Virus record (IMG/VR): IMGVR_UViG_3300005549_000017
Span: 1 to 36,283 of that record
Strand: one strand, 5' to 3'
DNA length: 36,283 bases
From: a virus
Below, one piece after another: positions 1 through 36,283 of the stretch. The translations under genes were made by a program, and so were the position numbers. The notes beneath the pieces were generated by a model. The model did no database searches and was not told where the DNA came from. It was given only the letters and a program-made list of their open reading frames with translations. Each line of letters starts with the position of its first letter. The stretch's first letter is position 1.

Positions 1-42
1 CGGCTGGATTGGCGCTGGCCTTTCTGAGATGACCTACCTAAT
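1..42. repeat. 42-bp direct terminal repeat (left copy; right copy 36242-36283)
   Basis: The first 42 bases are identical to the last 42 bases of the window. The right copy contains the 3' end and stop codon of the coiled-coil membrane protein gene, and the left copy repeats that 3' end. The simplest reading is an overlap left when a circular or circularly permuted phage genome was opened by an assembler. A true short terminal redundancy is possible but cannot be told apart here. The unique genome length is then 36,241 bases. Confidence 0.95.
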
Positions 43-46
43 GAGT

Positions 47-83
47 CGGCCGGGGGGTCGGGCACCCTCCTTCCCCCCGACCG
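47..83 (+). terminator. GC-rich hairpin, possible terminator after the coiled-coil gene
   Basis: The arm at 47-57 (CGGCCGGGGGG) pairs with 73-83 (CCCCCCGACCG) with one C-A mismatch and a 15-base loop. An alternative 7-bp stem pairs 56-62 with 76-82. It lies just after the stop codon at 30-32 of the gene that crosses the join, and 30 bases before the next start. There is no U-tract, so it may act as a weak terminator or as a structured leader. Confidence 0.5.
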
Positions 84-113
84 TTCGATTCAGCAGGGCG
101 GGGAGAGCTTAGG

Positions 114-359
114 GTGAGTTACGTGCCTTTTCGTACCCCGACTGCGGCGACCCCCGCCCTGAATGTGCTGACCAAGCAGGAGTACGCCATCCTGCGCCTG
201 ACCGCATTGGGGTTGACTGGCCCGGCCGTTGCGCATCGGTTAGGGATCAGTCTTCAGACCGTGAAGAATCACCTGACCAAGGTCTACTTCGTCCTCAACG
301 TGAGCGGCCAGATCGAAGCCTTCCGAGCGATGGGCTGGCTGGTGGTGCCGGATGCCTAG
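114..359 (+). CDS. Stand-alone LuxR/GerE-type helix-turn-helix protein
   Basis: This 81-residue protein consists almost only of a LuxR C-terminal DNA-binding domain (about residues 18-77). It has the usual start LTKQEYAILRL, the turn region AHRLGIS and the recognition helix LQTVKNHLTKVY. No receiver or ligand-binding domain is present. It starts at GTG, with a purine-rich GGGGAGAG stretch about 10 bases upstream. It is the first gene after a hairpin and overlaps the next small gene by 8 bases. In the family this domain binds promoter DNA, so a role as phage regulator of late or lysis genes is an inference. Confidence 0.75.
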   Translation: MSYVPFRTPTAATPALNVLTKQEYAILRLTALGLTGPAVAHRLGISLQTVKNHLTKVYFVLNVSGQIEAFRAMGWLVVPDA

Positions 360-444
360 GACGCTGCGTCTGCGGCTGCTGTTCGGCCTGCTGCTGGCCG
401 TCGTGCTACTGCTTGTCGTCAGTGAGGTAGTCCGATGGACGTGA
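352..444 (+). CDS. Single-span membrane micro-protein, 30 residues
   Basis: This short frame overlaps the end of the LuxR-type gene (ATGCCTAG) and the next gene (CGATGG). The product begins with a basic MPRTLRLRLL stretch, followed by an almost uninterrupted run of Leu, Val and Ala from about residue 9 to 24 and a short WT end. That is one membrane helix with the positive end first. Its place in a lysis block suggests a small membrane helper such as an antiholin or pinholin, which is inference. The tight overlaps on both sides support it as a real gene. Confidence 0.5.
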   Translation: MPRTLRLRLLFGLLLAVVLLLVVSEVVRWT

Positions 445-614
445 AGTGGGTTCGCATCGTGTCGTACCACGCCATCCGCACCTGGACCCGCGTGCCCGGT
501 TCGTACATCACCTACTGCGGGCGCTCGGCCAGCGGGCCGGAGTTGGATAAACTTCCCACTGGGCTCTCGTGCGAGAGCTGCTTGAGAAGCCTCGCCCGTA
601 AGGCTGACTCGTGA
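435..614 (+). CDS. Small Cys-containing protein (treble-clef or zinc-ribbon-like)
   Basis: This 59-residue product has a HAIRTW segment followed by SYITYCGR and, about 17 residues later, SCESCLRSLA. The arrangement His - Cys - CxxC is common in small phage proteins thought to bind one zinc ion. The start at 435 overlaps the upstream gene and the stop overlaps the GTG start of the peptidase gene, so translation is probably coupled. The function is unknown. Confidence 0.55.
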   Translation: MDVKWVRIVSYHAIRTWTRVPGSYITYCGRSASGPELDKLPTGLSCESCLRSLARKADS

Positions 615-1438
615 TCTTCGGCAACCCCGTCGCTGGCGTCATTCATCCCAAGGGCTGGGTACCTCCGGCCGGCAGCCTTGACATGTACGTCATCCGCGAT
701 TGTGCGGATCACCAGGCCACCAATCAGGGCTGCGCACTCGACATCAACAACGGCCGCTGCGACGGCAAGGTGCTGGCGTCCAAGGCAGGTCGAGTCGTGA
801 ACATCGACCCGGTGCAAGGCATCGTGCGCATCGACCATGCCGATGGGACGCGGACCGCCTATGCCCACATGGTCCCGATCTTGGTCAGCGTCAACCAGAC
901 GGTCGCCCAAGGCCAGCAGATCGGCGAGATCGGCGATGCCCATGACCCGGCCATTACCAACTTCAGCGGGTGCCATCTGCACTTCGCCGTCCAACTCAGC
1001 ACTACGGGCCCGGAGGTAGACCCCTGGCCCTACATGAACGGAGGCGACATGATCGGCATCGTGACGGCGACCCTGCTGGCGGGCGGACCGCGCAGCTTCA
1101 GTATCCCTGGTGGGATCACACTGAACGGATACGACCCTGCGCGTCCGGGCGGGCCGATCGTGTCCTTCCCATCCGGCACCGGCAGCAGCGCGCATGCCGA
1201 TGCCCGCGTCAAGATCGAGTGGCCCGGAGCCAGCCCGCTACCGATCCCGAACGGCTACCCGTTCCTGCGGGTGGTAGATGGCGTGCTCAAGGGGCTGATG
1301 GTGGTCGAGCAGTACGTCACGCTGGCGCCCGATCCGCCGGCTACCGGCCACTCCGACGCCGAGTTGCAGGCCGCCGTGACCAAGGCTCGGGCCAACGGCA
1401 TCCTCGATGCCGGCAATGCGGCCTTGGCCGTCAAGTAG
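611..1438 (+). CDS. M23-family metallopeptidase, probable endolysin
   Basis: Residues about 45-140 match a LytM/M23 beta-sheet core: ASKAGRVVNID, IDHADGTRTAYAHM, VAQGQQIGEIGD and GCHLHFAV, followed by DPWPYM. Candidate zinc ligands are H34 or a nearby residue, D44 and H124, with H86 and H122 as catalytic helpers. The usual first motif HxxxD is altered here, because the nearest His is ten residues before D44. M23 enzymes cut peptide cross-links of peptidoglycan. The C-terminal part (145-275) is unassigned and may bind the wall. The start is GTG, overlapping the previous stop. Holin-like genes follow directly, which supports a lysis role. A tail-associated wall hydrolase is less likely from this position. 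Confidence 0.8.
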   Translation: MIFGNPVAGVIHPKGWVPPAGSLDMYVIRDCADHQATNQGCALDINNGRCDGKVLASKAGRVVNIDPVQGIVRIDHADGTRTAYAHMVPILVSVNQTVAQGQQIGEIGDAHDPAITNFSGCHLHFAVQLSTTGPEVDPWPYMNGGDMIGIVTATLLAGGPRSFSIPGGITLNGYDPARPGGPIVSFPSGTGSSAHADARVKIEWPGASPLPIPNGYPFLRVVDGVLKGLMVVEQYVTLAPDPPATGHSDAELQAAVTKARANGILDAGNAALAVK

Positions 1439-1448
1439 GAGGAAACCC

Positions 1449-1637
1449 ATGACTCGCCCAACCATCGTTCGCTTTATCGAAGCCTTCATCGCCGTGTTCG
1501 TGGTCGCCTTCGGCGCCAGTGCCGTGTTCACCAACGGGACCGACCTGTTCGGGGCCGACGGGCTCCGCGCGGTAGGTGAGGCTGCCGTCGCAGCAGCGCT
1601 GCTCGCCGTCCGGCGCGTGCTGGCGGTGACGGGATGA
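1449..1637 (+). CDS. Holin-like protein, two membrane spans
   Basis: The ATG at 1449 is preceded by AGGAGG (1437-1442) with a 6-base spacer, so it is the likely start although the frame is open further upstream. The 62-residue product has two hydrophobic helices, about 7-27 (FIEAFIAVFVVAFGASAVF) and 37-57, separated by a short polar turn and ending in Arg-containing residues. Size, topology and position right after the endolysin fit a class II holin, which permeabilises the inner membrane so the endolysin can reach the wall. Confidence 0.65.
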   Translation: MTRPTIVRFIEAFIAVFVVAFGASAVFTNGTDLFGADGLRAVGEAAVAAALLAVRRVLAVTG

Positions 1638-1852
1638 CCGACTGGACTAGGCCCATTAAAACTGTGACCGGCTTTGCGGGTTTGTGGCCTAAGACTGAAA
1701 CAATCTCTACTCTCGATCTGCTCAAGCGGGAAGCGATGAGGAGGGGCCTCGACCCCTCATGGTTCGATGAACTAGCCAACCTTCCTTCTGAACCCGGATC
1801 ATTGGGGCCAAGTGATCCTGGGAAGCTTGGCCTTGAGAAGGTGTCGGGATGA
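1634..1852 (+). CDS. Hypothetical 72-residue protein with lower GC
   Basis: It overlaps the holin-like gene by the ATGA arrangement and ends in an overlap with the next gene. The protein is soluble, with TWP-type residues at the start, a helical middle (LDLLKREAMRRGLD) and a Gly/Ser/Pro-rich tail (SEPGSLGPSDPGK). The DNA is visibly less GC-rich than its neighbours, with more A- and T-ending codons, which may mark a recent insertion into the lysis block. I do not recognise a family. Confidence 0.6.
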   Translation: MTDWTRPIKTVTGFAGLWPKTETISTLDLLKREAMRRGLDPSWFDELANLPSEPGSLGPSDPGKLGLEKVSG

Positions 1853-2196
1853 CCGACCCAACCAAAATCTTCGCCTACGCCGTCTCGGCGGCCATCCTGG
1901 CGGGCACCTACTACGCGCTGGTCCTGTACCCGCTGGTGCTGGATGCGGACGTGAAGCTGTGGCTGACGGCTCTGGCCGGGGCTGCTACCACCTTCATCTT
2001 CGGGGACCAGGTGGCGAGCCGTACCAACCGCGCGGCCAATGCGACCTTCGACAAGGGGTTGAGCGCGACTCCGAACGATTCGATGCCGACCGTCACCGTG
2101 GATTCCGGGCCTCCGGCAACTGCTACCGTTACGCCATCCGCATCTCCGGCCGCCACCAATGACTCAACCGCCACCTACACGTCTGGGCAAGGCTAA
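1849..2196 (+). CDS. Membrane protein, second holin candidate
   Basis: This 115-residue protein has two predicted membrane helices, about residues 6-28 (KIFAYAVSAAILAGTYYALV region) and 36-55 (WLTALAGAATTFIFG). A long Thr/Ser/Pro/Ala-rich C-terminal tail follows, rich in PSASPAATNDST-like sequence. Holins and antiholins often occur as adjacent pairs, and this gene lies two genes after the first holin candidate. It starts with an overlapping ATGA. The low-complexity tail is unusual for a holin and could be periplasmic or a spacer. Confidence 0.6.
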   Translation: MTDPTKIFAYAVSAAILAGTYYALVLYPLVLDADVKLWLTALAGAATTFIFGDQVASRTNRAANATFDKGLSATPNDSMPTVTVDSGPPATATVTPSASPAATNDSTATYTSGQG

Positions 2197-2261
2197 TGGA
2201 GAGCTTGCTGGTGGTCGTTCTGGTCGTGCTGCTGATCCTGTTCCTGCTCAAGAGGTTGTGA
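2196..2261 (+). CDS. 21-residue hydrophobic micro-protein
   Basis: The frame starts one base inside the previous stop (TAATGG) and ends sharing a base with the next ATG (TGATGG). The product is MESLL followed by a run of Val and Leu to LLKRL, so it is a single membrane helix with a basic C-terminus. The tight coupling on both sides favours expression. Its role is unknown. A small lysis regulator is one guess. Confidence 0.4.
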   Translation: MESLLVVVLVVLLILFLLKRL

Positions 2262-2326
2262 TGGACGACCATCCGGCTCCCTGCTCAGAGGCCCTGTGTG
2301 GCTGCGTCTGCCCGGAGGAGGACTGA
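2261..2326 (+). CDS. 21-residue Cys-rich micro-protein
   Basis: It starts at the TGATGG junction with the previous micro-gene. The product has four cysteines in 21 residues (PCSEALCGCVCPEED) and an acidic end. The cysteines could bind a metal or form disulfides. There is no recognisable family. The stop is followed one base later by the next GTG start, and this contiguity is the main support. Confidence 0.35.
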   Translation: MDDHPAPCSEALCGCVCPEED

Positions 2327-2327
2327 C

Positions 2328-2510
2328 GTGTGGCAGCTCTACCAGCGCATCCGCTACTACTTCAGGCTCAGGCGACGTCTGCGGGAATCGGCTGCGCTGT
2401 GGGCCGAGTTGGAATCCGATCCGACCTTCAACGAGGCGATGGAGGACGGGATCGCGCAGATAGCCGAGCAGAGGAAGCGGGATTACGAGCCGGTGAGGCC
2501 GAACGGGTGA
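2328..2510 (+). CDS. Hypothetical helical protein, 60 residues
   Basis: It starts at GTG 2328 just after the previous stop and ends in a GTGA overlap with the first glycosyltransferase gene. The protein is basic at the start (QRIRYYFRLRRRLRES) and acidic in the middle (WAELESDPTFNEAMEDG), with predicted helices throughout. I do not recognise it. The amphipathic basic N-terminus could lie on a membrane. Confidence 0.55.
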   Translation: MWQLYQRIRYYFRLRRRLRESAALWAELESDPTFNEAMEDGIAQIAEQRKRDYEPVRPNG

Positions 2511-3241
2511 CCGTGGCCGTGCCGTACTTCGGCGTCCCTGATCTCGTCGAGCGAGCGGTGACGTCGATCCTGGCGCAGACGCACCGGAACATGCGGCTGG
2601 TCGTGGTTGGCGACGGTCAGGAGCCGCCACTGTCCAAGGTCCGCGACTCGCGGCTGATCGTCTACACCCTGCCCCAGAATCGAGGGACCTACTTCGCCCT
2701 CCAGCTCGTTCTCCAGGCTTCGCCCGATGCGTGGCACGCTCCGCACGGCGCCGACGATTGGACCGACCCGACCCATCTTGAAAGCCTGCTGGCGCTCGGC
2801 AAGGACGCGGTCGCGATGGGTACCGTCTGGATTCACAACGGGGACCAAGTAAGGGTCGAGAGCATCGGCAAGGAAGGTTGGCACGTCGGCATCTTCCGCT
2901 CTGAACGGCTCAAAGCGCTAGGCGGCTACGACCCTTCGGCGAGGCTCAGTCAGGACACCCACGTCCTCAAGCTACTCGACCTGATGGGCGGCTATCACCG
3001 CCACAAGTTGGCCAACCCGACGTACCACGTCTGGAAGCACGCCGGGCAGTTGACGCACGGCCCTAGGACCGGCCTCCATTCAGCGAAGCGCAACCGGCAG
3101 CGGGCTTACGACCGAGCCATCCTGTCTCGCTGCCGGGGCAGGAGCGTTGCCCAGATCAAGGCGTTCAGGGAGTCGCGCGTGCCGCCCATCATCCAGGCCG
3201 CCTTGGCTGAGCACGTCGAACGACTGCGAGCACAGATGTGA
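2507..3241 (+). CDS. Family 2-like (GT-A) glycosyltransferase
   Basis: The GTG at 2507 overlaps the previous stop and gives a 244-residue protein that begins directly with the beta-strand VAVPYFG and SILAQTHRNMRLVVVGDG. This is the classic nucleotide-sugar-binding start of GT2 enzymes. The DxD-like metal site is probably GADDW (D83, D84). A later GGYD segment resembles the acceptor-side GG..E/D motif. The enzyme should transfer a sugar from a nucleotide donor. It is the first of four overlapping glycosyltransferase-like genes, which suggests one modification pathway. The acceptor is unknown (virion protein, DNA or host surface). Confidence 0.75.
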   Translation: MTVAVPYFGVPDLVERAVTSILAQTHRNMRLVVVGDGQEPPLSKVRDSRLIVYTLPQNRGTYFALQLVLQASPDAWHAPHGADDWTDPTHLESLLALGKDAVAMGTVWIHNGDQVRVESIGKEGWHVGIFRSERLKALGGYDPSARLSQDTHVLKLLDLMGGYHRHKLANPTYHVWKHAGQLTHGPRTGLHSAKRNRQRAYDRAILSRCRGRSVAQIKAFRESRVPPIIQAALAEHVERLRAQM

Positions 3242-4074
3242 AGCTCCTCATTGTCAACCCCGGCACCGACATCGCGGGCTGCGGTATCGCGCTGAAGTAC
3301 GCCTTCGACCGGCACGCTCCCGAATGGACTGCCCATCATGTTCGCAGACTCCCGAGTATCTACGATTACCCCACCGATCGCCCCTGGTCAGAACTGGAAT
3401 CGCTGTGGCTTGAGGCTGACTTGGTGCATGTCATGGACGATCCTCGCATTCTGCGAGAGCTGCCAGCTCGCCCCAACGTATTCGTGCAGTATCTGGGCTC
3501 GACCTTCCGCAAGTATCGGGACGAGCTCCTCCGCATTTGCCGCGAGTACGGGGCTAGGCAAACGGGGAGCCTTGATCTATTAGGGCCTGACATCGAATGG
3601 CTGCCAGTGGCGTTCGATTCCGCCAACCTTCAGCACAATGGCAACGGGCAGGTGAAGATTGCGCACGCCCCGACCGACCGGGCATTGAAGTCCACTGACC
3701 TCATCATCGAGGCTGTTGGGCGGCTCCCGGTTGCGTTTGACCTGATCGAACGGGTTCCGCACCGCGAATGCCTTGATCGCAAGGCTCAGGCGGACATCTA
3801 CGTCGACGAACTGACGCTAGGTTACGGTCTCAACGCCATCGAGTGCTGGGCAATGGGCATCCCGGTTGTGTCCGGTATGACGATTGGACGAGAGGCGCTG
3901 ACGTTCGAGGTGCCTTGGGAGGATGCTACGGCTGCGACTCTGTACGACGTGCTCCTGCGGCTGGTGGAGTCAGCCGACCAACGCAAGCTCGCCGCGGACC
4001 GCGGTAAGGCACACGTAGAGCGGTACCACGCGCCAGCCGCTGTGGTCCAGCGTGTGCTCGAGTTGGCCGCATGA
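3238..4074 (+). CDS. GT-B fold glycosyltransferase (GT4-like)
   Basis: This 278-residue protein starts with KLLIVNPGTDIAGCG, a Rossmann strand and loop. It continues with ADLVHVMDDPRI and a second Rossmann half (VKIAHAPTDRALKSTDLIIEAV). The C-terminal donor-binding segment has YVDELTLGYGLNAIECWAMGIPVV, in which E202 matches the conserved acidic residue of the GT4 EX7E region. It is somewhat short for the family. The GTG start overlaps the previous stop. Its place between GT-A enzymes suggests it adds another sugar to the same glycan. Confidence 0.7.
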   Translation: MKLLIVNPGTDIAGCGIALKYAFDRHAPEWTAHHVRRLPSIYDYPTDRPWSELESLWLEADLVHVMDDPRILRELPARPNVFVQYLGSTFRKYRDELLRICREYGARQTGSLDLLGPDIEWLPVAFDSANLQHNGNGQVKIAHAPTDRALKSTDLIIEAVGRLPVAFDLIERVPHRECLDRKAQADIYVDELTLGYGLNAIECWAMGIPVVSGMTIGREALTFEVPWEDATAATLYDVLLRLVESADQRKLAADRGKAHVERYHAPAAVVQRVLELAA

Positions 4075-4754
4075 TCTACTTCGTGACGCCGGCCTACCAA
4101 CGCTTCGCCCTCACTGCCGTCTGCCTGGAGCAGCGCCGACAGGTCATCGAGCATCTGGCCGCCCAAGGTGTCGAGGCTCGCTGTGTGGTCGTCGCTGACG
4201 ACGAGAACCTGGACATCGCCAAGGGGCTGGGCTTCGATACGGTCGAGCAGAACAATGACTGGCTGGGCCGCAAGTTCAACGACGGTATGCAGTACGCCGG
4301 CGAGCATGGGGCCGACTGGATAGTGCCGATCGGCTCCGATTCGTGGATTGACCCGGCCTACTTTCTGCCGCTGCCTTCCAAGCCGGTTGCCCGCACCTCG
4401 ATCCGATACGCGGTGGTCGAGCCCCAGCGCATGGCGACCCTGAAGGTGCGGCGTCGAGGAGCAGGGCCATACATGCTTCACCGCGATCTTCTCAAGAGAT
4501 CGGGCTTCCGTCCAGCCATCGATGAACTGCGCAAGGGGATCGACGGTTCCACCATCTTGGGCATTGGACCGATGCGCTGGGAGCAGCGTGACCTCCATTC
4601 GATGCAGTACATCGGATTTCGCGGGATACCACACCTAACCAAGTATGCCGACCTCTGGAGGAAGTGGGGCGCCGGTCAGTTCAACAACCCGTGGGAACTG
4701 CTGGCGCAGCACTACGACCCCGCATTGGTGGAGCAGGCGAGGTTGGCGCTGTGA
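4071..4754 (+). CDS. GT-A-like glycosyltransferase
   Basis: This 227-residue protein has the beginning IYFVTPAYQRFALTAVCL, a segment CVVVADDENLDIAKGL, and a probable DxD site in PIGSDSWIDP (about residues 87-95). WLGRKFNDGMQYA matches the helix that precedes the metal site in GT2 proteins. The C-terminal half is less conserved and ends with aromatic residues. It overlaps its neighbours by 4 bases on each side. It is probably a divergent family 2 enzyme in the same cassette. Confidence 0.6.
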   Translation: MIYFVTPAYQRFALTAVCLEQRRQVIEHLAAQGVEARCVVVADDENLDIAKGLGFDTVEQNNDWLGRKFNDGMQYAGEHGADWIVPIGSDSWIDPAYFLPLPSKPVARTSIRYAVVEPQRMATLKVRRRGAGPYMLHRDLLKRSGFRPAIDELRKGIDGSTILGIGPMRWEQRDLHSMQYIGFRGIPHLTKYADLWRKWGAGQFNNPWELLAQHYDPALVEQARLAL

Positions 4755-5461
4755 AGCTCTCAATCCTCGTTCCTTTCCGGGATGCTGACGGGACTCGCAC
4801 CAGGGCCAGGGACTGGATCCTCGCCCGCTGGGCGCACTTCTATCCTGATGCCGAGATTATCGTTGCCAGCGACGACGGAGTGGACCCGTTCAACAAGTCA
4901 CTTGCCGTCAACAAGGCCGCCGCTCAAGCGACGGGTGACATCTTCGTGATCCTCGATGCCGATACCTGGATCGACCCACAGTTCATGAACCGGGCTATCG
5001 GCCTTGTGGAACAAGGTGTCCCCTGGGTCATTCCAGCTCGACGCTCGATGCGGCTGAAGCAGGACATCAGCGAGAAGATCATGGCCCTCTCACCGGAAGG
5101 TCCCCTGCCAGCGATCACGGCGACTCAGGCCGAGGGCGGCATCGCCCCGGTGGTAGGCTTTCTGTGGGTGGTCAGTCGGGCAGGCTTCGAGCAGATCGGT
5201 GGCATGGACGAGCGCATCCGGGGCTGGGGCGGCGAGGACACCGCCTTTACGATGGCGATGGATCGCGTGGTGGGCAAGCATCATCGCGGGGCCGGCACGG
5301 TCATGTGCCTGTGGCACCCACGTCCCAGGGACGAAGATCGCAAGCGAGTGTGGGTAGGGCAGGGGCGGCGACGCGACACCGAGCAGGCCAAGGAGGCGCT
5401 GCACGCGCGCTACGCCAACGCCAAGTCGAGGGCCGCCATGCTGCAGGTGCTGGCGCGATGA
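4751..5461 (+). CDS. GT-A glycosyltransferase with GWGGED motif
   Basis: The GTG at 4751 overlaps the previous stop and gives 236 residues. The start KLSILVPFRDADGTR, the metal site VILDADTWIDP (DAD at 69-71) and the late motif RGWGGEDTAF (158-166) match GT2/GT7/GT27-type enzymes. In those families the GWGGED segment binds acceptor and donor, and members include galactosyl- and N-acetylgalactosaminyl-transferases. The sugar cannot be assigned from sequence alone. It is the last of the four glycosyltransferases and overlaps the HNH nuclease gene that starts the packaging block. Confidence 0.75.
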   Translation: MKLSILVPFRDADGTRTRARDWILARWAHFYPDAEIIVASDDGVDPFNKSLAVNKAAAQATGDIFVILDADTWIDPQFMNRAIGLVEQGVPWVIPARRSMRLKQDISEKIMALSPEGPLPAITATQAEGGIAPVVGFLWVVSRAGFEQIGGMDERIRGWGGEDTAFTMAMDRVVGKHHRGAGTVMCLWHPRPRDEDRKRVWVGQGRRRDTEQAKEALHARYANAKSRAAMLQVLAR

Positions 5462-5817
5462 TGCGGACCATCCGCTTTGCTGCGCCCAAGCCTAAGCGAC
5501 CACGCCACTGGAGCGCCTTCGGTGAGAAGGAGCGTCGCTACGTGCTGGAGCGGGACAGGCACCAGTGTCAGCTACGCTTGTCTGGCTGCGAGGGCTACAC
5601 CAACGCGGTCGACCACATCGTCAGCCGCGAGGACGGCGGCACGGATCAGCGCGATAACTTGCAGGCCGCCTGCCCGTCGTGCAACCGGCGCAAGTGGAGC
5701 GCGTCTGGTTTTTTTAGCGAGCACATTGTGCATGAGCAAGCTCCGGCGGATTTCCCTCCCCGCAGCCGATGGTCCGTCATACGCGCCGATTACTCGCGGA
5801 AGGAGCGGACGAGTTGA
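5458..5817 (+). CDS. HNH endonuclease next to the terminase
   Basis: This 119-residue protein has the HNH core RYVLERDRHQCQL (C37, C44), VDHIVSREDGGTD (D52 and H53 as metal and base residues), N67 and ACPSCNRRKW (C72, C75). HNH proteins encoded beside the large terminase in HK97-type phages are known to work with the terminase in cutting DNA at packaging. No small terminase subunit is recognisable nearby, so this protein may matter for packaging specificity. It begins with ATGATG overlapping the previous gene. Confidence 0.8.
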   Translation: MMRTIRFAAPKPKRPRHWSAFGEKERRYVLERDRHQCQLRLSGCEGYTNAVDHIVSREDGGTDQRDNLQAACPSCNRRKWSASGFFSEHIVHEQAPADFPPRSRWSVIRADYSRKERTS

Positions 5818-7199
5818 CGGCCGAAGCCGACAGCCTACGCCTGCCGCTGAAGGGAGTCACCGAGCCCCGCATCGCACCTCCCCTGCCGCTCACCGGCCGT
5901 CACGTCGACTACGCGGAGGTTGGCCGCTCACTGGGTATCAACCTCTACCCGTGGCAGGAACTCGCCAGCCGCTACCTATGCGCCACCGGCCCCGACGGCT
6001 GGCTGTTCCGCGAGGTCTGCATCGTGGTGGCGCGCCAGAACGGCAAGACCGAGCTGCTGGTGCCACGCATCGTGATGGACCTGCGCGCTGGCAAGCGCAT
6101 CCTGCACACCGCCCACCGCATGCGGCTCGCGCGCAAGGTGTTCCTGCGGGTCGCCCGAGCGCTCGCCAAGGAGGCCGAGGTCATCCGCTTCGCCCAGGGG
6201 CAGGAGGAGATCTTCATGCCCAACGGCGGCAGCTACGTGATCGTGGCTGCCCAGCGTGGCGCGCGTGGTGAGGCGGCCGACACCCTCATCATCGACGAGG
6301 TGCGCGAGTTCGAGGATTCCGATGTGCTGGCTGCCACTACCCCGACCCTGAGCGCCAGCCCCGACCCGCAGATCATTTACCTGTCCAACGCCGGTTCACA
6401 TGCTTCCGTGGTCCTCAATGATCTCAAGAAGCGTGGCGAGGAAGGCGGCGACGGCGAGTACGCCTACCTCGAGTGGTCCGCCGACCCGGCCTTGCGAGCA
6501 GAGGACCGGCGCGGTTGGGAGCAGGCCAACCCGGCGCTCGGGCATCGGTTGCGGATGGAGGAGAACCTAGAGCAGGCGTTTCTGCTGCTCCCTCCTGAGA
6601 GGTTCGAGACCGAGCACCTGTGCCGTTGGGTTGCCACGATGCATCCCAAGTTGGTATCGGACGCGGCCTGGAACCTATGCCAAGGCGAAGTCAGCACGCC
6701 CGATGGACGCACTTCGATGGCCTTCAACATGGATCAGAACGCGACCCGTGCCTCAGCCGCGATGGCGTGGGCGATGGCAGATGGGCGGATCGCGCTGGTC
6801 GAGCTGATTGAGGCGATCGGCGACCCGATCGATATTGACAAGTTGGGGATCGACCTCAAGGCGCTGTCCGTCGCACGACGAGCCAGACAGATCGGTTTCG
6901 CCTCGTGGACTGATGCGCCGCTGGCCCGTCATATGCCGCGCGCCAAGGCGATCGATGGCAAGGAACTAGCCGCCGCCAGCGGCAAGTTCGCCGAACTGGT
7001 GTCATCCGCGCGGTTAGTATGGGATGGGGCCAGCCACGTCAGCGAGGACTTGGCCTGGACCAGCCGCAAGCCGCACGAATCAGGCGCCTGGATCGCCGTG
7101 CCGGCTTCTCCTGAACGTCCGGTAACCTCAGTGCTGGCCGCCATCCGGGCGGTGTGGCTGGCGAGTCAACCAAAGCCCGCCGCTCCGAGGATTGGATGA
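5814..7199 (+). CDS. terL: Terminase large subunit
   Basis: The ATPase motor is clear: adenine region LYPWQELASRYL, Walker A ARQNGKT (about 73-79), Walker B LIIDEV (D161, E162) and a coupling segment TPTLSA. The C-terminal half holds the RNase H-like nuclease, probably starting at AFNMDQNATRA. I chose the TTG at 5814 because a perfect AAGGAG (5800-5805) lies 8 bases upstream and the start overlaps the previous stop. An in-frame ATG at 5769 would overlap the HNH gene by 49 bases and has no good ribosome site. The predicted length is 461 residues, normal for HK97/phage-terminase-like proteins. It packages DNA into proheads through the portal. Confidence 0.92.
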   Translation: MTAEADSLRLPLKGVTEPRIAPPLPLTGRHVDYAEVGRSLGINLYPWQELASRYLCATGPDGWLFREVCIVVARQNGKTELLVPRIVMDLRAGKRILHTAHRMRLARKVFLRVARALAKEAEVIRFAQGQEEIFMPNGGSYVIVAAQRGARGEAADTLIIDEVREFEDSDVLAATTPTLSASPDPQIIYLSNAGSHASVVLNDLKKRGEEGGDGEYAYLEWSADPALRAEDRRGWEQANPALGHRLRMEENLEQAFLLLPPERFETEHLCRWVATMHPKLVSDAAWNLCQGEVSTPDGRTSMAFNMDQNATRASAAMAWAMADGRIALVELIEAIGDPIDIDKLGIDLKALSVARRARQIGFASWTDAPLARHMPRAKAIDGKELAAASGKFAELVSSARLVWDGASHVSEDLAWTSRKPHESGAWIAVPASPERPVTSVLAAIRAVWLASQPKPAAPRIG

Positions 7200-7366
7200 T
7201 GCTCAAGCGAGTCGCCGGCCAGTTCGACCCGGTAGATGTCATGGCCGTGGCCGGGGTGACCGTGCTGGCGGTCGGCGTGGCGATGGTGTTCGTGCCGGCG
7301 GCCTTCATGGTGGTCGGGGCCTTAGCCGTGCTGTACGCGGTCGCCGCCAGTAGGGGTACGCCATGA
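7196..7366 (+). CDS. Small two-span membrane protein
   Basis: It begins with ATGATG overlapping the terminase stop, with GAGG six bases upstream. The 56-residue product has two hydrophobic stretches, VMAVAGVTVLAVGVAMVFV and FMVVGALAVLYAVAA, with a short link. Small membrane proteins of unknown role often sit between terminase and portal genes in phages of high-GC hosts. The function is unknown. Confidence 0.6.
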   Translation: MMLKRVAGQFDPVDVMAVAGVTVLAVGVAMVFVPAAFMVVGALAVLYAVAASRGTP

Positions 7367-9060
7367 GCTTCCTGGCGCGCGCCACGCAGCGTACCCTAAG
7401 CGCTCCCGACATCCAGACGGCGGCGGAGCGTATCTGGGCCCGCAGCGGCGGCAACAACCAGGCGTGGCGCCGCAAGAGCGTGGCGCAGGCGCTCGGCGTG
7501 CCGGCCATCCTGTCGGCCGTGTCGCTGATCTCCGGCACGGTGGGGCGCCTCAGCCTGGACGCCTACCAGAACGGCTCACAAGTCCTCGACCGGGCCAAGG
7601 TGCCGCAGCTTATGATTCGCCCCAATCCCAAGAGCACGCCGCGCGAGTTCTTCCTGCTGACGGCCTTCTACCAGGCCACCCGCGGTGAGTTCTGGTGGTA
7701 CGTGGCCCATCGCGACGGTGACGGCAACGCCGACGCTCTCTATCCGGTGCCTCCCTGGGAGGTCACCGTTCAGGCCAACCCGTCCGATCGCTCGCGGCCG
7801 ATCATCACCTGGGCAGGCAAGGTCCGCCGCAACGAGGACATGCGGCATCAGATCTACCTACCCGACCCCAAGGACCCGGCCGGGGTGCGGGGCGTCGGTC
7901 CGCTGCAGTTGGCGGGCGCGGCGGTCAGCATCGCGTCCGAGGCGGATACTTGGGCCGGCAACTTCTTCTCGGGCAGCCTGCCATCGCTGGTCGGGACTAC
8001 CAAGCTTGACCTGGATGAGATCGACCTCAAGGCGCTTGACGACCAGTGGAAGGAGAAGGCCAATAACCTGCCGCGCTGGATGGGCAGCGACATGCACCTC
8101 GAACCGCCGCCCTACGACGCGCAGAAGGCGCAGCTCACCGAGACGCGCGACCATCAAGTCGGCGAGGTGGCCCGCATGTTCGATATGCCCGGTTCGCTGC
8201 TCGAATACCAGATGTCCGGCCAGAGCCTGACCTACCGCAACAACTCCGACATTTGGACCGACTTCCAGCAGCGTTGCCTGAGCCCGCACTACCTCGAGCC
8301 GATCGAGCAGGAGATGAGCGACCTCGTGGTCCGCTCGATCACGACCCGCTTCAGCACTTGGGAGCTGACCAAGGCTGACATCCTGACCCGCTACCAGGTC
8401 TACGAGACCGGCATCACCAAGAGCGGTGTCCTCAGCGTGGAAGCGGCCCAGCGCATGGAGGGCCTGGCGCCCGGCGACGTGAACTACGCGCCGGTGCCTG
8501 TCTCGCCGCCGTCGGCGGTGACCGCCATCCCGTCGCAGTTGTCGCGTGGTCCGGTGCGCTGCCTGAAGTGCAACTGGCTACTGGCCGAAGCGGCTGACGG
8601 CTACTTCAAGGCGACCTGCCGCAAGTGCAAGACGGTGACCGAGCTGACATCGCTACAGGAGCGCGAGGACCCGATGGTTACCATGATGGCCCTGCTCGCC
8701 TCACGGGAGCCGCCGCAGCCCCCTGCGCCTGCTCCAGTCAACGTGACGATCGAGTCTGGCGCGATCGCTGCCCCAGATATGAGCGGGATGGTGGAAGCGA
8801 TCACCGCCCTAGCGAACCGCGAGCAGCCGCAGCCGGCGCAGACCACGTTTGCGGAAGGAGCGTTCCATTCCGAGGTTCACGTTCCCGACAGCCTCATGCT
8901 CAACCCACCCCCGGTCGAGCCGCCAGTGGTTAATGTGCTTCCCGATCCAACCTTCGTGGAGGCCATGAAGGATCTCCGGGAGATCATGCTTACCCCGCGT
9001 AAGCGGAACGTGATCCGGAACAACGAAGGCCGCATCATCGGGGTGGAGGACGTGGTATGA
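7363..9060 (+). CDS. HK97-type portal protein with C-terminal Com-like zinc ribbon
   Basis: Residues about 20-370 match HK97-family portals: a start with VAQALGVPAILSAVSLISGTVG, an ASEADTWAGNFF segment and SLTYRNNSDIWTDFQQRCLSPHYLEPIEQE. The portal is the dodecameric gate at one capsid vertex. After it comes PVRCLKCNWLL...ATCRKCKTVTEL with C400, C403, C419 and C422, resembling the Mu Com zinc-ribbon domain. A Pro-rich linker follows, and then a tail ending in NNEGRIIGVEDV, a pattern seen at the ends of phage structural proteins. The length, 565 residues, is well above a typical 400-residue portal because of this extension. No frameshift is needed; the frame is continuous. Confidence 0.9.
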   Translation: MSFLARATQRTLSAPDIQTAAERIWARSGGNNQAWRRKSVAQALGVPAILSAVSLISGTVGRLSLDAYQNGSQVLDRAKVPQLMIRPNPKSTPREFFLLTAFYQATRGEFWWYVAHRDGDGNADALYPVPPWEVTVQANPSDRSRPIITWAGKVRRNEDMRHQIYLPDPKDPAGVRGVGPLQLAGAAVSIASEADTWAGNFFSGSLPSLVGTTKLDLDEIDLKALDDQWKEKANNLPRWMGSDMHLEPPPYDAQKAQLTETRDHQVGEVARMFDMPGSLLEYQMSGQSLTYRNNSDIWTDFQQRCLSPHYLEPIEQEMSDLVVRSITTRFSTWELTKADILTRYQVYETGITKSGVLSVEAAQRMEGLAPGDVNYAPVPVSPPSAVTAIPSQLSRGPVRCLKCNWLLAEAADGYFKATCRKCKTVTELTSLQEREDPMVTMMALLASREPPQPPAPAPVNVTIESGAIAAPDMSGMVEAITALANREQPQPAQTTFAEGAFHSEVHVPDSLMLNPPPVEPPVVNVLPDPTFVEAMKDLREIMLTPRKRNVIRNNEGRIIGVEDVV

Positions 9061-9359
9061 CCATCCCGGTTCTCGAGAAGCACTGGTCCTGCCCGAACTG
9101 CAAGACGCAGGCGGTCACGCATGACTCGGCCACCCCATTCCATGCCTGCAAGGGTTTGAGCGGCCTCAGCGTGGCGCTGGTGCCCGCTGGGGCCAAGGTG
9201 CGCGTCAGCCTGGTGGAGAGGGGCGACTACATCGGGGCTGAGCAGGGGATTCGGATGCACAAGGGCCGGCCGATCATGGCGACCAAGATCGAGCGGCCGG
9301 ACGGTAGTTACGACTCGACGGTGTACGCACCGATGGCGAGCGTGGGAGTGGAGAACTGA
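9057..9359 (+). CDS. Hypothetical protein with N-terminal CxxC
   Basis: This 100-residue protein overlaps the portal stop and has GGAGG upstream. It has SCPNCKTQAVTHD and a later HACKG, so three or four metal ligands lie in the first 35 residues. A beta-rich part follows (VALVPAGAKVRVSLVERGDYIG) and a C-terminus mentioning RPDGSYDSTVYAP. Proteins of this look occur in phage structural blocks, but I cannot name a family. Confidence 0.65.
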   Translation: MTIPVLEKHWSCPNCKTQAVTHDSATPFHACKGLSGLSVALVPAGAKVRVSLVERGDYIGAEQGIRMHKGRPIMATKIERPDGSYDSTVYAPMASVGVEN

Positions 9360-9484
9360 TGGCGGAAGCAAAGGCGGATAAGCCGGTTGATCCGATAGAG
9401 GCGGCAGAGCGGGCCGTGAAGAAGGCCAAGCAGCAGCTCGAATGGGCAGAGCAGGCTCTTGCTCGAGCCCGGAAGGAGAAGTAA
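9359..9484 (+). CDS. 41-residue coiled-coil protein
   Basis: The ATG overlaps the previous stop (TGATGG) and the stop overlaps the next start (TAATG). The product is highly charged, with alternating Lys, Ala and Glu (VKKAKQQLEWAEQALARARK), and should form one amphipathic helix. It could be a small virion assembly helper. The coupling on both sides is the main support. Confidence 0.5.
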   Translation: MAEAKADKPVDPIEAAERAVKKAKQQLEWAEQALARARKEK

Positions 9485-9951
9485 TGGCCTGGTCGAATAG
9501 CAAGGTCTTCATGGCCTACATCACGGACTCGTTCAACAACACGGCAGCCCTTGATCTGAACAGCGACACGATCGAGGCGGCGCTGTTCGACAACAGCATT
9601 ACGCCATCGCAGACGGTCGCCTCGGCGTCGACCGCCTATGCGGCTGGCGTCTGGGCGTCAGGTGGAGTGTCAGATACGCCGTCGTGGCCCGCCCTTGGGC
9701 GGCCGCTGACGGTGAGCACGTCGGGCTTCTCGTCCAACGTCTACACCTTCGACGCCAACGACACGGCCTCGGCCGATGCCACGACTGACCTGACCAATGT
9801 GTACGGCACGCTGGTCTACGACCATACCTTGGCGGCTCCTGTGGCGGATCAGGGCATCTGCTACATCTATCTGGGCGGCGCGAACTCGGTGGTGAACGGC
9901 AGCTTCACGATCGTCTGGGCGGCTGGCGGGCTGTTCACGGCGACGGCGTGA
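9484..9951 (+). CDS. Probable virion structural protein (beta-rich)
   Basis: The ATG at 9484 follows GGAAGGAG closely and overlaps the previous stop. The 155-residue product is rich in Ser, Thr, Asn and Ala with alternating hydrophobic residues and no charged clusters. It contains VYTFDANDTASADAT and a Gly-rich end. Composition and place between portal and capsid suggest a decoration or neck protein. I cannot assign a named family. Confidence 0.6.
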   Translation: MAWSNSKVFMAYITDSFNNTAALDLNSDTIEAALFDNSITPSQTVASASTAYAAGVWASGGVSDTPSWPALGRPLTVSTSGFSSNVYTFDANDTASADATTDLTNVYGTLVYDHTLAAPVADQGICYIYLGGANSVVNGSFTIVWAAGGLFTATA

Positions 9952-9977
9952 CCGTCTTCGCGCTGCTGAGGCCATAG

Positions 9978-11141
9978 ATGGCTCGAACGGCCTTCTGGGG
10001 GTTCGAGTCGAACGACAGTTCCACCTCTGGCACGGGTATCGAAAAACGACAGGGGACAGGTTGTTCGTTCGATACGTCGACCGTGCGAACGGGGACCTAC
10101 TCCGGCAAGGTAGCTCTTACCAGCGGCTCGACAGGGTTCTTCACCTTCCCTACCCCCACCTCGGGCTACTGCCGCTTCTATGTTCTGGTCACTTCAAGGC
10201 CGGCCACTACGGCTCGAATCTTGTTCGGCAGTGCTGCTGCTGCGGGATTCATAAACCTGCGACTCAATCCGGCTGGCACGATCGGGTTCTATACCCAGAA
10301 CACCCTGATCGGGACCAGCACGACTGCACTTACTGACACCAGCCGGTGGTACATGATCGAATTGCGACGAGCAGATGGCACAAGCGTCACCGTGTTGCAG
10401 ATCGACGGAGTGGCGGAGGTCACTGGCTCGCCCTCATCTTGGACGCTCGCGGCATCGTGTGGCTCCACAGATACAGTTGCTGATACCTATACCGCTTACT
10501 TCGATGACCTCACCCTAGATGGGGCCGCGTTCCCTGGGCCAGGCAAGGTGGTTTTGCTCAAGCCAACGGCTGATAGTGCTGTGGGGACTGGTTGGACACT
10601 CGGAACCGGGACCGCCATCTCGTCTAATGGATTCGGTTCGGTTGATAACACTCCACCAGTTGGAGTCACTAACCTAGAGGCCGGATCAGACCCCAAGCAG
10701 ATTCGTAATGCGGCTTCTGCTGCCAACTCGAACTACGACGCCACCATGACCACCTATACCGCGGTTGGAATTGGAGCAAGCGACACGATCAACTCGATTG
10801 ATCCCTTCGTGCTGACCGCCGCCCCAGTTGTGACCTCAGCCAAACAGGGCACGGTCGGGGTGGCGAGTAATCCGGCTATCACTAATATCGCTCTTTCAGT
10901 AGACGGTGCTTTCTGGGAGGGCAATGCTGAAGGGACCTACAGCACCGGCTGGAAGCTTTCGCACGGGACGCTCACCAGCAGTCCTTCGGTCACGCTGGGA
11001 ACCGCTCCAGTTATGCGTATCACCCAAGTCACCAGCAGCACCCGTATCGCCACCGTCTGTTTTATGGGCATCTACGTCGATTACACCGAGCATCGATCCC
11101 CGCCGTTCAGCCGCCGTCACCGCAACTACATCATCCGATAG
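9978..11141 (+). CDS. Structural protein with LamG/concanavalin-like domain
   Basis: This 387-residue protein begins ARTAFWGFESND and continues with SGKVALTSG, FYVLVTSRP, ARILFG and DTSRWYMIELRRADGTS, then FDDLTLDG at about residue 180. This is the strand order of a jelly-roll carbohydrate-binding (LamG-like) domain. The C-terminal half is a second beta-rich domain repeated in style. Such domains occur in phage fibres and head decoration proteins that touch glycans. The DNA looks less GC-rich than the flanking genes. The ATG follows the previous stop by 26 bases. Confidence 0.6.
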   Translation: MARTAFWGFESNDSSTSGTGIEKRQGTGCSFDTSTVRTGTYSGKVALTSGSTGFFTFPTPTSGYCRFYVLVTSRPATTARILFGSAAAAGFINLRLNPAGTIGFYTQNTLIGTSTTALTDTSRWYMIELRRADGTSVTVLQIDGVAEVTGSPSSWTLAASCGSTDTVADTYTAYFDDLTLDGAAFPGPGKVVLLKPTADSAVGTGWTLGTGTAISSNGFGSVDNTPPVGVTNLEAGSDPKQIRNAASAANSNYDATMTTYTAVGIGASDTINSIDPFVLTAAPVVTSAKQGTVGVASNPAITNIALSVDGAFWEGNAEGTYSTGWKLSHGTLTSSPSVTLGTAPVMRITQVTSSTRIATVCFMGIYVDYTEHRSPPFSRRHRNYIIR

Positions 11142-11150
11142 GAGCCGCCC

Positions 11151-11615
11151 ATGTCAGCGCCGCGCATCTACACCGCTAGCTTCTCGGCCATCGCCACAAC
11201 CACTATTACCGATATCTTTGAACTGACGGCGGCGACCGACCGACCGTTCGACATCATGGGCTGGACCTTCTTCCAGACGACCGATCTAGGCGATGCCCAG
11301 GAGGAAGTGCTGAGCATCACGGTCGAGCGTGGCGTGACGGCGGGGTCGGGTGGCACCGCCTCAACCGAGGTGGACTATGGTGCCCGCGGTGAAGTGACGG
11401 CCGACACAGCTTGCGTTCACATGGTGACTACCGCTCACAGCGGCGGTACGGTCATGTTCCGTAAGGGTTGGAACATCCGCATCCCCGAGGAGTTCTGGCT
11501 ACCGCCGGAGTTGTACGCCTATGCCGATGCCGGCACCGATCCGGTGACCGTGACGATGACCGCCCCGGCCGACTCGATCACGATGTCAGGCTCCATCTTC
11601 TGGAAGGAGTACTAG
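11151..11615 (+). CDS. Probable head decoration or minor structural protein
   Basis: This 154-residue protein has a GGAG site before its ATG. It is beta-rich, with the pattern PFDIMGWTFFQTTD, EEVLSITVERG and near the end GWNIRIPEEFWLPPELY, then VTVTMTAPADSITMSGSIFWKEY. Similar modest-size beta proteins with a W-N-x-R-x-P motif and an aromatic/Glu end are common beside phage capsid genes. The exact role is unknown. Confidence 0.6.
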   Translation: MSAPRIYTASFSAIATTTITDIFELTAATDRPFDIMGWTFFQTTDLGDAQEEVLSITVERGVTAGSGGTASTEVDYGARGEVTADTACVHMVTTAHSGGTVMFRKGWNIRIPEEFWLPPELYAYADAGTDPVTVTMTAPADSITMSGSIFWKEY

Positions 11616-11621
11616 GTCGGT

Positions 11622-13040
11622 GTGGGCGTCTATCGCAAGGAGCCCTGGCCTCTAAGGACTCTCCGCCGGCGAGGTAGACGTTTCCCGTTCACCTCGGGCG
11701 TCGTATCGGTCAACGCAAACGCGGTTGCGACCACTGATGTCACGGTCGTTGCCAATACCGCGAAGGCGACGGTTGCGCCAACCGGGCAGACACCTAACGT
11801 CACGCTCGCTGCCCTTGACTCCAAGGCCAAGGTCGAGCCGACCGGTCAAACCCCGAATATCACGGTCGCCGCCAATACGGCGACGACCACCGTTCAGACG
11901 ACTCCGGGTGCCGCTGCTGTCACCGTGGCGGCGAATACCGCCAGTTCCGATGTCAGACCTACCGGCTCAACCGCTGCTGTCTCGTTGGCCGCTAATGATG
12001 CCAAGGCGAAGGTAGAGCCCACCGGGACTGTCGGCAGCATCGCGCTTTCTGCCAATAACGCCACCACGACGGTCCAGCCGACTGCTGGTTCTGCTGCGGT
12101 CACGATATCAGCCAATGCGGCCACCCCGAAGGTAGAGCCGACCGGCACGCTGGCAACCGTCAGCCTGACCGCCAACAACGCGACCGAGACAGTCGCGCCG
12201 ACTCCGACGACGGCAGCGATCACCGTCGCAGCCAACACTGGATCATCCGACGTCAATCCAACAGGCTCGACCGCTGCCATCTCAGTGGTGGCGGGGGATG
12301 CCTCAGAGACCGTTGCTCCCACCGGCACTACAGCAGCGGTCACGGTAGCGGCTAACACGGCAAGCAGCGATGTCCGTCCTACGGCCGGCTCTGGCAGCGT
12401 GGTCGTCCTCGCCAGTGATGGGAGTGTGGCGGAGTCGCCCGTAGCGCCGACCGGCAGCGTCGTGGTCACCGCCAACCAGGCTGCGGCCGATGTCAAGACG
12501 ACGCCATCGCCGGCGACCGTCGCCCTAGCCGCCGCGGGTGCGACGAGCAGCGTCGCCCCGAGTCCAAGTGCCGCTGAAGTCACGCTTGCGGCCAACGACG
12601 CCAGTACGCAGCAGACGGTTGGCGCTGGGACCGCTCAGCTCAGTCTCGAGGCCAATGACGCCAGTGCCTCGATCTCTGGCTCGGCCGGAATCGCGGATAT
12701 CACTATTGGGGCCAACTCAGCCTCGAGCAGTGTCGCTCCGCATGGCGGAACGGCCGTCATTACCATCGGGGCTCACGATGCGACGGTCTCGTTCGCCGGG
12801 TCGATCGTCTACGCCGACGCCCAGCCTGCGGCGATCATCGCTCAGGCGTACAACGCCAAGGTCAAGGTCAGCCATAAGCGAGTGTCCCCTGGGGCGTTCG
12901 TCAGGGAGCGACCAGTCCACCATCCTCAGGTCAAGGCTAGGGCTGAGCTGGCGACCATCAGGATCGTGGCGAACGACGCCGTCACCGTCTGGGACGACGA
13001 CGAGACGGCCATCATGCTGCTGCTTGACGGCATGCTGTAG
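11622..13040 (+). CDS. Thr/Ser/Ala-rich protein with about 18 repeats of 20 residues
   Basis: After a basic start (YRKEPWPLRTLRRRGRRF) the protein is a regular array of 20-residue units of the form A-A-V-T-V-A-A-N-x-A-S-x-x-V-x-P-T-G-x-T (residues about 37-397). A non-repeated C-terminus follows with VKVSHKRVSPGAFVRERP and an acidic end. Each unit should give two short beta-strands, so a fibre or solenoid is likely. The DNA of the units has diverged, so this is an old protein repeat. It starts at GTG, six bases after the previous stop. It lies among virion genes before the capsid, so a head or neck fibre is a reasonable inference. The Thr/Ser content would suit glycosylation. Confidence 0.75.
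   Translation: MGVYRKEPWPLRTLRRRGRRFPFTSGVVSVNANAVATTDVTVVANTAKATVAPTGQTPNVTLAALDSKAKVEPTGQTPNITVAANTATTTVQTTPGAAAVTVAANTASSDVRPTGSTAAVSLAANDAKAKVEPTGTVGSIALSANNATTTVQPTAGSAAVTISANAATPKVEPTGTLATVSLTANNATETVAPTPTTAAITVAANTGSSDVNPTGSTAAISVVAGDASETVAPTGTTAAVTVAANTASSDVRPTAGSGSVVVLASDGSVAESPVAPTGSVVVTANQAAADVKTTPSPATVALAAAGATSSVAPSPSAAEVTLAANDASTQQTVGAGTAQLSLEANDASASISGSAGIADITIGANSASSSVAPHGGTAVITIGAHDATVSFAGSIVYADAQPAAIIAQAYNAKVKVSHKRVSPGAFVRERPVHHPQVKARAELATIRIVANDAVTVWDDDETAIMLLLDGML
11730..12815 (+). repeat. Tandem array of about 18 diverged 60-bp units inside the repeat protein gene
   Basis: The repeat period is 60 bases (20 codons), visible as recurring GCCAATRCG- and CCGACCGGC-like sequence at each unit. 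One pair of adjacent units is uneven (22 and 18 residues), and the last units lose the PTG motif. Similarity is stronger in the protein than in the DNA. Confidence 0.85.
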
Positions 13041-13141
13041 AATCACCGCAGTCGAATACAGACCGGCAGTGGCCCTCGTGTCCCGTCCGGGAATGTGGCC
13101 TCCGCGCATGTGTCCAAAGCGCAGCGTAGGAGGTCTTTCTC
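13041..13141 (+). promoter_or_regulatory. Leader of the capsid gene with strong ribosome site
   Basis: This is one of the longer non-coding gaps in the structural block. It ends in AGGAGG (13128-13133), 8 bases before the TTG start of the protease-capsid gene, a near-ideal ribosome site fitting the need for high capsid expression. No clear -35/-10 promoter pair is visible, though the gap is a natural place for one. Confidence 0.5.
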
Positions 13142-14833
13142 TTGTCCGACGAACTCACTGCCGATACCGAAATCCATGACGAGCTTGCGGAGCCCGTCGA
13201 ACCCCAACACCGCACCCTCGATGTTGACGAGCCGCTGGTTACCTTGTCGATCAGTCAGCGTCGGATCGGCCTGCGGCTGCTGACCTACAACCAGGTGGTC
13301 GAGTCGAAGTACGGGCCGATCCTGTTCGAGCCCGGTGCCTTCGGCAAGGTCGATCCCGGCAAGGTCCGGCTGCGGATGGATCACGAGGATCCACCCACCG
13401 GCTTGGGGATCAGCTTCTCGGATACCCCCGATGCTCCACAAATGGAGTTCCGCGTGTCGAAGACGGCGCGCGGCAATGACCAGCTAACCCTCGCCGTCGA
13501 CGGCGTGTCGCGCGGCGTGTCGGTTGGCTTCGACGATGTTCCTGGCGGGCCTCAGGTCAAGACGCTCAGCGGACGTCGCACGCTCGTCTATCCGCCGAAC
13601 TCGGCGGTCCTCGCTGAAGCGTCCACGACCTGGATGCCGACGTTCCCACAACCCCACGCTGGGGTCATGTATGTCCTGAACAAGGACGCGAAAGGAGAAG
13701 GCCCACAGATGGCCGAGACCCAGGAGGCTCCGGCCGTCGGAGCCGCAAACCTCGATACCGGACCCTTCATCGAAATCCTGCACCGCGAGATGTCGGGGCA
13801 GGATGAGAAGATCGATAAGGTGCTGACCGCCTTCGACCAGTGGCGGGACGAGCAGCGCAGCCAGTTCACCATTCCCTCCACTCCCCAGGTGCAGTCACCC
13901 AAGCTGCACCACTGGGTGGAGATGGCGCTGCGCACCATGCGCGGTCAGTCCCTGTCGCCGACGCTGCTCAAGGAGCTGGCGCTCGACGATGTGGTTATCG
14001 CCGACAACCCCGGCCTGGTGCCGGACGTCCTGACCCCGGACTACGACGACCTCATCAACAGCGACCGGCCGTTCTGCCAGTCGACTCGCAAGATCGACCC
14101 GCCGGCCACCGGCACGTCGATGATCTTGCCGATCATCACCCAGCGCGCCGTGGCGGGCACCCAGTCGGAGGAGAAAGCCGACCTGTCGACCACGGCCACC
14201 CAGGTCGGGACCGGCACCTTCGGCTACCTGTCGGTGTTCGGTGGCGCTGACATCTCGATCCAGATGCTCAACCGCGCCGAGCGCAGCTTCTTCGACCTCC
14301 TGACCGGAGACCTCGGCGAAGCATATGCGCTCGACTGCGACAGCAAGGCGATCGACGCCCTGCTGACGGGCTACACCGACAGTGCCTCTGGCTCGCACAC
14401 TCCTGACGATGCAGGCGTGATGGACCCCACCTCTCCGGGCTTCGGCACGGCCTGGCAGACCTCGATCACCAATTCGCGCCGAGCGCCGGACACGATCTGG
14501 ATGAGTGCTGCCGCGGTGGCCGCCTTCATCGACGCGGTGAACCCGACTACCAACGGGCCGCTCTACTCGAACCTGGCGGCAGCCTTCACGGCTGGCGGCG
14601 GGCCGGGTGGAACGCTGTCCGGCCTGCGGCCGGTGTACGTGCCGGCCATGAATGACTCCGGCGTGGATGTCATCGTCGGGCCGTCGCGCGGATTCGTGTG
14701 GGCGGAGGACCCGGCCCGCAACCTGCAGGTCGACGTGCCGTCCAAGGCTGGTCGGGACATCGCCCTGGTGGGCGGCATCTTCCCGGCTCCGCGCTTTGCG
14801 GATTCGTTCACGACCTGGACCATCTCGAGCTGA
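13142..14833 (+). CDS. Fused prohead protease and HK97-type major capsid protein
   Basis: The first about 185 residues match HK97-family prohead proteases: IGLRLLTYNQVVESKYGPILFEPGAF in short form, RLRMDHEDPPTGLG with catalytic His H81, and GVSRGVSVGF with catalytic Ser S127. A helical linker follows (about 205-245, REMSGQDEKIDKVLTAFDQW), where HK97 capsids carry the scaffolding delta domain. The remaining about 300 residues are an HK97-fold capsid (TPDYDDLINSDRPF, ATGTSMILPIITQ, ending PRFADSFTTWTISS). One continuous frame of 563 residues therefore supplies protease, scaffold and shell. The TTG start has a strong AGGAGG site. Cleavage probably separates the parts during head maturation. Confidence 0.9.
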   Translation: MSDELTADTEIHDELAEPVEPQHRTLDVDEPLVTLSISQRRIGLRLLTYNQVVESKYGPILFEPGAFGKVDPGKVRLRMDHEDPPTGLGISFSDTPDAPQMEFRVSKTARGNDQLTLAVDGVSRGVSVGFDDVPGGPQVKTLSGRRTLVYPPNSAVLAEASTTWMPTFPQPHAGVMYVLNKDAKGEGPQMAETQEAPAVGAANLDTGPFIEILHREMSGQDEKIDKVLTAFDQWRDEQRSQFTIPSTPQVQSPKLHHWVEMALRTMRGQSLSPTLLKELALDDVVIADNPGLVPDVLTPDYDDLINSDRPFCQSTRKIDPPATGTSMILPIITQRAVAGTQSEEKADLSTTATQVGTGTFGYLSVFGGADISIQMLNRAERSFFDLLTGDLGEAYALDCDSKAIDALLTGYTDSASGSHTPDDAGVMDPTSPGFGTAWQTSITNSRRAPDTIWMSAAAVAAFIDAVNPTTNGPLYSNLAAAFTAGGGPGGTLSGLRPVYVPAMNDSGVDVIVGPSRGFVWAEDPARNLQVDVPSKAGRDIALVGGIFPAPRFADSFTTWTISS

Positions 14834-15159
14834 TGACCTTCTCAGACTCCGACGTCGAGTTTGACTGGCCTGGGCTCGATGAGCTCAAGCAGTGGCGTGA
14901 CGTCACGGGCGAGGAATGGGACGGCGACGACGGAACCCGCTTCACCCGTGAGCTGGCCGCTGCGGTCGCCATCGTCAAGGTCGACGTCGGAGACTGGGAT
15001 GAGTTGACCGATCTTCCCGACGCGGCGCTGGGCGAGGCGGCCATGCGAATGGCCGTCCTGCTCCGCGCCAACGCCGGGGAATCCATCGCAATCCTGAAGC
15101 TCGACCCGCAGTATCAGGCGAGCCTCAAGGGGCATCATCGGAGGTTTGCAATCGCATGA
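14833..15159 (+). CDS. Head-tail connector (adaptor-like) protein
   Basis: The ATG overlaps the capsid gene stop (TGATGA). The 108-residue protein is helical and acidic, with WPGLDELKQWRDVTGEEWDGDDG and LPDAALGEAAMRMAVLLRANAGES. Size, helical character and position directly after the capsid match head completion proteins of the HK97 gp6/adaptor kind, which join portal to tail. The family assignment rests mostly on context. Confidence 0.6.
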   Translation: MTFSDSDVEFDWPGLDELKQWRDVTGEEWDGDDGTRFTRELAAAVAIVKVDVGDWDELTDLPDAALGEAAMRMAVLLRANAGESIAILKLDPQYQASLKGHHRRFAIA

Positions 15160-15407
15160 CCACTACCGGAGAAGCCATCCGCGCTCGGCAGCAGGCTCGG
15201 CGCGAGCGAGCACTGGCCCGCATTCAGGCATCCAAGGTTCCTTCTGTGACTGAGGTCGTGGAGGAGCCGTCATACCGTGACCTACAGGCGCAGGCCAAGG
15301 AACTCGATATCCCGGCCAACCAGAGTGCCGACGACCTGAAGGCCGCCATCGAGGAAGCTGAGGACGCGGACGAGGCTGACGAAGCGGAGGACGAGGAAGC
15401 GTCGTGA
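15156..15407 (+). CDS. Small protein with Rho-N/SAP-like motif and acidic tail
   Basis: This 83-residue product has a basic helical start (AIRARQQARRERALARIQ) and a middle EEPSYRDLQAQAKELDIPANQSADDLKAAIEEAE. That middle fits the helix-extended-helix of Rho-N/SAP/HeH motifs that contact nucleic acid. A run of Asp, Glu and Ala closes the protein. Such proteins are common in this genome position in phages. It overlaps both neighbours by 4 bases. Confidence 0.6.
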   Translation: MTTTGEAIRARQQARRERALARIQASKVPSVTEVVEEPSYRDLQAQAKELDIPANQSADDLKAAIEEAEDADEADEAEDEEAS

Positions 15408-15817
15408 GCCTGCAGGGCGCAGCCGAGCTTCGCGCGGCGATGCACGCCATCCAGGAAGTCCCGGCGTGGGTCGGTAGCCGTTGGGCGGATGAAGACGTGC
15501 GCGTCCTGCGGTCGACGATTCCGGCCAGGTCGGGGCGCAGCCGCGGGTCGGTGCGTGCTGGCGATACCCGAGGTTCGACAACGGCCGTGCTCGGCAGCCG
15601 GACGCTGGACTTCATCGACGCCGGCTCACGGGCGCACGACATCATCGCTAAGGACAAGGTGCTCAAGTTCGAGCAGGGCGGCCAGACCTTCTTCCGCAAG
15701 AAGGTCCATAAGCGTTCCATCGCGGCTCGCCCGTTCAAGCGCCGCGCGGCGGAGGAAGCCCTGGACAGGATCGACGTTGGCGGCGAGCTGATCGCGCGCT
15801 GGAATCGAGCCGTCTGA
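15404..15817 (+). CDS. HK97 gp10-like head-tail/tail completion protein
   Basis: This 137-residue protein has STIPARSGRSRGSVRAG, the VDTGxLR-like segment of HK97 gp10 relatives. A central beta part follows (AVLGSRTLDFIDAGSRAHDI) and then RSIAARPFKRRAAEEALDRI, matching the usual RP-hydrophobic-A helix at the end. It is placed between connector and tail terminator as expected. The start is GTG, overlapping the previous stop. Confidence 0.65.
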   Translation: MSLQGAAELRAAMHAIQEVPAWVGSRWADEDVRVLRSTIPARSGRSRGSVRAGDTRGSTTAVLGSRTLDFIDAGSRAHDIIAKDKVLKFEQGGQTFFRKKVHKRSIAARPFKRRAAEEALDRIDVGGELIARWNRAV

Positions 15818-15818
15818 G

Positions 15819-16274
15819 ATGGTCGTCTCCTTCTCCACCATCCCGTTCCACAAGCTGATGCGTGAGGCGGTGGTCGATCTGCTCACTGAATACAAGCAGA
15901 GCGCCGGCCTGAATCTGCAGATCTACCCTGGTCGGCCAATGAGCATCTTCGTGCCCTCGATCTTCCGTGACGCCCAGCCGGAGGACCAGAACGCGGCTGG
16001 TGAGCGGATGCGGCAGCGCAACATCCACAGCCAGTGGATCGCCATCTGGGGCCTGTTCGACTCGGCCGAGGCTGCCGAGCAGCGCGACGACTTCATTGAT
16101 GGCTTCACGGCCTACGTGCTCGACAACTTCCACAAGGCCCACGGTGCCTCAGAGCTGTTCGTGGGACCCGTTATCGACGTGCCTGCCTTCCAGCCCGACT
16201 GGGGCTCGGAGGCGCAGCGCAACATGATCTATTACGCCACTCGCATCACGGTGGAGGGATTTGCCAGCGGATAG
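15819..16274 (+). CDS. Tail terminator-like protein
   Basis: This 151-residue protein lies between the gp10-like protein and the tail tube gene, the usual place of the tail terminator. It has a helical start (FHKLMREAVVDLLTEYK), a beta part (LNLQIYPGRPMSIFVPSIF) and WIAIWGLFD, then a helix and VGPVIDVPAFQPDW, and ends with ITVEGFASG. This fits the alpha/beta fold of tail terminators that stop tube growth and bind the head. Confidence 0.6.
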   Translation: MVVSFSTIPFHKLMREAVVDLLTEYKQSAGLNLQIYPGRPMSIFVPSIFRDAQPEDQNAAGERMRQRNIHSQWIAIWGLFDSAEAAEQRDDFIDGFTAYVLDNFHKAHGASELFVGPVIDVPAFQPDWGSEAQRNMIYYATRITVEGFASG

Positions 16275-16346
16275 ACGCGGGAATCGAAGAACTCCATGAC
16301 CAGCGCCGGTCGGTAGGCGTATTCCCCAGTAGAAGGAGACTTCCCA

Positions 16347-17420
16347 ATGTCCGTTGGACTCGTCAAGGCACGGCGGCACCTGTTCGCCCGTCAAACCGCT
16401 TTCGGCACGCCGGTTCCTGCCGTGCGCGCCTACCCGTTCACTGGCGTCCCGTCGCAGGACGAGCAGTGGACCGACCCCGAAGGTGACTTCGGAAAGGTGT
16501 ACCCCGTCAGCTCACCGTATCGTGGGGCGGGCGCGTACACCCAAAGCGTCACCGACAACGCGCTCGACTACAACACCCTCACGCTGCTGCTGTCGGGCTT
16601 CTTCGGCGGCGATGTCAGCCCGAGCGGCGGTCCGGACTACACCTGGGCGCATGAGGATACCGGCGACGGCACGAGTGTCGATGACGTCTTCAGCCGCGAG
16701 TTCGGCGACGATGCCGATGGCGACGTGTCCGATGAGCCGAACGACTGGGAGCTCAACAGCGATGGGCTGATGACCAGCCTGACCATCGACTCGCCCGAAC
16801 AGGGATCCGGCGTCCTCACCGCCTCGGGTGACTGGATGTTCGCATCCTACTTCTATGCCGGCTCGACCGACAACCCGCCGCCCAGCTCCATCCCGTCGAT
16901 CACCGACACGCCCGATACCAACCCGCCCTACGTCTATCTCAAGGACTTCACCTTCTACATGGACTCCGATGCCAGTGACATCGGCTCCAACCAGGTCAGC
17001 GACACGCTCTACAAGTTCACCCTGACCGGCACCCGCGAGATCGACAAGAAGCAGTGGGTCAATGGGACTGGCAGTTTCGCACCGCAGGAGCTGAAGACCG
17101 CCAGCCGCACGCTGGGCATCGACCTGGTGTACGCCAAGACGGTTGACGCGGTGGGCGTCGGCTCAGAGAAGGACGCTTGGTCGGCCGACGCCTCGGAGAA
17201 CCGCTATCTGAGCCTGGTGGCCGAGTCACCTCTGCTCATCCCCGGCTCCGCGACCCCCTATTCGTGGGGCTTCTCGATGCCGGTGCGCTACTACACCATG
17301 ACCCACGGCAACATCGGTGGCAACACGACCACCATTCTGCACGGCAACGCCTTCGTCGACGAAGTTGTGCCGGTGTTCAGCTCCGATCTGGTCAACGCCC
17401 TGTCGGCGGCCGAGCTGTGA
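16347..17420 (+). CDS. Major tail tube protein
   Basis: The ATG has AAGGAG 8 bases upstream (16333-16338) after a 72-base gap, which suits a highly expressed gene. The 357-residue product starts with VKARRHLFARQTAFGTPVPAVRAYPFTGVPS. It contains alternating beta strands with TSLTIDSPEQGSGVLTASG and YLKDFTFYMDSDA, and a long end with FSMPVRYYTMTHG. It precedes the chaperone pair and tape measure, as tube proteins do in siphoviruses. The length is larger than small tube proteins, so extra surface domains are likely. Confidence 0.75.
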   Translation: MSVGLVKARRHLFARQTAFGTPVPAVRAYPFTGVPSQDEQWTDPEGDFGKVYPVSSPYRGAGAYTQSVTDNALDYNTLTLLLSGFFGGDVSPSGGPDYTWAHEDTGDGTSVDDVFSREFGDDADGDVSDEPNDWELNSDGLMTSLTIDSPEQGSGVLTASGDWMFASYFYAGSTDNPPPSSIPSITDTPDTNPPYVYLKDFTFYMDSDASDIGSNQVSDTLYKFTLTGTREIDKKQWVNGTGSFAPQELKTASRTLGIDLVYAKTVDAVGVGSEKDAWSADASENRYLSLVAESPLLIPGSATPYSWGFSMPVRYYTMTHGNIGGNTTTILHGNAFVDEVVPVFSSDLVNALSAAEL

Positions 17421-18046
17421 GCGGCCTGATCGACGTTCGGATCGGGGAGTGCCAGTGCCCGGAGACTCCCCATCCGAACGGTGACTACGTGTCCCTGCGA
17501 CCGATCCTCGATCTGCGGGGCGGATATAGGGTCAAGCGTCGGCTGATGGACCTGAACCGCGCGGCGCAGGTTGAGCGGATCAAGGCACTGCACGAGTCAG
17601 GGACCAGCGTGAAGGAGCTGGCACTGCGCTTCGAGCTGCCGCCCGACAATATCAAGGCGATCGTGCTGGGCAAGGGCGAGTACCAGGGACCGCCTCCCGA
17701 TCCTGCCGAGATGGAGGCCGATCTGGCCGAGTCGTATCTGTTGGAAGGGATCGCCGAGTGGAACCTGGTGGGTGCCGATGGGCCGTTGCCGGTCACACCA
17801 GACCTGATCCGCTCCCAGTTGTTCACCAACTACGGTCGGGCTGAGGCGGCCGCTGACAAGGCGGACGACCTGTACCGACCGGCGGTGCTCGACCCTTTAC
17901 TGCAAAGGGCGTTGAGTTCCTTGCCGGCTACGCCGACCAGCGAATCGACATCAGCGACGAATGGGCATGGACCGAAGCGATCGAAGGCATCGAAGCCGTC
18001 CTCGATCGAGAGTATCCCGATGGAAGACACCGTGGCGATCACCTGA
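17417..18046 (+). CDS. Tail assembly chaperone, zero-frame product (gpG-like)
   Basis: The GTG at 17417 overlaps the tube protein stop. The 209-residue product begins DVRIGECQCPETPHPNGDYVSLRP, a hallmark start of many phage tail assembly chaperones. A middle EGIAEWNLVGADGPLPVTPD and a Ser/Thr/Pro-rich end follow. Between them lies an HTH-like segment (about 54-92, RIKALHESGTSVKELALRF), unusual for this family. The next gene is the tape measure. In the family this protein coats the tape measure before tube assembly. A slippery site at 17893-17899 lets part of the ribosomes make a longer form. Confidence 0.8.
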   Translation: MSGLIDVRIGECQCPETPHPNGDYVSLRPILDLRGGYRVKRRLMDLNRAAQVERIKALHESGTSVKELALRFELPPDNIKAIVLGKGEYQGPPPDPAEMEADLAESYLLEGIAEWNLVGADGPLPVTPDLIRSQLFTNYGRAEAAADKADDLYRPAVLDPLLQRALSSLPATPTSESTSATNGHGPKRSKASKPSSIESIPMEDTVAIT

Positions 18047-18153
18047 TCGCGCGCTGGCGCCTGCAGCACTTAGCTGAGATGGGCGTCGGAACGGTGATGC
18101 GCCAACAGCGGGCGCTCGAGGACGAACAAGTGAGACGACGGAGGAGACGGTAG
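17417..18153 (+). CDS. Tail assembly chaperone, -1 frameshift product (gpGT-like)
   Basis: Reading the zero frame to 17899 and then slipping back one base opens a frame that runs to TAG 18151-18153, directly before the tape measure GTG. The fused product is about 245 residues, with an 84-residue extension such as DEWAWTEAIEGIEAVLDREYPDG and DHLIARWRLQHLAEMGV, and an Arg-rich end. The extension looks like real protein and has no own start. This is the layout of lambda G and G-T, in which the fusion links chaperone to tube and tape measure. Confidence 0.8.
17893..17899 (+). promoter_or_regulatory. Programmed -1 frameshift slippery heptamer C CCU UUA
   Basis: In the zero frame the codons are CCT TTA, and after slippage they read CCC TTT, so the heptamer fits the X XXY YYZ rule exactly. 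The heptamer begins a perfect inverted repeat, CCCTTT-ACTGC-AAAGGG (17893-17909), which could form a hairpin. Position near the end of the chaperone gene and ahead of the -1 frame makes it functionally convincing. Confidence 0.8.
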
Positions 18154-20382
18154 GTGGCACTCTCTGACACCGCGCGCCTGATCTCCTCGCTGGAGTTGCA
18201 GGACAAGTTCACGAAGACCGCCCAGGCTGGTGAGCAGGCGCTGGGCAGCCTCGAGTCCAAGTCCAACTTCGTGACCAAGGGCTTCGGTCTGATGGGGCAG
18301 GCCGGCGGCGCGGTCGGCAACGCCTTCGGCACGCTGAAGGGACGCATCGGCCAGCTCATCTCCGGCCCGCTCGGCATGCTGGGGCTGGGAGCGGGGCTGT
18401 TCGGCGTCGGCAAGTTCTTCACCGATGCGGTGACGAGTACCCAAGACTTCGGCAAGGAGGTAGGCCGCCTCGCGGCGCTCACTGGGCTCGGCACCGAGCA
18501 GACCTCTAGGCTGGCGGGTGCCTTCGAGCACTTCGGGATCGAGACCGATCAGGCCCTGACTATCGTTGGCTTCGCTGAGAAGACGCTTGGCAAGCTGACT
18601 GCCACCGGGGCCAACGCCGAGAAGCAGGCGGACGATCTCGCTTCAGCGCAGCGCGACCTGACGCTGGCGCAGCTCAAGCTCAACGAGGCACAGGCCCGGT
18701 ACCGCGCTGACTCGTCGCAGGTATTGGCTGCCCAGAACCGGGTCATGGATGCGCAGGACGCGCTGAATACGTTGGTCGAAGATGGTGGCGTCATCGTCGG
18801 CGGGGCGGCCGGCTTCTTCAACAAGTACGGGCTGGCCCTGACCGATTCGGCGGGCAAGATCAAGGACACCAACACCCTCCTGCTTGATACGGCTGACTTC
18901 TTCAACAACGAGACCATTCCGGCCGAGACTAAGGCGGCAGCGTTGTCCACGTTGTTCGGCAAGAGCTGGCAGACCCTGATCCCGTTCCTCTCAGCCGGCC
19001 GCGCCGGAATAGCGAAGGTTGAAGAGGAACTTGCTGGCCTTGGACTGACGTTGAAAAGCGAGGACCTTGCCCAACTCGCCAAGTTGAAGGACGCCACTCG
19101 CAACTGGACTTCGGCACTCGGCGGGCTCAAGTTGCAACTCGGGCTGGCGTTGGTCCCACTGCTCACGGGTCTAGCCACAAGTGCCTCCAAGTTCCTTGCG
19201 ACAGCCGACCAGTTCGGCGTGACCGGCACCCAGAAGATCGTCGGCTTCTTCAAGGACGTCATCACCTTCGGCGAAAAGGCGTTTGGCATCATCCAGGACC
19301 GCGTGGTGCCCATCGTCAAGAAGGTGATCGACGGTTGGAACAACCTGCCCGAGCCACTGAAGGGGCTGCTGGTCAAGGGTGTGGCCGGCAACTTCGCTAT
19401 CAAGTTCCTGCTCGGCTTCGATCCGATAGCGATAGCGGGGTCCGCGGCGTCAGCGATCGCTGGCAAGTTGGCCGCTGCTGCGGCTGGATCACTCGCTGGA
19501 TTCGTGGGCGACTTCTTCGGCAAGGTGGCGACCAATAAGCTCGTCCCACAGCTTGTCTCTGCCGTTGCACCCATCCCGGTGTTCGTGACTAACCCCGGTT
19601 TCGGCCTTCCGGGTGGGGGTGGCCCTGGCGCTCCGGTGCCTACTCCTACGTCTACCCCGTGGTGGGTTGGCGCGTTGCGGTTCCTCGGCATCGGTGGTAC
19701 CGCGCTGGCTATCGGAGAGATCGCGGGTCAGAGCAACGTCAACAACAAGACTCAGATCCAGATGCTCCGCCAACAGCTCCTCGCCACCGGGGATGTCAAA
19801 GACGCGCTCACCAAGAGTGGGGCGACGCTCGGGGCGATCAACGAGCTACTGGCCCACCCAGACCGTCAGACCGGACTCAGCCCAGACATCCTCGATGCGC
19901 TCGATGCGATCGACGGCAAGATGGGTGATCTCGTCACGAATACCAAGCCGTTCATCGGCCAACTGCCCGGCGCTCCTGGCGGCGGTCGGTCATCGATAAT
20001 CAACACCCAGGACGACGTTGACCGTGAGCGGATGGCCCGTGGTCTGACCACGCTGGCCGATACAGCCCTCGCACCCCTGGGCTCGATTGAGAAGGACGTG
20101 GCGATCCTGCCCAGCATCGATGAACGGCTCGCTGCGCTGGGCAAGGTGGCACTCAACACCAAGGACGACGTGGCTCGCGAACGGATGGCCCGTGTCGCGG
20201 CTGCCTCTGAGCGAACCGCCAACAAGAACTTCAGCCCGACCGTCAACGTCAACGCCAGAGTCACCATCCCGATCACCAACAACGTCAGCATCAGCAGCTC
20301 GAACGTGGTCCGCACTCTGACCACCTATACCGCTGCCCTTGGCTCTGGTCCCGGCGGGGCGCTCGACGCCACCCTACTGTGA
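18154..20382 (+). CDS. Tape measure protein
   Basis: The GTG immediately follows the stop of the -1 frame. The 742-residue protein has an N-terminal hydrophobic stretch (LISGPLGMLGLGAGLFGVGKFF), a coiled-coil region (about 155-215, LASAQRDLTLAQLKLNEAQARY), and further hydrophobic helices (LALVPLLTGLA, SAASAIAGKLAAAAAG, FLGIGGTALAIGEIAG). Two related short segments with ARERMARV/DRERMARG occur near the C-terminus. These are typical of tape measure proteins, which set tail length and help DNA entry. At about 1.5 angstrom per residue the tail would be near 110 nm. Confidence 0.88.
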   Translation: MALSDTARLISSLELQDKFTKTAQAGEQALGSLESKSNFVTKGFGLMGQAGGAVGNAFGTLKGRIGQLISGPLGMLGLGAGLFGVGKFFTDAVTSTQDFGKEVGRLAALTGLGTEQTSRLAGAFEHFGIETDQALTIVGFAEKTLGKLTATGANAEKQADDLASAQRDLTLAQLKLNEAQARYRADSSQVLAAQNRVMDAQDALNTLVEDGGVIVGGAAGFFNKYGLALTDSAGKIKDTNTLLLDTADFFNNETIPAETKAAALSTLFGKSWQTLIPFLSAGRAGIAKVEEELAGLGLTLKSEDLAQLAKLKDATRNWTSALGGLKLQLGLALVPLLTGLATSASKFLATADQFGVTGTQKIVGFFKDVITFGEKAFGIIQDRVVPIVKKVIDGWNNLPEPLKGLLVKGVAGNFAIKFLLGFDPIAIAGSAASAIAGKLAAAAAGSLAGFVGDFFGKVATNKLVPQLVSAVAPIPVFVTNPGFGLPGGGGPGAPVPTPTSTPWWVGALRFLGIGGTALAIGEIAGQSNVNNKTQIQMLRQQLLATGDVKDALTKSGATLGAINELLAHPDRQTGLSPDILDALDAIDGKMGDLVTNTKPFIGQLPGAPGGGRSSIINTQDDVDRERMARGLTTLADTALAPLGSIEKDVAILPSIDERLAALGKVALNTKDDVARERMARVAAASERTANKNFSPTVNVNARVTIPITNNVSISSSNVVRTLTTYTAALGSGPGGALDATLL

Positions 20383-23378
20383 GCTACAAGGTCTACGCGC
20401 GTCACGGTGGCGCAGCCGGAGCTTCGCAGGACGACATCACCGCTCGCGTTCCCGCCCTGGACGACAACAACGTTCCGCTGATCCAGATGGGTATGAGCTT
20501 CCAGACCGGCAGCGCATCAGTGGGCTCCTTCATCGTCCCCGATCCGGTTGGCAACCTCGATTCGAGCCTGTACTTCCCGCCACATACCCAGATCACCTGG
20601 ACCGAGGACGCATCTGGCGACGAGCTATGGCTGGCACGCGGCCGGACCAGTACATGGGGCATCAAGCGCGCTGATATCAAGTCGGGCGCCAACGTACAGT
20701 GGAACTTCACGGTCGACGACGGCAACGTCGATCTGCGCGGGATGGCCTTCACCGAGGATTGGGTGCGGCCGGCCGAGACTGGCACCGCTCGCCTGTACGC
20801 GCTGGCGCTTTACACCCTCAACGGCACCAGCTCGACGCGGCCGGCCTCCGGCGGAGTCATCTCGTATCGGCCCAGCACCACCATCACGATCGACCCCGAT
20901 CACCTGGCGCCCGATCTCGACACGGTGGTCATGCCGGCGCAGACCTACAAGATGGACACCCAGCCGCTCGACGTGGTGACGGACTGCGCCGAGACCGAAG
21001 GCAAGGTCTTCGGGGTGGTGATCCACCATACCGGGGGGACCTCGCACCTCTGCCTCAGATACACCAAGGAGATCGACTACTCGACCTACGCCTCCACTTG
21101 CAAGATCAGCGATGACATCGCGGACATTGACGAGGAAAGTCTGACCGCCCCGGTCTTCTACCCGATCTACGACCAGGGTGACGCGCAACAGGTCGACGGC
21201 AACGCCAATATCTCTGGCATCGTCAGCCGCTACGGCCCCGACGATCAGGCCATCGCGGTCCTCAGTGCCACACTGGGCGACAACAACGAGTACTGGGTCG
21301 ATTCGGTTCAGGACGGGCGATCGGTCGATCCGACCCAGGCTGCCTACCGGGCTGCCTCGGTTGTCGCTTCACGGGCTCCATATCAAGAGACCGATAGCCT
21401 GTCGATCATCGCCTTGCCGGAGCAGACGCATCTGATCTGCGCCGGTATGAGCATTCAGATCAAGGCAGTGCCGATCAACACCGCCAACACTTCGACGGTC
21501 GGCTCGTACATCGACCGCAACATCGCCACCCTTCAGTGGGAGCCGCTGCCTGACGGGCGCTATCACGGCATCCTTCAGCTCAACCGGCCGATGCGGGCAC
21601 CTGGTGGCGGCGCAGCGCAGTCAGCCAGCACGTCCCCGACCGGAGCCCCTGATTGCGGCGACGAGATGCCAGTCGGCTTCGCGCTTGGCGTCGACGGTGA
21701 CGGCTGGGTCAAGACCGACGACAACTTCGGCGGCGTCCCGGTCGACGAGTGGAAGGCAATCAACGTCAGCGCCTCCGGCTCAAGTGCCATCCTGACCAAC
21801 GGACCCGAGCAGCGGTTCACCGATGGTTTCGGCGACTTCTCGTACTACACCGGCGCCCAGGTCACAAAGGCCGACTACGCGCCAGCCGTGCCGCCGCATC
21901 TTCTGATCCGGTTCACCATCACCGAGCTGGGCAATAGCAACCGCCAACTGTTCTTTGGCGGGTTCGGCTACGGCGCTTCGATATTCATGCCCTACAACAC
22001 CGGGGCCTTCCCAGGCGATGAGCACGACGGGCAGATTCAGGCTGTCAACAGCGCGGACGATCCGGTCGACTTCACGCTGACGGTGGATCAGGCGTACTTC
22101 CTGCGCGTCAACAACGGCAACGTCAAAATCTGGGAGGTCGAGGACGCCGAGCCCGGCTCATGGACGGCGGGCAACGGCTCATGGACTGGGCCGGTCACCT
22201 TCGTCATGGCGCTCCAGTCGGTCAGCAACGCGGGCGGCCACGACACCGACTTCACGCCATCCACGGTCGAGGTTGAGTCGGTCATCGCCTTCGCGCTGGT
22301 CGACGATCCGTTCTGCCTGACCGATCCCGGCACCTCGCCCTACTACGCCCGCTCCGACGATCCCCGCTTCGACACTATCGTCACCGACCACGGCGGCCTG
22401 ACCGGCTTGCTCGACGACGACCACACCCAGTACATCAAGGACACCGAGTTCACCGCCAAGGGCGACCTGCTGGTCGGCTCCGGCTCCGGCACCTTCGACA
22501 ACCTGCCGGTCGGGACCAACGGCAAGGCGCTGGTGGCCGACTCGACCCAGACGCTCGGGGTGAAGTGGGACACCGTGACCGGCTCGGGCTCCGGCCCGTT
22601 CGAGGACGTCGACACCTTCACCTGGAAGTTCACCTCACCCGCTAACGCCATCAGCTCCACCGACGAGTCGGCCTTCCTCGAACTCGACACCGACGCGGCC
22701 ATCCTGCGCGGAGGCATCGCCAACGAGATCGACGTGACCGCGGTGACCGGCAAGATCAGCCTGTTCAGCGACTTCGGGGTCGTCTTCCCGGTCGAGGCCA
22801 CACAGCCCGCCGGCGGCGACTCCGAGGATGGGCAGGCGTACTACGACTCGGCCACCGACCAGTTCCGCTACTACCGCAACGGCTCATGGACCCAAACCCG
22901 CAAGCTGTTCCTACCAGCCGCCGAAGCGAAGCTCGACTCGGCCACTGCCGCCAACATCGGGGCCAGCCCTGACCTGACCGGAGTAGTGGCCTACGCCGAC
23001 GCCGCCACCCAGGGCGCCTTCTGGTCGTTCATGGTGCCCGACGACTGGGACTCCGGCGTCATCACGCTCCAGCCGGTCTGGTCGCCCGGCTCGACCGATG
23101 GCACCGCGCATACCGTGCGCTGGTCGATCATCGCCAAGACGGTGGCGAATGGAACGACGGTGACAGCGGCCGGGACGACGACCACCTTCACCGGCTCCAG
23201 CGGCGCTCGCACGGTAGGAGTGGTGGTCTATGACACGGCCACCTCGACCACCCTGACCCCAGCGGCGGCGGGCGATGTGTTCCGCTTCACGCTGCGCCGG
23301 ATCGGGGCGGATGGGGCGGACACATACGTCGGCACCGTGAACCTGCTGGGGGTCATCGTCAGCTACCAGGCGATCTAG
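20379..23378 (+). CDS. Large tail-tip and fibre protein, 999 residues
   Basis: The GTG overlaps the tape measure stop. The N-terminal about 400 residues look like a tail-tip/baseplate protein (QMGMSFQTGSASVGSFIVPDP, LSIIALPEQTHLICAGMSIQIK). The middle (about 440-640) is LamG-like beta sandwich sequence with PHLLIRFTI and VDQAYFLRVNNGNVKIWEVED. From about residue 679 the fibre signature LDDDHTQYI is followed by AKGDLLVGSGSGTFDNLPVG, a motif frequent in phage tail fibres. The C-terminal about 150 residues are a beta-rich tip. It is the only gene after the tape measure, so distal-tail, hub and receptor-binding roles may be combined here. Confidence 0.75.
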   Translation: MSYKVYARHGGAAGASQDDITARVPALDDNNVPLIQMGMSFQTGSASVGSFIVPDPVGNLDSSLYFPPHTQITWTEDASGDELWLARGRTSTWGIKRADIKSGANVQWNFTVDDGNVDLRGMAFTEDWVRPAETGTARLYALALYTLNGTSSTRPASGGVISYRPSTTITIDPDHLAPDLDTVVMPAQTYKMDTQPLDVVTDCAETEGKVFGVVIHHTGGTSHLCLRYTKEIDYSTYASTCKISDDIADIDEESLTAPVFYPIYDQGDAQQVDGNANISGIVSRYGPDDQAIAVLSATLGDNNEYWVDSVQDGRSVDPTQAAYRAASVVASRAPYQETDSLSIIALPEQTHLICAGMSIQIKAVPINTANTSTVGSYIDRNIATLQWEPLPDGRYHGILQLNRPMRAPGGGAAQSASTSPTGAPDCGDEMPVGFALGVDGDGWVKTDDNFGGVPVDEWKAINVSASGSSAILTNGPEQRFTDGFGDFSYYTGAQVTKADYAPAVPPHLLIRFTITELGNSNRQLFFGGFGYGASIFMPYNTGAFPGDEHDGQIQAVNSADDPVDFTLTVDQAYFLRVNNGNVKIWEVEDAEPGSWTAGNGSWTGPVTFVMALQSVSNAGGHDTDFTPSTVEVESVIAFALVDDPFCLTDPGTSPYYARSDDPRFDTIVTDHGGLTGLLDDDHTQYIKDTEFTAKGDLLVGSGSGTFDNLPVGTNGKALVADSTQTLGVKWDTVTGSGSGPFEDVDTFTWKFTSPANAISSTDESAFLELDTDAAILRGGIANEIDVTAVTGKISLFSDFGVVFPVEATQPAGGDSEDGQAYYDSATDQFRYYRNGSWTQTRKLFLPAAEAKLDSATAANIGASPDLTGVVAYADAATQGAFWSFMVPDDWDSGVITLQPVWSPGSTDGTAHTVRWSIIAKTVANGTTVTAAGTTTTFTGSSGARTVGVVVYDTATSTTLTPAAAGDVFRFTLRRIGADGADTYVGTVNLLGVIVSYQAI

Positions 23379-23381
23379 GGC

Positions 23382-23416
23382 TTGACAGACAACCTGTCAT
23401 GGGCGCAGTGTGTCAT
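23382..23416 (+). promoter_or_regulatory. Operator-like inverted repeat with TTGACA
   Basis: TTGACA (23382-23387) resembles a -35 element. It overlaps a perfect inverted repeat TGACAG-N5-CTGTCA (23383-23399), and TGTCAT recurs at 23395 and 23411. No good -10 sequence is visible at 17 bases. The site lies at the switch from structural to early genes and may bind a regulator, perhaps the LuxR-type protein (inference). Confidence 0.4.
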
Positions 23417-23440
23417 CTGCGAGTGACCGCTGAATCAATG

Positions 23441-23471
23441 GCCCCGGCCGCTGGTCACTCAGCGCCGGGGC
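23441..23471 (+). terminator. Strong GC hairpin ending the structural operon
   Basis: GCCCCGG-(C)-CGCTG pairs with CAGCG-CCGGGGC across a small loop, with one bulged C. It follows the last structural gene by about 60 bases. There is no U-tract, so termination may be inefficient or factor-assisted. Its location between late and early blocks supports a terminator role. Confidence 0.6.
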
Positions 23472-23494
23472 TATCTACTAGGGAGTGACCCCAA

Positions 23495-23662
23495 GTGAGA
23501 AACCAAGCGCATCGGCGCCATCGCTTCGACGACCTGCCCATGTTCCTGCTCGGGTGGACGCTGGCCATCATCGGCGCCTGCCTGGTCGCCACCGCGTTTG
23601 TGTGGATGGCGATGGCCGTGCTGGCGAGCTTCGCGCAGTACATCCCGTCGAGTCTTCGATGA
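23495..23662 (+). CDS. Small membrane protein, 55 residues
   Basis: The frame starts at GTG 23495 with GGGAG upstream and overlaps the next ATG. The product has a basic start (RNQAHRRHRF) and one long hydrophobic region (FLLGWTLAIIGACLVATAFVWMAMAVLA), enough for one or two spans. It is the first gene after the terminator hairpin. The function is unknown. Confidence 0.5.
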   Translation: MRNQAHRRHRFDDLPMFLLGWTLAIIGACLVATAFVWMAMAVLASFAQYIPSSLR

Positions 23663-23886
23663 CCTACGACGACTCGCCGCTGCTCCCGAGCGAACCCCGG
23701 CTGGCGCTAGACCAGCCCATTCAGCAGGGGGAGGTCCGGGCCGGTGCGGGCACGTCCGAAGCTCCCGCTCCCCCTGACTGCCGCTGGTGCGGTGGCCGCG
23801 GCTACTACATCGGTGGCGACGAGGAGCACGTCTGCTGGTGCAAACGTGACGAGGCGGAGGCGGCTGGCAAGCCGTTGTCGTGGTGA
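23659..23886 (+). CDS. Small zinc-binding-type protein with CRWCGGRG
   Basis: The 75-residue product starts at the ATG overlapping the previous stop. After an acidic, Pro-rich first half it has CRWCGGRGYYIGG and HVCWCKRDE, two CxxC/CxC pairs about 20 residues apart, similar to half of a DnaJ-type zinc finger. The in-frame upstream extension is shadow sequence of the membrane gene. Function unknown; it belongs to the group of CWC-containing small proteins of this region. Confidence 0.6.
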   Translation: MTYDDSPLLPSEPRLALDQPIQQGEVRAGAGTSEAPAPPDCRWCGGRGYYIGGDEEHVCWCKRDEAEAAGKPLSW

Positions 23887-24380
23887 GTAAGTGGGGCTCT
23901 TACAAGGAGAGCGAGCAGGCCCGCGCCAAGCGGCTTGCACGGATGAAGGCATACCGGCTCGCCCACCCGGATCTGATACAGGCTCAGGCTCACGCCACCT
24001 ATGAGCGTACCAAGGAACGGGTCATGGCCTATCGGGCAGCTCACAAGGATGAGATCGCCGCCTACCACCGAGCCTACCGCGTAACCCACCTAGAGGAGAG
24101 ACGCGCAGCGGCTAGGGCGCGACAGACACGCCCAGAACAGCGTGAGCGAGAACGCATCCGTGAGGCGGCGCGGCGGGCAAAGCCGGACTACAACCATAAG
24201 CAGGCCGCTAGGCAGCAGGTCTACCAGGCTAAGAAAAAGGGCCTGCTGGTCCCCACTCCCTGCTTCTGCTGCGGTGATCCCAAGGTTCACGCGCATCACC
24301 ACAATGGGTATGACCATCCACTCGATGTGGTCTGGCTCTGCTCACTCCACCACGCCTATGCACATGCGGGGCTGCTGTGA
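23883..24380 (+). CDS. HNH-like endonuclease with long basic N-terminus
   Basis: The C-terminal part has PCFCCGDPKVHAHHHNGYDHPL and WLCSLHHAYAH, the C-C/HHH-N-H pattern of a zinc-bound HNH nuclease subgroup common in phages. The first about 115 residues are a highly basic helical stretch with repeated MKAYRLAHPD, MAYRAAHKD and YHRAYRVTH segments, probably for DNA contact. A GTG start overlaps the previous stop. It could be a free-standing homing nuclease. Confidence 0.65.
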   Translation: MSKWGSYKESEQARAKRLARMKAYRLAHPDLIQAQAHATYERTKERVMAYRAAHKDEIAAYHRAYRVTHLEERRAAARARQTRPEQRERERIREAARRAKPDYNHKQAARQQVYQAKKKGLLVPTPCFCCGDPKVHAHHHNGYDHPLDVVWLCSLHHAYAHAGLL

Positions 24381-24643
24381 TCCCCGACTTCCTGCTTCAC
24401 CCGGACCCCTCGTTCCGTGGGTTCAGCGCCCAGGAGATCGCCGACCTGCGGGCCTTGCGCGAGCTGCATCGCCCTTGGTCCTCGGCCGACCGCGACCATT
24501 CTGGGGTCCCACTCATAGCGGATGACGGCACGGCTCATGTCGTGGTAATGACGATCGACCTAGTAGAACCCCATGCCCGTCGCTTCTGGGATCAGCACGC
24601 GTCTGAATCATTTGTCCTCACTAACCATCACGTACAGCCATGA
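24377..24643 (+). CDS. Hypothetical 88-residue protein
   Basis: It starts at GTG overlapping the previous stop and ends in an ATGA overlap. The protein has a helical middle (FSAQEIADLRALRELHRPW) and several His residues, with HARRFWDQHASES near the end. I do not recognise a family. Its position between two HNH genes does not suggest a role by itself. Confidence 0.6.
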   Translation: MIPDFLLHPDPSFRGFSAQEIADLRALRELHRPWSSADRDHSGVPLIADDGTAHVVVMTIDLVEPHARRFWDQHASESFVLTNHHVQP

Positions 24644-25116
24644 AGCACTGGGAGATGCTGAAGTACGAACGCTATTGGACGGGACGGGCGGTCCTGACTC
24701 CATTGGGTCGGCTGATGACACGCGTGCGCCTGGGCACGGCTGACGAATGCTGGGAGTGGACCGGGCCGCTCTATAACGGATACGGGCGGGTCAAGGGCAA
24801 GAAGCGCGATGAGATGGTTCACCGCGTCGCCTATGAGTTGCTAGTCGGCCCGGTCCCAAATGGCTTACAGCTCGACCACCTCTGCCGCAACCGAGGATGC
24901 GTCAACCCGGCTCACCTCGAACCGGTAACCAACCGAGTGAACGTACTGCGTGGCGTTAGTCCCATAGCGCGACAGGCTAGGCAAACGCACTGCAAACGCG
25001 GACACCGCCTCGAAGCACCTACGGCTTATGTCAGTAGGGGGCGGCGTATCTGTCGGACCTGCCACAACCTCTATCGTCGCGCTCAGTGGGCCGCACGCCA
25101 CGCGGTGCAGCCGTGA
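24640..25116 (+). CDS. HNH homing endonuclease-type protein with zinc ribbon
   Basis: The core is WEWTGPLYNGYGRV, VHRVAYELLVGPVPNGLQLDHLC, RGCVNPAHLEPVTNRVN, in which LDHLC, N and NPAHLE form the HNH site of the phage HNH_3 type. A C-terminal zinc ribbon (HCKRGHRL, RRICRTCHNLYRR) follows. This is the textbook layout of phage HNH endonucleases of 150-180 residues. It is embedded in the early block with 4-base overlaps, and may be a mobile homing gene. Confidence 0.8.
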   Translation: MKHWEMLKYERYWTGRAVLTPLGRLMTRVRLGTADECWEWTGPLYNGYGRVKGKKRDEMVHRVAYELLVGPVPNGLQLDHLCRNRGCVNPAHLEPVTNRVNVLRGVSPIARQARQTHCKRGHRLEAPTAYVSRGRRICRTCHNLYRRAQWAARHAVQP

Positions 25117-25454
25117 AGGAAGTCATCCGCAACGGCCGTCAGGAGCCGCTGCTGCCGGGACGCAACGAGGCGGCGGAGCGACTGCGGCGTGCGATTGCGG
25201 GAAGCGAGGGTGAGCGCGTGCTGGATGAAGCCCTCACTGCCGAGCGCGAGCCCCTGCTGGCGGCGCTCAAGAGGTTGGTGGAGGCGCTGGACGACCTCCT
25301 GTTCGAGGGTGCCATTGACCGTGTGGATGAGAACGGCGAGTACGAACTCATTGGGGGCGATGACCCGAGCGGTAGTCGTGGTCGATTCAGTGTCGGACTG
25401 CAAGAGGCCCGCACCCTCATCGAGCAAGACGGGAAAGGAGCAACCGATGTTTGA
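25113..25454 (+). CDS. Hypothetical helical protein, 113 residues
   Basis: The GTG at 25113 overlaps the HNH stop. The product is mostly charged helix (ERLRRAIAGSEGERVLDEALTAEREPLL, ALKRLVEALDDLLFEG) with a short Gly/Asp-rich loop (YELIGGDDPSGSRGR). I see no catalytic motif or family. Confidence 0.55.
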   Translation: MKEVIRNGRQEPLLPGRNEAAERLRRAIAGSEGERVLDEALTAEREPLLAALKRLVEALDDLLFEGAIDRVDENGEYELIGGDDPSGSRGRFSVGLQEARTLIEQDGKGATDV

Positions 25455-25551
25455 CTTCCGCCGCCGCTACGTCCATCCGACCATCCGCTTCCTCGGCAGG
25501 ATCACGGGCCGCCATGTGTCCGGCGCGTACTGCTGGTGCAGGCAGCCATGA
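25447..25551 (+). CDS. Small CWC protein, first paralogue (34 residues)
   Basis: The ATG lies inside the previous gene's end (8-base overlap), and the stop overlaps the next ATG. The product has FRRRYVHPTIRFLGRITGRHVSGAYCWC, closely similar to the protein from 26327 (IRRRFVYP, RITGRHVSGAYCWC). It is basic with two end cysteines. The function is unknown. The repeated copy supports that it is a real gene. Confidence 0.55.
   Translation: MFDFRRRYVHPTIRFLGRITGRHVSGAYCWCRQP
25453..25551 (+). repeat. Duplicated segment, copy A (copy B at about 26333-26440)
   Basis: About 100 bases encoding the RITGRHVSGAYCWC protein recur about 880 bases downstream. A 23-base identical core lies at 25501-25523 and 26381-26403, and the similarity continues through GCAGCCATGAC. 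The second copy carries about 10 extra bases after that. The 17-base TGACCGAGGCGCGACTG at 25549 also recurs exactly at 26772. Confidence 0.75.
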
Positions 25552-25871
25552 CCGAGGCGCGACTGACCCGACCGGGGCGACCGGGGACTAAGGCGGGACG
25601 TGAACTGCTGGCTGATGCTAGCCGATTCGGCACAGATGAGGAGGTGCGTTTACTACGGGCACATCTTGTGCCGATGATCCTAGCCGTTGAAAAGGAAGCC
25701 ATCGAGGAAGGGATGCGGCGGCACTCAGAGGATGACCGCCCCACGCGGATCGACCCTAGGCGCCTGACTCGCGCGCTCAAAGCGATGGTCACGGGTGCTG
25801 ACTGGAAGGGCACCTCCACCATCGAGGAGTACGCGGCTGAGATCGTCGCAGCCTACGAGGGGCAGCCATGA
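25548..25871 (+). CDS. Hypothetical protein, 107 residues
   Basis: It starts at the ATG overlapping the CWC protein stop. The start MTEARLTRPGRPGTKAG is basic. Then comes a helical domain (LRAHLVPMILAVEKEAIEEGMRRH) and a second half (LTRALKAMVTGADWKGTSTIEEYAAEIVAAYEG). The first residues are shared with the protein from 26771 (VTEARLVTRE), pointing to a duplicated gene start. I do not recognise a family. Confidence 0.6.
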   Translation: MTEARLTRPGRPGTKAGRELLADASRFGTDEEVRLLRAHLVPMILAVEKEAIEEGMRRHSEDDRPTRIDPRRLTRALKAMVTGADWKGTSTIEEYAAEIVAAYEGQP

Positions 25872-26068
25872 GCAAGTTCCGCACCGCTCCGATGAAGGAC
25901 GGCATCCGCTACGACAGTCGCGGAGAGCCGATCCCCAACCACGACCAACACGTCATGCCAGTCTCGGGAGAGCATCGCGCTAGTCCCGAGTGCTGGTGCA
26001 AGCCACGTATCGAGCACACCGATACCGTGAATGAAGGACGAATATGGGTCCACAAGGCACCAGCCTGA
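25868..26068 (+). CDS. Small CWC protein, 66 residues
   Basis: The product has DGIRYDSRGEPIPNHDQHVMPV, then SPECWCKPRIEH and ends with RIWVHKAP. Small proteins with an ECWCxPxxE motif followed by a short beta strand are common in the early regions of phages of high-GC hosts. The cysteines probably bind a metal with His residues. Function unknown. It overlaps its upstream neighbour by 4 bases and the next by 25. Confidence 0.65.
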   Translation: MSKFRTAPMKDGIRYDSRGEPIPNHDQHVMPVSGEHRASPECWCKPRIEHTDTVNEGRIWVHKAPA

Positions 26069-26334
26069 ACACCGAAGCCGCGCAAAACCTCTGGCGCGAC
26101 CTGGGCATCCAGCAGGAGTGGCTGACCGAGCCGGTGCTGGTGTCCGCTGACCCAATCTGGAAGATGACGGCCAAGGAGGGGTTCATCTTCGACGACGCCT
26201 TCTGGGCGGTGTTCGAGCGCCACTCGTTGCGCATCTGCCACGTCACCTATTCGGGCGCGCCGTGGTCGCTCGAAGGCGGGCCACCCGAGATGGTGCTGCG
26301 TTTCACGCTCAAGGAAGGATCACCCGATGACTGA
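26044..26334 (+). CDS. Hypothetical protein, 96 residues
   Basis: The ATG has GAAGGA upstream and overlaps the previous gene by 25 bases, which is long for this genome but acceptable with the ribosome site. The product contains NLWRDLGIQQEWLTEPVLVSADPIW and beta-rich IFDDAFWAVFERHSLRICHVTYSG. No family recognised. Confidence 0.6.
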   Translation: MGPQGTSLNTEAAQNLWRDLGIQQEWLTEPVLVSADPIWKMTAKEGFIFDDAFWAVFERHSLRICHVTYSGAPWSLEGGPPEMVLRFTLKEGSPDD

Positions 26335-26566
26335 TATCCGCCGTCGCTTTGTCTACCCCGCCATCCGCCTTATGGGTCGCATCACGGGCCGCCATGTGTC
26401 CGGTGCCTACTGCTGGTGCATCGAGCCTCGCAGCCATGACGGTAGCAGCCCCGAGGCGCAACTGCGACCAGAGGTGTGGTGGCACGATCGCCTTGTTCAT
26501 GAAGGCGTTGTGGTGGGGCGCGGGTCATGCACATCGGGCCGTTCAAGGTGTGGGCCGCGCTACTGA
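26327..26566 (+). CDS. CWC protein, second paralogue (79 residues)
   Basis: The first about 32 residues (IRRRFVYPAIRLMGRITGRHVSGAYCWC) repeat the 34-residue protein from 25447. The reading frame then continues through IEPRSHDG and EVWWHDRLVHEGVVVGRG to a Cys/Arg-rich end. The WWHDRLVHEG part resembles the strand after CWC in the 66-residue protein (IWVHKAP), so this may be the complete form and the earlier one shortened. Overlaps the previous gene by 8 bases. Confidence 0.55.
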   Translation: MTDIRRRFVYPAIRLMGRITGRHVSGAYCWCIEPRSHDGSSPEAQLRPEVWWHDRLVHEGVVVGRGSCTSGRSRCGPRY

Positions 26567-26598
26567 TGAGGAACCGACCCGAAGGGGCAGCGGAGTGA
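26527..26598 (+). CDS. Possible micro-protein, 23 residues
   Basis: A short frame overlapping the end of the second CWC gene gives MHIGPFKVWAALLMRNRPEG and a few further residues. The sequence looks protein-like, but there is only position to support it. It ends 17 bases before the next start. Confidence 0.25.
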   Translation: MHIGPFKVWAALLMRNRPEGAAE

Positions 26599-26615
26599 CA
26601 GGAAGGAGAAACGGA

Positions 26616-26774
26616 ATGAATGGTCAACATTGCCTCAAGTGCGGAGCCGTCCTTATCGAAGGGAGGCGGGCTGGGTTTACGTCGGAAGGTAGGCCGACCT
26701 ATCTGTACGTCTGTCCTAATGAGCATTGGTGGTGGCCGTCCCATTCGGCTTGGCTGCAAGGACGATATCTGTGA
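26616..26774 (+). CDS. Small zinc-ribbon protein, 52 residues
   Basis: The ATG has a strong GGAAGGAG site. The product has QHCLKCGAVLIEG and, about 20 residues later, YLYVCPNEHWWWPSH, so a CxxC plus Cys/His pair that could hold one zinc. The long upstream open frame is not coding-like. Function unknown. Confidence 0.6.
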   Translation: MNGQHCLKCGAVLIEGRRAGFTSEGRPTYLYVCPNEHWWWPSHSAWLQGRYL

Positions 26775-27229
26775 CCGAGGCGCGACTGGTGACGCGGGAG
26801 CAGTTGGCGGCGGCGCTGCGAGTCGTTGAACGTCAGTGGGACGGCGAATGGCCGAACTGGGCGCAGAAGGACATGGCCGACGCCATCTTCGCCGCCCTCC
26901 CCGCCGCCGCGCCAGCGTCGGGCTACATGGTCGGCGGTCATGGTGTAGCGAATGGTGGCAATGCTCCCGCCGCCGCGCCAGCGGAGGGGCTGCGGGAGGC
27001 GGCAATGCTCGCCTACCGGATGCTGTGGGAGAACTGGTCGCAAGCCGCTGACTGGGAGCAGATCATCAGGCAGGACTACGGGGAGGGCGGACGGGCTATC
27101 GGTCACACATGGATCGGGAAGGCAGCGAGGGCGCTCTCCGATGCGCTCGGACCAGAAGATGCGGAGGCCGCGAAGCATCCAACCTACGCGGAGGCCGCCC
27201 TCGCCCGCCACGAGTCGGGGAGCGAGTGA
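26771..27229 (+). CDS. Hypothetical helical protein, 152 residues
   Basis: The GTG overlaps the zinc-ribbon protein stop. It starts with VTEARLVTREQLAAALRVVERQW and has WPNWAQKDMADAIFAALP, a helical region often seen in phage proteins of unknown role. An Ala/Pro/Gly-rich linker carrying an 18-base direct repeat (26900-26917 and 26966-26983) follows, then LREAAMLAYRMLWENWSQAADWEQI. Its first codons duplicate those at 25548. No enzymatic motif is visible. Confidence 0.6.
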   Translation: MTEARLVTREQLAAALRVVERQWDGEWPNWAQKDMADAIFAALPAAAPASGYMVGGHGVANGGNAPAAAPAEGLREAAMLAYRMLWENWSQAADWEQIIRQDYGEGGRAIGHTWIGKAARALSDALGPEDAEAAKHPTYAEAALARHESGSE

Positions 27230-27402
27230 TGAGCCACCTCCACCGCTTCTGGTTCGTGGTGAATCACGTCCGCTGCGCTTGCGGGCTGACGCTCCCAGCC
27301 TGCCCCGTTCGCAGTTCGATCACCGATGCGCCGTGCATCCTGCCGGACGGTCACGCTTGCGATAGCCCGACCCGCTTCCATCGCTACCCGGTGCAGCCAT
27401 GA
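27229..27402 (+). CDS. Small Cys-containing protein, 57 residues
   Basis: The ATG overlaps the previous stop (TGATGA). The product has HVRCACGLTLPACPV, PCILPDGHACDSPT and His residues at each end, suggesting a metal site. It overlaps the next gene by 4 bases. Function unknown. Confidence 0.55.
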   Translation: MSHLHRFWFVVNHVRCACGLTLPACPVRSSITDAPCILPDGHACDSPTRFHRYPVQP

Positions 27403-27845
27403 CCCCCGAGGCAGCGCCCCGCCTGCGCTGCGCCGACTGCGACTACCCGGTGCGCCTCACGCATCGCTACCCCGGTGCCAAGCAGCCAGCGCGGTCGCAT
27501 CCCGTCCGCCTCGTCCCCGCCGCACCGGCAGCGGAGGACATGGATTTCGATGAAATCACGGACGGCATCATCGAGCGCGGGCTGGTCAACCAGTTGCGGC
27601 GCATCGTATCTGCCTATCGCAACCCGCAGAAGGATGACCCGCATCGCCTAGATGACGAGATAGCAGGAACCGAGGCGATCCTAGACCGCCTCGCTGCCGC
27701 CCTGTCACCGGCTGCGCCTGCGACGTTGGACATCGGGGTGCTGCGAACGATCATGCGCGTCTTTGGCGTGCATCTGGAAGGCGGAGTCTGGATGGTGATT
27801 GCGCAGGAGTACGCCCGCCTCGCCGGGGAGGACAGCACCAGATGA
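27399..27845 (+). CDS. Hypothetical protein with N-terminal CADC
   Basis: This 148-residue product starts with RLRCADCDYPVRLTHRYPG, a possible zinc knuckle. A linker rich in Ala and Pro follows, then a helical domain (IIERGLVNQLRRIVSAYRNPQ, ILDRLAAAL). The C-terminus contains VLRTIMRVFGVHLEGGVWMVIAQEYARLA. No known family. Its neighbours are other coupled early genes. Confidence 0.55.
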   Translation: MTPEAAPRLRCADCDYPVRLTHRYPGAKQPARSHPVRLVPAAPAAEDMDFDEITDGIIERGLVNQLRRIVSAYRNPQKDDPHRLDDEIAGTEAILDRLAAALSPAAPATLDIGVLRTIMRVFGVHLEGGVWMVIAQEYARLAGEDSTR

Positions 27846-28327
27846 CCCTCACCGAACGGCGCGATCCCAACATCGACACGGCGCTCGAGGCGCTGACCGA
27901 CAACCGCCTGACCATCGAGGACAAGGCGGGCGCCTACGCCCTACTGCACCAGGTACAGCTCCGAATCAACCGTGCCCTCCGCAAGGTGCGCGATGACATC
28001 ATCATCTACATGAAGTCGAACGAGCTGAAGTCGCTCGGGCCACTCTCGATCAAGAGCACGCCGATCGACGTGGCCTGGCCCGTCAACATCGAGGCGAACT
28101 GGCAGGATGCCACGGTGCAAGATGCGCTGCGCGACCTGATCTTGCCGATCGCGCCGGAGTTCATCCGCAAGATTCCCGCTCACCTGGAGTTGGACACGGC
28201 CGCCCTCGGAGCGGCGGTTCACATGGGCGATCCGGTGGCCCTCGAAGTACACCGGCAAGTCAAGGCGCACGGCTGGCGAACCGAAGCCGGACGCCGCCTC
28301 AGCCTGGAAGTGAAGGAAGCCAAATGA
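27842..28327 (+). CDS. Conserved-looking early protein, 161 residues
   Basis: This protein has NRLTIEDKAGAYALLHQVQLRINRALRKVRDDIIIYM, a helical first half, and a second half with WQDATVQDALRDLILPIAPEFIRKIPAHLELD. It ends in GRRLSLEVKEAK. It is directly upstream of the possible recombination protein, with a 4-base overlap, so the pair may work together on DNA. A nuclease-inhibitor or single-strand-binding helper is a guess. I do not recognise a named family. Confidence 0.6.
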   Translation: MTLTERRDPNIDTALEALTDNRLTIEDKAGAYALLHQVQLRINRALRKVRDDIIIYMKSNELKSLGPLSIKSTPIDVAWPVNIEANWQDATVQDALRDLILPIAPEFIRKIPAHLELDTAALGAAVHMGDPVALEVHRQVKAHGWRTEAGRRLSLEVKEAK

Positions 28328-29127
28328 CTGTGCCTTCGACCGACGTGACTCCTGATGGTGAAGTGATCGCCACCGCGCCGATCACCCTGTTCGGAACCGA
28401 CAACCCGGTGGAAGTCGTGGCGCGGGCGACCACCATTGCCGGGGCGCTGGCCGACGTGATCAAGCAGCGCCGCCTCTACAAGCACATCGGCGAGAGCGAC
28501 CATGTATTCGTGGAGGGCTGGACGCTGCTCGGCTCGATGCTCGGCGTGTTCGCCGAGGTCGAGTGGAGCCGCCCGCTCGAGAACGGCTGGGAGTCGCGGG
28601 CGGTGGCCCGCACCCTGGCTGGTCGAGTGGTGGGCGCCGCCGAGTCGATGTGCTCGCGCTCCGAGAGCAAGTGGAAGTCGCGCGACGATTACGCCATCCG
28701 TTCGATGGCCCAGACTCGAGCGGTTAGCAAGGCGCTGCGCCTGCCGCTCGGATTCATCATGGAACTCGCGGGCTACTCGGCCACTCCGGCCGACGAAGTG
28801 CCCGATGCACAGCCGGGGCGGGGCGCACAGTCCAAGCCGGAATCAGGCCCGGTCCCCGCCTCCGGCCCCTCTCTCGACCAGATCAAGGCGCGACTCCTCG
28901 AGGTCGCCAGCGAGCATCATCTTGGCGCGGCCGCGCTAGACCTCCTCATCGAGGACTACGTTCCCAAGGATGCGACCGCGGAGCAGGTGCGAACCGGCCT
29001 GATCGAACTAGGTACCAACATCGGTCGGGGCAAGCATGACGGTGGCGTGGCGCCCGAGCCGCCCAAGGCCGAGGCCATGACCGACGATGAGGCGCTGGCA
29101 GCCGGCGCCGCGCTGGTGGGCAAGTGA
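28324..29127 (+). CDS. Possible recombination or ssDNA-annealing protein
   Basis: The N-terminal about 165 residues have VFVEGWTLLGSMLGVFAEVEW, GWESRAVARTLAGRVVGAAESMCSRSE and SRDDYAIRSMAQTRAVSKALRLPLGFIMELAGY. This block, with the late SMAQTRA-SKALR helix, recalls phage ssDNA-annealing proteins of the Rad52/ERF type that carry an aromatic-Gly strand core followed by an alanine/arginine helix. The C-terminal 100 residues form a separate helical domain (DQIKARLLEVASEHHLG) joined by a Pro/Gly linker. The assignment is tentative and based on pattern and early-gene context. Confidence 0.5.
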   Translation: MTVPSTDVTPDGEVIATAPITLFGTDNPVEVVARATTIAGALADVIKQRRLYKHIGESDHVFVEGWTLLGSMLGVFAEVEWSRPLENGWESRAVARTLAGRVVGAAESMCSRSESKWKSRDDYAIRSMAQTRAVSKALRLPLGFIMELAGYSATPADEVPDAQPGRGAQSKPESGPVPASGPSLDQIKARLLEVASEHHLGAAALDLLIEDYVPKDATAEQVRTGLIELGTNIGRGKHDGGVAPEPPKAEAMTDDEALAAGAALVGK

Positions 29128-29456
29128 ACCCGCTAGTGCCCGACATGCCTTCCCTGGTCCAGGTCAACCTGCGCTACGGCCGCGACGCCGCCCGTACCAT
29201 CGGGGATATTGCCGAGGACATGGGGATCAGCCGGCGGGCCGTCGAGAAGGCCGTCGAGTCCATGAGGTTGGCGGGTGTGCCCGTGGTGACGGGCTCCGAT
29301 GGGGCGTGGCTATCGGTTGATCCGCAGGAGCTGGCGGACGCCGCCGAACGGCTACGCTCGCGGGCGCTGCACATCCTGCTCGGGGCTCGGGCGCTGCGGG
29401 CTACCGCTAGGCGCCACGCCAAGGTCCAGCAACTCGGGCTGTTCGATGCCGCATGA
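29124..29456 (+). CDS. Winged-helix DNA-binding protein
   Basis: This 110-residue protein has TIGDIAEDMGISRRAVEKAVESMRLAGVPVVTGSDGAWLSVD, which is a helix-turn-helix followed by a beta wing. The C-terminal helix is rich in Arg and Ala (RLRSRALHILLGARALRATARRH) and may oligomerise. The start is GTG overlapping the previous stop. It may be an early regulator or a helper of replication. Confidence 0.65.
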   Translation: MNPLVPDMPSLVQVNLRYGRDAARTIGDIAEDMGISRRAVEKAVESMRLAGVPVVTGSDGAWLSVDPQELADAAERLRSRALHILLGARALRATARRHAKVQQLGLFDAA

Positions 29457-29907
29457 CCCGTACCGACCGGCCAGCCATCCCGTCCTGCGTGCCAAGCACG
29501 CCCGTCTCCTCAGGATGGCGCAGGAGGAACCGGCCGCCGTCCGGGCGGCACTGGACCTCGCCGATAACTCCACCTTCGAGGTCACGGAAGGGCTGGAGGC
29601 CATCGCCCGGATTGTGGCGAAGCTGCCGGAAGTCGCCTACACCGTCGAGCAGCGGGCGATGGGGATGCTGATAGCCCGTGAGATCCACCAGCGGTCACGG
29701 TCGCCCCGAGCAGCCAGCCATGCGGCGAGGTTCTATGGTCACTCCAGGAGGGATGATGTCGAGCAGCGATACGCCGCCATCGCGGAAGCGGCGAGCGACC
29801 CCAAGCGCAAGCTACGCGAGATCGCGTCCGAGTTTGGTGTCACTACCACCCTCGTTTCGCGTGTCGCCATCGCGCGAGGGCAGCGCCGGCGAACCCGGCA
29901 TGGGTAG
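29446..29907 (+). CDS. Helix-turn-helix protein, 153 residues
   Basis: The ATG at 29446 overlaps the winged-helix gene by 11 bases. The protein has two helical parts. The last contains KLREIASEFGVTTTLVSRVAIARG, a clear HTH of the resolvase/sigma type. The rest (RMAQEEPAAVRAALDLADN, ARIVAKLPEVAYTVEQRAMGML) is helical. It is probably a DNA-binding regulator paired with its neighbour. Confidence 0.6.
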   Translation: MPHDPYRPASHPVLRAKHARLLRMAQEEPAAVRAALDLADNSTFEVTEGLEAIARIVAKLPEVAYTVEQRAMGMLIAREIHQRSRSPRAASHAARFYGHSRRDDVEQRYAAIAEAASDPKRKLREIASEFGVTTTLVSRVAIARGQRRRTRHG

Positions 29908-29989
29908 GCTGATAGGCTACCTGCACGACTTGGGCTGCCGCGGGCCGGGCTTCTGCGCGTGCAAGATTGTGTATCCGGTGACGGAATGA
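29900..29989 (+). CDS. Micro-protein with CRGPGFCAC, 29 residues
   Basis: The ATG overlaps the previous stop and its own stop overlaps the next ATG. The short product has LHDLGCRGPGFCACKIVYP, with three cysteines in nine residues. The coupled arrangement favours expression. It may join the class of small Cys proteins of this genome. Function unknown. Confidence 0.4.
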   Translation: MGRLIGYLHDLGCRGPGFCACKIVYPVTE

Positions 29990-30555
29990 CGACGCTTATC
30001 AGCATCTCCTATGTTGACAAACTCCAGCGCGAGAACGCTGACGACCTCGCGTTCTACCCACTGACGACCTTGGAGAAGGCGCTGGAGGATGGGCATGTCG
30101 TCACCTGCGAGGACAACGGGGAAGCAGCGGGCTACCTGTGGTTCGGTGCGGTACGCGGTGGCTACGACGTGACCATCTATCAGGCTTGCGTGGACTACGA
30201 CTCCCGCCGCCGGCACCTAGGCTGGTCAATGGTCGCCAAGCTGGTTGCCATCGGAAACGCTGGTGGGGCGACCGGCATCCGGCTCAAGTGCGCCTCGTCT
30301 GCCGATAGCAATGAGTTCTGGCAGGCGGCCGGCTTCCACTGCACCCGTGTCACGCCGGGCGGGATCAAGCGCGGCCGAGACCTGAACCACTACCGCACCG
30401 ACCTCCAGCCCGGCCTGTTCACCATCCCGGGCGTGATCCCTTCCGAGAAGCCGATCGACCTACGGGCTTATCAGGCCCAGAAGCGGATGGGCGTCTCGAT
30501 GCCGTCAAGGTTCAGCCGGACGCATTACGGGATTCCGAGTGAGGTCGTCGAATGA
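29986..30555 (+). CDS. GNAT-family acetyltransferase-like protein
   Basis: The 189-residue product has EAAGYLWFGAVRGGYDVTIYQACVD and then RRRHLGWSMVAKLVAIGNAGGATGIRLKCASSADSNEFWQAAGF. The second part matches the acetyl-CoA-binding GNAT core, where R-x-x-H-L-G is a degenerate version of the Q/R-x-x-G-x-G/A pyrophosphate loop and EFWQAAGF is the C-terminal motif. The substrate is unknown; phage GNATs can modify host proteins or small molecules. The last 60 residues are an extra tail. Confidence 0.65.
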   Translation: MTTLISISYVDKLQRENADDLAFYPLTTLEKALEDGHVVTCEDNGEAAGYLWFGAVRGGYDVTIYQACVDYDSRRRHLGWSMVAKLVAIGNAGGATGIRLKCASSADSNEFWQAAGFHCTRVTPGGIKRGRDLNHYRTDLQPGLFTIPGVIPSEKPIDLRAYQAQKRMGVSMPSRFSRTHYGIPSEVVE

Positions 30556-30626
30556 TTCGGGTAGACTTGCCCGAGAAGTGCTGGGGCGGTCCTGCTTACT
30601 CAGGCCGCCCACGCTTCATCGCCTAG
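30552..30626 (+). CDS. Possible micro-protein, 24 residues
   Basis: A short frame starting ATGA at the previous stop gives MIRVDLPEKCWGGPAYSGRP and a few further residues. It ends 15 bases before the HNH start. Support is coupling and a protein-like look only. Confidence 0.35.
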   Translation: MIRVDLPEKCWGGPAYSGRPRFIA

Positions 30627-30641
30627 TAAGAGGTGGAACCC

Positions 30642-31346
30642 GTGGCTCTCTCCACAAAGACGCGCTTCGAGGTACTCAAGCGCGACCGCTATACCTGCTC
30701 GTACTGCGGCAAGCATCCGCCCGATGTGCTGCTGGAAGTGGACCACATCACACCACTCGCAGCCGGCGGATCGGATGACCTCTCCAACCTCACCACGGCC
30801 TGCTGGGACTGCAATCGTGGTAAAGGAGCACGACTCCTAGAGGAAGGGACGGCCCCGGCTATCAACCGCGCAGCCGTCGCGGAGATGGCGGAGCGCGTCG
30901 AGCAGGCGAAGGCGTACATGGAGTTGCTCGGCTCGATGGAGTCGATCACCGAGGACCAACTTGATCGAGTCACCCATCGTTGGTCCAAAGCCTACGGGGC
31001 TTCGACCGAAGAGCACGGTGACGGCACCGTCACCTACCGTCTGCCCGTTGATGGCTCCTGGCCTGATCCCCGCAGCGTCAAGAACTTCATCCGTCGACTT
31101 GGCCTCTCGCAGGTGCTCGACGCGGTAGACATAGCCGCCTCTCGCATCCACCATCCGGGTCCGGATGCAGTCCGGTACTTTTATGGCGTCTGCCACCATG
31201 CGATCCGCGAGGGGCGTGAACCACTGAGCCGACAAGGAGAGCCTAGCGAGGTCGATCGGATCGGCGCCATCCTGACCAACCATCAGGAGTACGGTTTCGC
31301 CTCGCTTGAGGATGCCGTCGCAGCATTCTGGCCGTCCGATGGGTAG
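30642..31346 (+). CDS. HNH endonuclease with C-terminal domain
   Basis: The second GTG (30642) has AAGAGG upstream and gives MALSTKTRFEVLKRDRYTCSYCG, the normal HNH start. The site is C19/C22, LEVDHITPLAAGG (D34, H35), N49 and ACWDCNRGKG (C54, C57). A 150-residue C-terminal region follows with helices (AEMAERVEQAKAYMELLG) and WPDPRSVKNFIRRLGLSQVLDAVDIA. This extension is like that of phage HNH proteins placed just before replication initiators. An upstream GTG (30633) is an alternative start. Confidence 0.8.
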   Translation: MALSTKTRFEVLKRDRYTCSYCGKHPPDVLLEVDHITPLAAGGSDDLSNLTTACWDCNRGKGARLLEEGTAPAINRAAVAEMAERVEQAKAYMELLGSMESITEDQLDRVTHRWSKAYGASTEEHGDGTVTYRLPVDGSWPDPRSVKNFIRRLGLSQVLDAVDIAASRIHHPGPDAVRYFYGVCHHAIREGREPLSRQGEPSEVDRIGAILTNHQEYGFASLEDAVAAFWPSDG

Positions 31347-31935
31347 GGCGTACCTCCGGGTTGATCCCGGCTTCTACGAGCGCAAGCTGGACCAGGGCTA
31401 CTCCCTGCCGCAGATTGCCGCCTACCTTGGCTGCCTGTGTCTGGCGGATGCTCAGACCGTCCGTGGCCGCTTTCGGAACATGACCGTCCTCAAGGCGCTG
31501 CTAGGCCCCGGCGCCCGCCACGCCGCCTACCTCCTAGACCGTGGCGATCTCGTCATTCAGGAACGGGGCCGGGTGTACGTTGATGGCTGGGACGAGTGGC
31601 AAGAGGGCGACTGGCAAGTGAAGGAACGACTCGCCCGCGTCCGTAGTCGGAAGGGCATGAATGGTACGGCCCCGACCGTATCATCCGATACGCCCCTAGC
31701 GGGGGCGGGGGCAGGGCGTAGCAATGGCGGGGCGGCCCGACCGGACAATGTGTACGTCGCGTTCCGTCAGTTGACAGGCAAGGAACCGGACCAGAAGGAG
31801 ACGACTTGGCTCGACGAGTTGTGCCATGACCTCAAGCGGGGCCATGTCCTCGATGCCATGTACGCCGACTCCGACCCAACCCGCCGCGGCTTCCTTGGAA
31901 GGGTGAGCCGGCAGCTTCGAGGAAGCGCGTCGTGA
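31339..31935 (+). CDS. Replication-initiator or helicase-loader-like protein
   Basis: The ATG at 31339 overlaps the HNH stop. The N-terminal about 110 residues (YLRVDPGFYERKLDQGYSLPQ, AAYLLDRGDLVIQERGRVYVDGWDEWQEGDW) are typical of the winged-helix start of phage replisome-organiser proteins. A Gly/Ala-rich linker follows, then a C-terminal domain (VYVAFRQLTGKEPDQKETTWLDELCHDL). This two-domain layout with an HNH gene upstream is frequent in phage replication modules. No polymerase or helicase gene is recognisable in the window, so it probably recruits host machinery. Confidence 0.55.
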   Translation: MGRAYLRVDPGFYERKLDQGYSLPQIAAYLGCLCLADAQTVRGRFRNMTVLKALLGPGARHAAYLLDRGDLVIQERGRVYVDGWDEWQEGDWQVKERLARVRSRKGMNGTAPTVSSDTPLAGAGAGRSNGGAARPDNVYVAFRQLTGKEPDQKETTWLDELCHDLKRGHVLDAMYADSDPTRRGFLGRVSRQLRGSAS

Positions 31936-31972
31936 AGATAGGGGCTGCCCTCGCCAAGACGAAGGAGCGGAC

Positions 31973-32287
31973 GTGAGCGAGTACCGCGAAAGCTTGGAGC
32001 CGAAGTACCGACGCATCTACGACGGTGCTAGCGTACATACCGAGATCGGACGAGCCGTCCTATCAGGAGAGGCTAGCGATGACCCCCAGGTCCGCCGTCT
32101 AGCGGAAGCAGTCCGCTCATTGTGGGTGATGGTCGCACGAGCTGAGGATGTGTCCGTCTTCTGGATGAAGGAGGCTGATCGAGCTGGCGGTCACTACATC
32201 TGGAAGGACCAGCATGGCGAAGTTCAGGTTGTCGGCGATTACGACGATGACCTAGCCGAGCGGACGGCGGAGCGGGAGGCGAAGTGA
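31973..32287 (+). CDS. Hypothetical protein, 104 residues
   Basis: The GTG is preceded by AAGGAG with good spacing, 37 bases after the previous gene. The protein is acidic and helical (PQVRRLAEAVRSLWVMVARAEDVSVFWMKEAD) with an end DYDDDLAERTAEREAK. No family recognised. Confidence 0.55.
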   Translation: MSEYRESLEPKYRRIYDGASVHTEIGRAVLSGEASDDPQVRRLAEAVRSLWVMVARAEDVSVFWMKEADRAGGHYIWKDQHGEVQVVGDYDDDLAERTAEREAK

Positions 32288-32451
32288 TGGCTGGTGAGAT
32301 TCCTCATTGGTGGGCCGGGTTGAATCTGGCGTACAGGAGATTGCGACCGCTCGAGCAAGCAGCGGCTTCCGTGAGTAGGGAGCCGTGCGCCTCGCTCCGA
32401 GCACCGGCAGGCATCGGGATTCGCAGAGTCCCGATTGCAGGTGATGTATGA
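32287..32451 (+). CDS. Hypothetical 54-residue protein
   Basis: The ATG overlaps the previous stop (TGATGG). The product has IPHWWAGLNLAYRRLRPLEQAAAS and a basic end with RAPAGIGIRRVPIAG. The DNA is less GC-rich than most of the genome. Function unknown. Confidence 0.45.
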   Translation: MAGEIPHWWAGLNLAYRRLRPLEQAAASVSREPCASLRAPAGIGIRRVPIAGDV

Positions 32452-32471
32452 CGAAGCGTGAAGGTGAAGCG

Positions 32472-32657
32472 ATGAACATTGACTACAAGCCGATGATCCC
32501 TGCTCCCGAAATCGTCTTGCTCCGACTCTGGTGAGATTACTGGAAGCAGCAGGAAAACAAGCCGTGGGAGCCAGTCACGGTCGGCTCGGCCATCTCACTG
32601 ATGTGTAATCAGTTCGATGCGTTCCTGCTTGCCCGCGAACGGGGCGAGAGAGCATGA
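32472..32657 (+). pseudogene. Small gene interrupted by one in-frame TGA
   Basis: From ATG 32472 the frame reads MNIDYKPMIPAPEIVLLRLW and then meets TGA at 32532-32534. The same frame stays open for 40 more protein-like codons (DYWKQQENKPWEPVTVGSA, CNQFDAFLLARERGERA) and ends in the ATGA overlap with the methyltransferase gene, as intact neighbours do. One substitution (CGA or TGG to TGA) explains the break. It may be a mutation, a sequencing error or a readthrough codon. All other genes here use TGA as stop, so a general code change is unlikely. Confidence 0.6.
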
Positions 32658-33136
32658 CCTTCTTCGACATCCCCTCCACCCTCAACAAGTTCCATCGTGG
32701 AAATGGTGACGATGGGAAGCACTACTGGCTAACGCCGCCCGAGCTGTACGCCCTGCTCGACTCTGAGTACAGCTTCGACTTCGATCCCGCTCCGTACCCG
32801 CTGCCGGAGGGCTTCGACGGGCTCACGGCTGAGTGGGGCCAGAGCAACTACGTCAATCCGCCGTTCGGCGCGATCATCCATGACGGCAAGCGCAAGGGCA
32901 TGACTGCCTGGGTCCGCAAGGCGCTCAAGGAGCACGCCAAGGGGAAGCGGGTCGTCATGGTCTACCCGCTCGACAAATGGGTGCTGATGCTTTTGGAGGC
33001 TGGGGCTAAGGTGAGCAATCTCGGGGACGTGCGCTGGCTGGCGACTGAGGACGGATCCGAGGGTAACGGGACTGGACGGCATATCGCGTGCTTCGTCCTG
33101 GAGCCTGGGTGGTCTTCAGAATTCATGGGTCCATAG
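32654..33136 (+). CDS. Phage Dam-like DNA N-6-adenine methyltransferase
   Basis: The 160-residue protein has GKHYWLTPPELYALLD, YSFDFDPAP (44-47), NYVNPPF with the catalytic N/DPPF/Y motif at 68-71, and KRVVMVYPLDKWVLMLLEAG. This matches the small phage Dam family (PF05869), which methylates adenine to protect DNA from restriction. The length is normal for the family. It overlaps the interrupted small gene upstream. Confidence 0.85.
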   Translation: MTFFDIPSTLNKFHRGNGDDGKHYWLTPPELYALLDSEYSFDFDPAPYPLPEGFDGLTAEWGQSNYVNPPFGAIIHDGKRKGMTAWVRKALKEHAKGKRVVMVYPLDKWVLMLLEAGAKVSNLGDVRWLATEDGSEGNGTGRHIACFVLEPGWSSEFMGP

Positions 33137-33138
33137 CC

Positions 33139-33462
33139 GTGTCCGTATTCGTTGTTGAAGTAGGGGCTTATTCAGACCGTTACATCAGTGCGATCTTCAC
33201 GACCCGTGAATTGGCTGAGGCATACGTTAGGGAGACGGTCAAGAACTCCTGGGAGCGGACGTTCATTCAACACAACCGGATAACGATGCCATCACTGCGG
33301 CAGAGCATCCCGTCCATGCCCAGAGATTCGCTCCCCTTCAAAGAATGGCGGGCCGCAGTTGAAGAACTCACTGGCAATTGGAATGAGTTTGGCGATGTCG
33401 ATGAATACGATCTATGGGATCAACTGCCTCTAGTCAGCACTACCGCAGAGGTTCCAGCATGA
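33139..33462 (+). CDS. Hypothetical protein, 107 residues, lower GC
   Basis: The GTG at 33139 is two bases after the previous stop. The start VFVVEVGAYSDRYISAIFTTRELAEAYVRE has the strand-loop-helix look of small DUF7336-type proteins, a tentative match. The rest is helical, with an acidic end (WNEFGDVDEYDLWDQLP). Base composition is visibly lower in GC than the flanks, so it may have been acquired. Confidence 0.5.
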   Translation: MSVFVVEVGAYSDRYISAIFTTRELAEAYVRETVKNSWERTFIQHNRITMPSLRQSIPSMPRDSLPFKEWRAAVEELTGNWNEFGDVDEYDLWDQLPLVSTTAEVPA

Positions 33463-33908
33463 CCGCCGACTCCCAGCTCGCCCTCTTGGCCCGCGCCCGC
33501 AGCCCGAAGCGGCACGCTCATTACTGGGACCCCTTGTCGGCTCGGGATGATTGCCTCGGTTGCGGCCTGTCGCTCCAGGAGTTCCAATCTCGCCAGAAGC
33601 GGGGCCGCAACAACCGCAAGCGGGGCGGTGGGGCCGAGCTCGACGTGGCGAGGACTTACGGCGGGGAGAAGGTCGGCCCGCTGGGACTGCCCGAGGACAT
33701 CCGCGGCAAGTTGTGGCGCACTCAAGTCAAGGTCAGCCAGCGCGAGGCACCGCCGATGTGGCGGGCGGAGTTCGCCAAGCTGGCCGGCCAACGCGACGGC
33801 AGGACGCCGCGCCTGATCCTGCGCTTCACCCGACAGGGCGTGAAGTCGGAGGACTACATCGTGGTCCGAGGCTCCGACTGGCTCGAATGGTTTGGGAAGG
33901 ACGAATGA
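33459..33908 (+). CDS. PDDEXK-like nuclease, Holliday junction resolvase candidate
   Basis: The first 45 residues have HYWDPLSARDDCLGCGLS (C32, C35). Then GGGAELDVARTYGGEKVGPLGLPEDIRGKLWRTQVKVSQ gives E60, D80 and Q89-V-K91, the spaced acidic-acidic-QxK pattern of PDDEXK nucleases seen in phage resolvases. The end has LILRFTRQG and EDYIVVRGSDWLEW. Resolvases cut branched DNA before packaging. The exact family is uncertain, but the active-site layout is good. Confidence 0.55.
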   Translation: MTADSQLALLARARSPKRHAHYWDPLSARDDCLGCGLSLQEFQSRQKRGRNNRKRGGGAELDVARTYGGEKVGPLGLPEDIRGKLWRTQVKVSQREAPPMWRAEFAKLAGQRDGRTPRLILRFTRQGVKSEDYIVVRGSDWLEWFGKDE

Positions 33909-34165
33909 AAGGGATGCGTGCGCTGACTGAGCGCGAGCGATACGTTCTCAAGTTTGGCGAGGATTGGGCGCAGCCCGGTGAGGAGCTAAGCGTGTCCCAC
34001 TTCGATCCTGGTACGCATGAGCCGGTTGTTCACCATCGCTGGTATCGCCAGTGGTGGAACGACGATGCGACGCTCGAGACTGCGACAACGGACGAGAATG
34101 AGCACCCTTATTCAGAGAGATTGACCTGCCCATTCTGTGCGCGATGGCCGCACATGCATCCGTGA
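33905..34165 (+). CDS. Hypothetical 86-residue protein with CxxC
   Basis: It overlaps the nuclease gene by 4 bases. The product is acidic with several Trp residues (HHRWYRQWWNDDATLE) and ends with LTCPFCARWPHMHP, a CxxC plus two His that could bind zinc. Function unknown. Confidence 0.55.
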   Translation: MKGMRALTERERYVLKFGEDWAQPGEELSVSHFDPGTHEPVVHHRWYRQWWNDDATLETATTDENEHPYSERLTCPFCARWPHMHP

Positions 34166-34299
34166 CCGACAACGACGACGCCCACTGCCCGCTGTGCGAG
34201 ATGGGCCACGTCCCCGAGGACGGTGAGCACCGCCTGCCGACCTGGGAGCCGGTCATCTGCGCGAGGTCGGAAGTGGTCGTGATGTGGCTGCTGCCGTGA
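34162..34299 (+). CDS. Small protein with CPLCEMGH, 45 residues
   Basis: The GTG overlaps the previous stop, and an in-frame ATG at 34144 would lengthen it by 6 residues. The product has AHCPLCEMGHVPEDGEHRLP and a later Cys (VICARSE), so one metal site is possible. It ends in a GTGA overlap. Confidence 0.45.
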   Translation: MTDNDDAHCPLCEMGHVPEDGEHRLPTWEPVICARSEVVVMWLLP

Positions 34300-34535
34300 A
34301 GCCCAAACTCTATAAGCGCGTCCGGCGGAAGTTGCCGAACAACAATGGCAAGGCCGAGTTCCGCATCTATGAGGACGGGTCGGTAAGGGTCCGGGTAGAT
34401 CATCCGTCGAACGATCCCGGCATCGAGATCATGCTGGCGGGGATGATCCTGCATGACTTCCGAATAGCGGGTGAAGCTCTCGGGATTGTGCTGAAACCTA
34501 GCGGCCCATTGGTCTGGAAGGACGACCCGGCATGA
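34296..34535 (+). CDS. Hypothetical protein, 79 residues
   Basis: The GTG overlaps the previous stop. The protein is basic at the start (KPKLYKRVRRKLPNNNG), followed by beta strands (AEFRIYEDGSVRVRVDHP) and a helix (IMLAGMILHDFRIAGEALG). It could be a small nucleic-acid-binding fold, but I recognise no family. Confidence 0.5.
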   Translation: MKPKLYKRVRRKLPNNNGKAEFRIYEDGSVRVRVDHPSNDPGIEIMLAGMILHDFRIAGEALGIVLKPSGPLVWKDDPA

Positions 34536-34777
34536 CCAACGACGCCCTGGTCAGCCACAAGGGCCACCGCCGCTTCATCAGCATCACCGCGCTCAACCGC
34601 GAGACGACCCGCCGCTACCTGGCCTGCGGCGACCGCCACCAGCCGTCGGGCGAAGTCGTGCAACGCCAATATCCCGGCCGGATGCTGGAGCTCCAGATTT
34701 GTCGTAACTGCGGAGTGCCGGTGGGAGGCCCGCGCATCGTCAGCTCGCAGGACGCCTGGAACGGGGTCGACAAGTGA
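34532..34777 (+). CDS. Hypothetical protein, 81 residues, with CxxC
   Basis: It overlaps both neighbours by 4 bases. It contains RRYLACGDRHQPSG and later ELQICRNCGVPVGG, a Cys and a CxxC with a His nearby. A small zinc-stabilised protein is likely. Function unknown. Confidence 0.5.
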   Translation: MTNDALVSHKGHRRFISITALNRETTRRYLACGDRHQPSGEVVQRQYPGRMLELQICRNCGVPVGGPRIVSSQDAWNGVDK

Positions 34778-34959
34778 TCCGGCGCCTGCGCCGTAAGTTT
34801 GCTAGGTGGCTTGCCCAGTCCAACCCAACAGGTTTGGGGTTACTGCGAGTATCCCCCATGCGTCAGTGTCCAACCTGCTCCAATGTGTTCGTGCTCGGTC
34901 ACTATCGGACCCACCTTCAGTCCGCTAAGCATCTCCAAGATCGAGCATGGTACAAGTGA
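34774..34959 (+). CDS. C2H2-like zinc finger protein, 61 residues
   Basis: A basic start (IRRLRRKFARWLAQ) is followed by RQCPTCSNVFVLGHYRTHLQS and AKH, giving Cys-X2-Cys-X11-His-X5-His. This spacing is near that of U1/matrin-type C2H2 fingers, which are rare in phages. The GTG overlaps the previous stop. It could bind nucleic acid. The function is inference. Confidence 0.5.
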   Translation: MIRRLRRKFARWLAQSNPTGLGLLRVSPMRQCPTCSNVFVLGHYRTHLQSAKHLQDRAWYK

Positions 34960-35057
34960 TCCGCGCCCTCGCCCGCTTCGTGTTCGGTTGCCGCACCTGC
35001 TCGACGCACCGCGGCCGCCACCTCCCGTTCTGCTACGAGTACCGCCGCTGGCGCTAA
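34956..35057 (+). CDS. Small Cys/Arg-rich protein, 33 residues
   Basis: The GTG (or ATG 34947) overlaps the previous stop. The product has RALARFVFGCRTCSTHRGRHLPFC and YEYRRWR, with CxxC, two His and a third Cys. It is the last gene of the early block before the terminator region. Function unknown. Confidence 0.45.
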   Translation: MIRALARFVFGCRTCSTHRGRHLPFCYEYRRWR

Positions 35058-35070
35058 AATAGGAGGTACC

Positions 35071-35116
35071 TGGATCAGCGGGTACGATTCATTAGCCCCC
35101 GGTCTGTGCTGATCCA
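35071..35116 (+). promoter_or_regulatory. 9-bp inverted repeat that competes with the terminator
   Basis: TGGATCAGC (35071-35079) is the exact reverse complement of GCTGATCCA (35108-35116). The second copy covers the loop and part of the 3' arm of the downstream terminator hairpin, so the two structures cannot form together. This is the layout of an attenuator or antiterminator. Confidence 0.5.
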
Positions 35117-35131
35117 CAGGTCGGGGGTTTT
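35096..35131 (+). terminator. Rho-independent terminator after the early block
   Basis: CCCCCG (35096-35101) pairs with CGGGGG (35122-35127) and CTGTG (35104-35108) with CACAG (35115-35119), with a GT/GT internal loop and a 6-base loop. TTTT (35128-35131) follows. It sits between the end of the coupled early genes and the endonuclease VII-like gene. Confidence 0.75.
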
Positions 35132-35137
35132 GCGTGG

Positions 35138-35500
35138 GTGGAGATGGCAGAACCGGAAGATGATTGGTTGGCGCCTTATCTTCAGGCCGACCATGATTGC
35201 AGATATGGTAGAGCCCGAAAGCGACCCCCGAAGAAGAAACCTCCCATCACTCCGGAAGCTGCCCGTCGTTTTCGTCTAGCCCAACTAGGGATGACAGTTG
35301 AACAGTACGACGCGATGCTGGTAGCCCAAAACGGCGGATGTGCCATTTGTGGGGAGCCCCCAACCATAAGGCGCCTAGCGATTGACCACGATCACGACAC
35401 TGGACGGATAAGAGGTCTGCTCTGCTCGCCCTGCAACATGGCCCTTCATAGAGGCGTAGATCCAGAATGGTTCGATAGGGCTGCCGCTTACTTGCGCTAA
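35138..35500 (+). CDS. Recombination endonuclease VII-family protein
   Basis: The C-terminal part has YDAMLVAQNGGCAICGEPP, LAIDHDHDTGRIRGLLCSPCNMALHRG and WFDRAAAYLR, the zinc-bound His-Me finger of the endonuclease VII family, in which DHDH and the following N/C residues form the active site. The N-terminus has a Lys/Arg/Pro-rich stretch (KRPPKKKPP). The start may be GTG 35138 or ATG 35144. The DNA is less GC-rich than the genome average. Such enzymes resolve DNA junctions, but stand-alone copies in phages can also behave as mobile nicking genes. Confidence 0.75.
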   Translation: MEMAEPEDDWLAPYLQADHDCRYGRARKRPPKKKPPITPEAARRFRLAQLGMTVEQYDAMLVAQNGGCAICGEPPTIRRLAIDHDHDTGRIRGLLCSPCNMALHRGVDPEWFDRAAAYLR

Positions 35501-35679
35501 TGGTGTATGGTGCGGCCCGATGGGCGCTCGTCCTACGTTGTCCTACGCGACTCAGGATGGGCGGTCGCATTTAGCAGCGGGCCGGGCCGAAGCGCATATG
35601 TCTTTCCGTCGAAAGGCACCGCGACTCCTCGTGGCATCGGTTCAGCACGGCCCGGTTCCGCTGATTCGTGGGGGAATGG
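35501..35679 (+). other. About 180-base stretch with no convincing gene
   Basis: A frame from ATG 35507 gives about 45 protein-like residues (VRPDGRSSYVVLRDSGW) but then runs on for 200 codons as out-of-frame sequence of the next gene. Another short frame (35598-35693, 31 residues) lacks a good ribosome site. A promoter for the lysis block could be here, but no clear -35/-10 pair is visible. Confidence 0.4.
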
Positions 35680-36273
35680 ATGCCAGACCTTGAGCCCACC
35701 CAGCCACTGCGCCAGACCAACGGCGGCAGTCGACCTGTCCCTGATCCGACCGAGCTTACCGACCGCGCCATCGCGCGCCTTGAGAAGTCGCTTACCTCTT
35801 GGTTCGAAGGCCAGTTGGCTATCCGCGACGAGCGACTGCGGGGCATCGACGAGGCCACCAAGCTGCGCCTCGATGCCGTCGGCCAGACCGCCGATGCGTT
35901 CAGCGAGCAGGTCGACCGGCTGCGCGAAGTCCACGACGAGAAGTTCCACTCGGTCCAGGTTCAGTTCGTCGAACGCGATACCCGTCAGGAGCGCGAGGCG
36001 AAGGACAACAAGATCGCCGTCGACGCCGCCTTCGCAGCCCAGAAAGAGGCCGCCGCCAAGCAGGACGAGGCCAACGCCAAGGCCATCGACAAGTCCGAGA
36101 TCGCTACCAAGGAGCTGCTTCGCACCCTCGACGATCGGATCAGCGATATCAAGGGCCGACTGGACCGCGGCGAGGGTCGTACCAGTGGCGGCATCGACGC
36201 GCGAGCCTTGGCGATCACCCTCATCGGTCTCGTCATCGGTGCGGCTGGATTGGCGCTGGCCTTTCTGAGATGA
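35680..36273 (+). CDS. Coiled-coil protein with C-terminal membrane anchor
   Basis: ATG 35680 follows GGGGGA with a suitable gap, and GTG 35668 is an alternative. The 197-residue product is a long charged helix (DERLRGIDEATKLRLDAVGQT, REAKDNKIAVDAAFAAQKEAAAK). Then comes a short Gly-rich linker and one membrane span at the very end (ALAITLIGLVIGAAGLALAF). Phage proteins with this shape are found near lysis genes in phages of high-GC hosts. A spanin-like, membrane-linked or tail-anchored role is inference. Its stop lies in the terminal repeat, so it reads into the beginning of the circular map. Confidence 0.65.
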   Translation: MPDLEPTQPLRQTNGGSRPVPDPTELTDRAIARLEKSLTSWFEGQLAIRDERLRGIDEATKLRLDAVGQTADAFSEQVDRLREVHDEKFHSVQVQFVERDTRQEREAKDNKIAVDAAFAAQKEAAAKQDEANAKAIDKSEIATKELLRTLDDRISDIKGRLDRGEGRTSGGIDARALAITLIGLVIGAAGLALAFLR

Positions 36274-36283
36274 CCTACCTAAT

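Follow-up and report, generated by a model that had tools for sequence, protein, structure and literature searches.

What does the gene that directly precedes the tape measure gene of this virus encode: a single protein, or two that share a start and part ways where ribosomes slip back by one base? The DNA analyzed here (the window) comprises all 36,283 bases of an IMG/VR virus record that is classified as linear. The original prediction, made from the sequence alone, proposed a -1 frameshift in a tail chaperone gene at a heptamer CCCTTTA and pointed out an inverted repeat that might fold the slippery bases into a hairpin. Our comparison with relatives from other contigs makes it very probable that this locus encodes a G/GT-type tail assembly chaperone with a programmed -1 frameshift, i.e., two proteins from one gene, while the hairpin found no support.

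The locus and its neighborhood

The tube, chaperone, and tape measure genes and the sequence elements of the slip site lie on the forward strand. Genes for the portal, terminase, and major head protein are found upstream of the region of interest, and together with the tail tube and tape measure genes they indicate a tailed phage with standard gene order. Over its N-terminal part, the major head protein (positions 13142–14833) resembles proteins in which small Arthrobacter phages fuse capsid and protease (E about 1e-4), which is a weak hint at an actinobacterial host. The 36-kb record also carries three endonuclease genes (23880–24380, 24640–25116, and 30633–31346), two of which are of the HNH type, and no tRNA genes were found in the window.

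The gene directly upstream of the chaperone (16347–17420, 357 aa) was identified as the major tail tube gene from structure: Its product has no sequence family match in PHROG, Pfam, or NCBIfam, and an AlphaFold prediction of only moderate reliability (pLDDT 60.7) is similar in fold to the P74-26 tail tube (8ed0, E 3e-8) and to T5-like tubes. Directly downstream of the chaperone, the gene at 18154–20382 starts with GTG and encodes a tail length tape measure protein of 742 aa, recognized by its matches to tape measure families in PHROG, the best of them at E 5e-16. The order of tube, chaperone, and tape measure gene recurs around the relatives that we collected via the tube gene.

Between these two genes, the 0 frame of the putative chaperone runs from a GTG at 17417 to a TGA at 18044–18046 and encodes 209 aa, which would correspond to the shorter, G-like form; this assignment draws on the reading frame and on relatives. 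The protein has no match in PHROG, Pfam, or NCBIfam and its predicted fold none in the PDB, and weak fold matches in BFVD (E 0.1–0.3) point to Bacillus phage proteins that are annotated as tail assembly chaperones. In INPHARED, neither the chaperone nor the tube gene had a cultured relative apart from one weak match to a Vibrio phage (E 0.1). A search of bacterial genomes likewise revealed no relatives, and 23 pattern matches obtained there were judged to be chance. The chaperone of the window additionally carries an in-frame insert of 42 residues (17573–17698) that is missing from the aligned relatives and, with a weak match to HTH_7 and short fold matches over 35–38 residues, resembles a helix-turn-helix such as occurs in homing endonucleases.

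A slippery heptamer at the junction of two frames

The heptamer C_CCT_TTA at 17893–17899 sits in the canonical frame of the chaperone gene, just as predicted: The 0 frame reads GAC CCT TTA CTG and the -1 frame CCC TTT ACT. CCCTTTA occurs once on the two strands of the window, and since 0.97 copies are expected by chance, its mere presence is no evidence; the case is carried by its frame, its position, and its conservation. The open stretch of the -1 frame spans 17857–18153, and past the slip it comprises an extension of 84 codons plus a TAG (17899–18153, stop at 18151–18153) that abuts the GTG of the tape measure gene at 18154, again in agreement with the prediction. Just past the heptamer, G+C content by codon position is 71, 43, and 63% in the -1 frame, so that the coding pattern seen upstream continues in this frame and is lost in the 0 frame. 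A +1 shift was ruled out for the window, where the heptamer does not lie in an open +1 frame. The last codons of the extension (18140–18153) contain GGAGGAG, the Shine–Dalgarno-like sequence of the tape measure gene; with the stop codon directly abutting the next start, translation of the extension and of the tape measure gene may be coupled.

Conservation among uncultured relatives

A search of IMG/VR with the 209-aa protein yielded a first sample of 14 loci at 28–40% identity. All 14 have the heptamer at the same place and in the canonical frame (13 as CCCTTTA and one as CCCTTTG), and in those not ended by a contig edge the -1 frame runs to near the start of the tape measure gene. One further relative, with CCCTTTC, came from a pattern search that used only the protein motif KADDLY and the adjoining Pro-Leu/Phe codons.

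For an independent sample, we gathered 76 loci by alignment of the tail tube alone, so that they were not chosen by their chaperone; those with a readable next gene gave 54 chaperone clusters at 90% identity, the window included. CCCTTT[ACG] is present at the aligned place in 50 of them, ending in A in 35, C in 9, and G in 6, and the retention of both heptamer and open -1 frame in these 50 independently sampled clusters supports the frameshift reading. Protein-level conservation of the extension is evident from the alignment of relatives. In a profile of 48 representatives, which took only carriers of the heptamer and is to be read beside the count of 50 in 54, each base of CCCTTT is identical, third codon positions included, with varying silent positions on either flank and no comparable run within 40 nt. 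The corresponding residue of the 0 frame alternates between leucine and phenylalanine among relatives while the six bases stay fixed.

The four exceptions are of two kinds. Locus L084 has lost CCCTTT and instead carries TTTTTTA, a heptamer of the HIV type, which is displaced downstream by one codon and likewise in canonical frame (position 3901). The other three clusters form a single subclade without any canonical heptamer (L107:3883, CCCATTG; L137:3873, CCCATTC; L114:3893, ACCCTTG). They have nevertheless retained the -1 extension and must therefore shift by another route, perhaps by slippage of the P-site tRNA alone on C_CCA or at another site.

A rare leucine codon in the presumed A site

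The second codon of the heptamer is TTA in 35 of the 50 clusters and TTT in none. This codon is otherwise avoided: Among the leucine codons of the relatives, TTA accounts for 0 of 298 in tube genes and 0 of 196 in chaperones before the slip (0 of 494 in total), and in the window for 3 of 380 across the main structural genes, one being the slip site itself. Going by the TTN codons used in the window (154 TTC, 33 TTG, 6 TTT, and 3 TTA), TTC would be expected at this place. The frequency of TTA despite this expectation suggests that the last base of the heptamer seems to be under selection as well, which might serve the leucine, slow decoding, or the first codon of the -1 frame.

The rarity of TTA also bears on how the ribosome might slip. 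In one alternative to tandem slippage, only the tRNA-Pro in the P site would exchange CCU for CCC, with the rare UUA still waiting to be read, and tRNA-Phe would then read UUU, leaving phenylalanine at the junction. This route could draw on the scarcity of TTA and would be the sole option for the CCCATT subclade, and the HIV site U_UUU_UUA is known to yield 20–30% Phe junctions (PMC5009743). However, slippage of the P-site tRNA alone explains neither the complete conservation of TTT as second triplet nor the presence of TTC or TTG instead of TTA in 15 of the 50 clusters. We therefore consider it unlikely as the main mechanism, though it may be a minor route beside tandem slippage. A more elaborate proposal is that the otherwise avoided TTA is retained to occupy the A site during the slip, that part of the product arises by P-site-only slippage, and that the ratio of the two chaperone forms depends on the host's tRNA-Leu(UAA). 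Tail assembly would then follow the level of this tRNA in the host, a scenario to which we give quite a low chance.

Candidate stimulators around the slip site

The perfect 6-bp inverted repeat that the original prediction had noted is indeed present, with CCCTTT (17893–17898) and AAAGGG (17904–17909) separated by a 5-base loop, ACTGC. At one site, 0.4% of shuffled sequences contain a 6-bp repeat within 15 nt, which could be taken to favor the suggested unusual layout in which the heptamer acts from within the hairpin. Yet the repeat is not conserved, as only the window has all 6 bp among the 48 representatives and only one other has 5 bp, and the RNA around the heptamer folds no better than shuffles. 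In addition, a ribosome positioned on the slip site would by inference already have melted such a hairpin. The repeat thus looks like chance, and a role of the hairpin in frameshifting is very improbable.

Downstream of the slip, the RNA of 41 representatives was compared with synonymous shuffles in single 50-nt windows at offsets from 3 to 111 nt. At none of these offsets did its stability exceed that of the shuffles, and from 12 to about 84–90 nt it was even less stable, so that no nearby hairpin is indicated at the scale of local 50-nt windows.

Upstream of the slip, the Shine–Dalgarno-like sequence CGGCGGTGC (17880–17888) is a possible weak stimulator with a predicted anti-Shine–Dalgarno duplex of -8.6 kcal/mol. 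Across the family, duplex energy shows an excess (z about -4) in this stretch only, with values near zero in others, and about half of the representatives have GGNGGTG-like sequences upstream of the slip. By a published motif rule (PMC4066793), 21 of 41 representatives carry a Shine–Dalgarno-like motif against 17.3 ± 2.1 expected (p 0.06). The motif of the window by this rule is GGCGG with a gap of 8. With 7 nt to the heptamer, the spacing in the window is shorter than the 9–14 nt given for -1 stimulators (PMC5009743). These sequence patterns are suggestive only and provide no more than a hint of an upstream stimulator.

Is the extension translated on its own?

Overlapping genes are common in phages, and the -1 frame could in principle be an independent gene that starts internally next to an incidental heptamer. 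In the -1 frame of the window, the earliest candidate start (ATG, GTG, or TTG) is indeed an ATG, though it lies 186 nt past the heptamer and thus behind a conserved part of the extension, which therefore needs the slip to be translated. Most relatives similarly have no usable start between the heptamer and about +135 to +171, and locus L004 has none at all. A separate gene would moreover leave the invariant CCCTTT unexplained, and we regard this explanation as highly improbable. Still more remote is a sequencing error or decayed gene that split one open reading frame, because an indel can change the frame at one locus but the same frame change with the same motif in more than 50 chaperone clusters from different contigs already refutes it.

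The part of the 0 frame past the slip, in turn, shows no sign of being kept for itself since its length and basic charge are, in almost all members, those of a simulated by-product of -1 coding; the tail of the window is less basic than in the simulation. Selection on the 0-frame tail was considered and rejected, as divergence at fourfold sites is similar in dual- and single-coding stretches, and counts from two pairs that had hinted at such selection were not upheld across the family.

A model for two chaperone forms

The following model is inferred with regard to the occurrence of the slip in living cells, its frequency, the joint movement of both tRNAs, and what the proteins do. The majority of ribosomes would complete the 0 frame and release the 209-aa G-like protein. 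A minority, with CCU in the P site and UUA in the A site, would move one base back, with both tRNAs re-pairing on CCC and UUU, and read 84 further codons to produce a GT-like fusion of 245 aa that ends at the TAG adjoining the GTG of the tape measure gene. By analogy to lambda, the part shared by both proteins would bind the tape measure protein, while the additional C-terminal part of the fusion would recruit the tail tube subunit.

Several observations count against this programmed frameshift: In E. coli, the A-site codon of the best heptamers consists either of purines only or of pyrimidines only (PMC4066793), which places C_CCU_UUA outside this most efficient class as UUA is neither; there is no signal of downstream structure and only a weak Shine–Dalgarno-like one; three clusters keep the extension without a canonical heptamer; and the chaperone matches no sequence family and has weak fold matches. 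A modest motif without a hairpin would fit a low level of shifting.

Significance and comparison with known systems

Frameshifted tail chaperones are already well known. New here are a chaperone family without any match in PHROG, Pfam, NCBIfam, or cultured phages and the finding that CCCTTT[ACG] is deeply conserved, natural exceptions aside. The titles and abstracts found by a literature search that covered few subscription papers name neither CCCTTTA nor CCCUUUA as a slip site in phages, which does not prove novelty. The findings would assign to the G/GT system a large family of tailed phages that are uncultured and lack annotation, and whose slip motif does not resemble the heptamers that work best in E. 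coli. Annotators should join both frames in genomes that encode this chaperone family. The natural variants (A, C, or G as last base, TTTTTTA, and CCCATT) are suited to study a -1 shift without a hairpin and, thereby, what bacterial ribosomes in GC-rich hosts need for it.

With E. coli dnaX and IS911, the locus would share tandem -1 slippage on bacterial ribosomes and possibly an upstream Shine–Dalgarno-like helper, whereas those systems use A_AAA_AAG with stronger stimulators and here we see no hairpin and a weak Shine–Dalgarno-like signal in about half of the representatives. HIV-1 gag-pol has the A-site codon UUA in common with the window, and its heptamer U_UUU_UUA, which gives mixed Leu/Phe junctions (PMC5009743), is identical to that of locus L084; unlike our phages it is a eukaryotic system with a downstream stem-loop, whereas no downstream structure signal was seen here. 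The closest parallel is the G/GT frameshift of lambda, which is conserved in other long-tailed phages. The slip sequence of lambda is G/A-rich, whereas CCCTTT[ACG] is used here, and the family further differs from lambda in having no detectable sequence relation, a tube gene of two-domain size, and, in the copy of the window, the 42-aa insert. In lambda, the two forms are made at a ratio of about 30:1, with gpG binding the tape measure protein and the T part binding the tube protein (PMC5009743). Both systems are alike in the position before the tape measure gene, the -1 direction, a canonical X_XXY_YYZ heptamer, and a fusion with a C-terminal extension.
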